Assembly: GCF_016757965.1 (NCBI RefSeq)
Contig: NZ_JAEKIW010000009.1
Span: 62,001-126,000, forward strand
Source of the DNA: Archaeoglobus neptunius
Lineage (GTDB): Archaea > Halobacteriota > Archaeoglobi > Archaeoglobales > Archaeoglobaceae
Length of the DNA stretch: 64,000 bases
Direction: 5' to 3'
The notes beneath the pieces were generated by a model. The model ran no database searches. It saw nothing but the letters and a program-made list of their open reading frames with translations, and was not told the DNA's origin. This document shows positions 1-64,000 of this stretch, piece by piece. Position 1 is the stretch's first letter, and each line of letters starts with the position of its first letter. The position numbers and the translations under genes were made by a program.

Positions 1-1488
1 GACGGTTTCACCTCTGTAGGGATCGGGAACCCCAACAACGGCAGCCTCCATTACTGCAGGATGTTCGTACAGAACCTCTTCGACCTCTCTCGGGTAGATG
101 TTGTAACCTCCCGCTATTATCATATCTTTCTTCCTGTCAACAATGTAGAAGTAGCCGTCCTCGTCCATTTTGGCCATATCTCCGGTAAGCAACCAGCCAT
201 TGACCAGAACTTTTTTTGTCTCCTCTTCCATTTTCCAGTAACCCTTCATAACCTGAGGTCCCTTTATTGCGAGCTCTCCCACCTCGCCAACGGGCAGAAT
301 TCTACCCTCATCGTCCACGACAACTGAGTACGTATCGGGGAAGGGTATTCCAATACTTCCTTCTTTGTTTACCCCGTAGATCGGATTTGCATGTGTAACA
401 GGCGAGGTTTCACTGAGGCCGTATCCCTCAACGAGCTTACCCCCCGTCACCCTCTCGAACTCCCTTTTGACCTCAACCGGCAGGGGGGCTGCACCGCTGA
501 TACATGCTTTGATTGAGCTGAGATCGTATTTGTCAAGATCGGGATGATTGAGAATTGCGTTGTACATCGTGGGAACGCCGCAGAATATGCTTACTCTGTA
601 TTTCTGAATGCTCTCAAGAATCCTCTTTATATCTCGTGGATCCGGAACGAGAATGATGGTGGATCCAAATGCAATGGGTGCGTTCAATGAGGTTGTCATC
701 CCGTAGCTGTGGAAATATGGCAGAACACCTATGAACACATCATTTTCGACATCTTTTTCCGGCAGCCATTCAAGAACCTGGTAGGCGTTGGCGACAAGAT
801 TGTAGTGGGTGGACATTACGGCCTTGGGCACGCCGGTAGTCCCTCCAGTGTACAGAAATATTGCCACATCCTCCTTCGGGTTGATTTCGGCCCTCTTTCT
901 GGATGGCGGAGATTTCATCACGTCCTTCCAGTAGACAATTTCATCTCTTCTGTCAATGTTTACCTTCTCCTTCTTCAGCGGGTACAGGAAGTTAAGCGGG
1001 AAGGGCAGAAAATCCTCAATTTTACAGATTACAGCCTTTTTTATTTTGCCATCTTTTATCAAATTTTTGATTCTCGGATAAACCATCTCAACGAAAAAGC
1101 CGTATTCAGCTTCGCTATTTTCGAGGATATATCTGATTTCTCTTTCGGTGTAGAGCGGATTGCACTGTACAACCGTCGCACCTGTTTTGAGTATTCCATA
1201 GTAAGCTGCAACGTAGTGGGGTGTGTTGGGTAGATCAACAACAACCTTGCTGCCCTTTCCAACACCCAGCTCGGAGAGATAACCGGCCACCCTGTCACTC
1301 ATCTCATCAAGCTGCCTGTATGTTATCTTTTTTCCGAAGAAGACAAGTGCTACCTTATCCGGGTGCTTCTTGGCAGATTCCTGCAGTAGCTCATAAAGCG
1401 GCACTTCAGGGTAGTCTATATGATCCCTCACACCCTCGTCGTAGAACTTGGTCCAGATTCTGTTGATCTCCTTCTCGTCCACTTCCAT
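1..1488 (-). CDS. AMP-forming long-chain fatty acid/acyl-CoA ligase (3' end cut off by window)
   Basis: Activates a carboxylic acid with ATP and CoA to acyl-CoA. The visible 496 codons hold the adenylation-superfamily signature YTGGTTGVPK (about residues 209-218) and, close to the window edge, the C-terminal-domain hinge GGYNIYPREVEEVLYEHPAV and the GVPDPYRGE stretch, so only the last few dozen residues (with the A10 lysine) are missing. ATG at 1488 is chosen because GAAGGA lies nine bases before it; in-frame ATGs at 1515 and 1521 would add 9-11 residues but have poorer ribosome binding sites. The FadD-like pattern suggests medium or long-chain acids, but substrate cannot be read from sequence. 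It points the same way as the next ligase (start at 3525) and may share its role in acid activation. Confidence 0.9.
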   Translation of the reverse strand, partial: MEVDEKEINRIWTKFYDEGVRDHIDYPEVPLYELLQESAKKHPDKVALVFFGKKITYRQLDEMSDRVAGYLSELGVGKGSKVVVDLPNTPHYVAAYYGILKTGATVVQCNPLYTEREIRYILENSEAEYGFFVEMVYPRIKNLIKDGKIKKAVICKIEDFLPFPLNFLYPLKKEKVNIDRRDEIVYWKDVMKSPPSRKRAEINPKEDVAIFLYTGGTTGVPKAVMSTHYNLVANAYQVLEWLPEKDVENDVFIGVLPYFHSYGMTTSLNAPIAFGSTIILVPDPRDIKRILESIQKYRVSIFCGVPTMYNAILNHPDLDKYDLSSIKACISGAAPLPVEVKREFERVTGGKLVEGYGLSETSPVTHANPIYGVNKEGSIGIPFPDTYSVVVDDEGRILPVGEVGELAIKGPQVMKGYWKMEEETKKVLVNGWLLTGDMAKMDEDGYFYIVDRKKDMIIAGGYNIYPREVEEVLYEHPAVMEAAVVGVPDPYRGETV

Positions 1489-1584
1489 TATTGTTTTTCC
1501 TTCAACACCAAGCATATACATTCTTTGGATTAAGGATATTTTAATTTTATTAAGATAAAACAGAGAAAAAAACTTATTAAAAAT

Positions 1585-3525
1585 TTATAATTTCTTTATT
1601 CTACTAACCGCCTCTTTAACCTCTTCAACTGATGCCTCCTCCTCGAGTGTGGACAGGTCGCCAAGTTCCTGACCCAGGATCAACCTCTTCATGACCCTCC
1701 TCATTATCTTTCCACTTCTGGTCTTCGGAAGGACGTTAACGAATTGAATGTCTTTGAAGACGACTATTGGCCCAAGCGTCTTCCTGACGTGATCGATCAG
1801 CTCCTTCTTTAGCTGGTCACCTGGGCTGTATCCGGGTTTGAGGACAACGAAAGCCGCTGCAACCTCTCCTCGAATGTCATCAGGAACGCCACAAACACCC
1901 GCTTCTGCCACTGCCGGGTGGGAGATCAGAGCGTTCTCGACTTCTATGGTGCCTATCCTGTGTCCTGCAATCTTCATCACTTCATCTGCCCTTCCCGTAA
2001 ACCACACGTATCCATCCTCATCCATGTAGGCAGCATCACCGGTACAGTAGTAGCCTCTTCCGGCTCCGACCTCCCAGTAGGAGTTCACGTACCTCTCAAA
2101 GCTATCCCAGAGTGTTGGAGTAAGTCCCGGAAACGGTCTTTTCAGATATAAGATCCCTTTTTCTCTTGTTCCGAGCTCTTTTCCTGTAAGCTCATCGAGC
2201 ACGACTGGCACGACTCCCGGCATTGGGAGACCTGCAGAGCCAGGTTTGATGTGATCCTTTATCTTTTCCCCACCGAGACCGTATGGGTAGCCGAATATTG
2301 CTCCTGTCGTTTCAGTCTGCCACATATGGTCTATTATCGGTAGTTTTCCATCAAATACCTCTCTGTAAAGCCAGTGCCAGACTTCGGGATTCAGAACTTC
2401 TCCTGCACAGACAACCCTCTCCACTGATGATAGATCATACTCTTTCGCCTTTTCCGATCCGAGCTTTCTGAGAATTCTGGCTCCAGTAGGTGATGTCCAG
2501 ATCAGTGTTGCCCTGTTTCTCTCGATAACCTCGTACCATATTCCCGGTTCCGGATAGTCTGGTGTACCGTCGAGGAGTATGCATGTGGCACCGGCAAGAA
2601 GGGGACCAAAAATCATGTAGCTCTGCCCGACTATCCATCCAATGTCCGAGGTGTTGAATATGATGTCCTCCGGCTTCAGCCCGTAAACCCATTTGGCAGT
2701 CCAGTAGTTCCAGATCTGGTATCCTCCCTGAACGTGAACCACTGGCTTGGGTTTTCCGGTTGTTCCGGAAGTTGGCATGATGAAAATCGGGTCGCTGGCC
2801 TGCATTTCAACGTAATCGTGGCTCTCGCCTCTGCCCAGCTTCAGAAATTCCCTGAGCAGCAGGTCTCTGTCGTTCATCTGGACCTCCTGTTCGGGCATCA
2901 TCCTCCTGACCACAACATATTTGACGTTTTTGGAAACCTCCTCAGGAACGATCCTCAGTGCCGTATCTATGTTTTCCTTGAGCTTTACGAGGTTGCCCCT
3001 CCTCAGGTTGAAATCCTGGGTAAGGATCAGCTTTGGAGTCGTGAGCTCGATTCTATCCGCAACAGCCCCGGGAGAGAATCCGGCGAACACCGTAACGGAA
3101 ATTGCTCCTATCCTCGCACATGCCAGAAGCATCGCTGCAGCTTCGATGGAGTTGGGGAGATAAAGAAGAACTCTGTCTCCTTTCTCAACCCCCGCCCCTC
3201 TGAGAGCAGATGCGTACTTCTTCACCATGCTGTAAAGCTGGTTGTACGTAACGGAATAGCTCAGGTCAAATTCGGGCGCCTCGTAGATGTATGCGGGCTT
3301 TGATCCATATCTCTTCAGCTTGTAATCCGTGCAGTTGTAGCTAATGTTGGTTTTTCCCCCACTGAACCAGCTAAACCTTGGATATTCCCACTCAAATGCC
3401 TTTTCCCATTTTTTAAACCAGTAAATGTCTTCAAAAGCGTCCTCCGCTTTTTTACTCCAGAATTCTTCCGGATTTTCATAGGCTCTTTTCCACAGTTCTT
3501 TAAACTCCCCTATCGGATTTGCCAT
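1585..3525 (-). CDS. acs: Acetyl-CoA synthetase-type AMP-forming ligase
   Basis: Makes acetyl-CoA (or a short acyl-CoA) from acid, ATP and CoA in the cytoplasm. The 646-residue length fits the Acs family. Visible motifs: phosphate loop TSGTTGKPK near residue 250, HMWQTETTG near 400, the hinge GRADEVMKIAGHRIG near 510 and the catalytic-lysine motif KTRSGKIMRR near 600. Bacterial Acs usually has WWQTE; here the second Trp, which walls the acetate pocket, is kept and the first is Met, so short substrates are likely, though propionate or another short acid is possible. ATG 3525 follows a G-rich binding site, and an AT-rich TATA-like box lies about 35-47 bases upstream. Confidence 0.88.
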   Translation of the reverse strand: MANPIGEFKELWKRAYENPEEFWSKKAEDAFEDIYWFKKWEKAFEWEYPRFSWFSGGKTNISYNCTDYKLKRYGSKPAYIYEAPEFDLSYSVTYNQLYSMVKKYASALRGAGVEKGDRVLLYLPNSIEAAAMLLACARIGAISVTVFAGFSPGAVADRIELTTPKLILTQDFNLRRGNLVKLKENIDTALRIVPEEVSKNVKYVVVRRMMPEQEVQMNDRDLLLREFLKLGRGESHDYVEMQASDPIFIMPTSGTTGKPKPVVHVQGGYQIWNYWTAKWVYGLKPEDIIFNTSDIGWIVGQSYMIFGPLLAGATCILLDGTPDYPEPGIWYEVIERNRATLIWTSPTGARILRKLGSEKAKEYDLSSVERVVCAGEVLNPEVWHWLYREVFDGKLPIIDHMWQTETTGAIFGYPYGLGGEKIKDHIKPGSAGLPMPGVVPVVLDELTGKELGTREKGILYLKRPFPGLTPTLWDSFERYVNSYWEVGAGRGYYCTGDAAYMDEDGYVWFTGRADEVMKIAGHRIGTIEVENALISHPAVAEAGVCGVPDDIRGEVAAAFVVLKPGYSPGDQLKKELIDHVRKTLGPIVVFKDIQFVNVLPKTRSGKIMRRVMKRLILGQELGDLSTLEEEASVEEVKEAVSRIKKL

Positions 3526-3559
3526 TCTATCCCCCCTTCATCAGGATGTTTGGTAACCA

Positions 3560-3572
3560 TTAATATTTAAAA
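3560..3572 (-). promoter_or_regulatory. TATA-like box for acs
   Basis: An A/T-only run (AATATTTAAAAAG on the + strand) lies 35-47 bases before the acs ATG. It would place transcription start about 10-15 bases before that ATG, leaving room for the G-rich ribosome binding site. Confidence 0.5.
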
Positions 3573-3702
3573 AGTTTTTTAAGGAACCTTGGGATAAACC
3601 AGTTTTTTGAGACAAGAAATGTCATGTATTGATCACTGTGGCAAAAAATTTTATTTTCTTTTCCACCTTCCTATACTGGTGGATGCGAAAACTCTGTCTG
3701 GA

Positions 3703-3957
3703 ATGATACTGGTGAAAAAGGCAGCCGTGTTCGGAGAAAAGACTTCGGTGCTTGGAATAGATCCAGACTCAGCTAAAGAGATAAAAGAGATTATTGACGT
3801 TCTGGTTCCTGCTGAGAGATATGATGGATACATTAAAATTAATGACGAATATGTGATTTTCAGAAAGGATGAAAAAATGACGGTTCTGGCATTCGTGGAG
3901 GAAGAAAGAACGAGATGGTGTCTTAAAAGATTGAGGGAGGTGCTTGATGCAAGCTGA
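3703..3957 (+). CDS. Small unknown protein, possible roadblock-like fold (first of a pair)
   Basis: An 84-residue acidic protein of alternating predicted strands and helices: a short N-terminal strand, a helix (DPDSAKEIKEIIDVL), paired strands (GYIKINDEYVIFRK, MTVLAFVEEE) and a C-terminal helix. The order resembles the roadblock/LC7 fold, but that is inference only. The frame is open from 3607; ATG 3703 is preferred because a TATA-like TTTTATTTT at about 3649-3657 would start transcription near 3680. GTG 3679 is an alternative. Its end overlaps the start of the next gene and both share the same strand-helix layout, so they look like an ancient duplication and are probably co-translated. Confidence 0.6.
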   Translation: MILVKKAAVFGEKTSVLGIDPDSAKEIKEIIDVLVPAERYDGYIKINDEYVIFRKDEKMTVLAFVEEERTRWCLKRLREVLDAS

Positions 3958-4282
3958 GTATGCATATATCGTTGATGGGAAGGTCAGGGGTAACTCCAGA
4001 ATAGCGGGATTGTATCTGATGGCGGTAAAGGAATTTGTCGAGAAATGTGATCTCGAAGAGCTTGCATTTTCAACTGACGAATATTCGGCTGTTCTGGTGA
4101 GAAAGCCAGTATTGCTGTTTGTTAAGGTCGGCGGGGATATTTCCGAGGCGAAGGTTCAGTTGAGAAAAATACTCAGAAAGGAGGGATTCATCAGGAATGA
4201 TTCGCTTGAAGATGCCTTCAGACTTGCCGAGGAAATCGAAAGCTTGCCAATAGAAGAAGTTTTGAGACGGGTTAAAAGGTAA
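3947..4282 (+). CDS. Small unknown protein, possible roadblock-like fold (second of a pair)
   Basis: A 111-residue protein that overlaps the 3' end of the preceding small gene by 11 bases. ATG 3947 is chosen because GGGAGG sits seven bases before it. It has an N-terminal strand (YAYIVDGKV), a helix, two strands (STDEYSAVLV and PVLLFVKVGG) and a helical C-terminus, matching its neighbour in layout and weakly in sequence. Roadblock-type proteins partner with small GTPases or serve in chemotaxis and motility, but no GTPase gene lies next to this pair. No function is claimed. It converges with the cation exchanger that ends at 4285. Confidence 0.65.
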   Translation: MQAEYAYIVDGKVRGNSRIAGLYLMAVKEFVEKCDLEELAFSTDEYSAVLVRKPVLLFVKVGGDISEAKVQLRKILRKEGFIRNDSLEDAFRLAEEIESLPIEEVLRRVKR

Positions 4283-4284
4283 AT

Positions 4285-5472
4285 TTATCTGTCCCACAGC
4301 GTTTTTACCATCCTGAAACTTCTTGCGATTTCGCTTCTCTTGGAAAGCAAAATCGGTATTGATAGGGCTATGTAGACCATCGATATCAGGTATCTGATTT
4401 CAACTCCCGGCAGGACGAGCTGAACTAAAAAGAGAAACAGGAGAGCAAAAGCTTCTTTCCGGTTAATTTTTAAATCGGCCAGTATTGCAACCCCAAAGAG
4501 TGATTGGGCTGCGGTAAGCATAATTTCCTCGCTCTGTCTTTGATCAAGGGGCAAACTCTGAAGCTTTAAGGCTGAGATGCTGTAAATCAAGGCAATTGTA
4601 CCGATGAGAAGAGTCCACTGATTAACTTTTGATGAGATCAGGGCGTTCATGGCTGCGGTAACTCTGAGTTTTCTGACGAAGTAAATCGCCACAATCAGTT
4701 CCGGCGACTCGCTTGCGAGAGGAGCTATCCACTGAACGGCAAGGAATTCATCTATGCCAAACTCTCTCGCCGTTCCGAGAAGCCCTTCTGAGAAAGCTTC
4801 AACACTTAGCAGGATAACTGCTCCGGAAAAGAGGAACAGCAGAATTACGGTTGATCGCCTCACACTCTCCTTAAGACTGCACAGGTATGCAGGAACCCCC
4901 ACCATTACAGTCTCCTCTCTCTCAGCCTTTGTTGAGAGGAAGATGTAGGTGATGTACATGGAGACGAATACAACCACATCGACAATCCCAATGCTTCCTT
5001 TCAGAGGAAGGGTGAAGGCGTAAAGAGTTGCCATCAGCAAAAAGAAGTTTTCAAGTCTTATACCCTCGTCAAGATGAACCTCACTCTTTCGTGAGGTGGC
5101 AAATGCAATGAAAGCAACAAGGCTCCAGCCCACTCCTATCAGAAGTCTGTTGGCTCCCGTCATGTTGGCTGTTGCGTAATGTACGTAACTGCCACCAACA
5201 GTTCCAGCTTTGTAGGCGAAGTAACCGTCGACCGCATATTCTGGCAAAACTGCCAGCAATGCAACCATTGCCAGACTAAATGACCTTGGAACGTCCATCT
5301 CCGCCGTTTCGGCCGCCCATGAGATGAGAAAGGATGCTGCAACAACCGCCAGGCCTGAAAGCATGGCCTGAGTTGAAGGAGAGTAGTGGATGTTTAGGAG
5401 TAGAGAAACGAGCCAAGGGAAAGTTAGGGATGAAATTAGAAGAATCTGAATTTTTTCTTTGGTGAAGTTCAT
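4285..5472 (-). CDS. Sodium/calcium exchanger family membrane protein
   Basis: Membrane antiporter of the cation/Ca2+ exchanger superfamily, 395 residues with about ten to eleven hydrophobic segments. The two alpha-repeat signatures are visible: ALLAVLPEYAVDG near residue 75 and APLASESPELIVAI near residue 240; the acidic residue in each repeat normally binds cation. A charged loop between the halves (about residues 125-205) is the usual cytoplasmic region. Whether the ion is Ca2+, Na+ or H+ cannot be told. The start ATG is about 25 bases below GTATTTAAAGG (5490-5500), so the mRNA is probably leaderless; the same A/T box may serve the divergent Trm112-like gene. Confidence 0.85.
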   Translation of the reverse strand: MNFTKEKIQILLISSLTFPWLVSLLLNIHYSPSTQAMLSGLAVVAASFLISWAAETAEMDVPRSFSLAMVALLAVLPEYAVDGYFAYKAGTVGGSYVHYATANMTGANRLLIGVGWSLVAFIAFATSRKSEVHLDEGIRLENFFLLMATLYAFTLPLKGSIGIVDVVVFVSMYITYIFLSTKAEREETVMVGVPAYLCSLKESVRRSTVILLFLFSGAVILLSVEAFSEGLLGTAREFGIDEFLAVQWIAPLASESPELIVAIYFVRKLRVTAAMNALISSKVNQWTLLIGTIALIYSISALKLQSLPLDQRQSEEIMLTAAQSLFGVAILADLKINRKEAFALLFLFLVQLVLPGVEIRYLISMVYIALSIPILLSKRSEIARSFRMVKTLWDR

Positions 5473-5544
5473 GGTGAGAGGTAAATCTTCGGTATTTAAA
5501 GGTACGGCGGAAATTGTTATTTACTCATCTGTCCAGAACCAACC

Positions 5545-5727
5545 ATGAGAAGGAGACTTCTTGAAATTCTTGAATGTCCGATCTGCAAGTCCGATTTGGA
5601 AGTTGAAGTATACGAAGAGGATGAGGAGGAAATTATTTCGGGTAAGGTGAGATGTAAACAGTGCAAAGCCGAGTTTCCCATTGAGAATAAAATACTTAAC
5701 ATGTTACCTGAGGAGTTGAGAAAATGA
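5545..5727 (+). CDS. Trm112-like zinc-ribbon protein
   Basis: A 60-residue protein with two Cys pairs (CPIC at residues 11-14 and CKQC near 37-40) and the typical [12 protein letters not shown] start of Trm112/UPF0434 proteins. Trm112 proteins bind and stabilise several SAM-dependent methyltransferases acting on tRNA, rRNA and release factor. The acidic insert between the Cys pairs (EEDEEEI) is normal for archaeal members. Its stop overlaps the pyrG start (ATGA), so the two are probably one transcript. Confidence 0.82.
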
Positions 5728-7334
5728 AGTATATTGTGGTTACCGGCGGAGTTATGAGCGGACTTGGTAAGGGCATCACCGCAGCCTCGATCGGTAGGCT
5801 TCTGGTGGATATGGGTTACAAGGTGGTACCAATAAAAATTGACCCCTATATAAACATAGATGCAGGCACAATGAATCCATTTCAGCACGGGGAGGTTTAC
5901 GTTTTGAAGGATGGAACTGAGGTCGATCTGGATCTCGGACATTACGAGCGTTTTATTGGAGAGGAGCTAACCGGGGATCATAACATAACCACCGGAAAAA
6001 TCTACAGGTGCGTGATTGATAAAGAGAGAAAGGGGGACTACCTAGGTCAGACCGTTCAGATAATACCACATGTGACTGATGAAATAAAGAGATGGATAAG
6101 GAGAGTTGCAAATAACAGCGGAGCGGACATCTGCCTTGTTGAGATTGGTGGCACTGTTGGAGACATCGAGGGGATGCCATTTCTGGAGGCTGTAAGGCAG
6201 ATGCACAATGAGGAGAGAGAAGAGGATTTTGCTCTCGTGCACGTCACTCTTGTTCCTCTCGATGCGGGCGGTGAGCAGAAGACGAAACCGACACAGCACA
6301 GTGTAAAGGAATTGAGAGAACTCGGACTGCATCCGGATGTGATTGTAGGAAGATGCAAGGAAAGGCTGAAGGATGGAACGAAAAGGAAAATCTCGCTGTT
6401 CTGTGATGTGCCTGTTGAAGCCGTGATCAGCAATGAGGATGCTGGAGATATCTACGAGGTGCCGTTAATTTTCAAACGAGAGAAGCTTGATGAGTATCTG
6501 CTCAACAAATTAAAGCTGGAGGTCAGGGAAAAATCGGGTAAATGGGATGGAATTGTTGAAAAGCTCAGATCTCTGGAGGAGGAAGTGACAATAGCAATCG
6601 TTGGAAAGTATGTTGACGTGAGAGACGCATATTTGAGCATAAAAGAGGCTCTAAAACATGGTGGAATTTATGCAGGGTGCAGAGTAAACTATGTGTGGGT
6701 TGATAGCGAGGATTTGGAGAGCGTCAGTGATTTTGAGTTCGAAGCAGATGGAATCCTGGTTCCAGGCGGTTTTGGGTTGAGAGGGGCAGAAGGCAAAATA
6801 AGGGCCATAGAGTATGCGAGAGAAAACAACATTCCGTTTCTTGGAATATGCTTTGGATTCCAGCTTGCTGTAATAGAGTTTGCAAGGCATGTCGTTGGAC
6901 TGGAGGGTGCAACGAGTTCCGAGCTTGTTGAGGATAGTGGTGAGAGTGTGCACAGGGTTATAGATCTGCTGCCGGAGCAGAGGCAAATTGAGGAAAAGGG
7001 GGGAACAATGAGGCTGGGAGATATAGAGGTTACAATCAAGCCCGATACTATGGCCTACCGGCTCTATGGTAGGGAGAAAATCTACGAGAGGCACAGACAC
7101 AGATACGAGGTTAATCCGGAGTACATTCCGGTTATCGAGGAAAATGGTCTTGTATTCAGTGCGTACTCTGATGGGGGTAGAAGAATGGAAATCGCCGAGT
7201 TGCCGGAGCACAGATTCTTTTTTGCTACCCAGTTCCATCCTGAGTTCAAGTCTCGTCCCTATAACCCTTCTCCGCCTTTTGTGGGTTTTGTGAGTGCAGC
7301 GTTGAGGTACAAGAGGGATTGCGATGGATGTTGA
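5724..7334 (+). CDS. pyrG: CTP synthase
   Basis: Converts UTP to CTP using ATP and glutamine ammonia, the last step of pyrimidine nucleotide synthesis. At 536 residues it is full length. The N-terminal synthetase domain begins with the family motif [11 protein letters not shown] and contains GGTVGDIE near residue 145; the C-terminal glutamine amidotransferase domain shows PGGFG, the nucleophile in GICFGFQ near residue 375 and the His/Glu of FHPEF near 503. It overlaps the Trm112-like gene by four bases and guaAB by eleven, forming a compact nucleotide-synthesis operon. Confidence 0.97.
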
Positions 7335-8235
7335 GAAGTTTGTTGAAAATGCAATTAAGGAGATAAAAGAAAAGGTTGGGGTCGGAAAGGCAATAATAGC
7401 GCTTTCGGGTGGAGTTGACAGTTCTGTATGCACAGTGCTCGCTCACAGGGCCATCGGCGATAAGCTGATACCGGTTTTTGTGGACACGGGTCTGATGAGA
7501 GAGGGGGAGCCAGAGAGAATAAGGGAGATTTTCGGTCACATGGGGCTTGTGTTCATAGATGCAAAAGATGAGTTTTTCGCAGCACTGAAAGGGGTAACTG
7601 ATCCGGAGGAGAAGAGAAAGGTTGTTGGAGAGCTATTCGTCAGGATCTTCGAGAGGGTCGCGGAAGAACACGGGGCAGAGTATCTTATTCAGGGAACGAT
7701 TTATCCGGACATAATCGAGAGCCAGGGTGGAATAAAAAGCCATCACAATGTGGGTGGCTTTCCAACATCTTACAGATTCAAGGATGTCATAGAGCCGTTG
7801 AGGGAGCTTTACAAAGATGAGGTCAGAGAGGTGGCGAGATATCTCGGCCTGCCAAAAGAGATTTCGGAGAGAATGCCATTTCCGGGGCCAGGACTGGCAG
7901 TGAGAATCGTTGGCGAGGTCACACCGGAGAAGGTTGAGGTCGTGAGGAAGGCGAACAAAATAGTTGAGGAGGAGCTTGAGGATTATGATAAATGGCAGTG
8001 TTTTGCAGCTTTGATTGGAAAAGCAACCGGTGTGAAAGGAGATATCAGGGTGTGGGGTTATGTTATCGCCGTAAGAGCTGTGGGTTCGAGAGACGGGATG
8101 ACGGCCGACCCGCTCAACATCGACTATGAAAGGCTGAGAAGAATTGCTCTGAGGATAACCGGAGAAATAGACAAAGTCTCAAGGGTTGTTTACGACATCA
8201 CTCCCAAGCCTCCTGCAACCATAGAGTATGAGTAG
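7324..8235 (+). CDS. guaAB: GMP synthase subunit B (ATP pyrophosphatase part)
   Basis: Adenylates XMP and aminates it to GMP. In archaea the enzyme is two polypeptides; this 303-residue one is the synthetase half, with the PP-loop SGGVDSSV near residue 28, the KSHHNVGG stretch and the conserved C-terminal [10 protein letters not shown]. It needs ammonia from the separate glutaminase subunit (GuaAA), which is not in this window. ATG 7324 lies inside the pyrG end, so translation is probably coupled. Confidence 0.96.
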
Positions 8236-8252
8236 CCCCACTTCTCACTTTT

Positions 8253-8277
8253 TCACCAATAGTTGTTATGTTGGTGA
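8253..8277. promoter_or_regulatory. Inverted repeat upstream of ABC operon promoter
   Basis: TCACCAA (8253-8259) and TTGGTGA (8271-8277) are perfect reverse complements separated by 11 bases. They lie between the guaAB stop and the TATA box TTATAAA (8289-8295) of the ABC operon, where a repressor or activator could bind; a guaAB transcript hairpin is the alternative. Confidence 0.4.
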
Positions 8278-8288
8278 GTCGAAACACT

Positions 8289-8295
8289 TATAAAC
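8289..8295 (+). promoter_or_regulatory. TATA box of ABC exporter operon
   Basis: TTATAAA, preceded by an A-rich stretch, lies 36-42 bases before ATG 8331. Start of transcription would fall near 8316-8320, leaving a short leader with the GGTGAG binding site at 8322-8327. Confidence 0.55.
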
Positions 8296-8330
8296 CTGTA
8301 GTATTGCTACCTATATTCAACGGTGAGATA

Positions 8331-9215
8331 ATGCACGCCATAGAAATTGAGGGTGTGACGAAGTGTTATGGTGAGTTCAAAGCTCTTGACGATCTTACAC
8401 TCCATGTTGAGATGGGAGACGTTTTTGGTTTTCTCGGGCCAAATGGCGCCGGAAAAACGACGACAATTAACGCTGCACTTGGTTTGATCAGACCAGATTC
8501 CGGAAATATAAGAATCCTGGGAATAGATGTGGAGGAAAAGCCGGTTGAGGTGAAAAAAGTTTGCGGATACCTCCCGGAAAATTACGGCTTTTACGACAAT
8601 CTTTCAGCAATGCAGAATCTGACCTACTACGCTGAGTTCTATGGGATCAGGTCCAGAGATTACCTGCAGGAACTTCTTGCCATGGTTGGACTCGAAAATG
8701 CTGCTGAAAAGAAGCTGAAGGAGTTCAGCAGAGGGATGAGGCAGAGGCTTGCTCTCGCACAGGCCCTGATAAACGACCCGGAAGTGGTTTTCCTCGATGA
8801 ACCCACAAACGGGCTTGACCCCTCAGGCATAGCCGACTTCAGGAGAATAATTCGGAACCTCAACAGAGATGGAAAAACGATCTTCTTTTCCTCTCACATA
8901 CTTGCTGAGGTCAGGGAGGTTTGCAGGAGTATTGGCATTATCAGCAAAGGGAGGCTTTTGAAAACGGGCAGGATTGATAAGCTGAACAGCAAAATGTCCA
9001 TAATAGTTCAGACAGAGCCTCAGGCGGATGAATCACTGCTCAGGGAGTTTGGAGACGTCAGCTTTGATGAACAGCAGGATGCATTCGTAATTGATGTGGA
9101 GAGGGACTGCAGGGTTGAAATTTCAAAACGCCTCTTCGAGAGCGGGTATATTGTGAAAGAACTGCATCTCAGAGAACCTACTCTGGAGGAGGTTTATTTC
9201 AGCATTGTGGGGTGA
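8331..9215 (+). CDS. ABC transporter ATP-binding protein (ABC-2 type)
   Basis: Cytoplasmic ATPase subunit, 294 residues, of an exporter or membrane-protein ABC system. Walker A GPNGAGKTT is near residue 36, signature FSRGMRQRL near 130, Walker B FLDEPTNGLDP near 155, with the switch His following in SSHIL. ATG 8331 is chosen for GGTGAG four bases upstream; the frame is open back to 8268 but the TATA box lies inside that extension. The C-terminal 80 residues match the CcmA/NosF-like subfamily layout. It overlaps the start region of the permease gene, and the surface protein follows, so the three form one unit. Confidence 0.93.
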   Translation: MHAIEIEGVTKCYGEFKALDDLTLHVEMGDVFGFLGPNGAGKTTTINAALGLIRPDSGNIRILGIDVEEKPVEVKKVCGYLPENYGFYDNLSAMQNLTYYAEFYGIRSRDYLQELLAMVGLENAAEKKLKEFSRGMRQRLALAQALINDPEVVFLDEPTNGLDPSGIADFRRIIRNLNRDGKTIFFSSHILAEVREVCRSIGIISKGRLLKTGRIDKLNSKMSIIVQTEPQADESLLREFGDVSFDEQQDAFVIDVERDCRVEISKRLFESGYIVKELHLREPTLEEVYFSIVG

Positions 9216-9219
9216 AACC

Positions 9220-10125
9220 TTGAAGGCCATTATTGTAGCAAAAAAGGAATTTGCAGATATGATAACGAGCAAGAGATTCATAATTTTGCTTGCTGCAATG
9301 ATTCTGCTCTATCTCCTGTTCACGACTCAGATGGGATCGTTAACTGTCGTGTCTACAGGGGGAATTATCGGTTATTTCGGCACCTCATCTATTTCGCTTG
9401 TTGGGGGAATCTTTGGACTTGCATTGGGATTTGATGCAATTTCAAGGGAAAAAGAGAATGGAACGCTACGCACCTTACTCACTCATCCGGTTTTCAGGGA
9501 TGAGATTGTTCTGGGAAAGGCAATTGCCGCATTGCTAACCATCTGCATCATAGTCTTCATAACGGTTCTTGTCATGGTGGGGACGGCAGCCTTCTACGGG
9601 TACATTCCGGACTTTAACGATGTGGTTGTCCTTGCGAAGTTTTCGCTGACCACGGTGGCTTACCTCTTCACATTCTTCTCAATTGCATTCTTTTTCTCTG
9701 CGATACTCAAAAGCTCTTCCAACGCCATGACAGCCTCATTTGCCGTATTCATTCTTCTTGTGATAATTCTGCCTGTATTCAGCTTTTTCATTGCACAGGC
9801 AATTGTCGGCCCTCCTCCTCAGCCGCCGGATATAGATTACACCGTGAATGACCCGTCCTACTATGAGAATATTCACGAAAGCCCTGAGTGGAAGAAGTAT
9901 GAAAAGGAGAGCAGGGAGTACTATCAAAGACAGGAGGAAATAATGTCCACACTCATGCTGTTCTCTCCTCAGGAAAGCTACATGGCGCTTGTTTCTTCCT
10001 TTGCTGCTGAAAAGTCCACGATATTTGGAACTGTTGATACAACAAAAAGTGCGCTCAGCTTTGTAATTGTACCTCTTGCTCTCTTCACAGCAACATACGT
10101 CAGATTCACGAGGGAAGAGTTATGA
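9220..10125 (+). CDS. ABC-2 type permease
   Basis: Membrane subunit paired with the ATPase before it, 301 residues with about six membrane segments. A cytoplasmic SREKENGTLRTLLTHPV stretch after the second segment is typical of ABC-2/NosY-type permeases. Between segments four and five lies a roughly 70-residue hydrophilic, tyrosine-rich loop (residues about 205-260), probably outside the cell. TTG 9220 is preferred as start because GGGGTGA lies just before it; an in-frame TTG at 9205 would sit inside the ATPase end without a binding site. The stop overlaps the next gene's ATG. Confidence 0.88.
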   Translation: MKAIIVAKKEFADMITSKRFIILLAAMILLYLLFTTQMGSLTVVSTGGIIGYFGTSSISLVGGIFGLALGFDAISREKENGTLRTLLTHPVFRDEIVLGKAIAALLTICIIVFITVLVMVGTAAFYGYIPDFNDVVVLAKFSLTTVAYLFTFFSIAFFFSAILKSSSNAMTASFAVFILLVIILPVFSFFIAQAIVGPPPQPPDIDYTVNDPSYYENIHESPEWKKYEKESREYYQRQEEIMSTLMLFSPQESYMALVSSFAAEKSTIFGTVDTTKSALSFVIVPLALFTATYVRFTREEL

Positions 10126-11783
10126 GGTGGATATTTTTTCTGGTGGCTGCTTTACTGTTGACAGGATCTGTGGAGTGTATAATCTCCGAAATTCAGGTTT
10201 CCCCAGGGGAGAAGGTGACATTGCCTCTCACCGTAAAAAATGAGGATAACGAGGAGAAAACAATACGCCTTTCTTACTATTTCTCCGGTGGAGAAAGCAT
10301 CGATGGATATTTTTACTATGATAACAAGAGAGTTAGTTCGATAAGGTTAAATTCGAGCGAGTCTGTAGATGTGTATTTCTCTTTCGTAGCTCCCGAAAAA
10401 GAGGGGAGGTACTTTCTCACGCTTTACGGGGATGGCAGTACCAGTGTCCGGTTGAAGGTAGCGTATCCCGCCAAACCGCTTGAGGTAACCTCGGACATCA
10501 GGGGCCTGAAGATGGAGGCCGGTGATGTGGCCGAACTGGATGTGAGTGTCGAAAATACCCTCAGTGCACCTTACGGAGTAAACCTAAGCTGCAAAGCACC
10601 AAAAAACTGGGAATGCAGCTTTTATGAGGGGGATAGTGAAGTTTACAAAATTGTGTTAGATAAGAATGAGCGAAGAGAGCTGAAGTTCAGGATCGATACG
10701 GATTCTTCGACAGATGTTGGAGTGTACAGGGTTTCGATGATGTTTAACAACCAGGTTGAGACTCTGGAGGTGTACATAACACAGTCTCACGCTGGAGAAA
10801 AAGGAGAGGTGAGATTGAAAGTGGTGGATAAAGATGGAACAGGAGTTGCAGCAGCAAGAGTAATCGTTGGAAACGAGACGTTTTTCACGTCAGGTGATGG
10901 TGAGGCAATATTCGAGATCTCACCCGGAAATTATGATATCAGGATAGAAAAGGGCGGGTACTACGAAAAGACTTTGCGAGATGTGAAGGTCAAAGGGGGG
11001 AGAACGAATGATCTGGGGACTGTTTTTCTTGAAAAAAAGGCTTATTACGCCGAACTCTCTGTCGGCAGTTCGAAAGTTTCGGCGACGATTGGAGATGTTA
11101 CGACCATCAGCATCAGACTCGAAAATCGGGGATATGCTGAGGACAGCTATGTGCTGAGTGTGGAGGGTTTGCCGGCCAACTATAAGTTCACGTTCAAGGA
11201 GGGAAATCTTGCAGTTTCGGAGGTTTTTGTTGATCCTGGGGAATCAAAAGACCTTACCTTGGAACTGTACGTGCCACCGAACGCAGAGCCAGGGGAAATA
11301 CAGGCAGAAATAGTGGCTAAAGGCAGGTATGAGGCCACGCAGAAAATAACTCTTACGGTTGTGGGGGAGTTCAGAATTTATTTCAGTCTGGAGGGTGGGC
11401 AGTATTCTCTTACAGCCTCGCAGGGAGATGAGATTGAGGCAACTGGACACGTCACAAACGCTGGAAGAGGGGCCAAGCTGACAAATGTCAAGGTTAACCT
11501 GGAATTGCCCGAAGGGTGGGAGGGTAAGGTGGAACCCGAGCTAATCCCGGTGTTGGGTCCGGGGGACGATGGTATTGTGAATCTGAAGATAAAAGTTCCT
11601 GCTAATGCAAAACCAAGTGAGTACAGAGTTACGGTTAAGGTCTTATCCGACCAGATCGACACCACAGATAGAATATCGGTGATAGTGAGGGAAAGGAGTT
11701 ATGCGACATATGTGGGTCTGGGGATAATAGCTGTGGCACTGATCTCGCTGATTTTGCTGATAAAAAAGGTGGGAAGGCGGTGA
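10122..11783 (+). CDS. Membrane-anchored surface protein with NEW3/CARDB-like repeats
   Basis: A 553-residue exported protein: signal peptide (residues 1-20), then beta-sandwich segments at about 25-110, 118-225, 312-410 and 425-525 with the charge and turn pattern of NEW3/CARDB-type domains, a carboxypeptidase-regulatory-like segment at about 235-305 (GVAAARVIVGNETFFTSGDG), and a C-terminal membrane helix (about 530-548) ending in KKVGRR. The bulk would face outside. It overlaps the ABC permease by four bases, so it is probably a partner of that exporter (substrate capture, scaffold) or its cargo. No catalytic motif is seen. Confidence 0.82.
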   Translation: MRWIFFLVAALLLTGSVECIISEIQVSPGEKVTLPLTVKNEDNEEKTIRLSYYFSGGESIDGYFYYDNKRVSSIRLNSSESVDVYFSFVAPEKEGRYFLTLYGDGSTSVRLKVAYPAKPLEVTSDIRGLKMEAGDVAELDVSVENTLSAPYGVNLSCKAPKNWECSFYEGDSEVYKIVLDKNERRELKFRIDTDSSTDVGVYRVSMMFNNQVETLEVYITQSHAGEKGEVRLKVVDKDGTGVAAARVIVGNETFFTSGDGEAIFEISPGNYDIRIEKGGYYEKTLRDVKVKGGRTNDLGTVFLEKKAYYAELSVGSSKVSATIGDVTTISIRLENRGYAEDSYVLSVEGLPANYKFTFKEGNLAVSEVFVDPGESKDLTLELYVPPNAEPGEIQAEIVAKGRYEATQKITLTVVGEFRIYFSLEGGQYSLTASQGDEIEATGHVTNAGRGAKLTNVKVNLELPEGWEGKVEPELIPVLGPGDDGIVNLKIKVPANAKPSEYRVTVKVLSDQIDTTDRISVIVRERSYATYVGLGIIAVALISLILLIKKVGRR

Positions 11784-11807
11784 AACCGTGAATTAAAAAG
11801 TGAAGAA

Positions 11808-12971
11808 TTATCTAACACCGAGCAGATTTCTCGCAATAATCAGCTTCTCGACTTCCTTGGCGCCCTCGTATATCTCCGTTATTTTTGCGTCTCTGTAGAA
11901 TTGATTTATCGGATACTCATCTATATAACCGTAACCACCGTGGAACTGGAGAGCCCAGTTGCACGTCTCAACAGCGACCTCTCCTGCGTACCACTTAGCC
12001 ATTGCAGAAAGTGCGTTGTCTGGCTTACCCTGTTCGACCTGCACGGCTGCCGCTCTGTATACGAGAGTTCTTGCTGCCTCAACCTTCGTTGCAAGCTCTG
12101 CCAGTCTGAACTGGATGTACTGGAATGCTGCGAGTGGAACATTGAAGGCCTTTCTCTGTTTCACGTAATCAACGACAAGCTTGAGTGCACCCCTGGCTAT
12201 CCCCACTGCCTGAGCAGCAACCCAGACTCTGCTTATGTCGAAGAACTCCATCATGTAGTAGAAGCCCTTTCCCTCCTCACCAACAAGGTTCTCATTCGGA
12301 ACTCTGACGTTATTGAAGCTCACCTCTGCCGTATCACTTGCACGAATACCCATTTTCCCTGTTATCTTGGTTGCCTTGTACCCTTCTCTGTCGGTCTCGA
12401 CAATGAAGTAAGATATCCCTCTGTGCTTAGCCTTTGGATCCATTTCTCTCGTTCTTGCAGTCACAAGCAGGAAGTTTGCGATGGTTCCGTTGCTTATGAA
12501 CTGCTTTGTTCCGTTTATAACCCACTCATCTCCTTCTCTGACTGCCCTCGTCTTGATGTTTGCCGCATCGCTTCCTGCGTCGGGTTCGGTGTTGGCCATT
12601 CCCATTATTACATCTCCCCTCGCAAGTTTCGGGAGCCACTTCTCCTTCTGTTCTTCACTGCCATGCAGGTTCAGGATCTCAAAGCCAAATGTTGGGATGA
12701 GGCAGGCAAGCCCCAATCCGGGATTTACGGCTGAAAACTCCTCCATTACTATCATTTTCTCTATTGGACCGTAACCTCCTCCACCGTACTCTTCTGGTAT
12801 GTCCACTGCATGAAAACCCAGCTTTGCACACTTTCTCCAGAGTTCGAATGGGAACTTCTCATTTCTGTCGCACTCTATCGCCAGTTCGGGTGTAAACTCC
12901 TTTTCCGCAAACTCTCTGGCAGCTCTCCTTATATCTTCCTGCTCCTCGGTAAAAGTAAAACCGATTGCCAT
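11808..12971 (-). CDS. Acyl-CoA dehydrogenase
   Basis: FAD enzyme that introduces the 2,3 double bond into acyl-CoA, passing electrons to ETF; 387 residues is standard. Visible: the N-terminal helical domain, the FAD-binding ANTEPDAGSDAANIKT segment near residue 125, the C-terminal QFHGGYGYIDEYPINQFYRDAKITEIYEGA with the catalytic-base region near residue 365. Chain-length preference is unknown; glutaryl- or benzylsuccinyl-CoA members look similar. A single gene facing the ABC operon, about 25 bases below a TATA-like run; no ETF genes are adjacent. Confidence 0.93.
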   Translation of the reverse strand: MAIGFTFTEEQEDIRRAAREFAEKEFTPELAIECDRNEKFPFELWRKCAKLGFHAVDIPEEYGGGGYGPIEKMIVMEEFSAVNPGLGLACLIPTFGFEILNLHGSEEQKEKWLPKLARGDVIMGMANTEPDAGSDAANIKTRAVREGDEWVINGTKQFISNGTIANFLLVTARTREMDPKAKHRGISYFIVETDREGYKATKITGKMGIRASDTAEVSFNNVRVPNENLVGEEGKGFYYMMEFFDISRVWVAAQAVGIARGALKLVVDYVKQRKAFNVPLAAFQYIQFRLAELATKVEAARTLVYRAAAVQVEQGKPDNALSAMAKWYAGEVAVETCNWALQFHGGYGYIDEYPINQFYRDAKITEIYEGAKEVEKLIIARNLLGVR

Positions 12972-13001
12972 ATCAAAAGTTGGAGGGGGGTATATAAATT
13001 C

Positions 13002-13739
13002 TTACTGGCCTTCGGGAGCTTTTATGTTCGGGAAAATTTCGTATCTTGCAGCCATCAGATCGGAAGGCGTGTCGATTTCTATCCACGGCAGTCCCCTTGT
13101 AAACTCGCAGTACACTTCATGACCGGAATCCATCATCGACTGAAACGCCTCCTCATAGAATACCTTTCTCCCCTTTTTATCCATGACCTTCGTAACATGC
13201 TCCTTCAGGTCGTCAACAGTGTTTCTGTGAACCTTTGCGATGCCTATATACTCTCCATCTGCTTTGTTCGGTGGAATTTGCTTGCTGATTCTTTTCACGA
13301 CTCCATCGCTGATCTGTACCTTCATCTCTTCCTCTCCAAGCTTCTTGACGTTGTCAACCGATAAAACCAGGCTGTCGTCCTCGTTTTGGTGGATGTAAGT
13401 GAATATTTCTGGATGGAAAAGCACATCAGAGTTTAGAATGTAAAATCCGCTACTAACGTGGTCCATTGCGAGATATAGGCTGTATATGTTGTTTGTTCTT
13501 TTGTACAGACTGTTGTGCACAAACTTGAAATTCATGTCGAAACCGGAAAGATAGTCCTTGAGCACGTACCCCTTATGTCCTGTCACTATGATTACATCTT
13601 CAATTCCGTTTTTCATCAGTGTGTTGATGGTGTAATATATTAATGGTTTTTTTCCTATTTTGAGGAGAGCTTTTGGGATTTCACGGGTGTGATGACCCAG
13701 TCTTGAGCCAAAACCCGCTGCAAGTATTACTGCCTCCAT
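13002..13739 (-). CDS. Nucleotidyltransferase, LicC/IPCT-like (likely cytidylyltransferase)
   Basis: A 245-residue sugar-nucleotidyltransferase-fold enzyme: LAAGFGSRLG at residues 6-15, the PKALLKIGKKPLIYYTI signature, NIYSLYLA near residue 85 as in LicC-type phosphocholine cytidylyltransferases, a metal-binding Asp in LNSDVLF and WIEIDTPSDL near the C-terminus. The divergent neighbour is a CDP-alcohol phosphotransferase of the type that in Archaeoglobus is fused to an inositol-phosphate cytidylyltransferase domain, so CTP is the likely nucleotide and a phosphorylated polyol the likely acceptor. Substrate is inferred from context, not from a motif. Confidence 0.78.
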   Translation of the reverse strand: MEAVILAAGFGSRLGHHTREIPKALLKIGKKPLIYYTINTLMKNGIEDVIIVTGHKGYVLKDYLSGFDMNFKFVHNSLYKRTNNIYSLYLAMDHVSSGFYILNSDVLFHPEIFTYIHQNEDDSLVLSVDNVKKLGEEEMKVQISDGVVKRISKQIPPNKADGEYIGIAKVHRNTVDDLKEHVTKVMDKKGRKVFYEEAFQSMMDSGHEVYCEFTRGLPWIEIDTPSDLMAARYEIFPNIKAPEGQ

Positions 13740-13777
13740 GAAAAATGTTAAAAGGGGAGTTATTTAAAATTACCCAT

Positions 13778-13842
13778 AAGGAGGTGATTTAAATTAAATG
13801 GGAGTATTTGCTGACAGAACTGGTCTATCGGAGGTTTTCTAA
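13778..13842 (+). promoter_or_regulatory. Perfect ribosome binding site leading into a 14-codon overlapping reading frame
   Basis: AAGGAGGTGATTT (13778-13790) is an almost full complement of the 16S 3' end (CACCTCCT at 43594-43601). Nine bases on is ATG 13798, but its frame ends at TAA 13840-13842 and is not that of the phosphotransferase. The minicistron overlaps the first 35 bases of the phosphotransferase gene, which is compatible with translational coupling, or with a one-base sequence change near the start. Confidence 0.5.
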
Positions 13843-14383
13843 GCCTCTTGCAAAAATACTTTCAAAAACCGGCGTTTCTCCGAATGCCGTTACCATAATG
13901 GCCACCCTCGTCGGAATCGGGGCAGCAGCAGTCATAGCATCGGGTGAAATATACTGGGGTGTGCTCACACTCTTCATATCACAAATCCTTGACTGTACGG
14001 ATGGCGATCTGGCAAGATTAACGGGAAGGGTTACGAGGGTCGGGGCATACCTTGACAGGGTTTTTGACAGGTTCGTTGATGCGGCCATAGTCATAGGGGT
14101 GGTGTATCTGGCTCCTTCGGAACTGTGGCTCGCCGGATTCATGGCTGTGGTGGGTTCATTCGGCGTAAGCATAACCAGAGCTATGGCTGAGGCGGAAGGG
14201 GCTGAATGCAAGGTTGGAATTGGTGGAAGGGACACGAGACTGGCAATCATCATGGCCGGACTTCTGCTTGGTTTTGCAACGGGGAAAGATGTTTCCCTCT
14301 ACAGCCTGACTCTGTGGATTGTGGCGGTACTGGGGTTCATCACCACCATCCACAGAATGATCCACACGATGAAGCAACTTTAG
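13808..14383 (+). CDS. CDP-alcohol phosphatidyltransferase (DIPPS-like, unfused)
   Basis: Integral membrane enzyme, about 191 residues and six membrane helices, transferring a phospho-alcohol from a CDP carrier to a second alcohol. The full motif is present: DCTDGDLAR at about residues 60-68 followed by GAYLDRVFD, giving the four metal-binding Asp residues. N-terminal LVYRRFSKPLAKILSKTGVSPN resembles the membrane half of Archaeoglobus bifunctional IPCT-DIPPS enzymes (di-myo-inositol phosphate synthesis), but here the cytidylyltransferase is a separate divergent gene. TTG 13808 is the first conventional start in frame; ATT 13793 is possible. The product could equally be a phospholipid. Confidence 0.82.
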   Translation: MLTELVYRRFSKPLAKILSKTGVSPNAVTIMATLVGIGAAAVIASGEIYWGVLTLFISQILDCTDGDLARLTGRVTRVGAYLDRVFDRFVDAAIVIGVVYLAPSELWLAGFMAVVGSFGVSITRAMAEAEGAECKVGIGGRDTRLAIIMAGLLLGFATGKDVSLYSLTLWIVAVLGFITTIHRMIHTMKQL

Positions 14384-14424
14384 TTTAATTTTTCTATGTG
14401 ATGACAGGGCGGAAACTGGCATAC

Positions 14425-15186
14425 TCACTGCAGCGCGAACAAGGCTGCGCCAACAGCCCCGATTATTTGAGGTTCAGGAGGAACCTTGATTTCCAGACCA
14501 AGCTCCTTTTCCAGAGCCATCTTCATCGCCCTGTTTTTCGCCACACCCCCGGTAAGAACTACGTCCGGCTCAACCCTCACCCTCCGTGCCATTGCGGCTA
14601 TTCTGGATGCTATTGCCTCGTGAATTCCTGCCACAATATCCTCAACTTTTTCTCCGGAGGCGAGATGGCTGATAACTTCTGATTCTGCAAACACCGTGCA
14701 TGTTGAGGAGATTTTCGTAGCTTTTTTTGCCCTTCTGGCCACATCTCCCAGTTCCTCTATTTTCAGGTTCAGAGCGGAAGCCATAACCTCGAAGAACCTG
14801 CCAGTACCTGCAGCACACTTGTCGTTCATGACGAACTCCGCAACCCTGCCATTTGCTATTGCGATAACCTTGCTGTCCTGTCCCCCTATATCTATGACGG
14901 TCCTTGCGGTGGGTATGAAAAACAGCGCTCCTTTTGCGTGACAGCTTATTTCTGTAATCTTTCTATCGGCGAATCTGACCTTGTTTCGTCCGTAACCAGT
15001 GGCGACGATTCTCTCGACATCATCCTTCACGACTCCTGCAAGCTTCAGGGTGTCATGAAACACCCTCTCTGCTGTCTCCTCGAGATTAGGGGTGACCTTT
15101 ATAATTCTGTAGGCCACTAGCTCTTCGTCATTAACTATGGCACATTTTGCGGTCAAAGACCCAACGTCTATCCCTGCAGCAATCAT
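14425..15186 (-). CDS. CoA-substrate-specific enzyme activase (HgdC/BadF/BcrA family)
   Basis: ATP-driven electron donor ('archerase') for 2-hydroxyacyl-CoA dehydratases and benzoyl-CoA reductases. The 253 residues contain the phosphate-1 motif GIDVGSLTAK, IDIGGQDSK near residue 100, and the two Cys that jointly hold a bridging [4Fe-4S] in the homodimer: CAAGTGRF near 125 and SSTCTVFAES near 163. The length matches HgdC (about 260) rather than the longer BcrA. It is the last gene of a three-gene operon, four bases after the 391-residue subunit. Confidence 0.9.
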   Translation of the reverse strand: MIAAGIDVGSLTAKCAIVNDEELVAYRIIKVTPNLEETAERVFHDTLKLAGVVKDDVERIVATGYGRNKVRFADRKITEISCHAKGALFFIPTARTVIDIGGQDSKVIAIANGRVAEFVMNDKCAAGTGRFFEVMASALNLKIEELGDVARRAKKATKISSTCTVFAESEVISHLASGEKVEDIVAGIHEAIASRIAAMARRVRVEPDVVLTGGVAKNRAMKMALEKELGLEIKVPPEPQIIGAVGAALFALQ

Positions 15187-15190
15187 GAAA

Positions 15191-16366
15191 TCACTTCACC
15201 ATCTCGAGGAATGCTTCTAGCCTCGTTTCAACCTGAGCCTCGCTGAATGCCCTTGAATCCACCATGTCCGCTTCGATCACAACCGAAGGTACATCAATCA
15301 TTTTCTGCAGCTCATACTGTCCGAAAGAGTAGGGTTTACAGCTTCTGTTTGAGTGAATAACCACACCGTCAACATCGTAGAAGTCGATCAGCCTGTTTAT
15401 AGCATCCGCCATGTGCTCAAGTCCGATGTTGAGGTAGATGTAGGTGTAGGTTTCGGCCATGCTCCAGAAAATGTCGCTCCTGTCAATCGAAATAAAACCC
15501 GTCCAGGCGTTGGTGTATGTATCGGCGACAAGACATGCGTTCCTCTCCGCAAAAAACTCGGCCAGCCACTTGAGCCTGTACCAGATGGGTATGTTGTCCC
15601 AGAGAAGCCTTACCTCTTCGTTTTCGACTGCTCCCTCTCCCCTCTTTACTCTCTCCTCAAGCTCGTTCCTCATCTCTGCGTAGAATTCGATAGGGTAGTC
15701 CGTTCCTCTAAGGCAGACTATCGGGGCCATATTGATGAAGGCATCGAAGCAGGTTAATGGAGATGGCCTGTTCTTTGCCATTTTCAGCACCTCAGAGTAG
15801 GCGTTAACACCCTTAGCCGACCTGTCCAGCGTCTTCCTGAGCTTTAAATCGCTCATCTCTCTGCCAGTGGTTTTTTCCATGAAGTCCACGAACTCGTAAA
15901 GCTGGTCGTGAACGTACCTGACATAACTCTCTTTTATCTCCTTTCTCACGAAAGGGGTGTCGAGGATGAAAATGGGGACCTTGAAGATTCTGCTCAGAAC
16001 CTCATACCACTTAACAACCGTATTACAGATGTTGTTACAGGCAAACAGGAAGGTGGGTTCTGGCAACCCGCCTATGGGGCTCGTCCCTGCATAAACACAA
16101 CCCACGTCGCATCTGGCGTAGGAGCACAGGTCTCTCGAAAATCCTTTTTTCTCTGCAAAATCGCTGAAATAAGGACCCTGTTTTGCTGCGCCTATTAAAG
16201 CTCCGTGGTTCTCAGGATAGACGGGGTATATGTCCATCGCATAGAGCAGCTCAACGGGAGCACCGCTGGTTATCCAGGCGTTAACCTCTGCCTGCTTGCC
16301 CATCATATAGTAGCCACCCATTATCTGTTTCATTCTCTCAGCGGATTTGAGCTTCTTCAGTGTCAT
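15191..16366 (-). CDS. Benzoyl-CoA reductase subunit B / 2-hydroxyacyl-CoA dehydratase subunit
   Basis: A 391-residue iron-sulfur subunit. By recollection of the family it follows BcrB closely: an N-terminal DLCSYARCDVG segment near residue 80, AKNRPSPL near 200, the RGTDYPIEFYAEMR stretch, NRSCKPYSFGQ near 345, and VVIEADMVDSRAFSEAQVETRLEAF at the end. Conserved Cys in these segments are cluster ligands in relatives. It may reduce an aromatic CoA ester or dehydrate a 2-hydroxyacyl-CoA; the family does not separate these by simple motifs. It overlaps the preceding subunit by four bases. Confidence 0.85.
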   Translation of the reverse strand: MTLKKLKSAERMKQIMGGYYMMGKQAEVNAWITSGAPVELLYAMDIYPVYPENHGALIGAAKQGPYFSDFAEKKGFSRDLCSYARCDVGCVYAGTSPIGGLPEPTFLFACNNICNTVVKWYEVLSRIFKVPIFILDTPFVRKEIKESYVRYVHDQLYEFVDFMEKTTGREMSDLKLRKTLDRSAKGVNAYSEVLKMAKNRPSPLTCFDAFINMAPIVCLRGTDYPIEFYAEMRNELEERVKRGEGAVENEEVRLLWDNIPIWYRLKWLAEFFAERNACLVADTYTNAWTGFISIDRSDIFWSMAETYTYIYLNIGLEHMADAINRLIDFYDVDGVVIHSNRSCKPYSFGQYELQKMIDVPSVVIEADMVDSRAFSEAQVETRLEAFLEMVK

Positions 16367-17352
16367 GCTATCACCTCGTAGAACGCCTCAATCCTGGTCC
16401 TTAGCTGTTCGTATGATGCTATGGGAAACTCCAGTTCCAGCAGCATGACACTCTTGCCCATCTTCTCAAGCTCTTCCCTGAGCTGCGGATAGTCGTAGAA
16501 CTGGGGCTCGCAGAACTTAAGAAGCAGGAAAACAACACCGTCGCAGTCTTTCGCCATCTCAAGGACGTAGTTAAATCTTTCGTCGCTGGGAAAGTGTTTC
16601 GTTGGACAGGGGGCTTTATTGAAGTACTTTTCCACCAGAAACCTCAAACCATCCTCGATGCTTTCAATTTCCCTCAGAGGTGTGTTGAAGGTGAAGAACC
16701 TCGTTCCCGTGCAGATGTCATCTTTTAAAGCAAAACCTGCATCTTCAAAAAGCCTGTAAACCTCTACAAAGGGACAGACACTGCCAATAATCAGAACTCT
16801 GGGTCTCCCGGCAGATTTTTCCGCCACCTTTAACCTCTCATCAACAAGTTTTATGGCATCTCTGACGTTCATTTCCTGAACTCTTCTCACCACCTCGTAA
16901 TCAGGTTTGATCTCGAACAGCCTTTTTAGCTTTTCCTCAAGCTCAGAGTAAAGCTTTAAACTGTCATTCAGACTGTCAGTTGTGACCTCTCCACCCCAGT
17001 TTTTTAAAACTTCCACCAGGTCGTGTAGCTCCCTGAAATAGTACTCCTTGCTCATGCTATCAATCCTTGTTGGAAATTCAAGGTTGTAGACCTTCATTTC
17101 TGTGTTTCTCTCCCATATGTCTGCCAGCCTCATGAGGGTGTCGCAGCACCTCGTAAACACCACTGCCTGTATGTCCAGCTCCCCTCTCAGTGCTCTTTCA
17201 AAACTCCCTCTTGCCTGAGAACAGGCGTAACTCTGAATGTGGGCGGAAGCAAGACTGATCTGCTCGCCACCGGCAAAAATTCTTACGGGAGTAAAGCCAG
17301 CAGCATCAATCAGCTCCTTAGGTGTGTAAGTGCAGAGATATCCAACGTTCAT
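16363..17352 (-). CDS. BcrC/HgdB-type dehydratase or reductase subunit
   Basis: A 329-residue partner of the BcrB-like subunit, first gene of the operon. It begins MNVGYLCTYTPKELIDAAGFTPVRI, the usual start of this family, and has CSQARGSFE near residue 60, a Rossmann-like core (RVLIIGSVCPFVEVYRLFEDAGF near 190) and LKFCEPQFYDYPQLREEL near 285. Cys residues in these segments probably bind [4Fe-4S]. With the second subunit and one activase the set has the composition of a 2-hydroxyacyl-CoA dehydratase, or of an activase-sharing reductase. A TATA-like AAAAATTAAAAATTT lies about 20-30 bases above the start. Confidence 0.82.
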   Translation of the reverse strand: MNVGYLCTYTPKELIDAAGFTPVRIFAGGEQISLASAHIQSYACSQARGSFERALRGELDIQAVVFTRCCDTLMRLADIWERNTEMKVYNLEFPTRIDSMSKEYYFRELHDLVEVLKNWGGEVTTDSLNDSLKLYSELEEKLKRLFEIKPDYEVVRRVQEMNVRDAIKLVDERLKVAEKSAGRPRVLIIGSVCPFVEVYRLFEDAGFALKDDICTGTRFFTFNTPLREIESIEDGLRFLVEKYFNKAPCPTKHFPSDERFNYVLEMAKDCDGVVFLLLKFCEPQFYDYPQLREELEKMGKSVMLLELEFPIASYEQLRTRIEAFYEVIA

Positions 17353-17399
17353 GAAGGGTTTAACAAGCTAAAAAATTAAAAATTTTTCCAGAAGAAGGT

Positions 17400-17669
17400 T
17401 TACTTTGCAAGGACAATCTCAATTGTGGAGACGTTCGATCTTCTGCCCTGCTCAGATTCGAGCTCTTCCGTGTCTATCTTAATCTCCTTTACCTGAACTC
17501 CAGGCATGAATCTGTTCCTGACGATCTCTGCTACATCAACAGCCCTGCTGATAGCTCTACCTCTCGCCTTGATCACGACCTCTGTGGCGCCCTCGTTCAA
17601 CTGGGTCAGTGTTGCGAGCACGTAGTTCATTACGGGTTTGTTTCCGACATAGACTACCTGTTCAGCCAT
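17400..17669 (-). CDS. albA: Alba chromatin protein
   Basis: An 89-residue nucleic-acid-binding chromatin protein. It starts [19 protein letters not shown], where the conserved Lys near residue 11 is the DNA-contact and acetylation site region, and has [18 protein letters not shown] in the second helix and the dimer hairpin at the C-terminus. ATG 17669 is chosen because GAGGTG precedes it; the frame is open a further 66 bases, but a TATA-like AATTTAAATTTATT (about 17705-17718) lies in that extension. Confidence 0.95.
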
Positions 17670-17736
17670 GTTTTTCACCTCAGTCCTTCTTTGCTGGGCG
17701 AGGGAATTTAAATTTATTGAAAAATAATTAATCATT

Positions 17737-19161
17737 TTATTTCTTTGATGCTGGAAAAGTCCTCAACCATCCCAGATCAGGCAGATACAGTCTTCTGAGA
17801 TCTTTCAGACCTATTTTAAGCATGGCCAGCCTTCCTATACCCAAACCCCATGCAAGAACCTTCCCCCTTATCCCGAGAGGTTCTGTAACTTCCTTCCTGA
17901 AAATTCCTGCACCGCCGAGCTCAACCCATCCAAGCCCCTCAACATAAACTTCCGGCTCCACGCTGGGCTCTGTGTACGGGAAGTATCCCGGCCTGAATCG
18001 GACATCTTCAAACCCCATCTTTGTGAAGAATTCTTTAAGCAATCCGAGCAGATGCCTGAATCCCACGTCTCTGTCTAGAACGACCCCTTCGAGCTGGTCG
18101 AATTCAGGAAGGTGGGTGGCGTCAATGGTCTCTCTTCTGTAAACTCTATCGATGCAGAATGCCTTCTGGGGCGGATCGGGATTCTCTGCCAGATAATGAA
18201 TGGTTATCGCCGTGGTGTGAGTTCTCAGGACGAGCTGTCTGGCCTTTTCAAGACTCCACTCTCCACCCCAGCCAGTTGATCCTGTGGTCCAGCCATTTTC
18301 ATGCGTCTGCCTGACTTTTTCGACGATATCTCCTTCAAGATCGACATAGCGATCGAGGTAAAATGTGTCCTGCATGTCTCTTGCGGGATGATCCTGAGGC
18401 TGGAAGAGGGCGTCGAAATTCCAGAAAGCCGGCTGGACGTAGTGGCCTTTAATTTCTTTGAAACCCATTTCAAGAAAGACCTTCCTGCACTCTTCAATTA
18501 TTCTCTCGTATGGGTGAATCTTTCCCCCGTAAATTTCCTTCGACGGGATTGAAACGTCATATTTCAAGAATTCCTTGCCTTTCCAGCTACCATTCAGAAG
18601 CATTTCCGGTGTTAGGTCGGTTATTATATCCAGAAGCTCTATTTCCGGTTTTTTAACTATCTCAATTAAAACCTTTTTCAGCTCATCTCTACCAACAAGC
18701 TTTCTTCTCTCCAGAGGCTTAACGACATCAGTTTTAAGGGCTCTGCCTTCTTTTATCATCTTCAGAATTTCCTTTTCTTCAAAAGCAGGCTCCTTTACCA
18801 GTTTTATTTTGCCCTTCTCAATCTTGACCAAACCTTTTTTTCTCAGCCATCCCAGTCCTATCTGAAATTCTCTTCCCAGTTTTTCTCTAAGCTCGTCAAT
18901 ACTTTCAACACCCTCTTTAATGAGTGAAGCCAGCTTTTCCTCTGGCAGACCCTCTCTGCAGTATTTTTCACCCTCATCGGTCACTTTAAATCTGACTTCA
19001 GATTTTTCAGTTATCCTTACATAACCCTTATCCTGAAGAAGATATGCGGCCTTCAATACAGCATCCCTGCTCATTCCTGCTATTTCAGCAGCCTCTTCGG
19101 GTGTGTATATTTTCCCCGTATCCAGCGACTTAAGAAGCATGATTTCGATTTTTGAAAGCAT
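17737..19161 (-). CDS. pheS: Phenylalanyl-tRNA synthetase alpha chain
   Basis: Catalytic subunit of the heterotetrameric enzyme charging tRNA-Phe. The 474 residues begin with winged-helix DNA-binding-like domains typical of archaeal/eukaryotic PheS, followed by the class II core: [12 protein letters not shown], motif 2 area [19 protein letters not shown] near residue 345, and motif 3 [10 protein letters not shown] near 445. TTTTAAAAG about 26 bases before the ATG implies a leaderless mRNA. The beta subunit gene (pheT) is not adjacent. Confidence 0.96.
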
Positions 19162-19233
19162 GGGGAGTGGTATCAGAAATGTTTTAAAAGTGTTTTCTGA
19201 TTAAAATTACACAATTAATTTTGGGGTGGTGCT

Positions 19234-20595
19234 GTGGAAAGTGCAGTTGAGATGGTGGATAGGCTGAGGAGTGGTGAACTAAAGCCAGTGGACATTCTCG
19301 AAGAGTGTCTGGCGAAAATAGAGGAACTCAATCCTAAAATCAATGCGTTTGTGACTCTGAATGAAAAGGCAAGGGAGGATGCAAAGAGTGTTGATACGAC
19401 TCTCCCACTTGCCGGATTGCCTGTTGCGATTAAAGACAACGTTGAAACCAAGGGTTTGAGGACAACTTACTGCTCGAAACTTTACGAAAACTATGTGCCT
19501 GAAGAGGATGCTGTGCTTGTGGAGAGGCTTAAGAAGGCTGGGGCGGTGATTGTCGGCAAGACCAACCTGCCAGAGTTTGGACTGATTGCTTACACCGACA
19601 ATCCCATGTTTGGTCCTACAAAAAACCCGTGGGATCTGTCCAGGACGGTGGGAGGAAGCAGTGGTGGTAGTGCTGCTGCTGTGGCGGCAGGAATGGTTCC
19701 AGTTGCGAGTGGGAATGATGGAGGAGGAAGTATAAGGATTCCAGCTTCGTTCTGTGGTCTGTATGGTCTTAAACCCAGTTATGGAAGAGTGCCGTGCTAT
19801 CCGGCCCTGCCGATTTTCGTTGGCCTGCATTCTGAAGGATTTCTGACCAGATATGTGGAGGACACAGCTTTGATGCTCGATGTTGTGAAGGGGAGGGACA
19901 GCAGAGACATGCAGTCTTTACCTGATGACGGAGTAAGTTATCTTGAGGCGATAAAAGAACCTCCAGATAACGTAAAAATTGCCTACTCTCCTGATTTGGG
20001 TTATGCAACCGTTGATCCTGAGGTTGAGGAAATTGTGAGGAAGGCGGCGTTCAAACTTGAAAAATTCGGGGAGGTTGAGGAGGTAAAAGTCTCTGCACCC
20101 AGTCTCGAGCCAGACCTGGTTACAAAGGTTGTTTTAGAGGTCACCACATTTCTGGGAGAGAGAATGGAGGAGTGGAAGAAAATAACGTTTCCACCCTATC
20201 TGGGCTTTTTCGCCCTTGCAGACTCTTTAACTTACAGAGAGTACATCAAAATTGAAGAGAAGAAAATGGAGCTCTGGAGATCTCTCAGGAAGGTGTTTGA
20301 TGAATACGATTTTCTCATAACACCCACAGTTGCAGTTAAGCCTTTTGAGATAGGCAAGCTTGGCCCAGATGAGATTGCAGGAAAGCCCACCACGCCAATA
20401 GGCTGGATGCCCTTCACGTATCCGTTCAACTTCACCAAACAGCCAGCAGCATCAATACCTGCGGGATTCAGCAAAGATGGCCTGCCGATTGGGATGCAGA
20501 TCGTTGGAAGACATTACGACGATGTAGGGGTGCTGAGAATATCCAAGGCGTTTCAGGATATCAGCCCATGGCAGGATAAGGTTCCGAGCCTGTAA
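19234..20595 (+). CDS. Amidase (amidase-signature family)
   Basis: Ser-cisSer-Lys hydrolase of 453 residues. The catalytic Lys is in GLPVAIKDN near residue 69, and [15 protein letters not shown] followed by [14 protein letters not shown] carries the two serines near 145-170. GatA of the tRNA amidotransferase normally has GTDTGGSIR and sits with gatB; here the motif differs and no gatB is near, so a free amide or aryl-amide hydrolase is more likely. GTG 19234 has GGGGTGGT just upstream. A T-rich run after the stop (TTTTTAATTTTTTTG, about 20596-20610) could end transcription. Confidence 0.85.
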
Positions 20596-20610
20596 TTTTT
20601 AATTTTTTTG
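20596..20610 (+). terminator. T-rich putative terminator after amidase
   Basis: The amidase stop is followed directly by TTTTTAATTTTTTTG, the kind of U-rich run at which archaeal RNA polymerase releases. The convergent MoeA gene ends only 70 bases on. Confidence 0.4.
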
Positions 20611-20678
20611 TGTTAGAATGTCGGGACAAGGTGTTCCGTTCCACACCAGCGGCATAGTTAAGAAAAAAGTGAACCGAA

Positions 20679-22643
20679 CTAATCGAGTTCAACGATCTCA
20701 CCGGTTCTGTCGTAAACTTTCAGCCCTTCCACTTCCTGAAGTTTTTCCGCAAATTCCTCTGACTTCAAAATCTCAAGAAATACCCCAACGGCCTTCTTAT
20801 TCAGTCTGTCTTTTCTGATTAAAAAGTCGTACTCCTCGCTCCTGAGCGGGATGAAATCCAGGCCGTACTGTACTGCAACTGTTTTAATACCCACTCCCAC
20901 ATCCGCTTTTCCGCATGCAACGGCAATCGCAACCGATGTGTGGGTCTTTGCCTCAACGGCGTACCCATCAATTTCACTTACAATCTCCACGAAATCAGCT
21001 CCTTTCTCTCTGGCAAGCTCTTTCAAATACATGTCCGTCAAGATTCTTGTCCCGCTACCTCTGTTTCTGTTGATGAATGTCACGTCATTTCTCAGCAAGT
21101 CTCCAAAGCCCTTGATTCCTTTAGGATTGCCCTTCGCCACAATCAGCCCCTGCTCTCTCAGATATCCCTTTACAAGCACAGCATTCCTGACCCCATACTT
21201 CTTTATCAACGGCTCATTGTAAACACCGCTCTCATCAAGCAGGTGTGTTCCGGCAATATCGGCTTCTCCACGCTTAATTGCCATTATCCCTCCGGTGGAG
21301 CCAGCATTGATGACCTTGGTCGTGAAAGTTTGCCTTTCCCTCATGAGTTCGAGGAGTTTTTCCACACCAATGCAGTGACTCCCTATGATCATCAGATCGG
21401 CCGGTTTCAACTCGCTGTACAGCCTTACATCAACCTCTTCCTCCTCGTCAAGCATAACAACGTTTTCGGGAACCTCAACAAAGCCATCGGTAAAGGCAAA
21501 GGCAGTGACGGCACCGCTGTATGAACCACTGACAGGATAAGCAGAGTAACCTGCAGAACCCCTTACAACGTTGACGGGCAGGTATTCCCTCCGTCCCTCA
21601 GCCGAAAACACTTTTACAGCAAGCCTGGCTCTGATTGTTTTTCCACTGTTATCGGCAATTCCTGCCATTTCTCGTAGCAATGGAGCGACGACGACCTCGA
21701 AGATTGTCAGCGCTGAAGTTGGATAGCCTGGTAGACCGAAAACAGGCTTTCCATTGGCGATAGCAATTATTGCCGGCTTTCCCGGCTTTATTGCGATTCC
21801 GTGAGCCAGCACTCCCGGTTCCCACCTGTCCAGTATTCTGTACATTACATCCCCCGCTCCAGCAGATGTACTCCCGCTTGTTATGACTATATCTGCCTCC
21901 CTCAAAGCCTTTTCCACGATCTCACGCATCTCCTCTTCCCTGTCCCTTACAATTCCCATCAAAACAGCTTCTCCACCGTTCTCCACCACCGCCGCTGCTA
22001 TGCTGTATGAGTTTACGTCATAGATCTTGGCATCCTCAAGGTTCTCTCCTGGATTTGTCAGCTCGTTTCCGGTCGAGATTATCGCCACTTTCGGTTTTCC
22101 GTACACTGCGACCTCTTTTAGTCCACAGGCTGCCATAACCCCTATTTCCCTGTGGGTCAGTCTCGTACCGGCCCTCACGATTAACTCTCCTGCCATAACA
22201 TCACTGCCCGCAAACATCACGTTCTCTCCAGGTGAGACCGGCCGGAAAACTTCAATGGAATCGCCCCTCTTTCTGGTGTATTCAACCATAACCACAGCGT
22301 TAGCTCCTGCTGGCATCATTGCTCCCGTTGCAATTTCTGCAGCTTCTCCTTCTTTTATCTCAACGTCAGGCTTTATTCCGGCCTCAATCGTTCCGACAAC
22401 TCTCAATGAAACAGGGTTATCTTCCTCGGCTTCAAAGGTATCCTCTGCTCTCACAGCGTAGCCATCCATCGTCGCTCTGTCGAATGGTGGAACATCGGTT
22501 TGGGAGTAGACATCCTCTGCAATTATCCTCCCAACCGCTTTTTGGATAGGAAGATGCTCGACTTTCCTTTCGGGTTTGAAGTGGCTGTAGAGTCTGCTGA
22601 TAGCTTCATCGATCGTTACAATCTCTCTGAAAACCTTCCTCAT
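20679..22643 (-). CDS. moeA: MoeA fused to a periplasmic-binding-protein-like domain
   Basis: Inserts molybdate or tungstate into adenylated molybdopterin. Residues 1 to about 405 are MoeA (VPPFDRATMDGYAVRAEDTF, TGAMMPAGANAVVMVEYT, STGNEL, TSGSTSAGAGDVMY, GLPGYPTSAL); residues 410-654 form a PBP-like domain with GSHCIGVEKLLELM, NRGSGTRIL and KADVGVGIKTVA, as in the PF12727-type tail of archaeal and clostridial MoeA. The tail may sense an oxyanion or pterin. It overlaps the second moeA by four bases, so the paralogues are co-transcribed. Confidence 0.92.
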   Translation of the reverse strand: MRKVFREIVTIDEAISRLYSHFKPERKVEHLPIQKAVGRIIAEDVYSQTDVPPFDRATMDGYAVRAEDTFEAEEDNPVSLRVVGTIEAGIKPDVEIKEGEAAEIATGAMMPAGANAVVMVEYTRKRGDSIEVFRPVSPGENVMFAGSDVMAGELIVRAGTRLTHREIGVMAACGLKEVAVYGKPKVAIISTGNELTNPGENLEDAKIYDVNSYSIAAAVVENGGEAVLMGIVRDREEEMREIVEKALREADIVITSGSTSAGAGDVMYRILDRWEPGVLAHGIAIKPGKPAIIAIANGKPVFGLPGYPTSALTIFEVVVAPLLREMAGIADNSGKTIRARLAVKVFSAEGRREYLPVNVVRGSAGYSAYPVSGSYSGAVTAFAFTDGFVEVPENVVMLDEEEEVDVRLYSELKPADLMIIGSHCIGVEKLLELMRERQTFTTKVINAGSTGGIMAIKRGEADIAGTHLLDESGVYNEPLIKKYGVRNAVLVKGYLREQGLIVAKGNPKGIKGFGDLLRNDVTFINRNRGSGTRILTDMYLKELAREKGADFVEIVSEIDGYAVEAKTHTSVAIAVACGKADVGVGIKTVAVQYGLDFIPLRSEEYDFLIRKDRLNKKAVGVFLEILKSEEFAEKLQEVEGLKVYDRTGEIVELD

Positions 22644-23884
22644 TCAAACACCTCTGTTATATCTCTCAGGAGAGTTATCTCAACTTCGTCCCCTTCTTCG
22701 TAACCCTCTCTGTCTTCTGGAACTATGAGGAGGGCGTTGGATCTTACGAAGGAGCTTAAAATCCCAGAACCGGAAATTCTGATTGGATATACTTTTCCAT
22801 CGTCCCACAAAACCCTGACGTTGCTTCTTACCCCGATCTCGGATGGCACTCTTCCCTGCAGAATTCCCCTCTGCCTGCTCCACTTTCTGGCTACGATTCT
22901 GACGTTCATGAGTTTGTAGAGGGCGGGGATGACGAAGGTGTAAAAACCGAGCAGAGCTGCTGCAGGTGAGCCGGGAAGCATGAATATGGGCTTGTTTTCA
23001 GCAACTGCTGCGGCAGTCGGCATACCCGGCTTCATCGAAACGCCGTGAAATACGATTTCACCAAATTCGGAAACGACTTCCGGAACAACATCTTTTGGTC
23101 CGACTGAAGTTCCTCCGGTGATAACAACTGCATCGTACTTCAGGGCACTTTCCAGTTTTTCTCTTATCTCGTTTTTGCTGTCTCTGGCAATGCCAAGGCT
23201 AATGGCCTCAAACCTGTGCTCAAGCAGGGCGTTGCAGAGCATCGGATTGTTTGAGTTGTATATCTTCGCACCGTCTGACCTCTCTCCAAGCTCAACAAGC
23301 TCGTTGCCGGTGGTGATAACCGCAACTCTTGGTCTGCGGTAAACCTTAACCTTTTCAATTCCGAGTGAAGCCAGAACTCCGGCATCCTGCGGTTGCAGAA
23401 TTTCTCCTTTTTTCAAAATCACTTCTCCATGCTTTACGTCCTCTCCTTTTCTTGACACGTTCTTCATTGGAGTTACAGACTTCAAAATCTCAACGAAGTT
23501 TCCATTCAGCCTTGTGTACTCAAGCATAACCACAGCGTTAGCTCCTGCTGGCATCATTGCTCCCGTTACAATTTTTACGGCCTTTCCTGGCTCAATGGAA
23601 ATGTTGGGAACCTCGCCAATTTCAACACTTCCTGATAGCTCGAGCAGAATGGGGTTGCTGATTGAAGCTCCGAATGTGTCCTCTGCCCTCACAGCGTAGC
23701 CATCCATAGCTGCTCTATCGAATGGTGGAACCTCAAACGGGGCTTTAACGTCTTCGGCAAGTACGTGACCGTAACAGGAGTAAACACCAACTTCTACAAT
23801 GTCAAGAGCCTTAAGTCTGCTTATGAGCTTTTCAAGGGCAGAATTAACGCTTTCTCTCTCTCTAAACCCAACTTCCCTAATCAT
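22640..23884 (-). CDS. moeA: Molybdopterin molybdenumtransferase MoeA (second copy)
   Basis: Unfused MoeA, 414 residues, upstream in the same operon as the fused copy. It repeats the motif set VPPFDRAAMDGYAVRAEDTF near residue 53, TGAMMPAGANAVVMLEYT near 110, TTGNELVELGERSDGAKIYNSN, TGGTSVGPKDVVPEV and LPGSPAAALLGF. Archaea often carry two MoeA, possibly one for molybdenum and one for tungsten, but sequence does not show which. DNA encoding TAGAMMPAGANAVVM-like segments is near identical between the two genes, a sign of gene conversion or strong constraint. Confidence 0.93.
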   Translation of the reverse strand: MIREVGFRERESVNSALEKLISRLKALDIVEVGVYSCYGHVLAEDVKAPFEVPPFDRAAMDGYAVRAEDTFGASISNPILLELSGSVEIGEVPNISIEPGKAVKIVTGAMMPAGANAVVMLEYTRLNGNFVEILKSVTPMKNVSRKGEDVKHGEVILKKGEILQPQDAGVLASLGIEKVKVYRRPRVAVITTGNELVELGERSDGAKIYNSNNPMLCNALLEHRFEAISLGIARDSKNEIREKLESALKYDAVVITGGTSVGPKDVVPEVVSEFGEIVFHGVSMKPGMPTAAAVAENKPIFMLPGSPAAALLGFYTFVIPALYKLMNVRIVARKWSRQRGILQGRVPSEIGVRSNVRVLWDDGKVYPIRISGSGILSSFVRSNALLIVPEDREGYEEGDEVEITLLRDITEVFE

Positions 23885-23917
23885 TATGTTTGAGTATGCA
23901 CATCGGTTATTTATCTC

Positions 23918-24526
23918 TTATCCAGTCCGAAGAGAGAATTCCGTGAAATCTACCCTTTTGCAGGAGCTCCAGACCTCTACATCTCTGTCGGCTACCACCA
24001 CAACGCCGTGTGTTGCAAGCTCTTTGATCAGATCTGCAGCTTTACGAAAGCTTTTCCTCTCTATCCCGACCAGCGGATCGTCCAGCAGATTCACCCTGCG
24101 CTTTAGAACGTAGGGGAGGGTTAACTGCACCATCCTTTTTTGACCCTGTGAGAGTGTGGAGAAAGGCCAGTCGGCAAGATCATCAATTCCGAAAAACATT
24201 AACCCATCCTCCAGCCTTCTTAACGCTTCGCGCCTGTCAACACCGTAAAGGGAGCAGAACACGAGCACGTAATCTCTTGGTGTAATGTACTCCGGAACGT
24301 CTATTTTTTCGGTCAGGTAGAACACTTCCCTGGCCGGCACGCACCTCACAACTCTACCGCTCACCGGTCGCAGCATTCCGGCGAGGGTCTTGAGAAAGGT
24401 ACTCTTCCCGACACCGTTCGGGCCGTAAATGAGCGTTGGAACTTCAAACTCCATGCTGATCTCCCTCGTTATTGCTGTCCCACCGTATCCGCAAACGAGA
24501 TTTTCAACCTTCAGCATCCCAATCAC
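23918..24526 (-). CDS. Small ABC transporter ATPase
   Basis: A 202-residue ATPase subunit, near the minimum for the fold. Walker A is GPNGVGKST near residue 35 and the signature SQGQKRMVQ near 125; the Walker B is NLLDDPLVGIE, where the usual catalytic Glu is Asp, which could slow hydrolysis. Two ATGs (codons 1 and 4) are possible starts. It is the last gene of a minus-strand cluster with a membrane zincin-like protein, a six-helix membrane protein and a Cys-rich membrane gene, so it probably powers export or immunity for that locus. Confidence 0.85.
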   Translation of the reverse strand: MIGMLKVENLVCGYGGTAITREISMEFEVPTLIYGPNGVGKSTFLKTLAGMLRPVSGRVVRCVPAREVFYLTEKIDVPEYITPRDYVLVFCSLYGVDRREALRRLEDGLMFFGIDDLADWPFSTLSQGQKRMVQLTLPYVLKRRVNLLDDPLVGIERKSFRKAADLIKELATHGVVVVADRDVEVWSSCKRVDFTEFSLRTG

Positions 24527-24917
24527 CCAATAAGTTTGCCAGATCGAGCGGAATTAGAAATAGGTGCAGAAGGAAAGGTAAAGAAAGCCAGAAATTTCCG
24601 GAGATGCTGTATACCGCAACTCCCACAAGCGAGACCACAAGCGGAGATAGAGAGGAGAGTAGTGCCCTGTGGACGGGCAGCTTGGACGTTACAACCAGAA
24701 CCCGGAGAGGTGTTACCTCCACACTCTCAACCCTGTCTCCTGCTGCAGCGACGTGTAAAACTTCGTGAAGGAAAATTGAAAGGTAGATCGCGAGCAGACA
24801 GGCTTCAGCATTGAGCCAGAAACTGAACCAGCACAAAGCTGGAAGAAAGGCAACTTGCAGCAGCCAGAATACTCTGTTTTTAAAAATACCCCCGGCGAGC
24901 TTGAGGAAGAAATTCAC
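24504..24917 (-). CDS. Small membrane protein with HEVLH zincin motif
   Basis: A 137-residue protein with about four membrane segments. HEVLH near residue 51 is an HExxH zinc motif at the end of a hydrophobic helix, and LDLANLLGDWD near residue 127 is the N/D-rich third-ligand pattern of site-2-protease-like and DUF3267-type proteins. An intramembrane metalloprotease is the natural reading; a non-peptidase homologue cannot be excluded. It overlaps the ABC ATPase gene by 23 bases and the upstream membrane gene by 38, so the three are tightly coupled. Confidence 0.7.
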   Translation of the reverse strand: MNFFLKLAGGIFKNRVFWLLQVAFLPALCWFSFWLNAEACLLAIYLSIFLHEVLHVAAAGDRVESVEVTPLRVLVVTSKLPVHRALLSSLSPLVVSLVGVAVYSISGNFWLSLPFLLHLFLIPLDLANLLGDWDAEG

Positions 24918-25491
24918 CCAACCACCTCGCGATTTTTACGTCGAGATCGTAGAGGCAGAGGAGTATTGGTAGAAGAAGGGCAGTGGCTGGAAAGGACAGA
25001 CCAAAAACTATGATAAGATACAGAACCAGAGAGAGCAGCGAGCGGGACGATCTGTCGGGATCTGCCGGGATAATGAGGCATGCAAAGGCTGCGGCTAAGG
25101 AGAGGTGTGTAAGTGTGATCAAATCTGTCTGCAGTATGTCAGAGAGTAAGGTGGAAATTGAGAACATTGCGATCAGGGATAAAGCAAATGCGGAGAATAC
25201 AGCCGTAATTCTACGCTTTAACGGTGTTCTGACGACAAGTCTGAGTTCGTCAACTCTCACATCAATGCTTCTGGCGAAGACCAGCAGTGTGAATGGAAGC
25301 AGGCGGATTGCCTGAGAAAGTTCAGGTCTGAAGTGCAGTTTGAAGACTTTTGCCGCATTGAAGTTGTGGAGAATCATCGCGAAAATCGGTGTTAGGATGG
25401 CAAGGATCAGACTGATGGAATACCCGTAAATTTCACCGGGCAACGTGTGCAGTTGAAAGGAGATATAAAACAAGAAGGGCGATGCTGTCAC
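24880..25491 (-). CDS. Six-helix membrane protein, probable ABC partner
   Basis: A very hydrophobic protein of about 203 residues with five to six membrane segments and no recognised motif. Position between a Cys-rich membrane gene and the zincin-like and ATPase genes makes it the likely permease of this ABC system. GTG 25491 is preferred as start because it begins just before the first membrane helix; the frame is open upstream to 25566 with hydrophilic residues overlapping the previous gene. It could also be a larger-family immunity protein. Confidence 0.6.
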   Translation of the reverse strand: MTASPFLFYISFQLHTLPGEIYGYSISLILAILTPIFAMILHNFNAAKVFKLHFRPELSQAIRLLPFTLLVFARSIDVRVDELRLVVRTPLKRRITAVFSAFALSLIAMFSISTLLSDILQTDLITLTHLSLAAAFACLIIPADPDRSSRSLLSLVLYLIIVFGLSFPATALLLPILLCLYDLDVKIARWLGEFLPQARRGYF

Positions 25492-25534
25492 CAGACCCAG
25501 ACGTCGTGAATTAAAATTTTGAAATAAATTCTGA

Positions 25535-25968
25535 CTATTTGCATACACACCTGATCTGGACCTCAAACAGGTTTTTCCATACTATCCCGCACTCTTTCAC
25601 GCTCCAGTTGCAGGCAAATGCCGCACAAACTCCGCATGCTCCACCGTAGAGTGCAAGGGCGGCAACGGCCACAACGAGTATAACAACAACTATCCCGTAG
25701 TAGTAGTACCTGCCACCCCTCTTTTCCACTATCCTGTCTACCAGAAGTGTGTACACTGCGGCGGAAAACGCGGAGAATAACAGCGCCACTGCCATGTCAA
25801 TGCGGTAGGTAGTAAGACCACCGGTGCTGACCTCGTAAACCCACGGAAGGTTCACACCCTTCGAGGCGAGTAGGTGCTTAGAAATACAAAACTCGGCAAC
25901 ATCAAAGCTGCCACGATTACCATGTATATCAGCTTCGTGTACTTTCTCGAACTCGGCACCTCCTTCAC
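25535..25968 (-). pseudogene. Cys-rich membrane protein gene with a -1 frameshift
   Basis: The 5' part in one frame (GTG 25968 or 25959, stop at 25854-25852) encodes a membrane anchor: KYTKLIYMVIVAALMLPSFV, then FLSTYSPRRV. The next frame continues with GVNLPWVYEVSTGGLTTYRIDM, two more membrane helices, and a tail with six Cys (GGACGVCAAFAC ... CGIVWKNLFEVQIRCVCK). Joining the frames at about 25855-25870 by restoring one base gives one protein of about 145 residues with a helix, an outer loop, two helices and a Cys-rich end. The gene is either inactivated, affected by a sequencing error, or read by frameshifting. Confidence 0.6.
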
Positions 25969-26182
25969 CTCCCAAAGTTTTTAACATTTTGGTATCACAT
26001 GTCAAATATTTAAATTTTTCTGTATTATAAAAACGTAAACACGAGATTTATTCGAAAAGAGCGTAGATTACAGAGTTCAAATGATGTTGACACGGTAAAT
26101 TTTCTGTTTACTGATTTCGAAACGTACTTTAACATCTGATAACTATCAGCAAATTTTCTATGCCTAACTCCGACTCTCCACA

Positions 26183-26906
26183 GTGGACATCCTATCCAGG
26201 AACAGATGTAAGATGTTGAAAATTCTGGCTCGAAGAGAGAAAAGAACATCCGAACTCGTGTCGGATTTGGGAATCAGCAAAACTGCCGTTTCCCGGCACA
26301 TAACCCGGCTTAAAGAAGACGGACTGATAACCAAAGACGATGGCAGGTTCAGGTTAACCGGAAAGGGAAAATTGCTTGAGCGAGGAAACTCGAAGAAACG
26401 ATTGAGTTTGTGGAAAGGTATCCGGACTTCTGGACGTCGCACGACACAGAACAGATACCGGAATCCATGAAACTCAGAATTTGGAAAATCGGTGATTACA
26501 CTGTATTAAGAGGAGATCGGACGAATTTTCTCGGCAATTCTTCGATCCTTGCATCTGCGCTAAAAAATGTGAAATTGGTGAGGGCCGTTTTCAGCGTCGT
26601 GCTCCCCGAATTCTTGACGACACTCGCTGAAATTTCCAAACATGCGGACGTTTCAATCGTCGTAACAGAAGATGTGGTTAAATTTTTTTGAATGAAAAAA
26701 TCACCCGGAATGCCGGCGTTTTCATTAACAATTCAGCGAGGCTTCTTTGCCTAACTACAGACAGGAAACTCTGTTTGGCCCCCTATTATTTAAATGGGGA
26801 GTTCGACATTTCGTCGATTTTGCTCAGCGACACCCCTTCGGCCATAAACTGGGGTCTGGAGCTTTTTGAATGCTTTGAGAGATCTTCAAAACTGCTTCAA
26901 CCTTAG
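26183..26906 (+). pseudogene. FilR1-type winged-helix regulator broken by two one-base deletions
   Basis: Three consecutive frames together make one regulator. Part 1 (26183 to about 26380): winged helix ILARREKRTSELVSDLGISKTAVSRHITRLKEDGLI, ending TGKGKLL. Part 2 continues in the next frame ARKLEETIEFVERYPDFW ... SIVVTEDVVKFF to about 26689. Part 3: LNEKITRNAGVFINN ... WGLELFECFERSSKLL to 26906. This is the HTH plus FilR1 (DUF1724) layout of archaeal regulators. Shift 1 is near 26380; shift 2 is at a run of seven T (26683-26689), where one more T restores the frame. Divergent from the ABC/zincin cluster, so it probably regulated it. Confidence 0.75.
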
Positions 26907-26992
26907 GTATTGGCCAGTTATTTTCCGTCGGGAAAACCATCCGATCAGGCAACCGCAAAATTCATATGACATTAACTGATAGACTACCCAGA

Positions 26993-27065
26993 GGGCTCGT
27001 GGTCTAGGGGTTATGACGTCGCCTTGACGAGGCGAAGGTCCCCGGTTCGAATCCGGGCGAGCCCA
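26993..27065 (+). tRNA. tRNA-Val (anticodon GAC)
   Basis: A complete 73-base cloverleaf: acceptor GGGCTCG/CGAGCCC with discriminator A, anticodon stem TCGCC/GGCGA around loop TTGACGA with GAC at 27026-27028, and T arm CCCCGGTTCGAATCCGGG. CCA is not encoded and there is no intron in the canonical position. It sits between the broken regulator and nadE. Confidence 0.97.
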
Positions 27066-27161
27066 CTCACTTTTTAGAAAGTATCCGGGTTGGAATGGCG
27101 TGAAGATTGCTGTGAGAAAACCGGGTAAAATTATACATACTGCGACTATTTCTGTGTATTG

Positions 27162-28949
27162 ATGACCCACATCAGGATCGCTCTTGCTCAGATAAACCCT
27201 GTGGTTGGAGACCTTGAGGGCAATGCAAGAAAGGTTGTTGAGTGGGCTGAGAAGGCGAAAAAACTTTCTGCTGACATTGTTGTTTTTCCCGAAATGGTTA
27301 TAACAGGCTATCCTCCTGAGGATCTGCTCCTAAAGCCCGATTTCGTAGAGGACAACGTGAGATGGGCAACGTGGGTTGCACGGAATATCGACGGTATCGT
27401 GGCGATTTTCGGTTTTGTGGAGCAGTGTGATGACAATTACAACGCCGCTGCGGTTGCCAGCGGAGGTAAAATCGTTGCAACTCACAGAAAGATGTATCTG
27501 CCGAACTATGGAGTTTTCGATGAGCAGAGGTATTTTAAAGCTGGAGATGAACCTCTTGTTGTTGAAATTGACGGTGTGAGGGTGGGACTGGGAATATGTG
27601 AGGATATATGGTACCCTGATGTAGTCCAGATGGAGGCTCTTTCAGGAGATGCGGAAATAGTTGTGAACATCAATGCTTCTCCCTATCACGTCGGGAAATG
27701 GAGGTTGAGGGAGAAGATGCTCGCAACGAGGGCAAGCGATAACACGGTTTTCGTTGCATATCTCAACATGGTTGGTGGGCAGGATGAGCTGGTTTTCGAC
27801 GGCCATAGCATGGTATTCGGCCCTGACGGCGAGCTGGTCGCTAGGGGAAAGCAGTTTGAGGAAGACCTCATAATTGTGGATCTTGACAGCAGAGAGGTCC
27901 TTCGCAAACGTCTCCATGATCCAAGGAGAAGGCAGGAAAAAGAGAAGGTGGGGGCAGGGGTGAATTTCGTAAGAGTGAAGCACGAGAGAAATGACAACAA
28001 ACCTGAAATACCGGAAAGAAACGTTCTTCCTCCCCATCCTGTCGGTGAGATTTACAATGCTCTTGTGCTTGGTGTGAGGGACTATGTAAGGAAAAACGGG
28101 TTTAGGAAGGTCGTTATCGGACTATCCGGCGGGATAGACTCCAGTATAGTTGCTACGATCGCTGTTGACGCTTTAGGCTCTGATAACGTTATCGGCGTGA
28201 GGATGCCCTCTCCATACACCTCAAAAGAGAGTCTCGAGGATGCTGAGCAGCTTGCTGAAAATCTTGGAATCGAGCTGATAACACTGCCCATAGCCGGGAT
28301 ATTCGAGGCATACAGAAAAACACTTGCTCCTGTCTTTGCAGGACTCGGTGAGGATGTTACAGAGGAAAACATCCAGGCGAGGATACGCGGGAATCTGCTG
28401 ATGGCTTTGTCGAACAAGTTCGGATGGCTTGTTTTAACAACAGGAAACAAGAGCGAGATGAGTGTTGGATACGCAACGCTTTACGGGGATATGGCCGGGG
28501 GATTTGCTGTGATAAAGGATGTGCCCAAAACCTTGGTTTATGAGCTGGCGAAATACAGAAATAAAATGGAGGATTCCCCAATTCCAGAGAGAGTTTTCTT
28601 GAAACCGCCATCAGCAGAGTTGAGACCGGGACAGAGGGATGAGGATGAACTTCCGCCCTATCGCATTCTCGATCCCATACTGAGGGCTTACGTCGAGGAG
28701 GACAGGAGCTGTGAAGAGATAGTGGCGATGGGGTTCGATGCCGAAATCGTGAGAAAAGTAATAAAGATGGTGGAGAGGAACGAATACAAACGCAGACAGG
28801 CACCACCGGGGATAAAGATCACACCAAGAGCTTTTGGCAAGGACTGGCGGTTTCCGATAACGAATCACTATCTGGAGTGCAGTCGGAGAAACCATCGAGC
28901 AGCAGACAGGACATCGAGCCAGTGGGGAAGTAACGCAGCTCAGGGGTAG
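27162..28949 (+). CDS. nadE: Glutamine-dependent NAD+ synthetase with an unusual C-terminal tail
   Basis: Makes NAD+ from nicotinate adenine dinucleotide, ATP and glutamine ammonia. About 595 residues: an N-terminal nitrilase-type glutaminase domain with Glu in [17 protein letters not shown], Lys in [14 protein letters not shown] and Cys in [10 protein letters not shown], and a C-terminal synthetase domain with the PP-loop [11 protein letters not shown] near residue 320 and [22 protein letters not shown]. Family members normally end shortly after [10 protein letters not shown]; here about 24 extra residues rich in Arg, Ser and Asn follow, as if the original stop was lost. ATG 27162 (second codon of the open frame) gives the usual [12 protein letters not shown] start. 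Confidence 0.94.
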
Positions 28950-29008
28950 GCAAATTATGGTACACCAAAGAACTTCTCAACATTCGCAAAAGATATCTGC
29001 AATCGGAT

Positions 29009-29347
29009 TTATGTCGGAAGAGTAAGGAGGAGATAACTTCTCAGCCTTGTTTCTTTCAGGACGCTATACAATAAAAATCCTGCGATGTCGATACCAATTT
29101 CAGCTCCATCTAAGTTTCGCACGTTTTTCGCATGTGCGTTTTCCGTTAGCTTTGCTGGCCTCCCCCAAACTCCGGGATTTTTTAACCATGCGTAGCCTGT
29201 TGCTTTAGTGCCCCCATTAAGTCTGCTGTAACGCTCATATGTTGCTGTTTTCAGTAAGATTCTGGGTTTGAGAGGAAAAGATTGCTGGTGATGGGTTGCT
29301 GCGTGCCACGGAGTGTATGTGCCACAAAATGATTGGGGAAGGTTTGT
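29009..29347 (-). pseudogene. Orphan coding remnant without a start codon
   Basis: In the 450-base gap between nadE and the PAS gene, the minus strand holds a 112-codon open frame from 29347 (after TGA) to TAA at 29011-29009 with coding-like composition: TPWHAATHHQQSFPLKPRILL, then YSRLNGGTKATGYAWLKNPGVW, then AEIGIDIAGFLLYSVLKET. It has no ATG, and its only GTG and TTG codons lie in the second half. I do not recognise the family. It looks like the 3' part of a gene whose front was lost. The rest of the gap shows nothing I can name. Confidence 0.4.
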
Positions 29348-29399
29348 TCAGAGACCATTGAGCAGAAAAAGCATTTATCTTGAACGTGTTTCCGGCAAT

Positions 29400-30744
29400 C
29401 TACCGGTTCTTCATCTTCCTTTCCGATCTTTCCCATAAACTGTCTAGAGTTCTGATAATTTCCGTAATTCTGTCAACCTGTTCAATTATTTTCTGTCTGG
29501 AGTCGCTATTCTCAATTAATAATTCTGCAAAAGCTCTCAGAGCAGCGAGAGGATTTCTTATTCTGTCAACAAGATACATTATGATTAGAATATTTTCATA
29601 AAGCATATTGTATAGCTCATTTTTTATTTTCTCGTCTTCCAGTGATTTAAAGGCTAAGGCCAGGTCTTCCGAGAGTCTTTCAAACAAAATTTTTTCCTCT
29701 CTGTTAACTCTCTCCACGCATAGGTAGCCGAAATTATCTCCGCCATAGGTGATGGGAAAGTAGATGTCTTCAGGTTTCTCAGAGATTCTGGCGGAGTAGT
29801 CTGAAAGAATTTCCTCGACTTTTTTAATAAGCTCTTCTCTATTTCTGATTCTTGCTATTGCCTTGTTTACTTCGGCAACATTCTTCAACAGCTTGTTCAG
29901 GATTACGAGTTCTGTTATGTCCTTTGCTATAACCAGGCAGTGTCTTTTTCCGCCTATTTCTATGGGGACATAATGGTTGATGAAATGTTTGCCCTCTCGT
30001 TCATCCTGAAATGTTATGCCCTCATTTGTATCAATAACTTTTTTTGCAAAGCTCAACCTCCTTTCCGCCACCTCCCCTCCAATAATCTCAGAGGTAGACT
30101 TGCCAATGGGGTTCGTGCCCAGACTTTTAACCATCGAAGGATTTGCCTCCACGAATACACCCTCTTCCGTCAGGATAGCGATAAGATTTGGTGAGTTATT
30201 TACTATTTTCCAGTATTTCTCGGCACTTTCTCTCAACTGCTTGCGCCTCTTCACCTTCTCCGTCACATCTCGGAGTATAAGCAGCACGGCTTTTTCGTTC
30301 CTGAATCGTACCAGACTAGGTTTGGTTTCAAAATGTATTTCCCTTCCGTCTGGCAGAACAAATACTTCCTCTTTTGGTTCCACCTCTTCTCCGCTTAACA
30401 CCTTCTTCATCCTTTCTATTGCTATTGGCCGATACTTGGGGTGAATAAATTCAACAACATCTCTTTTAAGGTCCTCCGCTCTGATGTATTCCAACACTTT
30501 TGGATTTGCGAATAGTATTTTTTTCCCCGTTGTGGATGACAATCGGGTCAGAACTTCTTTCAACAATAGTACAAAAGACTTCAAAATCGAGAAGTCTTTC
30601 AATAACATCATCGGAGGGATTTTCTCCGGGGAGCAGGATAAATCCGGCAAATTTTTTGACCTCATCCTGTAATTTTACGTCGCTCAAAATTGCTATATCA
30701 CACTCCTCGATGTCGTTTTCGTCTTTAATTATAATTATCTTCAT
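29400..30744 (-). pseudogene. PAS-domain sensor protein, frameshifted, lacking kinase His and ATPase domain
   Basis: Two frames join to one protein of about 447 residues. The first (from ATG 30744) encodes a Rossmann-like start MKIIIIKDENDIEECDIAIL and half a PAS domain up to SDPIVIHNGEK; the second carries on KILFANPKVLEYI, the rest of PAS 1, a second PAS (about residues 160-270, LIAILTEEGVFVEANPSMV), a GAF-like stretch and a helical DHp-like end. The join is at a run of seven A on the coding strand (30524-30518); removing one restores the frame. In the H-box LVDRIRNPLAAL the His is replaced and no HATPase domain follows, so even when intact it would be a sensor without kinase activity. Confidence 0.7.
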
Positions 30745-30784
30745 TGGAGCAATTTTGCTCAGAATCTTAAAAAATTTTCCAAAT

Positions 30785-32200
30785 TTATTGTAGTTCCAGT
30801 TCTGATATTTTAACCTGCTTCCACCAATTTTTGTTTCGGATGCAGCCAGGATCAGGCTTTAGATAATCCCCAAAATAGTTGTAAGCCCTTGCTCTGCAGC
30901 CGCCACAGTAATACCTGTATCTGCATGTTCCACAACCCTCTATAATATCCTTATCTCGAAGATCCTCAAAGACGTGATTGTGGAGCCAGAGGTCTTCCAG
31001 ACTCCTGTGATCTAGCTCCCTTATGTTTCCTACCTTCAGGGGAAAGAAAACACAGGGCTGGATGTCACCATTTGCCCTCATCGATATGTAAAATCTCCCC
31101 GCACCGCAACCCCCGATAAACCCGGCCAGCTCCCTCAGCCTGTCCCCCGCAGTTATATTGTAGAAATGGGTTGGCACCATGTTTCCCTCGCACTGAAGAG
31201 CAACTCTTGCAAATTGCGGTGCGGTGGACAGTAGCTGGATGCTTGAGGTGTGGTTCCTCTGATACAAGAACTTCAGCAGTTCCTCTCTTTGCTCAGGGCT
31301 GATATCTGCCTCAACAATTTCTCTCCCTCTTCCAGTGGGAATAAAGTTGTAATGCATGAACCAGTTAACGCCCAGTGTCTCGCAGAGACCTATAACTCCC
31401 TCAACATCCCTGTAGTTGTATTTCGTGACAGTCATGGAAACGTTGACAAACAGTCCTGCCTTAAGAGCATTCTTTATCCCTTCGACCGTTCTGTCGAATG
31501 AGCCGGATATTCCTCTGAACCGGTCGTGCGTCTGTTTAAGACCGTCCAAACTGATCTGCAGGTACCCAACTCCGCTCTCTTTTAGTTTTCTTGCAACATC
31601 TTCGGTGATAAGAGTTCCGTTAGTGGCAATTGCAACGTAGATTCCTTTATCAGCAGCATATTTTGTCAGATCAAATATATCTCTCCTTACGAGTGGCTCT
31701 CCACCGGAAAACGCTATTATGGTAACTCCAAGCCTGTCAAATTTGTCTATTGCATCGAAGGCTTCTTCAGTTGTTAGTTCGTCCTCCAAAGGCTTTCCGG
31801 CAGTCGCATAGCAGTGCCTGCAGCGGAGATTGCATGCGTAGGTTACATCCCAGACCACCTGAAAAGGTGCACCCGGAACAAAAGGTTTCTGCATTCCAAA
31901 ATTAGCCAGACCCTTGATAACATTCGCTAAACCTCTTCTCCAGTAGGCATCCTTGAATTTCTCCTTCAGTTCCCCGTAGGTTACATTGAAAGCCTTTGCC
32001 CCCCTCTCCAGAACGGGTTTGACAACCTTCGAGGCCAATCTGCACTTCCAGCAGGCCTTGTCTCTGTAACCCAACGCAAGTTCGAGGGCGACCTCAAGCC
32101 TGTTTTTCTGACAGAGGTGACAGTAACCTGAGAGTGATTTTATTGCCGTCTTTGCTACAGGATTATCCACAACTTCAGCAAAAAACCTGATTCTGTCCAT
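30785..32200 (-). CDS. Radical SAM/SPASM enzyme with extra N-terminal Cys motifs
   Basis: About 471 residues. The radical SAM cluster motif is CNLRCRHC near residue 125, followed by SGGEPL; the C-terminal SPASM-type region has CGAGRF, PCVFFP, CGTCRYRYYCGGC and a last CIRN. Before the core are two more pairs, CHLC (near 28) and CWKC (near 50), with a helical linker. Relatives include AhbC/AhbD haem enzymes and peptide-modifying SPASM proteins; I cannot place it more exactly. ATG 32200 follows a G-rich site, and a TATA box CATTTATA (32239-32232) lies 32-39 bases upstream. Divergent from a TrmB-like regulator. Confidence 0.85.
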   Translation of the reverse strand: MDRIRFFAEVVDNPVAKTAIKSLSGYCHLCQKNRLEVALELALGYRDKACWKCRLASKVVKPVLERGAKAFNVTYGELKEKFKDAYWRRGLANVIKGLANFGMQKPFVPGAPFQVVWDVTYACNLRCRHCYATAGKPLEDELTTEEAFDAIDKFDRLGVTIIAFSGGEPLVRRDIFDLTKYAADKGIYVAIATNGTLITEDVARKLKESGVGYLQISLDGLKQTHDRFRGISGSFDRTVEGIKNALKAGLFVNVSMTVTKYNYRDVEGVIGLCETLGVNWFMHYNFIPTGRGREIVEADISPEQREELLKFLYQRNHTSSIQLLSTAPQFARVALQCEGNMVPTHFYNITAGDRLRELAGFIGGCGAGRFYISMRANGDIQPCVFFPLKVGNIRELDHRSLEDLWLHNHVFEDLRDKDIIEGCGTCRYRYYCGGCRARAYNYFGDYLKPDPGCIRNKNWWKQVKISELELQ

Positions 32201-32266
32201 TTTACCCACCCTGCATAAGTATGTATTTCTGTATAAATGCATTGCGTAAAATTTATTCCCATGTAG

Positions 32267-32280
32267 GAACAAATTTGTTC
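32267..32280. promoter_or_regulatory. 14-base perfect palindrome, candidate operator
   Basis: GAACAAATTTGTTC reads the same on both strands. It lies between the divergent radical SAM gene and the TrmB-like regulator, beside the TATA-like GTTAAATAT (32289-32297) of the regulator and above the TATA box of the radical SAM gene, so a dimer bound here could control both. Confidence 0.55.
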
Positions 32281-32323
32281 ATAGGATAGTTAAATATCAG
32301 GAATGGGAAAGGGGGATATGGGT

Positions 32324-32641
32324 ATGAATCCGCTCCATGAGATCTCAGATGTGATAGAGAATATGAAGTTCAAACCATCAGACATCAGAATATACTCACT
32401 TCTTCTGGAGAAAGGGGAGATGAGGGTGAGTGAGATTGCAAGAGAGCTTGGTCTTTCTGTCAGATTTGTCAGGGACAGGTTGAAAGTGCTGGTTAAGAGG
32501 GGAATCGTCAAAAAAGAGCTAATTGAAAGGGGATGGGTGGGCTACATTTACAAAGCTGAAAAACCCGTAAAAGTTCTGGAGAAGATAAAATCAGGGCTAA
32601 TTCTGGAGTTTGAAAGAATTGAAAAGAGCCTCACGGATTGA
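32324..32641 (+). CDS. TrmB-like winged-helix regulator
   Basis: A 105-residue DNA-binding protein: FKPSDIRIYSLLLEKGEMRVSEIARELGLSVRFVRDRLKVLVKRGIVKKE is a TrmB-type winged helix, followed by a beta wing (WVGYIYKAEKP) and a C-terminal helix for dimerisation, without the sugar-binding domain of full TrmB. ATG 32324 is preferred as GGGGG lies eight bases upstream; ATGs at 32303 and 32318 are in frame. It is divergent from the radical SAM gene with a perfect palindrome between them, suggesting autoregulation. Its 3' end overlaps the convergent reductase gene by 11 bases. Confidence 0.8.
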   Translation: MNPLHEISDVIENMKFKPSDIRIYSLLLEKGEMRVSEIARELGLSVRFVRDRLKVLVKRGIVKKELIERGWVGYIYKAEKPVKVLEKIKSGLILEFERIEKSLTD

Positions 32642-33290
32642 ATTTTACATGCACCGCAAATCCCCCTCCAATTTTCTTAATTCTCTCGATGCTACAACCC
32701 ACGATTTCTGACCTCCCGTCACATATTGTTGGAGAACTGCTGCCGCCTATGAACATTGGGGCATAGTAGATTCTCATCTCATCAACCAGCTTCTCCGAAA
32801 TAAGGGACGAAATCAGAGTTCCCCCACCCTCAACCATAACCTTCCTTATTCCTGTCTTGTACAGGTATTCAAGCAGCAACTTTAAATCGACCTTCCTCCC
32901 TCCGAACACGGCAACCTCAGCAACCTCAGCAACCATCTTCATTTTTTCCCTGTTCGCCGATTTTGAGACTGCAACAATCGTCTTTGCCTCATCGTTCAGA
33001 ACTCTCGCGTCAAGGGGCACTCTGCATTTGCTGTCAACAATCACTCTCACTGGGTTGGGGCTTTTTCCCTGGCCGACCCTCATCGCCCTGAGTTCAGCAC
33101 TTTTCACAGTCAGTCTCGGATCATCAGCCAGAACCGTGCCTATTCCCACCATAATTGCATCCGAGTTTGCTCTCAATTCGTCCACGATCTTTAAGTCTTC
33201 TGCGCATGAGATTTTAAGCTGTTTTCTTGTTTCATCACTGATTTTACCGTCCAGACTTGCGGCAACGTTGATGAAGACGTACGGTCTCAT
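32631..33290 (-). CDS. 2,5-diamino-6-ribosylamino-pyrimidinone 5'-phosphate reductase
   Basis: Second step of archaeal riboflavin and F420 deazaflavin-precursor synthesis, reducing the ribosyl side chain with NAD(P)H. At 219 residues it is the RibD C-terminal domain alone, the archaeal/fungal (Rib7) form. Features: YVFINVAASLDGKI at residues 4-17, GIGTVLADDPRLTVK near 50-64, NPVRVIVDS, and VEGGGTLISSL near 155. It overlaps moaA by four bases; the shared link is GTP-derived cofactors. A short triple AEV repeat near residue 120 comes from a tandem nine-base DNA repeat. Confidence 0.9.
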   Translation of the reverse strand: MRPYVFINVAASLDGKISDETRKQLKISCAEDLKIVDELRANSDAIMVGIGTVLADDPRLTVKSAELRAMRVGQGKSPNPVRVIVDSKCRVPLDARVLNDEAKTIVAVSKSANREKMKMVAEVAEVAVFGGRKVDLKLLLEYLYKTGIRKVMVEGGGTLISSLISEKLVDEMRIYYAPMFIGGSSSPTICDGRSEIVGCSIERIKKIGGGFAVHVKFNP

Positions 33291-34183
33291 GGTTCACCTT
33301 TGAAGTATGGCTCCCTTTTCCTGACAGTTGCTATTATTTCGTTTATCAGCTCATCGTCGTGTTTTCCATTGATGCTTATGGTGGTATCTCTTAGAAGACA
33401 CGGTTTTAACTTACCGTCAGAGGTGACCCTCATCCTGTTACAGTGCATGCAGAAGGCAGAGTTGTCAAGGGGCTTTACGAACTCAATCACGCCCAGAGGA
33501 GTGAAATACTGCATCCTTCTGTGCATGGCCCTAATTCTTGTCTGGAATGCAATTTCAGAATATTTTTTTTCTAAAGAGGAGATGTCAAAAAAGTACTTTT
33601 CCAGACCGGGGAGAGGTAACAGCTCGATTAACTGCAGAATCGCTCTCACTTCACTGCTATTGAATGAATTCGTAAACTCCAGCAGATTTTCCACCTCATC
33701 ATCATTTATACCCTTCAGCACAAGCATGTTAACCTTTACGGGGGTTAACCCAACCTCGCATGCCCGGGATATCCCACTCACGACCTTTTCGACATCACCA
33801 ACTTTTGTGATGAACCTGTATTTCTCCGCATTGAGCGTATCGAGACTTACATTCACCCTGCTCAATCCGCACTCTCTGAGTTCCTCTGCATACTTTTCCA
33901 GCAAAATTCCGTTAGTGGTCATTGAAATCTCATCAAACTCGGGCATTTCCTGAATAATATCCAAAATGTCCTTTCTGAGCAGTGGCTCTCCTCCCGTAAT
34001 TTTGAGTTTTTTCACACCGAGCTTGTGGAAGGCCTTTGCTATCTCGACTATCCTGTCCGGTGACATCTCCTTTCCCGGGTTTCTCTCCCCTTCCTTATGG
34101 CAGTAAAAGCATTCGAGATTGCATCTGTTGGTAACAGCAATTCTTAAGTTCGTCACAACCCTTCCAAACCCATCTCTGAGCAT
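33287..34183 (-). CDS. moaA: GTP 3',8-cyclase
   Basis: Radical SAM enzyme for the first step of molybdopterin synthesis. The 298 residues have the N-terminal cluster motif CNLECFYCHKEGE near residue 20, TGGEPLLRKD near 62, and the C-terminal second-cluster triad CMHCNRMR plus C in LKPCLL near 245-262. The usual C-terminal Gly-Gly of bacterial MoaA is not seen; the protein ends FKGEP, typical for archaea. It overlaps mobA by 31 bases and the reductase by four. Together with the two moeA genes upstream it gives this window much of the Moco pathway. Confidence 0.95.
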   Translation of the reverse strand: MLRDGFGRVVTNLRIAVTNRCNLECFYCHKEGERNPGKEMSPDRIVEIAKAFHKLGVKKLKITGGEPLLRKDILDIIQEMPEFDEISMTTNGILLEKYAEELRECGLSRVNVSLDTLNAEKYRFITKVGDVEKVVSGISRACEVGLTPVKVNMLVLKGINDDEVENLLEFTNSFNSSEVRAILQLIELLPLPGLEKYFFDISSLEKKYSEIAFQTRIRAMHRRMQYFTPLGVIEFVKPLDNSAFCMHCNRMRVTSDGKLKPCLLRDTTISINGKHDDELINEIIATVRKREPYFKGEP

Positions 34184-34755
34184 ATCTCTTCAGCCCTCTT
34201 CAAATCCTCCTCTGTGTTGATGTTGAGGAATGAGAGCAAATCTTTATCAAACTTTCTCAGGTTTTCTGCAGGATAGTAAATAACATTGAGATTTCTCAAG
34301 GGGAACAGTATCTTCCTTATTCCGGATTTAATCGCCTTTTCGATCTCTCCTATCGATCCTCTGGAGTAGTAAGCAAGCAGTGGCTCGGGATATTCATGTT
34401 TGGGTACCAGTGCATCGCAGCCCGTCTCAACACCCTTCTCGTATATGTGTTCGACAAGTTTTTTTCTAACAAAAGGCATATCCACTGCAGCGACAACGCA
34501 ATTTTCAAAGAAATTCAGAGCAGCATGAATACCGGCTATTGACCCCACGTCCCTGTAAAAGTCGCATGTAATCTTAATATCGTACCTCTCGGAAAGAAAT
34601 TTTGCCTGCTTCTCATCTCTGCAGACAAAAACTGTATCGTATTCCGAGTACTTCTCTATGGCTATTTCAATCAGTCTTTTCCCGCAAAGTTCGACCTCTG
34701 TTTTTTCCATCCCTATTCTGCGCCCTACACCACCCACAAGTACAGCCATCCTCAC
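34153..34755 (-). CDS. mobA: Molybdenum cofactor guanylyltransferase-like protein
   Basis: Adds GMP to molybdopterin to make the dinucleotide cofactor. A 200-residue nucleotidyltransferase fold: MAVLVGGVGRRIGMEK loop at residues 3-18, VAAVDMPFV with the metal Asp near 92, and the C-terminal LSFLNINTEEDL typical of MobA. The first loop is LVGGVGRR rather than the LAGGxSxR of bacterial MobA, a common archaeal variant, so another NTP-transfer role is possible. It leads the moaA operon. Confidence 0.88.
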   Translation of the reverse strand: MRMAVLVGGVGRRIGMEKTEVELCGKRLIEIAIEKYSEYDTVFVCRDEKQAKFLSERYDIKITCDFYRDVGSIAGIHAALNFFENCVVAAVDMPFVRKKLVEHIYEKGVETGCDALVPKHEYPEPLLAYYSRGSIGEIEKAIKSGIRKILFPLRNLNVIYYPAENLRKFDKDLLSFLNINTEEDLKRAEEICSEMGLEGL

Positions 34756-34803
34756 TGCGGAAAGTTTAGTTAGCTATTTATTACACTTTTCCGAGATGGG
34801 TTC

Positions 34804-35910
34804 ATGGACATCACCGATGAACTGAGGGCGTACAGAGAAAAGGACATTCCGTACTCTCGGGTACTCAGCTCTATGTGCACAATTCCGCATCCGATTGCTC
34901 TTGAGGCCCACAGTATGTTCATAGAGACGAATTTGGGAGACCCGGGGATATTCAGAGGCACCCTTGAGCTGGAGAAGAAGTTGATGGAGATGCTTGGAAA
35001 AATTCTACACTGTGATAATCCTGCAGGGTATATCTGCTCCGGTGGTACTGAAGCAAACATTCAGGGAATAAGAGCCGCAAGAAATATTCAGAGATCGAAA
35101 AATAAACCGAACATCGTCATTCCTGAAACTGCTCATTTCTCGTTTGAGAAGATAGGCGACATTCTGGGCGTGGAGATCCGAAGGGCTGGGATAGATGAGG
35201 AATACCGGGTTGAGGTGGGCATGGTGGAAAGACTGATCGATGATTCCACAGTTGCCATTGTTGGCATTGCCGGAACAACCGAGCTAGGACAGATTGATCC
35301 AATTGTGGAGCTTTCAAAGCTTGCAGAGGAGAGAGGTATAGAGCTCCATGTCGATGCAGCTTTTGGTGGTCTCGTGATCCCCTTCATGGATGATCCTTAC
35401 CCCTTTGATTTCCAGAACAAAGGTGTATCCTCGATTACAATAGATCCGCACAAAATGGGTATGGCCACGATTCCCGCCGGAGGTATAGTTTTCAGAAGTG
35501 AAAAGTACCTGAGAGCTCTTGAGGTCGAGACTCCTTACTTGACATCGAAGGCCCAATTCACCCTCACAGGAACTAGACCGGGAACTGGCGTAGCTTCGGC
35601 CTATGCCGTGTTAAAGCACCTGGGATTTGATGGTATGAAAGAGGTCGTGAACAAATGCCTGGATAACACAAGATTGCTGGTTGAGGAGATGATGTCGCTG
35701 GGATTTGAACCTGTTATCGAGCCAATAATGAACGTTGTTGCCTTTCCGGCAGATGATGCTGAAAGACTGAAAGAGGAACTGTACCGGAGAAATTGGGTGA
35801 TATCCACAATAAGAAATCCGAGAGCAATAAGGTTTGTTATTATGCCCCATGTCACGGAAGAGGTTATTAAGTCATTTATATCAGATTTTAGAAAGATTGT
35901 TGGAAGGTGA
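34804..35910 (+). CDS. mfnA: L-tyrosine/L-aspartate decarboxylase
   Basis: Group II PLP decarboxylase, 368 residues. In methane-cycle archaea it makes tyramine for methanofuran, and in many archaea beta-alanine for CoA. Visible: CSGGTEANIQGIRAARN near residue 80, HVDAAFGG near 180 with the cofactor Asp, and the PLP-lysine motif DPHKMGMATIPAGG near 220. Archaeoglobales use methanofuran in the reverse methanogenesis pathway, consistent with either product. The next small gene starts five bases after its stop. Confidence 0.92.
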   Translation: MDITDELRAYREKDIPYSRVLSSMCTIPHPIALEAHSMFIETNLGDPGIFRGTLELEKKLMEMLGKILHCDNPAGYICSGGTEANIQGIRAARNIQRSKNKPNIVIPETAHFSFEKIGDILGVEIRRAGIDEEYRVEVGMVERLIDDSTVAIVGIAGTTELGQIDPIVELSKLAEERGIELHVDAAFGGLVIPFMDDPYPFDFQNKGVSSITIDPHKMGMATIPAGGIVFRSEKYLRALEVETPYLTSKAQFTLTGTRPGTGVASAYAVLKHLGFDGMKEVVNKCLDNTRLLVEEMMSLGFEPVIEPIMNVVAFPADDAERLKEELYRRNWVISTIRNPRAIRFVIMPHVTEEVIKSFISDFRKIVGR

Positions 35911-35914
35911 GAAA

Positions 35915-36064
35915 ATGGAGGTAAGGCTTGTGGTTGATGGTGAGGATATCGAGATGAATGAGTTTGTAACCAGGGTTTTTGGTAAGGTTATAGAGGCTCT
36001 GGTTTCAACGCTCAGGGGAGTTGATGAGAACTGGGATATAGTGAAAATTGAAGTGGTCAGATAG
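35915..36064 (+). CDS. Small conserved-looking unknown protein
   Basis: A 49-residue acidic protein (MEVRLVVDGEDIEMNEFVTRVF...) with a strand-helix-strand pattern and no Cys. ATG 35915 has GGAAGGTGAG just before it, overlapping the mfnA stop, so it is translated with mfnA. hisC follows after three bases. Function unknown; its place between two PLP-enzyme genes is the only clue. Confidence 0.7.
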   Translation: MEVRLVVDGEDIEMNEFVTRVFGKVIEALVSTLRGVDENWDIVKIEVVR

Positions 36065-36067
36065 CCG

Positions 36068-37165
36068 GTGAGTTGTTTGTTGCGGGACTGCATAGAACTC
36101 ACACAGTATGTTCCGGGAAAGAGTATCGAGGAAGTTAGAAAAAAGTATGGACTTAAGAGGATTGTAAAGCTGGCCTCAAACGAAAATCCCTATGGTCCGA
36201 GTCCTAAGGCCATAAATGCTCTTCGCAGTTTTTTGGACCTGCACATTTACCCCGATCCCAGCTACAGTGAGTTGAGGGAAAGGTTGTCGGAGTACACAGG
36301 GTGGGAAGAGGATAGAATTGTGGTCTCCACAGGAATCGATGGAATTCTTGAAACAATTTTTTCGCTCCTGATTGATAAAGGTGACGAAGTTCTAATTCCA
36401 GTACCCACTTTTCCTTACTATCACATTCTGACGAGGTTGAGATGCGGGAGAGAGGTTCTTGTAAAGAGAGGGAGGAACTTTAGGATTGACGAGTCCGTAC
36501 TGAACTTCATAACAAAAAAGACGAAAATCGTTATAGTTTGCAGCCCCAACAATCCCACCGGCAATACTGAGTCGGAGGAGGTTGTTAGGGCAATAGCCGA
36601 AAGCACAGACGGTCTTGTGTTTGTTGATGAAGCCTACATCGAGTTTTCAGATTCGAAAATGGACATTGACGCTGAAAATGTTGTCATTGCACGTACTTTT
36701 TCTAAGGCCTTTGGTCTTGCAAATCTGCGGATTGGATATGCCAGACTTCCGGACTGGTTACTCGAACCCTTCAGGGCAGCTTCAACGCCATTTCCGGTAT
36801 CCACTCCTGCTGAAAGAGCAGCTATTGCCGCTCTGGACGATGTGAAATGGATGCAGGAATGTGTTGAAAGGATAAGGTTTGAGAGGGAGAGAGTTTATCG
36901 GGAACTGAAAGGAATGGTTGAGGTACACCCATCGCAGGCCAACTTCCTGTTTTTCAGATCTCCGCTGGATAATCTTGCCGAGGAGCTTCTGAAAAAGGGT
37001 GTAATCGTGAGGGACTGCAGGAATTTTGTGGGGTGTGACAGACACATCAGGGTTACTGTGGGTAAACCGGAGGATAACGACATGTTTCTTGAAGCGGTTA
37101 AGGAGGTGCTTGGTGTTGATAGCACTGACAGGCACCCCGGGAACGGGGAAAACAGCAGTAGCTGA
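36068..37165 (+). CDS. hisC: Histidinol-phosphate aminotransferase
   Basis: PLP aminotransferase of histidine synthesis, 365 residues. SNENPYGPSPKA near residue 37, VVSTGIDGILETIF near 85, CSPNNPTGN near 160, the metal-like VDEAYIEF, and the PLP-lysine motif RTFSKAFGLANLRIGYA near 210 are all present. GTG 36068 is taken; TTGs at 36077 and 36080 are alternatives, since GGTGAG at 36067 could serve them. Its end overlaps the kinase gene by more than 50 bases. Other aromatic aminotransferases look similar, but this pattern fits HisC best. Confidence 0.9.
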   Translation: MSCLLRDCIELTQYVPGKSIEEVRKKYGLKRIVKLASNENPYGPSPKAINALRSFLDLHIYPDPSYSELRERLSEYTGWEEDRIVVSTGIDGILETIFSLLIDKGDEVLIPVPTFPYYHILTRLRCGREVLVKRGRNFRIDESVLNFITKKTKIVIVCSPNNPTGNTESEEVVRAIAESTDGLVFVDEAYIEFSDSKMDIDAENVVIARTFSKAFGLANLRIGYARLPDWLLEPFRAASTPFPVSTPAERAAIAALDDVKWMQECVERIRFERERVYRELKGMVEVHPSQANFLFFRSPLDNLAEELLKKGVIVRDCRNFVGCDRHIRVTVGKPEDNDMFLEAVKEVLGVDSTDRHPGNGENSSS

Positions 37166-37643
37166 GAAGCTTAAAAAGAGAGGGCTGAGAGTTGAATCTG
37201 TAATTGAGCTGGCAAGGAAGAACGATAGCATCATCGATGAAGAAGGGGATGAGGTGGTGATTGATGTTGAAAGGCTTTCGAAAACGAGGTTTGACGGGAT
37301 TGTGGAGGGACATTTATCTCATCTTCTTTCTCCAGATCTGACGGTGGTGCTGAGGTGCAATCCTCTTGTGCTGAAGAAACGACTTGAGGAGAGGGGATGG
37401 AGCGAGGAGAAAGTGATGGAAAATGTTGAGGCTGAACTTCTTGATGTCATCCTTGTAGAGGCTCTTGAAAGCTGTCCGGAGGTTTATGAAGTGGATACAA
37501 CCAATTTGAAGGTGGATGATGTGGCTGACATTGTTGAGGGCATCGTTAGAGGAGATGCAGGGTTAAGAAGAAACTATAAACCGGGAAAAATTGACTGGTT
37601 ATCTGAGCTGGAGGAGAGGTTGGATGAGGTGGTAAGGAAGTAA
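37113..37643 (+). CDS. AK6/Fap7-like nucleoside monophosphate kinase
   Basis: A 176-residue NMP kinase. The P-loop [12 protein letters not shown] is at residues 4-15, and [43 protein letters not shown] follow as in the adenylate kinase 6 family, which in eukaryotes and archaea assists the last steps of small-subunit ribosome assembly. GTG 37113 is chosen, six bases after AAGGAGG inside the end of hisC; TTG 37110 and 37116 are close alternatives. ahcY starts one base after its stop codon. Confidence 0.87.
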
Positions 37644-37644
37644 A

Positions 37645-38874
37645 GTGGTTGCTATGAAGGAGGGATTTGCGAAAATCGGATGGGCAGAAACGCACATGAA
37701 GGTTCTGGAGAAGGTGAGGGAGGAATTCAGAAAGGAGAAGCCACTTGAAGGATTTACTGTTGGAATGGCTCTTCACGTTGAGGCCAAAACTGCTGTGCTG
37801 GTCAAAACTCTTGTTGAAGGTGGGGCAGAGGTTGTAATCACAGGATGCAATCCCATGAGCACTCAGGACGATGTGGCAGAGGCTTTGAGAGAGATGGGGA
37901 TTGCCTGCTATGCAAAGAGGGGTATGTGTGTTGACGAATACTATGAAGCCTTGAAGAATGTTATACTGGCTGAGCCTGATATTGTAATCGATGATGGGGC
38001 CGATTTGATCTTTTTGCTGCACGGGGAAATGGAAGGGTATGCGGAGAAGATTAAGGGAGCGAGCGAGGAAACGACAACAGGAGTTGTCAGGTTAAGGGCT
38101 ATGGAAAGAGATGGAATCCTCAAGTTTCCCGTAATCGCCGTGAACGATGCCTACACAAAGTATCTATTTGACAATCGCTATGGGACAGGTCAATCTGCAA
38201 TCGATGGTGTTTTGAGGTCCACCAACATGTTAATCGCCGGTAAAAATGTGGTTGTTGCAGGATACGGGTGGTGTGGCAGGGGAATAGCGATTCGGGCCAG
38301 AGGTCTGGGGGCCAACGTCACGGTGACTGAGGTAGATGAGGTCAGGGCACTTGAGGCTGTTATGGATGGGTTCAGGGTTACTACTATGGATAGGGCGGCC
38401 GAATACGGTGACATCTTCATTACAGCCACGGGCAACAGAGATGTAATCCGGGAGGAACACATTGAAAAGATGAAGGACGGGGCAATACTGGCAAATGCAG
38501 GGCACTTCAACGTGGAGATTGATCTGAACGCTCTTGAAAGAATGGCGAAGAATGTGAGAGAAGTAAGGAAGTACGTAACGGAATATGACCTGGGCAATAA
38601 AAGAGTGTACCTCCTGGCAGAGGGAAGGCTGGTAAATCTTGTAGCTGCTGATGGTCATCCGATAGAGGTTATGGACATGAGCTTTGCAAATCAAGCTCTG
38701 GCTGCGAGATACATTGCAGAGAGCTGGGAAAAGCTTGAGAATAAAGTTTACAGAATGCCCGATGAACTAGACAGAAAGGTCGCACGGATAAAACTTGAGA
38801 CAATGGGCATTGAAATAGACAGGATGAGTGAAGAACAGATAAGGTATCTGTCAGACTGGAGGTGTGGAACTTGA
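37645..38874 (+). CDS. ahcY: Adenosylhomocysteinase (or S-inosylhomocysteine hydrolase)
   Basis: NAD-dependent hydrolysis of S-adenosylhomocysteine, recycling the product of methyltransferases; 409 residues. Visible: the substrate domain with [15 protein letters not shown] near residue 70, DDGADLIF, the NAD loop [21 protein letters not shown] near 200, and [10 protein letters not shown]. The long bacterial C-terminal insert is absent, as in archaea. Some methanogen members prefer S-inosylhomocysteine; sequence alone does not decide. Its TGA overlaps the TTG of the next gene. Confidence 0.95.
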
Positions 38875-39281
38875 TCTGGACTTACAGAGCCTTGAACAAT
38901 CCGGCATCCAGAAAAAAATGGATCATTTTTGTTTTTGTTATTATTCTGGCAGGGTTTGGGTATACCGGCTACAAGATTCTGAGTGGTGGAGAAATCGGGA
39001 AATCCCTAATAGTTGCGGCCATTTTTGCCCTGTTTGTCAGTCTGTACGCAATTATTACGCTTGGAAAGCCGAGACATTACTACATCGAGGGAGACTATGT
39101 TTACTACAGACCATTCAAAACAAACCTGAGGGAAATAGAGGATTTTGAGGTTTGTGAGGAAAAAAAGTTGATAAAACTGAAGGGTGCAGGCATTCTGTCT
39201 GTCAGAACTCTCTATTTTGAAAATCAAGATGATATGAAGCAGGTGGTCAGGAAACTGAATAAAATTTTGGGGAAAATATAA
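38871..39281 (+). CDS. Small membrane protein with PH-like cytoplasmic domain
   Basis: A 136-residue protein with two membrane helices (about residues 18-36 and 46-65) and a hydrophilic C-terminal domain of alternating strands ([37 protein letters not shown]) ending in a helix, like small bPH-type membrane proteins. TTG 38871 overlaps the ahcY stop as TTGA, and GGAGG sits eight bases before it; GTG 38862 is in frame. Function unknown. Confidence 0.7.
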
Positions 39282-39326
39282 AAAATATATTCGTTAGAAT
39301 TTTATTTGGGGCAGGTAACAGCAATT

Positions 39327-40397
39327 ATGGTTTCTTTATCCGTGTGCATGCAGTGTGCTGTTTGCAGCTCCTCATGCAGCATGCGGTATACTATGAATGT
39401 AAGAAAGCTGATCGCTCATCACATCGGAAATAGCGATAAGTTCTGGAGCGAAGAGCTGTGGAACTGCACGACCTGTCATGTTTGCCAGGACAGGTGCCCG
39501 AGAGGAATACCTATTACTGAGCTTATAATTAAGGCCAGAAGCGAGACGATAGAAGCTGGGAAGATTCCGGGAGATTTGAGAGAGATGCTGGAAAGCGTTC
39601 TGAAATTTGGCAACCCGTTTGGGGTGGGAAAGGCGAAAAAAAAGGGTTGGCATGGAAACAGATTCAGGTTTGTCGACGAGGGGGACTTCGAATATCTCTA
39701 CTTTGCCGGTTGCAGCGTTGTCGACGACAGGATTGCCAAAGTAGCGAGAAAAACTGGAGAACTTCTTGAAGCAGCGGGAATCAATTTTGCAATTTTAAGG
39801 GAGGAGGGGTGCTGTGGAAACGATGTAAAGGCTGTTGGAGAAGAAGGGCTTTTTGAGTTGCTGGTCGAGGAAAATAAAGCGGTTTTTGAGGAATACGGTG
39901 TGAAGAAAGTGATTGTGTCTTCTCCCCACTGTTACAACGCATTTAAGAACTATTACGATGTGGAAGTTTATCACGTCTCCGAGATATTCCTCAGGGCAAT
40001 TAATGAGGCAAGTCTGAGATTCAGAAGTGTGATTGAAAAGAGGGTTACGTATCATGATCCGTGCTATCTCGGCAGGTACAACGGCATTTATGACGCCCCA
40101 AGAGAAGTTCTGAAGGCAATTCCGGGGATAGATCTAGTGGAGATGCCTAGAAACAGAGAGAATTCACTGTGCTGTGGTGCCGGAGGAGGGAACATAGTTA
40201 GGGATGTAGAGTACCGCCCATCGCTGAGCAGAATCGATGAAGCGTCTCTCACTGCTGCCGATGTGCTTGCAGTTTCCTGCCCGTTTTGCCATATGATGCT
40301 GGAGGACGCTGCAAAGGTCAGGAAGGTGGATATGGGAATTCTGGATGTTGTAGAGCTGCTATACGAGTCAGTTTTTGGTGATCTGCCTGAGGGGTAG
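39327..40397 (+). CDS. HdrD-like iron-sulfur protein (HdrC-HdrB fusion type)
   Basis: A 356-residue redox protein. Residues 5-60 hold two [4Fe-4S] motifs (CMQCAVCSSSC and CTTCHVCQDRC); the rest carries two CCG-type regions, one around CCGNDVKA and SPHCYNAF, the second HDPCYLGRY ... LCCGAGGGN ... CPFCHMML, as in heterodisulfide reductase HdrB/HdrD. It stands alone, with no HdrA or cytochrome partner next to it, so its donor and disulfide or quinone-like substrate are unknown. ATG 39327 is below an A/T box (AAAAATATAT, about 39281-39291). Confidence 0.85.
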   Translation: MVSLSVCMQCAVCSSSCSMRYTMNVRKLIAHHIGNSDKFWSEELWNCTTCHVCQDRCPRGIPITELIIKARSETIEAGKIPGDLREMLESVLKFGNPFGVGKAKKKGWHGNRFRFVDEGDFEYLYFAGCSVVDDRIAKVARKTGELLEAAGINFAILREEGCCGNDVKAVGEEGLFELLVEENKAVFEEYGVKKVIVSSPHCYNAFKNYYDVEVYHVSEIFLRAINEASLRFRSVIEKRVTYHDPCYLGRYNGIYDAPREVLKAIPGIDLVEMPRNRENSLCCGAGGGNIVRDVEYRPSLSRIDEASLTAADVLAVSCPFCHMMLEDAAKVRKVDMGILDVVELLYESVFGDLPEG

Positions 40398-40509
40398 ATT
40401 CCGGAGGTAAAAAACTCAGGCAGTTAGAAAAACCAGGCAACAATCTGGTAAGCGGAACTTTAACTGCAAATTAAATATTTATTTTGAAAAAATATTTGTG
40501 TTGAGAGAA

Positions 40510-41235
40510 TCAAGCCTCCTCCTCTGACGCCTCATCCTGTTCGTCTTTCAGCTCCTCACCGAGTTTCAGCATTTCGTGCTCACGCTCGAATCTCTCGACA
40601 ATTTCAATTTCCTTTACATCCGTATGCTCGAAAATCTCTTTGACAACTCTGTACCTCCCTATAAGGAATAGCTGATTGAGGTAGGCGTCACTAGACACGG
40701 CAATTATTGCCTTCTCGCCCTCGATCTTCACGTCCCTGACGTCTATTCCCGTGTGGATTACAAATAGCGCTTTAATTTTGTCTTCAGGTTTTTCAAGTTT
40801 CTCTTTGATTTCGTAGTCGAAAATAATCTTCTTTCCGGCGAGAGGGTGGTTGAAGTCAACTATTACTCTTCTGCCCACTATTCTCTCAACCGTTCCTACT
40901 CTGTCACCGATTCTCACTCTCTGTCCTATTTCTGGTCTTTCCTTGAATCTGTTTATGCTGAAAGTGTCCTTGTAATCGGGGTTGTATTCACCGAATGCTT
41001 TTTCCGGAGGAACTTCTACTGTACCCTTGTAACCAACTTCCTTGCCCTTTACGTCTTCTTCAAGTCCAGGAAGGATGTGTCCTTCTCCTATGACAGCATA
41101 AATATCCCCATACCTGGCGTTCTCGTTGTAGATTCCATGCTCCTTTGCAACTTCCTCGTCTGTAGTGTCTACTACCGTACCGTCCTCAAGTTTTGCAGTG
41201 TAACTTAGTCTGACAAAGTCACCATCCGATATCAT
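40510..41235 (-). CDS. FKBP-type peptidyl-prolyl isomerase (SlyD-like)
   Basis: A 241-residue folding helper. Residues 1-85 and about 130-160 form the FKBP domain split by an IF (insert-in-flap) chaperone domain; VDFNHPLAGKKIIFDYEI is the typical SlyD-like junction. The C-terminal 90 residues form an archaeal-specific domain ending in an acidic tail (DEQDEASEEEA). No Cys/His metal tail as in E. coli SlyD. Single gene, divergent from the CYTH gene. Confidence 0.92.
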   Translation of the reverse strand: MISDGDFVRLSYTAKLEDGTVVDTTDEEVAKEHGIYNENARYGDIYAVIGEGHILPGLEEDVKGKEVGYKGTVEVPPEKAFGEYNPDYKDTFSINRFKERPEIGQRVRIGDRVGTVERIVGRRVIVDFNHPLAGKKIIFDYEIKEKLEKPEDKIKALFVIHTGIDVRDVKIEGEKAIIAVSSDAYLNQLFLIGRYRVVKEIFEHTDVKEIEIVERFEREHEMLKLGEELKDEQDEASEEEA

Positions 41236-41281
41236 AACACCACCTTTTTAAGCCCCACTGGGCGGATATAAAAAGATTGAG

Positions 41282-41797
41282 ATGGAAGTGGAGATTAAGT
41301 TCAGGTACAGGGAAGGGGTTGAAGAGAAAGTAAGTGAAATGGCAGAATTTGTGATTGAGAAATATGAATACGACGTGTATTTCAACCATCCGTGCAGGGA
41401 TTTCAGGGAAACGGACGAGGCTGTCAGGATAAGGAAGGATGTTGAGGGGATAAATATTACTTACAAAGGGCCAAAGATCGATTCTGAAACCAAAAGCAGG
41501 GAGGAAATAAAGCTAAAGGTTGAAGATTTTGATATGGCGTTTAAGCTGCTGGAAAAGCTGGGATTTACCAGAGTTATGGAGGTAAAAAAGCTGAGAAAAA
41601 TCTACAGGCTGGGGGATGCGATAATATGCATTGATGATGTGGAGGGTCTGGGCAGGTTTGTTGAATTTGAGCTGGAATCGGACAACATTATGGAAAAGCA
41701 AAAGTTGTTTAGCATTGCCGAGAGTCTGGGATACAGGAGAGGAGATGCAATAAGGGAGTCGTATCTCGAGTTGATTTTACAGGAAAAATCAGGATAA
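41282..41797 (+). CDS. CYTH-domain protein (class IV adenylate cyclase/thiamine-triphosphatase fold)
   Basis: A 171-residue protein beginning MEVEIKFRY, the ExExK signature of CYTH phosphatases and CyaB-type cyclases, with later charged strands (EAVRIRKD, ITYKGPK, EEIKLKVED, CIDDVEGLGRFVEFELE). The family binds triphosphates with metal in a tunnel; archaeal members are usually taken as triphosphatases or cyclases, and the substrate is not clear from sequence. It precedes the rRNA operon by about 100 bases to the first TATA-like box. Confidence 0.88.
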   Translation: MEVEIKFRYREGVEEKVSEMAEFVIEKYEYDVYFNHPCRDFRETDEAVRIRKDVEGINITYKGPKIDSETKSREEIKLKVEDFDMAFKLLEKLGFTRVMEVKKLRKIYRLGDAIICIDDVEGLGRFVEFELESDNIMEKQKLFSIAESLGYRRGDAIRESYLELILQEKSG

Positions 41798-41893
41798 GCA
41801 AACGTCATGCCATCCAAAAGTCTTAAATATCGTATGAGTTCCAACTAATTTCACAACACAGGCTCGTGAGACAGAAAGGCTTGAGCAAAAGCC

Positions 41894-41900
41894 TTATAAA
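41894..41900 (+). promoter_or_regulatory. rRNA operon TATA box
   Basis: TTATAAA preceded by the purine-rich GAGCAAAAGCC, a good archaeal TATA/BRE pair, about 215 bases before the 16S. Transcription would start near 41924. A second TATA-like CTTAAATAT lies at about 41822-41830. Confidence 0.6.
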
Positions 41901-41939
41901 CATAGAAACCTAAAAAGATGTTGCCAATACGGGCTTGAA

Positions 41940-42039
41940 ACCGTGGGTCCGGCAAGTGCCCCGATGGGGCGTAAGCCCAGAATGAGGGGAAGCCTTCCTA
42001 CCCACGGTATATGTAGGGAGGACCGCAGAATTTGCGGTC
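41940..42039 (+). ncRNA. Structured rRNA leader with two hairpins
   Basis: In the transcribed leader, ACCGTGGGT (41940-41948) pairs with ACCCACGGT (42000-42008), enclosing a tight GCCCC-GAT-GGGGC hairpin (41958-41970). A second hairpin GACCGCA-GAATT-TGCGGTC spans 42021-42039. Both lie before the 16S processing helix. They may fold the leader or mark a small RNA; no clear C/D or H/ACA boxes are seen. Confidence 0.5.
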
Positions 42040-42044
42040 TGATG

Positions 42045-42077
42045 TGGGCTTGTCAGCAGAGCAAACCGGCAGGCGAG
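42045..42077 (+). other. 16S processing helix, 5' strand (bulge-helix-bulge)
   Basis: TGGGCTTGTCAGCA (42045-42058), GAGC (42059-42062), bulge AAA (42063-42065), CCGGCAGGCGAG (42066-42077). Each block pairs exactly with the block after the 16S, giving a 14-bp helix, a 3-base bulge, a 4-bp helix, a 3-base bulge and a 12-bp helix: the canonical substrate of the archaeal splicing endonuclease. Confidence 0.9.
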
Positions 42078-42109
42078 GGACGTATTCACCCGCTTTACAC
42101 TCCCCGCCA

Positions 42110-43601
<1,492 letters not shown>

Positions 43602-43620
43602 AAAGGTGCATTCCAGTCTA

Positions 43621-43653
43621 CTCGCCTGCCGGGCTCATATGCTGACAAGCCCA
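43621..43653 (+). other. 16S processing helix, 3' strand (bulge-helix-bulge)
   Basis: CTCGCCTGCCGG (43621-43632), GCTC (43633-43636), bulge ATA (43637-43639), TGCTGACAAGCCCA (43640-43653). It is the exact partner of 42045-42077 and ends one base before the tRNA-Ala. Confidence 0.9.
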
Positions 43654-43654
43654 T

Positions 43655-43726
43655 GGGCTCGTAGCTCAGCGGGAGAGCGCCGCCTTTGCGAGGCGGAGGC
43701 CGCGGGTTCAAATCCCGCCGAGTCCA
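43655..43726 (+). tRNA. tRNA-Ala (anticodon TGC) in rRNA spacer
   Basis: A 72-base cloverleaf with acceptor GGGCTCG/CGAGTCC (one G-U), anticodon stem CCGCC/GGCGG around TTTGCGA with TGC at 43687-43689, T arm with GTTCAAAT, discriminator A. Its place between 16S and 23S is the usual euryarchaeal one. CCA is not encoded. Confidence 0.97.
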
Positions 43727-43795
43727 TTATTTCGTGCACCCGGCGATGAAAGTCGTCGGGGAAGGGTTGATGCCCTCATGGGCAGGTGAAGCCGT

Positions 43796-43830
43796 GCAGA
43801 GGTTCGTCCCCAGATGCAATCTGGGACCGG
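43796..43830 (+). other. 23S processing helix, 5' strand (bulge-helix-bulge)
   Basis: GCAGAGGTTCGTCCCCAG (43796-43813), ATGC (43814-43817), bulge AAT (43818-43820), CTGGGACCGG (43821-43830). Partner blocks follow the 23S in matching order, with only G-U exceptions. Confidence 0.88.
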
Positions 43831-46775
<2,945 letters not shown>

Positions 46776-46810
46776 CCGGTCTCAGGCATAGACTGGGGAT
46801 GAACCTTTGC
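46776..46810 (+). other. 23S processing helix, 3' strand (bulge-helix-bulge)
   Basis: CCGGTCTCAG (46776-46785), GCAT (46786-46789), bulge AGA (46790-46792), CTGGGGATGAACCTTTGC (46793-46810). Pairs with 43796-43830 as two long helices around a 4-bp helix with two 3-base bulges. Confidence 0.88.
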
Positions 46811-46906
46811 ATGGCTTTGAAGCTATTTTTACAAAGAAATTTGTTTGTACTAAGCCTGCTGCTCTATAAGAGAAAATTTTTTAAACAACAAAAGTTTCTT
46901 AGCGCT

Positions 46907-47557
46907 ATGGCAAGTGTCGTGCATGTCATAACTGTAGAATCCAAGGCGGGTGATATTGTAGATAGTGTGAAAATGAGCGGGTATCCGATTCACAAAGCTT
47001 ACTTGGTTTTTGACAAAGAAGAGGCTAAGAAGACTGTAGATGAGGTGAAAACAACCCTGAGTTCCCTCGTGGATGTTGGCGAGGTGAAACTTGAAGATGA
47101 CGGGGTTTACAGCGCAGTTGAGGTTATACTGAAGACAGTAAGAAGCGAAGTAGATAAGGGTAACACTGTTCTCTTCAACATTACTGACAGTGACAAGTTG
47201 ATGTGCCTCGCTTGCTTCATCTCAGCTCAGATTTCTTCAAGTGATATCTACATGAAATCCGGATCAGAGATAACCCGGATTGAAACTCCGCCCATAAAGC
47301 AGATTAATGAAGACAAACTTGAAATTCTCAGAGCTTTGGATAAGGAGGGTGGATCGGTAGATTCGATAAACAGACTTATTGAGCTCGTAGAAGGTAAACT
47401 TGAGGAGCAGAAGAGGTACATGGCTCAAAGAGCCAGAATGAGCTATCATCTTAACGGTCTGGAAGAAGACGGTCTTGTTGTGACTGAGAGGAAGGGCAAA
47501 AACCTCAGCATATATCTGACTGAACTTGGAAAAGCATTTGTAGCGATGTTTGGATGA
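46907..47557 (+). CDS. CARF-like/winged-helix regulator (HFX_2341/DUF6293-like)
   Basis: A 216-residue protein. Residues 1-115 form a Rossmann-like domain (VVHVITVESKAGDIVDSV, then KAYLVF, and LFNITDSDKLMCLACFISAQ) resembling the CARF-type sensor of Csa3 and HFX_2341 regulators; residues 145-216 form a winged helix (MSYHLNGLEEDGLVVTERKGKNLSIYLTELGKAF). CARF domains bind nucleotides such as cyclic oligoadenylates, but no CRISPR locus is in the window, so the ligand is open. ATG 46907 lies about 26 bases below TTTTTTAAAC, implying a leaderless mRNA; the frame upstream enters the 23S trailer. Confidence 0.72.
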   Translation: MASVVHVITVESKAGDIVDSVKMSGYPIHKAYLVFDKEEAKKTVDEVKTTLSSLVDVGEVKLEDDGVYSAVEVILKTVRSEVDKGNTVLFNITDSDKLMCLACFISAQISSSDIYMKSGSEITRIETPPIKQINEDKLEILRALDKEGGSVDSINRLIELVEGKLEEQKRYMAQRARMSYHLNGLEEDGLVVTERKGKNLSIYLTELGKAFVAMFG

Positions 47558-47563
47558 TACTCC

Positions 47564-48175
47564 ATGCTCTCAGTACTTATAGTTGCAGAGGATGCCGAGT
47601 GGTATAGATACAAGGAACTTGAAGAATGTCTTATAAACGACTATCACGTGGAGTATGCGGACAGCGTTGGCAGATCCATTGCTGAGCTGAGCAGAATTGA
47701 ATTCTCGTATGAGATAATTTTTTTCCTTAAACCACTGGAAATAGCGGAAATTCCGTCAGTATCGAGGCTCGCAAAGAGCAAAATAATGGTCTTTCACGTC
47801 AGAAATGAAAACGTACCTGTTAACTTTTCCGAGCGCCTGATGTTTGTTGGGGATATCTTGGATCTTAACGCATCGGCAATGAGGGGCAGGCTTGAATATT
47901 TCAGGGGAGTTGATGTAATAAGGCTGCTGGATGCATACCATATGGAGCTTAATGAGGATTGCGAGATAATTTTAAACGGAAACCGGAACACAAAAGTTCT
48001 TCTTGGTGATATAACATTCAGAACGGGGAAAAATGTTGTTTTCGGTGTAAGGAAAGACAACATTGCCCTGTTCTCCACAGACATTTTCTCCAATGAGGCA
48101 ATGATCAACTCCCATAACTGCAGGTTTATCAAAAACCTTTTGAACGAACTGGTTGGTAAGGCTGAGGTTTACTGA
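47564..48175 (+). CDS. Unknown protein, possible GATase1/DUF4350-like fold
   Basis: A 203-residue soluble protein starting six bases after the CARF-like regulator, so likely co-transcribed. It opens with a Rossmann-type strand (MLSVLIVAEDAEWYRY) and ends with KDNIALFSTDIFSNEAMINSHNCRFIKNLLNEL, which resembles the end of DUF4350-type glutamine-amidotransferase-like domains (a loop then a helix NLL). No catalytic Cys motif is seen. Function unknown; the link to the regulator suggests a sensing role. Confidence 0.65.
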   Translation: MLSVLIVAEDAEWYRYKELEECLINDYHVEYADSVGRSIAELSRIEFSYEIIFFLKPLEIAEIPSVSRLAKSKIMVFHVRNENVPVNFSERLMFVGDILDLNASAMRGRLEYFRGVDVIRLLDAYHMELNEDCEIILNGNRNTKVLLGDITFRTGKNVVFGVRKDNIALFSTDIFSNEAMINSHNCRFIKNLLNELVGKAEVY

Positions 48176-48195
48176 GTTTTAAAAATTGGAAAGAT

Positions 48196-49191
48196 TTATT
48201 TTTTGATCCACGGCATCATTTCTCTGAGTTCTTTGCCAACTTTCTCTATCGGATGGTTTTTCTCCATCTCTAGCAGCTTGTTATAGACTGGCCTGCCAGC
48301 CATATTCTCAAGAATCCACTCCCGTGCGAACTCCCCGCTCTGAATCTCTCTCAGTATTCTTCGCATCTCTTCCCTCGTCTGCTCTGTAAATATCCTCTTT
48401 CCTCTGGTCATACCCCCGTATTTCGCAGTTTCGCTTACCGCACTCCACATATTGTATATTCCACCCTCATAGATGAGGTCGACAATTAGCTTCAGCTCGT
48501 GCAGGACCTCGAAGTAGGCTATTTCGGGTTGGTATCCAGCCTCAACAAGGGTTTCGAATGACATCTTTATCATCTCAGCCACTCCACCGCACAGATCAAC
48601 TTGCTCACCGAAGAGATCGGTTTCGGTCTCCTCCTTGAAGGTTGTTTCAATAACTCCCGCTCTTGTCGCTCCGATTCCCTTGGCGTATGCCAGAGCAACC
48701 TTCAGTGCTTTTCCCGTGTAGTCCTGATACACTGCGACGAGAGAGGGGACACCTTTCCCTTCAACGTACATTCTTCTGACCAGAGGACCGGGACCCTTGG
48801 GAGCCACCATCGCAACATCGACATATTCGGGAGGTACTATCTGGTTGTAATGGATGTTGAATCCGTGAGCAAACATCAGAAGGCTACCCTCCTTTAATTT
48901 ATCGGCAATGTGCTCTCTGTAGACTTTAGGCTGAACCATATCCGGAATTAGCATTGCAACAACGTCAGCACCTTCTGCAGCCTCTTCAACTCTTTTTATC
49001 ACCATCCCATCCTTCTCTGCCTTTTTCCAGCTTGTCTTGTCCCACGTTGGAAGTCCCACGACCACGTCAACACCCGAGTCCTTGAGGTTCAGTGCATGGG
49101 CATGTCCCTGACTGCCATATCCGATTATACAAACAGTTTTGCCATCAAGCTCTTTTAAATCCGCATCTGCGTCACGATAAATTCTGGCCAT
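48196..49191 (-). CDS. ilvC: Ketol-acid reductoisomerase
   Basis: Second step of valine, leucine and isoleucine synthesis. The 331 residues show the NAD(P) loop [17 protein letters not shown] near residue 23, the class I length, [17 protein letters not shown] with metal-binding acids near 195, and a C-terminal [28 protein letters not shown] in the cofactor loop is the region that sets NADH or NADPH use, undecided here. It stands alone; the DtxR-type regulator starts on the other strand 54 bases away. Confidence 0.97.
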
Positions 49192-49244
49192 GCTTTCTGG
49201 TGTCTCAGGCGATAGATATATATTGCGTAGGAAGATTGTTTATT

Positions 49245-49655
49245 GTGCGAACAAGGTTCGGTTTAAGAACAGAAGCACTTTTCAGAACACTTTATGCAGC
49301 TTTGGAGGAGGGTATATCAGTTGTAGGTCCAACCCAAATAGCAGAATCGCTTGGAGTTTCCAAATCTACCGCCTACAAGCTGTTAAATGAGTTATCTCAG
49401 GCCGGATATGGGCAGTATGTCCCAAAAAAAGGTTTAATTTTGAATGAAGAAGGCAGAAAGGAGGCAAAAATGGCAGTGAGGATGCACAGACTGATCGAGT
49501 GCATGCTTGATGATATTGGGGTCGAGGAGTTTTGTGGGGAGGCAGAGAGAATAGAAATGGTGGCAGGTAAGAGTTTCATTGAGGCCATTGAAGCGAAGTA
49601 CGGAGATAGGAAGATCTGTCCATGTGGCAAGAAAATCCCAGAGGTGAATAAGTGA
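49245..49655 (+). CDS. DtxR/MntR-like metal-dependent regulator
   Basis: A 136-residue regulator with an N-terminal winged helix (VVGPTQIAESLGVSKSTAYKLLNEL near residue 25) and a C-terminal dimerisation/metal region with HRLIECMLDDIGVEEFCGEAERIEM, where Cys, Glu and His are candidate metal ligands; CPCGKKIP near the end adds another Cys pair. GTG 49245 is about 26 bases below ATATATAT, so leaderless translation is likely. It overlaps the metal-binding protein gene by four bases and probably represses the transporter operon when metal is abundant. Confidence 0.85.
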   Translation: MRTRFGLRTEALFRTLYAALEEGISVVGPTQIAESLGVSKSTAYKLLNELSQAGYGQYVPKKGLILNEEGRKEAKMAVRMHRLIECMLDDIGVEEFCGEAERIEMVAGKSFIEAIEAKYGDRKICPCGKKIPEVNK

Positions 49656-50590
49656 GGAGCACGATCTTTGTATTTGTAATTTTTTTATTTCTGATCCACC
49701 CGGCTGGAGCGTCGACAATAGTGGTTACCGTATCTGACTTCAAGCCAATCGTTGAGGCTGTAGCCGGGGATGGGTTTGAGGTTGTGAGCCTTCTTCCTCC
49801 CGGTTCCGATCCTCATGGTTTCAGCCTGTCGATTGAGGATGTGGAAATGCTGAAAAATGCAGATCTGATAGTTCTGGCGAACTCAAGATTTTTTGATTTT
49901 GAAGCCAAAATTTCAAAAGAATTCACCAACACTCTTGACTTTGACGATTATAATGTGAAACTCTATGATTTCCCGGGTTTCAGGAAGAATCCGCACGGTT
50001 ACTGGATGCTTCCGGAAAACGCAATAGGGATAGCCAGGGCCGTGAAAAAAAGGCTCTCTGAACTGTATCCGGATAAAAAAATGCTGTTTGATGAAAATTA
50101 TAGAATATTTGTCAGCCGGGTTGAAGAGGCGAAAAGGGAAGCTCGGAAGATTGCTGAGAGTGAGAGAGGGAAAATGTATGTAGCGATGGTCCCCGGTGTT
50201 TGCTATATAGCCAGAGCTCTTGATATAAACATTGCAGCAGTTTTGATGTCTGAAGGATCGGCTGCGGCAAGTGCAAGGGAGATCACGGACTTGAGGGCAG
50301 GATTTCGAAGCGGTAAGTACGCAGGAATAATTGTTCCGGAGTTTATGAAGGGTGGAAAAGGAGAGGAGCTTGCTGAAGAGCTTGTTGATGGGACGAATGC
50401 CAAGATTGTGTGGGTAAAATTTTCCCAGGGAGATGCAGCGTATGATACGGTACTCATTTCAAATGCTGCCAGAATTGCATACACCCAGAACTGCGGAGAA
50501 TGCGGAGAAAACAGTTTCTGGATATATATTCTTGCAGTACTGTGTGTTTTTGAGGCCTTACTTGTTGCTGTGGTGAGGTTGAGAGTATGA
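49652..50590 (+). CDS. Zinc/manganese ABC transporter substrate-binding protein, membrane-anchored
   Basis: TroA/ZnuA-type binding protein, 312 residues: signal peptide (1-20), then a metal-binding fold with His in GSDPHGFSLS near residue 50 and KNPHGYWMLPENA near 112, and a C-terminal membrane helix (about 288-308) ending RLRV. Most ZnuA are lipoproteins or soluble; here there is no lipobox and a C-terminal anchor instead. The long His-rich loop of bacterial ZnuA is missing. The anchor is preceded by CGECGEN. Second gene of the operon, coupled to its regulator. Confidence 0.85.
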   Translation: MRSTIFVFVIFLFLIHPAGASTIVVTVSDFKPIVEAVAGDGFEVVSLLPPGSDPHGFSLSIEDVEMLKNADLIVLANSRFFDFEAKISKEFTNTLDFDDYNVKLYDFPGFRKNPHGYWMLPENAIGIARAVKKRLSELYPDKKMLFDENYRIFVSRVEEAKREARKIAESERGKMYVAMVPGVCYIARALDINIAAVLMSEGSAAASAREITDLRAGFRSGKYAGIIVPEFMKGGKGEELAEELVDGTNAKIVWVKFSQGDAAYDTVLISNAARIAYTQNCGECGENSFWIYILAVLCVFEALLVAVVRLRV

Positions 50591-51345
50591 AGGCCATTGA
50601 GTTTCATGAAGTCTCGTTCTCCTATAGCACAAGGGTTCTTGAAAACCTGAACCTCAGGATAGATGGGGGCGAGTTTGTGGCCATTCTTGGGCCAAATGGT
50701 GCCGGGAAGAGTACGATGTTAAAGCTTGTTCTGGGACTGCTCAAGCCTGAGAAGGGCTGGGTTGAGGTTCTTGGCTTTGATGCGTACAGAGAACGGAGCA
50801 GGTTCATTGACCGGATCAGCTACCTCCCGCAGAGAGAAGAGCTTGTAATGGATATTCCTCTTACGGTATCACAGGTTATGAAACTTCCGGCCCTGTCCAG
50901 AGGGAGAAAGGTAAGTGATGAAACCGTAAAGAGGATCCTCTCAACGGTTGGAATGGAGGGCATGGCAGACAGGGTCTTCAACGAGCTGAGCGGAGGACAG
51001 CAGCAGAGAATTATGCTAGCAAGAGCTCTGATAACGAATCCTGAGATAATACTGCTTGACGAACCCTTCAACGGTGTGGATGTACCTTCACAGGAGAAAA
51101 TCGTGCAGGTGTTGGGGAATATGCGATCGGAAGGAAAAACCGTGATCGTGGTGGTTCACAACATTAATCCCATACTGCACGACGTTGACAGAGTTGTTCT
51201 GCTTAACAGGAGAATAGTCGCCGTAGGAAAGCCCAATGAAGTCTTTTCAGAGAAAAACATTGTCAGGGCCTATGGCACTTCAATTCCACTTGTGATCTGT
51301 GAGGAAGGATACACACATCCTCTTTACGGTGATTATCATGGATGA
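50587..51345 (+). CDS. Metal ABC transporter ATP-binding protein
   Basis: A 252-residue ATPase of the zinc/manganese importer. Walker A GPNGAGKST near residue 38, signature LSGGQQQRI near 138, Walker B ILLDEPFNGVD near 158, switch His in VVVHNI. It overlaps the binding-protein gene by four bases and the permease by eight, so stoichiometric translation is expected. Confidence 0.93.
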   Translation: MKAIEFHEVSFSYSTRVLENLNLRIDGGEFVAILGPNGAGKSTMLKLVLGLLKPEKGWVEVLGFDAYRERSRFIDRISYLPQREELVMDIPLTVSQVMKLPALSRGRKVSDETVKRILSTVGMEGMADRVFNELSGGQQQRIMLARALITNPEIILLDEPFNGVDVPSQEKIVQVLGNMRSEGKTVIVVVHNINPILHDVDRVVLLNRRIVAVGKPNEVFSEKNIVRAYGTSIPLVICEEGYTHPLYGDYHG

Positions 51346-52123
51346 GCTGATTTTAAGAGCAATAATTGCCGCAGTTCTGATATCCATTAATGCTGCAGTA
51401 GCCGGGTCTCTGACAGTTTTCAGAAGGGCCTCCTTCCTTGTTGCGGGGTCGGCACACTCGGCACTTGCCGGGGTGGCTGCGGCCCTATTCCTGAACTCAA
51501 TTGGTTTTGGAGTGCACTACTTTATTTTTGCGATGATTGCTGCGGTATTTTCTGCGTATCTTACTGCCAGAGCTGCTAGAAGGGGAGATGTGAACACAGG
51601 AATAGCAGCTGCTTTTTCTCTTTCAATGGCAGTGGCGGTCATCTTTATATCCATGACAAGAAATTCAGCAGCGAATGCGTGGCAGTTTCTTTTCGGAGAC
51701 ATTCTTTTACTTACGCAGGAAGATTTTGTTATTCTGGCGGTATCGACCGTTTTAATTGTTATCACGGTATCTTTTCTCTATTACAAGTTTCTTTTCATCT
51801 CGTTTGATCCTCTGGGTGCAGAAGCTGCGGGTATAAATGTTTATTTTTACGATTTTGTTTTAATTGCCCTGATATCTGCGTCAGTGGTCACGGCTCTTAA
51901 AGCCGTGGGAGCGATACTCGTATTTTCAATTTTCGTTGCCCCGTCTTCAGCCGCAAGGATTCTTGGAAAAAGCACGGGTTCCGTGTACACAATTACCTTT
52001 GTAATCGCCCTTGTGAGTCTGTATGCCGGAATAGCGACGTCTTATTACCTCACTCTCCCGTCAGGTGCCGTTGCAGCCGCACTGGCTTCGACAGTCTACT
52101 TTGCCGTTGCCTGGAAAAGTTAA
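51338..52123 (+). CDS. Metal ABC transporter permease
   Basis: A 261-residue membrane protein of the ABC-3 (ZnuB/MntB) family with seven to nine helices; the AGSAHSALAGVAAAL stretch near residue 30 and KAVGAILVFSIFVAPSSAARI near 185 are typical. ATG 51338 follows GGTGATTATC and overlaps the ATPase end. Last gene of the metal operon; the cytochrome biogenesis gene begins 25 bases on. Confidence 0.9.
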   Translation: MDELILRAIIAAVLISINAAVAGSLTVFRRASFLVAGSAHSALAGVAAALFLNSIGFGVHYFIFAMIAAVFSAYLTARAARRGDVNTGIAAAFSLSMAVAVIFISMTRNSAANAWQFLFGDILLLTQEDFVILAVSTVLIVITVSFLYYKFLFISFDPLGAEAAGINVYFYDFVLIALISASVVTALKAVGAILVFSIFVAPSSAARILGKSTGSVYTITFVIALVSLYAGIATSYYLTLPSGAVAAALASTVYFAVAWKS

Positions 52124-52148
52124 AAAAACTTGGGCAATGCAGTAGATC

Positions 52149-52808
52149 ATGTGGATTAAGACATCAGCTCTTGCATTTGCGGCTGGATTCATTATTCTTC
52201 TATATGGCGTCATCAAGGCATTTACCCTTCCACCGGTAGTTTCTGATTACATTCAGGAAAACTACAGAATTGTATTCTTTCACGTTCCCGCTGCTATTTC
52301 CTCCTTCGTTGCTTTTACCGTCACATTCATTCTTTCTGCGATCTTCCTGAAAACCGGAGACTACAGGAGGGATATTCAGGCCTTGAGTTCAGCGAAGTTT
52401 GGCTTCGCGATGATAACAGCAGCACTGGTGAGCGGCTCGATATGGGCAAAGGTGGCCTGGGGTAGCTACTGGAACTGGGATCCAAGAGAAACATTTGTTT
52501 TGATACTCTGGTTTGCCTATGCAGCATATTTTGCCCTCAGAACCTCCATCGAAGATTACCCGATAAAGGCGAGGTATTCTGCGATTTATTCTCTGTTCGC
52601 CTTCGTTACGGTGCCTTTAAGTTACTTTTCAGCTAAACTCTCCGTTCTGCATCCCACCACTTCAGAGCTGAGGTTTGATGCGGAGAGGGGAATGCTTCTC
52701 GGCTTGATGATTCTGGCTTTTGTTTTACTTTACATCGCCTACTTTCTTCTGGATTCAAAAATTTCGGAAATTGGTGAGAGAATGATGGGGGGTGAGGACT
52801 ATGAATGA
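52149..52808 (+). CDS. ccmC: Cytochrome c biogenesis protein CcmC
   Basis: Haem-handling membrane protein of System I cytochrome c maturation, 219 residues with six helices. The tryptophan-rich signature WGSYWNWDPRET near residue 110 and two His near helices (VFFHVPAA near 42; LHPTTSE near 170) are the haem-binding residues. No ccmA, B, E or F is in the window. It overlaps a 36-residue CcmD-like gene by eight bases. Confidence 0.93.
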   Translation: MWIKTSALAFAAGFIILLYGVIKAFTLPPVVSDYIQENYRIVFFHVPAAISSFVAFTVTFILSAIFLKTGDYRRDIQALSSAKFGFAMITAALVSGSIWAKVAWGSYWNWDPRETFVLILWFAYAAYFALRTSIEDYPIKARYSAIYSLFAFVTVPLSYFSAKLSVLHPTTSELRFDAERGMLLGLMILAFVLLYIAYFLLDSKISEIGERMMGGEDYE

Positions 52809-52911
52809 CTACACAGCAGTAATTCTGGCATCGCTGGTGGTTCTGATTTCACTGCTTGTGGTTTACGTCTTAACTCTGAGGAAAGCTATCAGGCTTGCAA
52901 GAGATAATTAG
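52801..52911 (+). CDS. ccmD: CcmD-like small membrane protein
   Basis: A 36-residue protein: a short polar start MNDYTAV, one membrane helix (ILASLVVLISLLVVYVLTL) and a basic end RKAIRLARDN, which is the layout of CcmD that holds CcmC and CcmE together. It begins within the last codons of ccmC (ATGAATGA) and its stop overlaps the convergent nucleotidyltransferase gene's end. Identified by position and topology. Confidence 0.8.
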   Translation: MNDYTAVILASLVVLISLLVVYVLTLRKAIRLARDN

Positions 52912-53603
52912 TCAATTCTCCTTCTTACAGCCGGGTTTCTGGATGCTATTGATTTCAGCGCAGATTCAAAGCACTCGTTTAGGGCTATGGTTTCGCAGAG
53001 GAATATTCCGGTTCTTCCGACCTCTCTTCTGCGTGTGAGTACCCTTATCCTCTCCATGACAATGTCAATTGAAACATCCAGCATTCTTGCCACGCTGCTG
53101 GGATGCATGTCGGTTAAAGGCACCTCTCTATGCCCTTTTTCATTGGGAATTATCAGAACCAGCCTTTTGTCAACCCCTGCTACCCTCCTGTCCTCAACAA
53201 TTCCGTTGTAGTCAATACAACCACCGAATCTGTAAAAGTCCATTTCCCTCTCACGCATTCTTACCAGTGGGAAGCTCACGGTGGTGTTGTCGGACAAAAC
53301 GTATTCTCCCTTGATGGCGTAATTTGGTGTTGCCTGTATTATTCTCTTCTCCAGCACTTCAAAACCGTCAAGGGCTATCTCAACCTTGTATGAGGGGATG
53401 TTGTGAGGAATGAAAATATCCACATCGCTCTTTTCTGTTACATCTCCCCTCGCAACACTTCCATAGACGATACTCTCAATTCCAAAGGAGAAGAGAGAAT
53501 CCATTATCTCCTTCGCTCTCTCCCTCTTTTCTTTCAGGATCTTCCATCGCTCTTCTGAGTACTCTATCAACTTTCTTACCCCGTATGTTGCAACCCTCCT
53601 CAT
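52908..53603 (-). CDS. Nucleotidyltransferase-domain protein of unknown substrate
   Basis: A 231-residue protein with the Pol-beta-type motif GSVARGDVTEKSDVDIFI near residue 47 (G-S plus DxD metal ligands), a central beta region and a C-terminal helix-turn-helix-like end with SSVARMLDVSIDIVMERIRVLTRR. Homologues of this layout occur widely in archaea without a known role; antitoxin-type MNT proteins are shorter and have HEPN partners, which are lacking here. It overlaps the cutA start by four bases. Confidence 0.72.
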   Translation of the reverse strand: MRRVATYGVRKLIEYSEERWKILKEKRERAKEIMDSLFSFGIESIVYGSVARGDVTEKSDVDIFIPHNIPSYKVEIALDGFEVLEKRIIQATPNYAIKGEYVLSDNTTVSFPLVRMREREMDFYRFGGCIDYNGIVEDRRVAGVDKRLVLIIPNEKGHREVPLTDMHPSSVARMLDVSIDIVMERIRVLTRRREVGRTGIFLCETIALNECFESALKSIASRNPAVRRRID

Positions 53604-53911
53604 CCTTCTACAGTTTCATCGATCCACTCAAGAAACTCCTTCAGCCCCCTTTCAATCGGGATCGCACATATACAGGGCACCGAGTAACTGTGAATTTTTT
53701 TAACCTCATCTCTGATCTCCGCAAATTTTTCTGATCTGGTTTTCACGATCAGCGCCCATTCCAGTGCCCCTTCTATTTTGCCTTCCCACCAGAAATAGGA
53801 CTTTATTGGGAAAATATTTACACATGCAGCCAGTCTTTTTTCCAGCAGATCTCTTGCTATGCCCTCAGCCTCCTCCTTCGATGAGGCTGTTATGTATATG
53901 AAGTTGTGCAT
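53600..53911 (-). CDS. cutA: CutA1 divalent-ion tolerance protein
   Basis: A 103-residue trimeric protein with YITASSKEEAEGIARDLLEKRLAACVNIFPIKSYFWWEGKIE, the classic CutA1 run, and VPCICAIPIERG near residue 80. Linked to metal tolerance in bacteria; role in archaea uncertain. ATG 53911 is chosen because AATTTAAAC lies about 25 bases above it; GTG 53929 is in frame. Confidence 0.93.
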   Translation of the reverse strand: MHNFIYITASSKEEAEGIARDLLEKRLAACVNIFPIKSYFWWEGKIEGALEWALIVKTRSEKFAEIRDEVKKIHSYSVPCICAIPIERGLKEFLEWIDETVEG

Positions 53912-53937
53912 GGCTTTATTTCGTTTCACGGTTTAAA

Positions 53938-54411
53938 TTATTTCTTCTTTCTTTTGACAACGACGATATCTCCGAGTGTCGGTGTCAGACTTTTGCTCCT
54001 ACCCTCAATTTTTATCTCCGGTATTTGCTCTCTGAGCTTTATATTGAAGAGCTTCTCCAGTTTCTCGATAACCTCGGGTTCAGGCGTGATCTCAGCATTC
54101 TCAATTTTTTTGATTAGAGATTCTTTTTCCTGAATCTTTTTGGCGAGCTGTTCCTGACTCCATCCTCTTTTCTCCCTTTCGTGCTTTATTATCAGATGGT
54201 AGTCTTCTATGAGCTCGTCCTGGAATTCAATTTTTGGAGAACCCCTCTTCCTCTTCAAAACAACCCTTCTGGCACCCTGCTGAGATGCTACAGACGGCCT
54301 CTTTTCGCTACCGTATTGTTTGCATGAGGGGCAAACTGTCACTTCACTCCCCTCAACAACGATCTTAAAGCCCTTTCCCCTTATCTCTCTGCCGCAAATC
54401 TCGCAGTTCAT
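53938..54411 (-). CDS. Multiprotein bridging factor MBF1-like transcription factor
   Basis: A 157-residue protein: N-terminal zinc ribbon (CEICGREI and CPSCKQYG), a basic linker (VVLKRKRGSP), a helix-turn-helix of the MBF1/Cro type (EREKRGWSQEQLAKKIQEKESLIKKIENAE, residues about 82-110), and a basic KRKKK end. Archaeal MBF1 binds the ribosome as well as the TBP system. ATG 54411 follows GGTGATTGAG and is about 25 bases below CATATAAGAA. Confidence 0.9.
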   Translation of the reverse strand: MNCEICGREIRGKGFKIVVEGSEVTVCPSCKQYGSEKRPSVASQQGARRVVLKRKRGSPKIEFQDELIEDYHLIIKHEREKRGWSQEQLAKKIQEKESLIKKIENAEITPEPEVIEKLEKLFNIKLREQIPEIKIEGRSKSLTPTLGDIVVVKRKKK

Positions 54412-54460
54412 CTCAATCACCAGCAACAAATTCTTATATGATGAGCGGTATATAGTTATT

Positions 54461-54479
54461 TGGAGGCTCTCGAAACGGT
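54461..54479 (+). repeat. Left arm of 19-base inverted repeat flanking pan
   Basis: TGGAGGCTCTCGAAACGGT, just below the TATA-like GCGGTATATAG (about 54445-54455) and 43 bases above the pan start. Its reverse complement, with one change, lies immediately after the pan stop. Confidence 0.75.
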
Positions 54480-54522
54480 ACGGAGAGGGCAAAAAATAGT
54501 GTATAAAGGAGAGGTAGAAAAA

Positions 54523-55719
54523 ATGGGCGATAATGAGATTCAATACCTCATCGAGAAGCTGAAGAAGCTTGAGGAGGATTATTACAAGCTTAGAGAGCTT
54601 TATCGCAGATTGGAAGATGAAAAGAGATTTATCGAAAGCGAAAGAATAAGATATGAGAGAGAAGTTAGAAGGCTTAGAAGTGAGATTGAAAGATTACGCT
54701 CACCTCCTTTACTCGTCGGTGTAGTTTCAGACGTTCTGGAAGATGGAAGAGTGGTTGTTAAAAGCTCAACCGGACCCAAGTTTGTTGTAAACGCCTCCCA
54801 GTATGTCAGTGAGGACGAACTGAAACCCGGTGCCAGGGTTGCGTTAAACCAGCAAACACTCGCAATCGTCAATGTGCTGCCAACATCAAAAGACCCGATG
54901 GTCTACGGGTTTGAAGTGGAGGAGAAGCCGGAAGTGAGCTATGAAGATATAGGTGGACTGGACGTTCAGATTGAGGAAATAAGAGAGGCTGTTGAACTTC
55001 CAATGCTGAAACCCGAACTGTTCGTTGAAATAGGGATTGAGCCACCGAAGGGTGTGCTTCTCTATGGTCCTCCGGGGACAGGAAAAACTCTGCTGGCGAA
55101 GGCTGTGGCGAATCAGACCAGAGCGACATTCATTCGAGTTGTGGGGAGCGAATTCGTACAGAAGTATATCGGAGAAGGTGCAAGGCTCGTCAGGGAGGTT
55201 TTCCAGCTTGCAAAGGAAAAATCACCTTCAATAATATTTATCGATGAACTCGATGCTATAGCTGCGAGAAGAACAAACAGCGATACAAGCGGAGACAGGG
55301 AGGTTCAGAGAACAATGATGCAGCTTCTTGCAGAGCTCGATGGATTTGATCCGAGGGGCGAAGTTAAGGTTATAGGGGCTACAAACAGAATAGACATCCT
55401 GGATCCTGCCATCCTCAGGCCGGGGAGATTTGACAGGATAATAGAGGTTCCGATGCCAACCTTTGAAGGCAGAATTCAGATATTCAGGATTCACACCAGA
55501 AAAATGAAGCTCGCCGATGACGTTGATTTCAAGGAGCTGGCAAGGGTTACAGAGGGGGCGAGTGGAGCGGACATTAAGGCAATATGTACCGAAGCCGGAA
55601 TGTTTGCAATAAGAGAAGAAAGGGCAAAGGTTACAATGCTGGACTTTACAAAAGCAATAGATAAGGTACTCAAGAAATCGACACCATTGCCCGATTTGAA
55701 GGGAGTGATGTTCGTATAA
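54523..55719 (+). CDS. pan: Proteasome-activating nucleotidase PAN
   Basis: AAA+ ATPase ring that unfolds substrates for the 20S proteasome. 398 residues, the same length as A. fulgidus PAN as I recall it: N-terminal coiled coil (about 3-60), OB domain (65-125), AAA core with Walker [13 protein letters not shown] near 190, Walker [12 protein letters not shown] near 245, arginine fingers in [11 protein letters not shown] near 305. The tail GVMFV gives Phe where the HbYX rule has Tyr. ATG 54523 follows AAGGAGAGG; the upstream in-frame ATT/TTG-type starts would cross the TATA region. Confidence 0.97.
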
Positions 55720-55737
55720 CCGTTTCGGGAGCCTCCA
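55719..55737 (+). repeat. Right arm of 19-base inverted repeat flanking pan
   Basis: ACCGTTTCGGGAGCCTCCA begins on the last base of the pan stop codon. It pairs with 54461-54479 at 18 positions plus one G-U if both are transcribed. It may also act as a pan terminator element or be an inverted copy of a promoter fragment. Confidence 0.75.
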
Positions 55738-55852
55738 CCTTTCTCACCTTCAAATACCGCCTTAAAAATTTTCCGGATTAATAAGTTTATTTTTCGACAT
55801 CCGGCCATGAATAAAAAACTTAAAAAGCAATGGTGAAATTTTAAAGGTTAAG

Positions 55853-57166
55853 ATGGAAATTGGCTGCTTAACGATTTCTCACAAAAAGGCAAATGTGGAG
55901 GATATCGAAAAATTATGGCTTAAAGTCAGGACTGATTTGGACAGTTATATTTCAGAATGTGGAGTTTCAGAGTATGCCTACATCTTCACGTGCAACAGAT
56001 TTGAGCTGTATCTGGCAGGTGGGGATGTGGAAAGCTGCCTGAGAGGGCTGGTGAGCAGGTTTGATATCGCAGGTAAAGCAGACATTCTGCTTGGAGATGA
56101 GTGTCTGCTTCACCTCATGAGGGTGGCTGCTGGCGTAGAGTCCATGATAGTCGGGGAGGAGCAGATTCTCGGTCAGGTGAGGCATTACCACAATCTCTGC
56201 AGGAAGGAGGGATTGACGGGAGAGATTCTGGACAGAGTTTTCAGCAAGGCGATTCAGGTTGGGAGAAAGGTCAGGAGAGAAACAGAAATTTCCAGAGGAT
56301 CGGTTTCTATTGGTTCCGCAGCTGTCGATGTGGCAGAGAGGATACTCGGGACGCTAAAGGGGAAAAAAGCTCTGCTAGTTGGTGCCGGGGAGATGGGAAC
56401 TCTGGTGGCCAGAGCAATAGCTAGTAAGGAAGTTGAGGCAGTGTTAATCGCCAACAGAACATTCGAGAGAGCAGAAGAGCTTGCAAGGAAAATCGGTGGG
56501 ATAGCTGTAAAGTTTGACAAGCTGGAAGAGTATCTCCGGATCTGTGATGTTGTGATTTCTGCCACTTCCGCTCCGCACAAGATCATTAAAAAGTCGGATG
56601 TTGAGAAGGCGATGAAGGGAAGGAAAAGCAGATTGCTGATAATAGATATCGCACTTCCAAGAGACGTTGAGGAGGGTGTTGGCGATATTGATGGGGTTGA
56701 ACTTCTCACGATTGACGATCTCAGGAAGGTGAGCGAAGAGAACCTGAAAAAAAGACTTGGTGAAGTTGAGAAGGCGGAACAAATAATAAGAGAGGAGTTA
56801 GATCAGCTTAAGATGCTTTTAAAGGATATGAATGCGAAGGCAGCAATAGCTGCGATGTATTCCCTTGCCGAAAAGTATGTCGGGGAGGAGATAGAGGAAC
56901 TTTACTCCAGGCTGTCTGCAAGGTATAAGCTTGACGATGCAGCAAAAGAGATGCTGGAGGATTTCGCATCATCTCTGATCAGGAAGTTTCTCAGGGAGCC
57001 AACAGTCAGACTGAGAGAGGCTGCAAGAAATGAGAAAAGCTATATTATTGAAGCGGTAAGGTATCTCTTTGGTGATGGTAATGGCAGAATTCCCGAAGCT
57101 AAGGCTGAGAAGACTGAGAAAATCGAATCTAAGGAAGATATTCCGCGAAGTGAGGTTGGGTCCTGA
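55853..57166 (+). CDS. hemA: Glutamyl-tRNA reductase
   Basis: First committed step of tetrapyrrole synthesis: reduces Glu-tRNA to glutamate semialdehyde with NADPH. The 437 residues show the catalytic Cys in [15 protein letters not shown] near residue 46, GEEQILGQV near 100, the NADPH loop [14 protein letters not shown] near 180 and a C-terminal dimer coil. The last 35 residues (after YLFGDGN) are charged, Lys/Glu-rich and lie over the start of hemB. GGTTAAG precedes ATG 55853. Confidence 0.96.
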
Positions 57167-58049
57167 AAACCTTATAGTTCCCGTTTTTGTTGATGAAAAT
57201 TTGAAGGAAAGAAAGCCGATAGAATCAATGCCGGGTTACTTCAGACTTCCCGTGGATGATGCCGTGAGGGAAGTTGAAGGATGCCTGGATCTCGGTCTTG
57301 AGAGTTTCATTCTCTTCGGTGTACCGTCACACAAGGATGAATTTGGAACCTCCGCACACGACAGAGATGGCGTCATACAGAGGACTGTGAGGAAAATAAA
57401 GGCCGAATTTCCCGATGCTGTTGTCATCACAGATGTCTGTCTGTGCGAATACACAACTCACGGCCACTGCGGTGTGGTGAGTGGAGAGGAGATTCTGAAC
57501 GATGATACTCTCCCCATTCTCGGCAGAATAGCAGTGAGTCATGCTGAAGCCGGAGCCGACATCGTGGCTCCGTCAGGTATGATGGACGGAATGGTTGGGG
57601 CGATAAGAAAAGCCCTTGACAGCGCCGGTTTCGAAACGGTTCCCATCATGAGCTATGCTGCAAAATATGCATCAGGCTTCTACTCACCTTTCAGAGAAGC
57701 CGCAGAGAGTGGATACAGGTTCGGTGACAGGAAGGGGTATCAGATGGACATCCACAATGCGAGGGAGGCACTCAGAGAGATCGAGCTGGACATAAAGGAG
57801 GGTGCGGACGTTATAATGGTTAAGCCAGCACTGCCATATCTTGATATCATTCGAATGGCGAAAGATAGATTCAACGTTCCACTCGCAGCCTACAACGTTA
57901 GCGGGGAATACAGCATGATAAAGGCTGCAATTGAAAAGGGATGGCTGAACGGGGATGTGATCTACGAGATTCTGGTAGCAATCAAAAGGGCTGGAGCGGA
58001 TCTGATAATAACCTACCATGCCAAGGAAATGGCAGAGAAGCTTCAGTAA
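57081..58049 (+). CDS. hemB: Porphobilinogen synthase
   Basis: Condenses two 5-aminolevulinates to porphobilinogen. 322 residues; the zinc-type Cys site is visible in [14 protein letters not shown] near residue 120, and the two Schiff-base lysines in [11 protein letters not shown] near 195 and [10 protein letters not shown] near 250. ATG 57081 follows GGTGATGGTA and lies 86 bases inside hemA, in another frame, an unusually long overlap that ties the two enzymes' translation. Siroheme and haem genes further down the path are not in the window. Confidence 0.96.
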
Positions 58050-59035
58050 ACCTCGACATCCACAACAACGTGATAAACTCCGGGAGAATAGTTCTTAACC
58101 TTTTTAAAGTTTAGAATTCTGCATCTCCTGCCGGCTCTGCTGCATGCCTTCTCGACTCTCCTAATCGGCCTCTCGATTACGGCTTCCGGGGTGGATTCGT
58201 GGTAGTGAATGACTCCCTTCCCATCTATTGCCCTTACCGCAGCCGGCAGGAAGTCCTGGCAGTAGATATGCCCCATCACAACCCTGTCGGCGACCTTTTC
58301 TGGAGTGACGAACATCGAATCACCGAGTATCGGAATTACATTCCTCACGTTATTCAGCCCGATATTCTCGATCAGATATCTGTATGAATCGGGATTTATT
58401 TCAATTGAGTATATCCTCTCAGCTCTGGAGTGGATGGCAATTGGTATTGAAAAGTATCCTATCCCTGCAAACATGTCTACCACGATTTCACCTTCATCGA
58501 CCATTTTTGCGACCCTAATCCTCTCTGCCTGGTTCCCAAGGCTGAACATCACCTTGCTGACATCAAGTTTGAAAACGCAACCGTTCTCTCTGTGCAGGGT
58601 CTCGCTTCCATTACCGGCTATTAGCTCGACCCTTGGTTTTCTCAGCATTCCAACTCTGCCGTAATCGCACCATACTGCCTTGCATCTTGGGTTTAGCTTC
58701 AAAAGTGCCTCACCTATTGTTCTGGAATATTTTCTCGCCTCCTCCTTCAGCTTGACCATCAAAATGTCTCCCAGAATCTTGTAGTTACTTGGGATGAACT
58801 CTTCCGGCACGATGCCTTTAAGTTCAGACTTCAGATCCATCTTACTGCTGAAAACGGGGTTAACCTGCTCGACAATTTCGTAATCTGAAAAAAGGTCTTC
58901 TGACCCGTCTATAATCGGGATTTCAACAAAGTCTCCAGCAGCAAGGATTCTTCTTCTCCTGTCCTTCACACCTTTTTTTTCAGCCAGCTTTCTTACCTCT
59001 TCCGCCCTCTCCTTTGGAACCCTCACGGCCTTCAT
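58043..59035 (-). CDS. tRNA wybutosine-pathway enzyme, Taw2-like (Trm5 family)
   Basis: SAM-binding protein of the Trm5/Taw2 family, 330 residues: an N-terminal domain, [27 protein letters not shown] near residue 155, the SAM motif [16 protein letters not shown] near 190, and [15 protein letters not shown] ... GVIHYHEST in place of the NLP/NPPY motif of Trm5 methylases. That change matches Taw2, which transfers the aminocarboxypropyl group of SAM onto 4-demethylwyosine at position 37 of tRNA-Phe. Trm5-type methylation is the alternative. It overlaps hemB at its 3' end and NMD3 by four bases at its start. Confidence 0.8.
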
Positions 59036-60018
59036 AGGTCTTTGAGAAATGCGTAAAATCTCCCCTTTTTCTCAAAAACCCTAACTTCGGATCCTATTTC
59101 TGCACCGTAAGGTCTTTCTGTTGTGATAACGTCTCCATCACTGCAAACTATTTCTGCAACACTCTCATCCACGTTCACGACCACGCCCTCTTTCATATCC
59201 TCTTTTCTTGCTGTAACTCTGTGTTTGTCCAGGTTTATGGTTTTTCCGGTGATTATATCAATAGCTTTCCCACTCTGAACGTTTTTGACGACACCAAATT
59301 TTCCATTTAGCTCTACAACATCTCCTTCTCTGTACTCCGGGATTTTTACAGAGTATGTGAATCTGTATACATCTCTGCCGTCAATTTTTGTATGGAGTTT
59401 CTTGCTTTCAGTTATTTCTCCGCCAAACCTGCTTTTGATGAGTTTTGCAATCTTCATCCCGATTTTTCTGCTTCCCAGATATACATTCAGTCCCTCCCTC
59501 TTCCGCTCAATTTTAGAAATGAAGGCCTTTTCATCACCTTTGCTCTTTCTGATCACGTTTTCAACAACTTCCATCGCACCACTGATTTCATCTTCACTGA
59601 GTTCTCTGTTATTCGCCCTGACCTGAACAATGGACTCGTAGTATCCACCGCTTTCTCTACTGCATTTTGGACAGCTCAGCTTTTTAATACTGTATTTTAA
59701 TGGAGCAGAGACGGAAACGAACTCTCCATTTACGTAACCTGAGAATACAATCATCTTTGATTTTACATCTATCAAAACGTCTTTAACATCAAACTCATCA
59801 GAAATGAGGGTGTTTTTAAAGACCATCTCTTCTACAGCCCCTTCAAGACTTCTCGATGTCCATCTTGCTCCCTGCTTAACCGCTCCGCACGTGCTGCACA
59901 CCTGTATCTCAAAATTTCTAACTCTTGCCAGCTCAACTTTCTCAACCATGCATTTCCCACAGAGCGTTCCTCGCTCGATTTCCTTTCCACAGACGATGCA
60001 CTTCACAATATAATTCAT
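59032..60018 (-). CDS. NMD3-family ribosome biogenesis protein
   Basis: A 328-residue archaeal relative of the eukaryotic 60S export adapter NMD3. N-terminal Cys pairs (CIVCGKEI, CGKC, CSTCGAV, CPKC) form zinc ribbons, followed by an NMD3-type core with FGGEITESKKLHTKIDGRDVYRFTYSVKIPEY near residue 200 and C-terminal beta domains. Archaea lack nuclear export, so a role in large-subunit assembly or translation is likely. It leads the operon with the Taw2-like gene; both act on the translation apparatus. Confidence 0.9.
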   Translation of the reverse strand: MNYIVKCIVCGKEIERGTLCGKCMVEKVELARVRNFEIQVCSTCGAVKQGARWTSRSLEGAVEEMVFKNTLISDEFDVKDVLIDVKSKMIVFSGYVNGEFVSVSAPLKYSIKKLSCPKCSRESGGYYESIVQVRANNRELSEDEISGAMEVVENVIRKSKGDEKAFISKIERKREGLNVYLGSRKIGMKIAKLIKSRFGGEITESKKLHTKIDGRDVYRFTYSVKIPEYREGDVVELNGKFGVVKNVQSGKAIDIITGKTINLDKHRVTARKEDMKEGVVVNVDESVAEIVCSDGDVITTERPYGAEIGSEVRVFEKKGRFYAFLKDL

Positions 60019-60046
60019 TGATACGCACCTCTTAAAAACTGACCGA

Positions 60047-60058
60047 AATATTTATATT
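60047..60058. promoter_or_regulatory. Shared TATA region between NMD3 and hsp20
   Basis: AATATTTATATT is A/T rich and close to symmetric. It lies about 29-40 bases before the NMD3 ATG (minus) and about 20 bases before the heat-shock palindrome (plus), so it could fire both ways. Confidence 0.45.
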
Positions 60059-60066
60059 CTTTTAAC

Positions 60067-60081
60067 CTAACAATAGGTTAG
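60067..60081. promoter_or_regulatory. Heat-shock operator palindrome CTAAC-N5-GTTAG
   Basis: CTAAC AATAG GTTAG, which matches the palindrome I recall for the A. fulgidus heat-shock regulator HSR1. It lies below the hsp20 TATA box around the likely transcription start. Two further GTTAG half-sites follow at 60091-60095 and 60105-60109, each exactly 14 bases after the last. Confidence 0.75.
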
Positions 60082-60148
60082 GTATAGTATGTTAGTGAGG
60101 GATTGTTAGGGAGTAGTGGGAAAGAAGTTTGTTGGGAGGTGATGAAAA

Positions 60149-60565
60149 ATGTTCGTGGACCCGTTTGAAGAAATCAGGAAGATGCAGGAGAGATTCAACA
60201 GATTGATGGATGAGTTCGTCAGAGTTCCCGAATTCAGGGAGTACAGACTGGGAATGCCGGTGGATGTTATTGACGAAGGAGAACAGATCAAGGTAATTGC
60301 AGACATCCCCGGATTCAACAAGGAGGACATAGAGATCTACTTTGAAAATGGTGATCTTGTTATAAGGGGAGAAAGGAAGGAGGAGGTTGAAGAGAAAAGA
60401 AAAGATTACATTCGAAAAGAGAGAAGGATGGGAACGTTCTACAGGAGAATCGCCCTGCCCTCGGACATTGAAAAGGACGGTGTCAAAGCGAGATACAACA
60501 ATGGTGTTCTCGAAATAACAATACCACGGATAAGGAAGGAGAGGAAAACAGTTCCTATTGAGTAA
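60149..60565 (+). CDS. Small heat-shock protein Hsp20
   Basis: A 138-residue alpha-crystallin-type chaperone. The core (residues about 35-125) has ADIPGFNKEDIEIYFENGDLVIRGERK, GTFYRRIALP and NGVLEITIPR; a C-terminal I-x-I-like end (TVPIE) is short. ATG 60149 follows a strong GGGAGGTGAT site at 60135-60144. In A. fulgidus hsp20 sits in an operon with the HSR1 regulator and an AAA protein; here it stands alone behind the same type of operator. Confidence 0.95.
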   Translation: MFVDPFEEIRKMQERFNRLMDEFVRVPEFREYRLGMPVDVIDEGEQIKVIADIPGFNKEDIEIYFENGDLVIRGERKEEVEEKRKDYIRKERRMGTFYRRIALPSDIEKDGVKARYNNGVLEITIPRIRKERKTVPIE

Positions 60566-60645
60566 TTTTAATATTTATTTCATTTTTGAAAGCAAAAGAA
60601 AATATACTCATCCTCTTTTTCAGATAATATATCGGAGGTCAGTAC

Positions 60646-61623
60646 ATGGATGTGAACCTTTTGAATCCAGAGGAGATTGGCAGTGTGAAATCCGAGAGCC
60701 TGATGCTCCTAGTTCCGGAAGCCATTTACAATCAGTTCAGGGAAAATTTCAATGAAATCAAATCTGAGAACGTTTTTGGGGCTGTATTTCCGGGAGTAAT
60801 ATTCAATGGGAGAAGATACGATGATAAGATAATTGCAGTGGAGTTTGATTTTGAGGTTAAGGTTTATAGGGGGGTTGTTGACAGGGTTGAGGGCAAAACG
60901 CTGATGATCTTCGGTGATGCACTGCATGCTGACATTGAAAGTCTGATTGAGAAAATTTACTTTAAACTCGGAAACAGGATTAAATACATAGGCGGTGGAG
61001 CAGGGTCGATGAGAAGTCGGATCAAATGCCTTTTCGATAGAGCAGGATTTTTTTCCGAAAGTATACTTCTTGCATTTCTTCCGCATGATTTTAATATAGC
61101 CGTAAGACATGGCTGGAGAGAACTTGACCAGAGCTTTATTTCAACAGAAGTGGATGGCAGGAGGATTATTGAACTTGACTGGAAGCCCGCTTTCGAAGTT
61201 TATAGAGAGGCTCTTGAGCTTAGTGGGGTGCAGATCAGCAGAAAGAACTTCTTTGAAGTTGCACTTGCTTTCCCTTTTGGACTGTCCAAGGTGAAAGGGG
61301 AGGACATAATCAGAGACCCAATCGGATTGGATGGGGACAGTATAATTTGCGCCGGAAACGTTCCGCAGAACTGCATTCTGAAACTCATGCACGGCGATAA
61401 AGAGGATCTTATCAAAGCTACGAGAGATTGCCTGGAATCGGTGGAAAACGCTGTCCTGTCTTTTGACTGCATATCGAGAGCGATATTTCTCGGAGAGGAT
61501 CTGGACAGGGAGTTGCGGTACCTTAAGGACACGTTCGGTGCGCTGACAATAGGTGAGATCGGATGTGATGATGGTTTTCTGGAGTTTCATAACAAAACTG
61601 TGGTCGTGGGAGGATTGGGATGA
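60646..61623 (+). CDS. FIST-domain sensory protein
   Basis: A 325-residue protein with the FIST layout: an N-terminal domain with LLVPEAIYNQFRE and GAVFPGVIFNGRRYDDKIIAVEF, GGGAGSMRSR near residue 117, LLAFLPHDFNIAVRHGW, and a C-terminal FIST_C part ending AISRAIFLGEDLDREL ... LGALTIGEIGCDD ... FHNKTVVVGGLG. FIST domains are thought to bind small ligands such as amino acids upstream of kinases. It overlaps the histidine kinase gene by four bases, so it is most likely its input partner. ATG 60646 follows GGAGG. Confidence 0.87.
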   Translation: MDVNLLNPEEIGSVKSESLMLLVPEAIYNQFRENFNEIKSENVFGAVFPGVIFNGRRYDDKIIAVEFDFEVKVYRGVVDRVEGKTLMIFGDALHADIESLIEKIYFKLGNRIKYIGGGAGSMRSRIKCLFDRAGFFSESILLAFLPHDFNIAVRHGWRELDQSFISTEVDGRRIIELDWKPAFEVYREALELSGVQISRKNFFEVALAFPFGLSKVKGEDIIRDPIGLDGDSIICAGNVPQNCILKLMHGDKEDLIKATRDCLESVENAVLSFDCISRAIFLGEDLDRELRYLKDTFGALTIGEIGCDDGFLEFHNKTVVVGGLG

Positions 61624-63167
61624 ACGACAAGGACCTCATCGCCACACTGTTTGAGCTGGAAAGTCTGATCCGTCCCGGAGACATTAGGAGTGTTTTGACG
61701 GAATTTGGAAAGGAGCTGATCAGAAGATTTGGCTTCAGATGGTTTAGGGCAGAGGTTCCAATACTGAATCTTGAGGTGAGAATACCGGAAAATGCCGAAT
61801 TCGAAGATTCGGTAGAGTTCAGCGGCTCTGTTTTAAGGCTCCATACGGGGGGCAGGATAGATGATTTAATCTTAAAGGCTCTTAGACCGCTTTTTGAAAG
61901 ACTCGACTATACCATAGCATACAGTATCTTCTATGACGTAATGTTGAACGTTCTTCAGTTTTCAGAAGACCTGATACTGCTGGTGGATGAAGAAGGTCGA
62001 ATCGTTGAGATGAACAGAAAGGCTAGAGAGATATTCGGTTTGAGGGAAAAGCTTCCTGAAGAGTGCAGGAGTGAGATCTGCGAATTCGGTGGTAGGACCT
62101 ACTCAATGGGGGGCATTAAAGTTGGAAAGCTCAAGGTTATTGTGGGGCGAGATATCACCCAAATAAAACGGCTGGAGGAAGCTGCCAGAGAGGGAGAGGA
62201 GAATTTCAGAAGACTTGCCGAGGCTATACCGATTGCCGTCGTTGTTTATGGCAAAGACGGATGGCTTTTTATGAACAAAGCTGTCGAGGAGCTGACGGGA
62301 TATACAAGAGAAGACCTGATATCCAGACAGTTCCGGGAAATCGTTCCCGAAAACGAAAGGGAAAAACTCGAGAAAGCAATTGAGGCATGGGTGGAGGGTG
62401 AGGATGTTGGTCCTTACAGGCTCACCGTCAGGAGGAAGGATGGAAGAGAAAGGAGGGTTATCGTAAGAGGGGCGAGCATAAAGTGGAAGGGTAAGAAAGC
62501 GGCAATTGTAACCTTTACAGATGTAACCGAAATTGAGGAGGATAGAGAGAGGTTAAAGGAGCTTTCCGAGATGCTTTCCCTGATTAACAGAATTCTGAGA
62601 CATGATGTTTTAAATGCGTTGACCTCTGCTCTGGCGTATCTTGAGTTCTACGAGGATATGAAGGATGAATCCATGTTGAAAAAGGTAAGAAACTCCATTG
62701 AACGAAGTGTAGCTATTATAAAAGACATGAGAGCGTTTGAGGAACTGGTAAAAAAGGGTGAGCTGAAGCTGGTAGATGTCAGAAAGGTTGTGGAGGAGGT
62801 GGCAAGAAAATTTGATCTCGACATCAGAATCAGAGGGTCGGGAAGGGCCTTTGCAGACGATGGGCTGAGGGAAGTTTTTGAGAATATACTGCAAAATGCC
62901 GCCCAGCACAGCGGCAGTGATCGGGTGGATGTTACCATAAAAGAGTTCTCCGATACCTGTGAGATCAGAATTGCGGATTACGGTAAGGGAATTCCGAATG
63001 CGATCAAAGACGAAATTTTCAAAGAGGGATTCAAGTTCGGAGATACCTCAAGAACCGGTCTTGGTCTGCACTTTGTGAAGAAACTTGTTGAAAGGTACAA
63101 CGGTGAGGTTTGGGTTGAAGATAACATTCCGAAAGGTGCGGTTTTTGTCATTAGACTGAGAAAATAG
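61620..63167 (+). CDS. PAS-domain histidine kinase
   Basis: A 515-residue cytoplasmic sensor kinase: an N-terminal helical region, PAS 1 (about 115-180, LVDEEGRIVEMNRKAREIFG), PAS 2 (about 200-305, VVYGKDGWLFMNKAVEELTGYTREDL), a DHp helix with the phospho-accepting His in RHDVLNAL near 327, and an HATPase domain with N-box ENILQNAAQH near 422, ADYGKGIP near 450 and GLGLHFVKK near 480. No membrane helix. No response regulator is in view. Coupled to the FIST gene; a TAXI-type binding protein follows downstream. Confidence 0.92.
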   Translation: MNDKDLIATLFELESLIRPGDIRSVLTEFGKELIRRFGFRWFRAEVPILNLEVRIPENAEFEDSVEFSGSVLRLHTGGRIDDLILKALRPLFERLDYTIAYSIFYDVMLNVLQFSEDLILLVDEEGRIVEMNRKAREIFGLREKLPEECRSEICEFGGRTYSMGGIKVGKLKVIVGRDITQIKRLEEAAREGEENFRRLAEAIPIAVVVYGKDGWLFMNKAVEELTGYTREDLISRQFREIVPENEREKLEKAIEAWVEGEDVGPYRLTVRRKDGRERRVIVRGASIKWKGKKAAIVTFTDVTEIEEDRERLKELSEMLSLINRILRHDVLNALTSALAYLEFYEDMKDESMLKKVRNSIERSVAIIKDMRAFEELVKKGELKLVDVRKVVEEVARKFDLDIRIRGSGRAFADDGLREVFENILQNAAQHSGSDRVDVTIKEFSDTCEIRIADYGKGIPNAIKDEIFKEGFKFGDTSRTGLGLHFVKKLVERYNGEVWVEDNIPKGAVFVIRLRK

Positions 63168-63243
63168 TTTCGTTTGATATGCAGTCTTACTCTGCTAGAT
63201 AAATTATAATGATAAAAATTTACAAAAATTTTTAACGAAAAAC

Positions 63244-63250
63244 TTATAAG
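63244..63250 (+). promoter_or_regulatory. TATA box for the TAXI-type lipoprotein
   Basis: TTATAAG, 24-30 bases before ATG 63273, which would make the mRNA leaderless or nearly so. A T-rich stretch upstream (about 63223-63235) could end the kinase transcript. Confidence 0.5.
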
Positions 63251-63272
63251 TGTTTATTTGTTATTAATTTTG

Positions 63273-64000
63273 ATGAAAAAAGAACATTTGAAGTGGGTTT
63301 TGGGTGTACTTCTGCTGGGGGCTCTTGTTCTCGGATGTGCGCAACCTCAGGCACCAAAAGAAACTACAACTCCTCAGGCGACAGCTACAACACCCTCTCT
63401 ACCGCCGGGAACCGTACTCAAAGTTGGAGGTGGACCTGTCGGAGGACTGTGGTATCCGGCAGCATCGCTTTACGCCCAGCTCATCACCGACAATACTCCA
63501 TACAAAGCCACACCCACTGTGGGTGGTGGTGAAGAAAACGTCAGGAAGATAGTTAACAATCAGCTTGATCTTGCGATTACGTTTTCACTGCCGACATATC
63601 AGGCTTACAATGGAAAAGGGAATTTTGACAAGCCCTACAAAAATATAAGAACCATCGCCGCTGTTTATCCATCTCCACTCCAAGTTGCGGTTCTTGCAGA
63701 TAGTGATATTCACTCATACTCCGATTTGCTGGGTAAGAGGGTATCTCCGGGAAAGGTAGGATTTACGGGCAAATATACCTTCGAAAAAGTTCTGGAGGTT
63801 TACGGCATATCTCTGGATGATATTGAAAAGGCTGGAGGTAAGATAACATATGCCGGATACAGGGATCAGGTTGATCTGATGAAGGATGGACATCTTGACG
63901 CTATTGTCCAGCAGACAGTTGTTCCAAGCAGCACTTTGCTTGATCTTTCCACCCTGAAGCCGATAAGATTGCTCAGTATCGATCAGGATAAGCTGGAGGA
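63273..64000 (+). CDS. TRAP transporter TAXI-family solute-binding lipoprotein (3' end cut off)
   Basis: The first 242 codons of a TAXI-type periplasmic binding protein. A lipoprotein signal is clear: basic MKKEHLK, a hydrophobic run, and the lipobox LVLGC with Cys 22; a Thr/Pro-rich spacer (TTPQATATTPSLPPG) follows. The family core starts LKVGGGPVGGLWYPAAS, then GGGEENVRKIVNNQLDLAITF and SDLLGKRVSPGKVGFTG. TAXI proteins feed fused TRAP permeases (often for C4 or amino acids), likely encoded just beyond the window. Its position after a FIST/kinase pair suggests ligand-linked regulation. Confidence 0.9.
   Translation, partial: MKKEHLKWVLGVLLLGALVLGCAQPQAPKETTTPQATATTPSLPPGTVLKVGGGPVGGLWYPAASLYAQLITDNTPYKATPTVGGGEENVRKIVNNQLDLAITFSLPTYQAYNGKGNFDKPYKNIRTIAAVYPSPLQVAVLADSDIHSYSDLLGKRVSPGKVGFTGKYTFEKVLEVYGISLDDIEKAGGKITYAGYRDQVDLMKDGHLDAIVQQTVVPSSTLLDLSTLKPIRLLSIDQDKLE

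Follow-up and report, generated by a model that had tools for sequence, protein, structure and literature searches.

The leader of the small heat-shock gene hsp20 in Archaeoglobus neptunius carries GTTAG three times at 14-base intervals, the first copy being the right half of a palindrome, which raises the question of how many molecules of its regulator the operator holds and how they are packed. Very few regulators of the archaeal heat-shock response have been described, and how these recognize DNA outside a single palindrome is little defined. A conserved 14-bp array would turn into a direct, testable statement on the number of HSR1 dimers per promoter and on their packing, and it bears on possible differences in the heat response of hsp20, cdc48, and the regulator's own gene.

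The palindrome itself has been published, as the HSR1 motif CTAAC-N5-GTTAG of Archaeoglobus fulgidus, described upstream of the regulator gene (PMC9133787). The A. fulgidus operator shares its palindrome, gene class (hsp20), and regulator with the locus studied here, but in the accessible text of that paper it is described as the palindrome alone, whereas the present operator has further half-sites at +14 and +28. The same text describes Phr of Pyrococcus furiosus, an ArsR-type heat-shock repressor whose site lies over the transcription start and whose targets are hsp20 and its own gene. In all these respects the Phr operator is like that of HSR1, although its letters differ (TTTA / TGGTAA / AAAA within 29 bp; PMC9133787). 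The window, i.e. the whole stretch of 64,000 nucleotides that was analyzed, belongs to a genome of 2,115,826 bases in 32 contigs.

The hsp20 promoter and its half-sites across the Archaeoglobaceae

The initial annotation had placed the palindrome at 60067-60081 and GTTAG at 60077, 60091, and 60105, and both letters and positions were found as claimed (Table 1). The palindrome lies just 3' of the TATA box of the heat-shock gene, and the BRE/TATA element, the palindrome, and the two further GTTAG copies are all located between hsp20 and the divergent nmd3. The window thus holds one complete unit and two right half-sites, rather than two complete units 14 bp apart, and the last half-site is 24 bases from the Shine-Dalgarno stretch. 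Transcription is expected to start near 60080, because the distance between TATA box and palindrome is invariant across aligned hsp20 promoters.

Table 1. Features of the hsp20 promoter region (window positions; offset 0 is the first G of the palindrome's right half-site)
Feature	Position	Strand	Basis
BRE/TATA element of the hsp20 promoter, CCGAAATATTTATATT	60043..60058	+	sequence; conserved in 48 aligned promoters
Extended palindrome ACCTAAC-N5-GTTAGGT	60065-60083		
Unit 1, complete HSR1-type palindrome CTAAC-AATAG-GTTAG	60067..60081	+	sequence; family conservation; published motif (PMC9133787, accessible text)
Unit 1, left half-site CTAAC	60067-60071	+	sequence
Unit 1, right half-site GTTAG	60077-60081	+	sequence
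Unit 1 as lattice unit TAAC-N5-GTTA	60068-60080	+	sequence
Unit 2, left-half (TAAC) position, empty (GTAT instead)	60082..60085	+	sequence
Unit 2, right half-site GTTAG (+14)	60091..60095	+	sequence; 30/48 promoters
Unit 3, left-half (TAAC) position, empty (TGAG instead)	60096..60099	+	sequence
Unit 3, right half-site GTTAG (+28)	60105..60109	+	sequence; 15/48 promoters
Shine-Dalgarno stretch GGGAGGTGAT	60134..60143	+	sequence
hsp20, small heat-shock protein, 138 aa	60149..60565	+	Pfam HSP20 PF00011, E 3.5e-24; PDB small heat-shock proteins
Divergent NMD3-family gene, 328 aa; regulation by the operator not known	59032..60018	-	Pfam NMD3 PF04981, E 1e-48

Within 1 mismatch, CTAAC-N5-GTTAG occurs once in the window, where 1.18 occurrences are expected by shuffling; by itself, the count of the palindrome in 64 kb is therefore at chance level and uninformative. 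Three GTTAG copies at 14-base spacing with at most 2 mismatches also gave a single match in the window, against 0.08 expected, and GTTAG as such is rarer there than expected (42 found, 84 expected). A genome scan for the palindrome, proposed as a check by the initial annotation, returned three exact places: hsp20, the gene of an HSR1-like regulator, and a gene for a DUF2178 membrane protein.

Conservation was followed through 55 genomes of the family, including one single-contig genome of 2,178,400 bases. An hsp20 match was obtained in 48 of these, giving 49 genes, all of whose upstream regions were examined; the palindrome is present with at least 9 of 10 letters in 48 of the 49 and with all 10 in 43. 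Leaving out the one gene lacking it (in G046), 48 promoters from 13 genera could be aligned without gaps from TATA box to palindrome, with an A at -21 and a T at -16 from the palindrome start invariant in every one. Of these promoters, 30 have GTTA at +14 and 15 have it at +28, representing 9 and 6 of the 13 genera, respectively. Over offsets 1-59, its only other occurrences are at +4 (5 promoters), +5 (1), and +33 (1), which leaves one GTTA in total for offsets 6 to 45 apart from +14 and +28. The exact spacing of the extra half-sites is thus a conserved feature. Their absence from sister species, which had been named as evidence against the proposal, is contradicted by the genus of the window itself, where all 8 hsp20 genes (7 genomes) have both +14 and +28; a further member of this genus, G005 (79% complete), gave no hsp20 match. 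The hsp20 of G001 likewise combines the palindrome with both phased half-sites. A second hsp20 copy in G004 (C47:12718-13143) has its own palindrome and both phased half-sites and could stem from a second strain in the assembly.

The low complexity of the G- and T-rich leader and the chance-level count of the palindrome in the window would both suit a reading in which the extra half-sites are a functionless leftover of tandem duplication or mere coincidence. Against this, the same spacing recurs in 9 genera although the spacers between half-sites are only about half identical (53% and 52% pairwise identity among the 30 promoters with +14). In 500 dinucleotide shuffles of the leaders, GTTA was found on average 0.43 times at +14 (maximum 3) and 0.47 times at +28 (maximum 4), and no offset ever reached a count above 6; in the real leaders, no offsets other than +14 and +28 are enriched. 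Chance or duplication was rejected on this conserved spacing across the 9 genera, and we regard it as scarcely credible.

Alternatively, the leader half-sites might act in the mRNA, as an extended Shine-Dalgarno sequence or a protein-binding repeat, rather than as DNA sites. They are situated in the transcribed leader, and the Shine-Dalgarno core directly adjoins the +14 GTTA in 15 of 30 promoters and the +28 GTTA in 12 of 15. The sequence TAAGGAGGTGAT nearly complements the end of the 16S rRNA, which counts in favor of the same reading. However, the other 15 of the 30 +14 sites (genera g1, g2, g9, and g13), including those of the whole window genus, are away from the Shine-Dalgarno core, for which reason a Shine-Dalgarno extension was rejected as sole cause. 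Moreover, the sites keep a fixed distance to a palindrome in the DNA, the left half of which should lie outside the transcript. Some of the half-site letters could be due to translation, but as an account of the phased sites an action in mRNA appears very improbable.

Of the 18 hsp20 promoters without GTTA at +14, 7 belong to genus g13 and have short leaders, whereas the remaining 11 show either a variant, in most cases GTAAA, or no recognizable site. The seven short-leader loci (L092, L094, L098, L099, L101, L103, and L104, from G054, G045, G047, G053, G049, G051, and G052, respectively), which lack phased half-sites and whose palindrome nearly abuts the Shine-Dalgarno sequence, offer a natural loss for comparison. 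Most hsp20 promoters also lack the left halves of the second and third units; TAAC occurs at the unit 3 left-half offset in 3 of 48.

The regulator HSR1 and its own promoter

The genome of the window encodes a 227-aa ArsR-type regulator (G000:C4:81118-81798) with the CDC48 gene directly downstream. Among solved structures, Phr (2p4w) is closest to it in sequence, and because of this and of the gene order regulator-CDC48 the protein is taken as the HSR1 orthologue. The palindrome recurs in the promoter of this gene, ending 13 bp before the start codon, so that one genome has a regulator with the palindrome in its own promoter and cdc48 adjacent. The published motif (PMC9133787, accessible text), the orthologue, and the site before its gene together bear out the initial annotation in naming the palindrome an HSR1-type operator. 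Records of Archaeoglobus, Geoglobus, and Ferroglobus are among the named relatives in which the regulator was found.

An HSR1 match was present in 51 genomes. The hsr1 promoters of 50 of these were taken, leaving out G031 with its partial HSR1, and offsets were counted in 48 of them, excluding G045 (contig end) and G029 (8 of 10 letters). In 36 of the 48, TAAC is found at +5 of the right half-site, giving the arrangement AAC-n5-GTT-n3-AAC. The left half of unit 2 is therefore present in most hsr1 promoters, whereas it is absent from most hsp20 promoters.

This arrangement is the reverse complement of a motif known from another regulator, SurR of the Thermococcales, which has two winged helix-turn-helix domains per chain and whose long motif is given as GTTn3AACn5GTT (PMC8595942 and PMC12162507, accessible text). 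In the accessible parts of two further papers, SurR is placed in arCOG01684 (PMC9426492), and the group of Phr and HSR1 is given as the same arCOG01684 (PMC5852551). From GTT to GTT, the SurR long motif measures 3+3+3+5 = 14 bases, matching the spacing before hsp20. Because AAC-n5-GTT-n3-AAC puts half-sites of the same direction 14 bases apart, hsp20 and hsr1 promoters appear to sample the same 14-bp repeat, each in its own way. The long motif as such is found in the 36 hsr1 promoters but not in the window, which has AACn5GTT and a GTT at +14 but lacks the AAC that should follow the first GTT after three bases. SurR also differs in responding to sulfur through a CxxC switch and in that its core is given as GTTn3AAC (PMC12401011, accessible text). 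No description of SurR arrays beyond three half-sites was found in the accessible parts of the open-licence literature.

A structure model (m19477c865df4) was computed with 40 sequences for the HSR1 of Archaeoglobus sp. UBA230, which is 86% identical to the protein of the window genome (mean pLDDT 88.3, pTM 0.72). It predicts a winged helix at either terminus (the C-terminal one at residues about 166-222) with a long helix between them, and thus the domain order of the SurR/HSR1 group, with an ArsR-like N-terminal domain. Among solved structures, SurR alone aligns to the model over nearly its full length (2quf, Z 15.7, 207 residues; 2qlz, Z 14.3, 205 residues). The good match of Phr is confined to the N-terminal 96 residues (VIA-align 2), and Foldseek superposes Phr poorly (rmsd about 20).

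The second winged helix of the model gives rise to the main rival explanation, in which a single HSR1 dimer has four reading heads, the N-terminal winged helices sitting on the palindrome and a C-terminal winged helix reading the half-site 14 bp off. SurR likewise has a second winged helix (PMC12162507, accessible text). Exactly one extra half-site is found both in hsr1 promoters and in the SurR long motif, whose three half-sites such a layout might suit. It nevertheless leaves the +28 site of 15 of 48 hsp20 promoters unexplained unless dimers also tile, and we consider it unlikely.

Four genomes (G018, G021, G022, and G032) have kept palindrome-type hsp20 sites and gave no HSR1 match at E 1e-12 to 1e-15; one of them, G022, is a single-contig genome. 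A looser search in these four returned short N- or C-terminal matches and nothing more, the best weak matches in G022 and G018 being other ArsR-type proteins with a tail that by eye looks membrane-bound. Near the weak match of G022 (L234), TAAC-N5-GTTA occurs between an ORF with a heavy-metal-binding domain and an enoyl-CoA-hydratase-like ORF (both named by eye), and no HSR1 was found at this locus. Either the regulator was lost recently in the four genomes, or another protein acts at their hsp20 operators.

Complete 14-bp units beside HSR1-like genes of other families

If hsp20 and hsr1 promoters sample one repeat, the complete repeat is predicted to exist somewhere. Twenty promoters of HSR1-like genes from other families were fetched without regard to promoter pattern, and two of them (L271 and L274) have two complete TAAC-N5-GTTA units 14 bp apart; L267, from the same order, has a weak first unit and a complete second one. 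In 10 of the 20, no exact TAAC-N5-GTTA was found near the gene, 5 of these being haloarchaeal, judged by composition.

The double unit TAAC-N5-GTTA-G-TAAC-N5-GTTA was found at 18 places in 17 of 392 genomes of the phylum, against 0 for the reversed-pattern control. In all 15 of these 17 genomes in which the gene could be located independently, the double unit lies less than 60 bp upstream of an HSR1-like match, and in a sixteenth (G365) an HSR1-like gene was read at the locus. When 17 loci, preselected by the 14-bp pattern, were compared for array length with one mismatch allowed per unit, G365 was found to have five consecutive units and G214 four. HSR1-like regulator genes outside the family thus carry from 2 to 5 complete units, exactly 14 bp apart. 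The pattern-blind checks on this preselected set are the 20 promoters above and a search with a free gap of 0 to 20 bases between units. The latter gave 65 places in 45 of the 392 genomes (counted by hand), 21 of them (18 genomes) with a period of 14, 30 (24 genomes) with a period of 18, and 14 with other periods; its reversed control gave 32 per strand, mostly in three genomes. Period 14 thus forms a peak, tied to HSR1-like genes, and period 18 forms another. In another family, the promoters of a further heat-shock gene, cdc48, in G097 and G123 have the palindrome and GTTA at +14, as in the window.

The complete arrays bear on two of the alternatives above. That the 14-bp unit occurs before hsr1 of other families as a full palindrome speaks against an action of the half-sites in mRNA, and arrays of four and five complete units are unexplained by a dimer with four reading heads unless such dimers also tile.

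The period-18 arrays of the same dyad include one of five units (L319, 1489-1573) and others at L320 (1511), L321 (1513), L322 (1487), and L323 (1461). Five of the six that were examined adjoin an EFR1-family/flavodoxin-like gene, named by eye from translations, and another regulator probably uses the dyad there. Because it forms such arrays before another gene, the letters of the half-sites are insufficient to identify HSR1.

Proposed packing of dimers on a 14-bp operator repeat

Because HSR1-like genes elsewhere carry complete units 14 bp apart, this distance is best taken as the step from one regulator dimer to the next. On this comparison of sequences, the operator in the window reads as a complete unit 1 with just the right halves of the two units after it, that is, as a partly filled 14-bp tandem-dimer array that is predicted to work like one. 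We put at roughly 0.7 the probability that the hsp20 leader is a 14-bp-repeat operator of the ArsR-type repressor HSR1, with one predicted dimer per unit. Counting against this reading are the four genomes that have an hsp20 operator but gave no HSR1 match, the hsp20 promoters lacking GTTA at +14, the empty left halves of the second and third units, and the period-18 arrays of the same dyad.

For this array, we infer occupancy by dimers, cooperativity, repression, and release by heat along the following lines. The repeat would be TAAC-N5-GTTA plus one base, each 14-bp unit forming the site of one HSR1 dimer. A first dimer would bind the complete unit 1, overlapping the expected transcription start, and further dimers would dock downstream every 14 bp, at the second and third units, which lie within the transcribed leader, each anchored by a single specific half-site and by its contact to the preceding dimer. 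Neighboring dimers would be rotated by ~120 degrees, because 14 bp corresponds to 1.33 helical turns. The array would block RNA polymerase at the start site and over the first ~30 transcribed bases until heat releases HSR1. The initial annotation had proposed that the phasing lets more regulators line up along the leader and gives graded repression. The complete tandem units of other families support more dimers in outline, but an alignment on one face of the helix was rejected, since 14 bp does not correspond to an integral number of turns, and a cooperative, switch-like response is as plausible as a graded one.

More tentatively, and with somewhat less than even odds, AAC-n5-GTT-n3 with its period of 14 bp may be a general operator grammar of the HSR1/SurR group, in which dimers lie side by side in a short DNA spiral and each promoter sets the length and strength of its array by the half-sites filled, from one to five units. 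Such a spiral would have three dimers per four helical turns, and a single lattice would be sampled both by the SurR long motif and by the heat-shock operators, offering an explanation for the odd three-part motif of SurR. The 14-bp array would also allow the heat-shock regulons of uncultured archaea to be searched for with a sharper pattern. The HSR1 array, its 14-bp period, and its tie to the SurR long motif appear to be new, no description of them having been found in the accessible parts of the open-licence literature, in which no paper on AF1298 was found either.

Two minor observations concern neighboring or similar loci. DUF2178-like genes with the palindrome are present in the window genome (L002, 1501-1515) and in G001 (L235 and L228), the assignment resting on a domain scan for L002 and on likeness for both G001 genes. 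Their flanks differ from those of hsp20: GTTA and TAAC lie roughly symmetrically, about 12 bases to either side of the palindrome and off the 14-bp repeat. On the 3' side of hsp20, at 60646-63167 of the window, a gene for a FIST-domain sensor is followed by an overlapping PAS/histidine-kinase gene.
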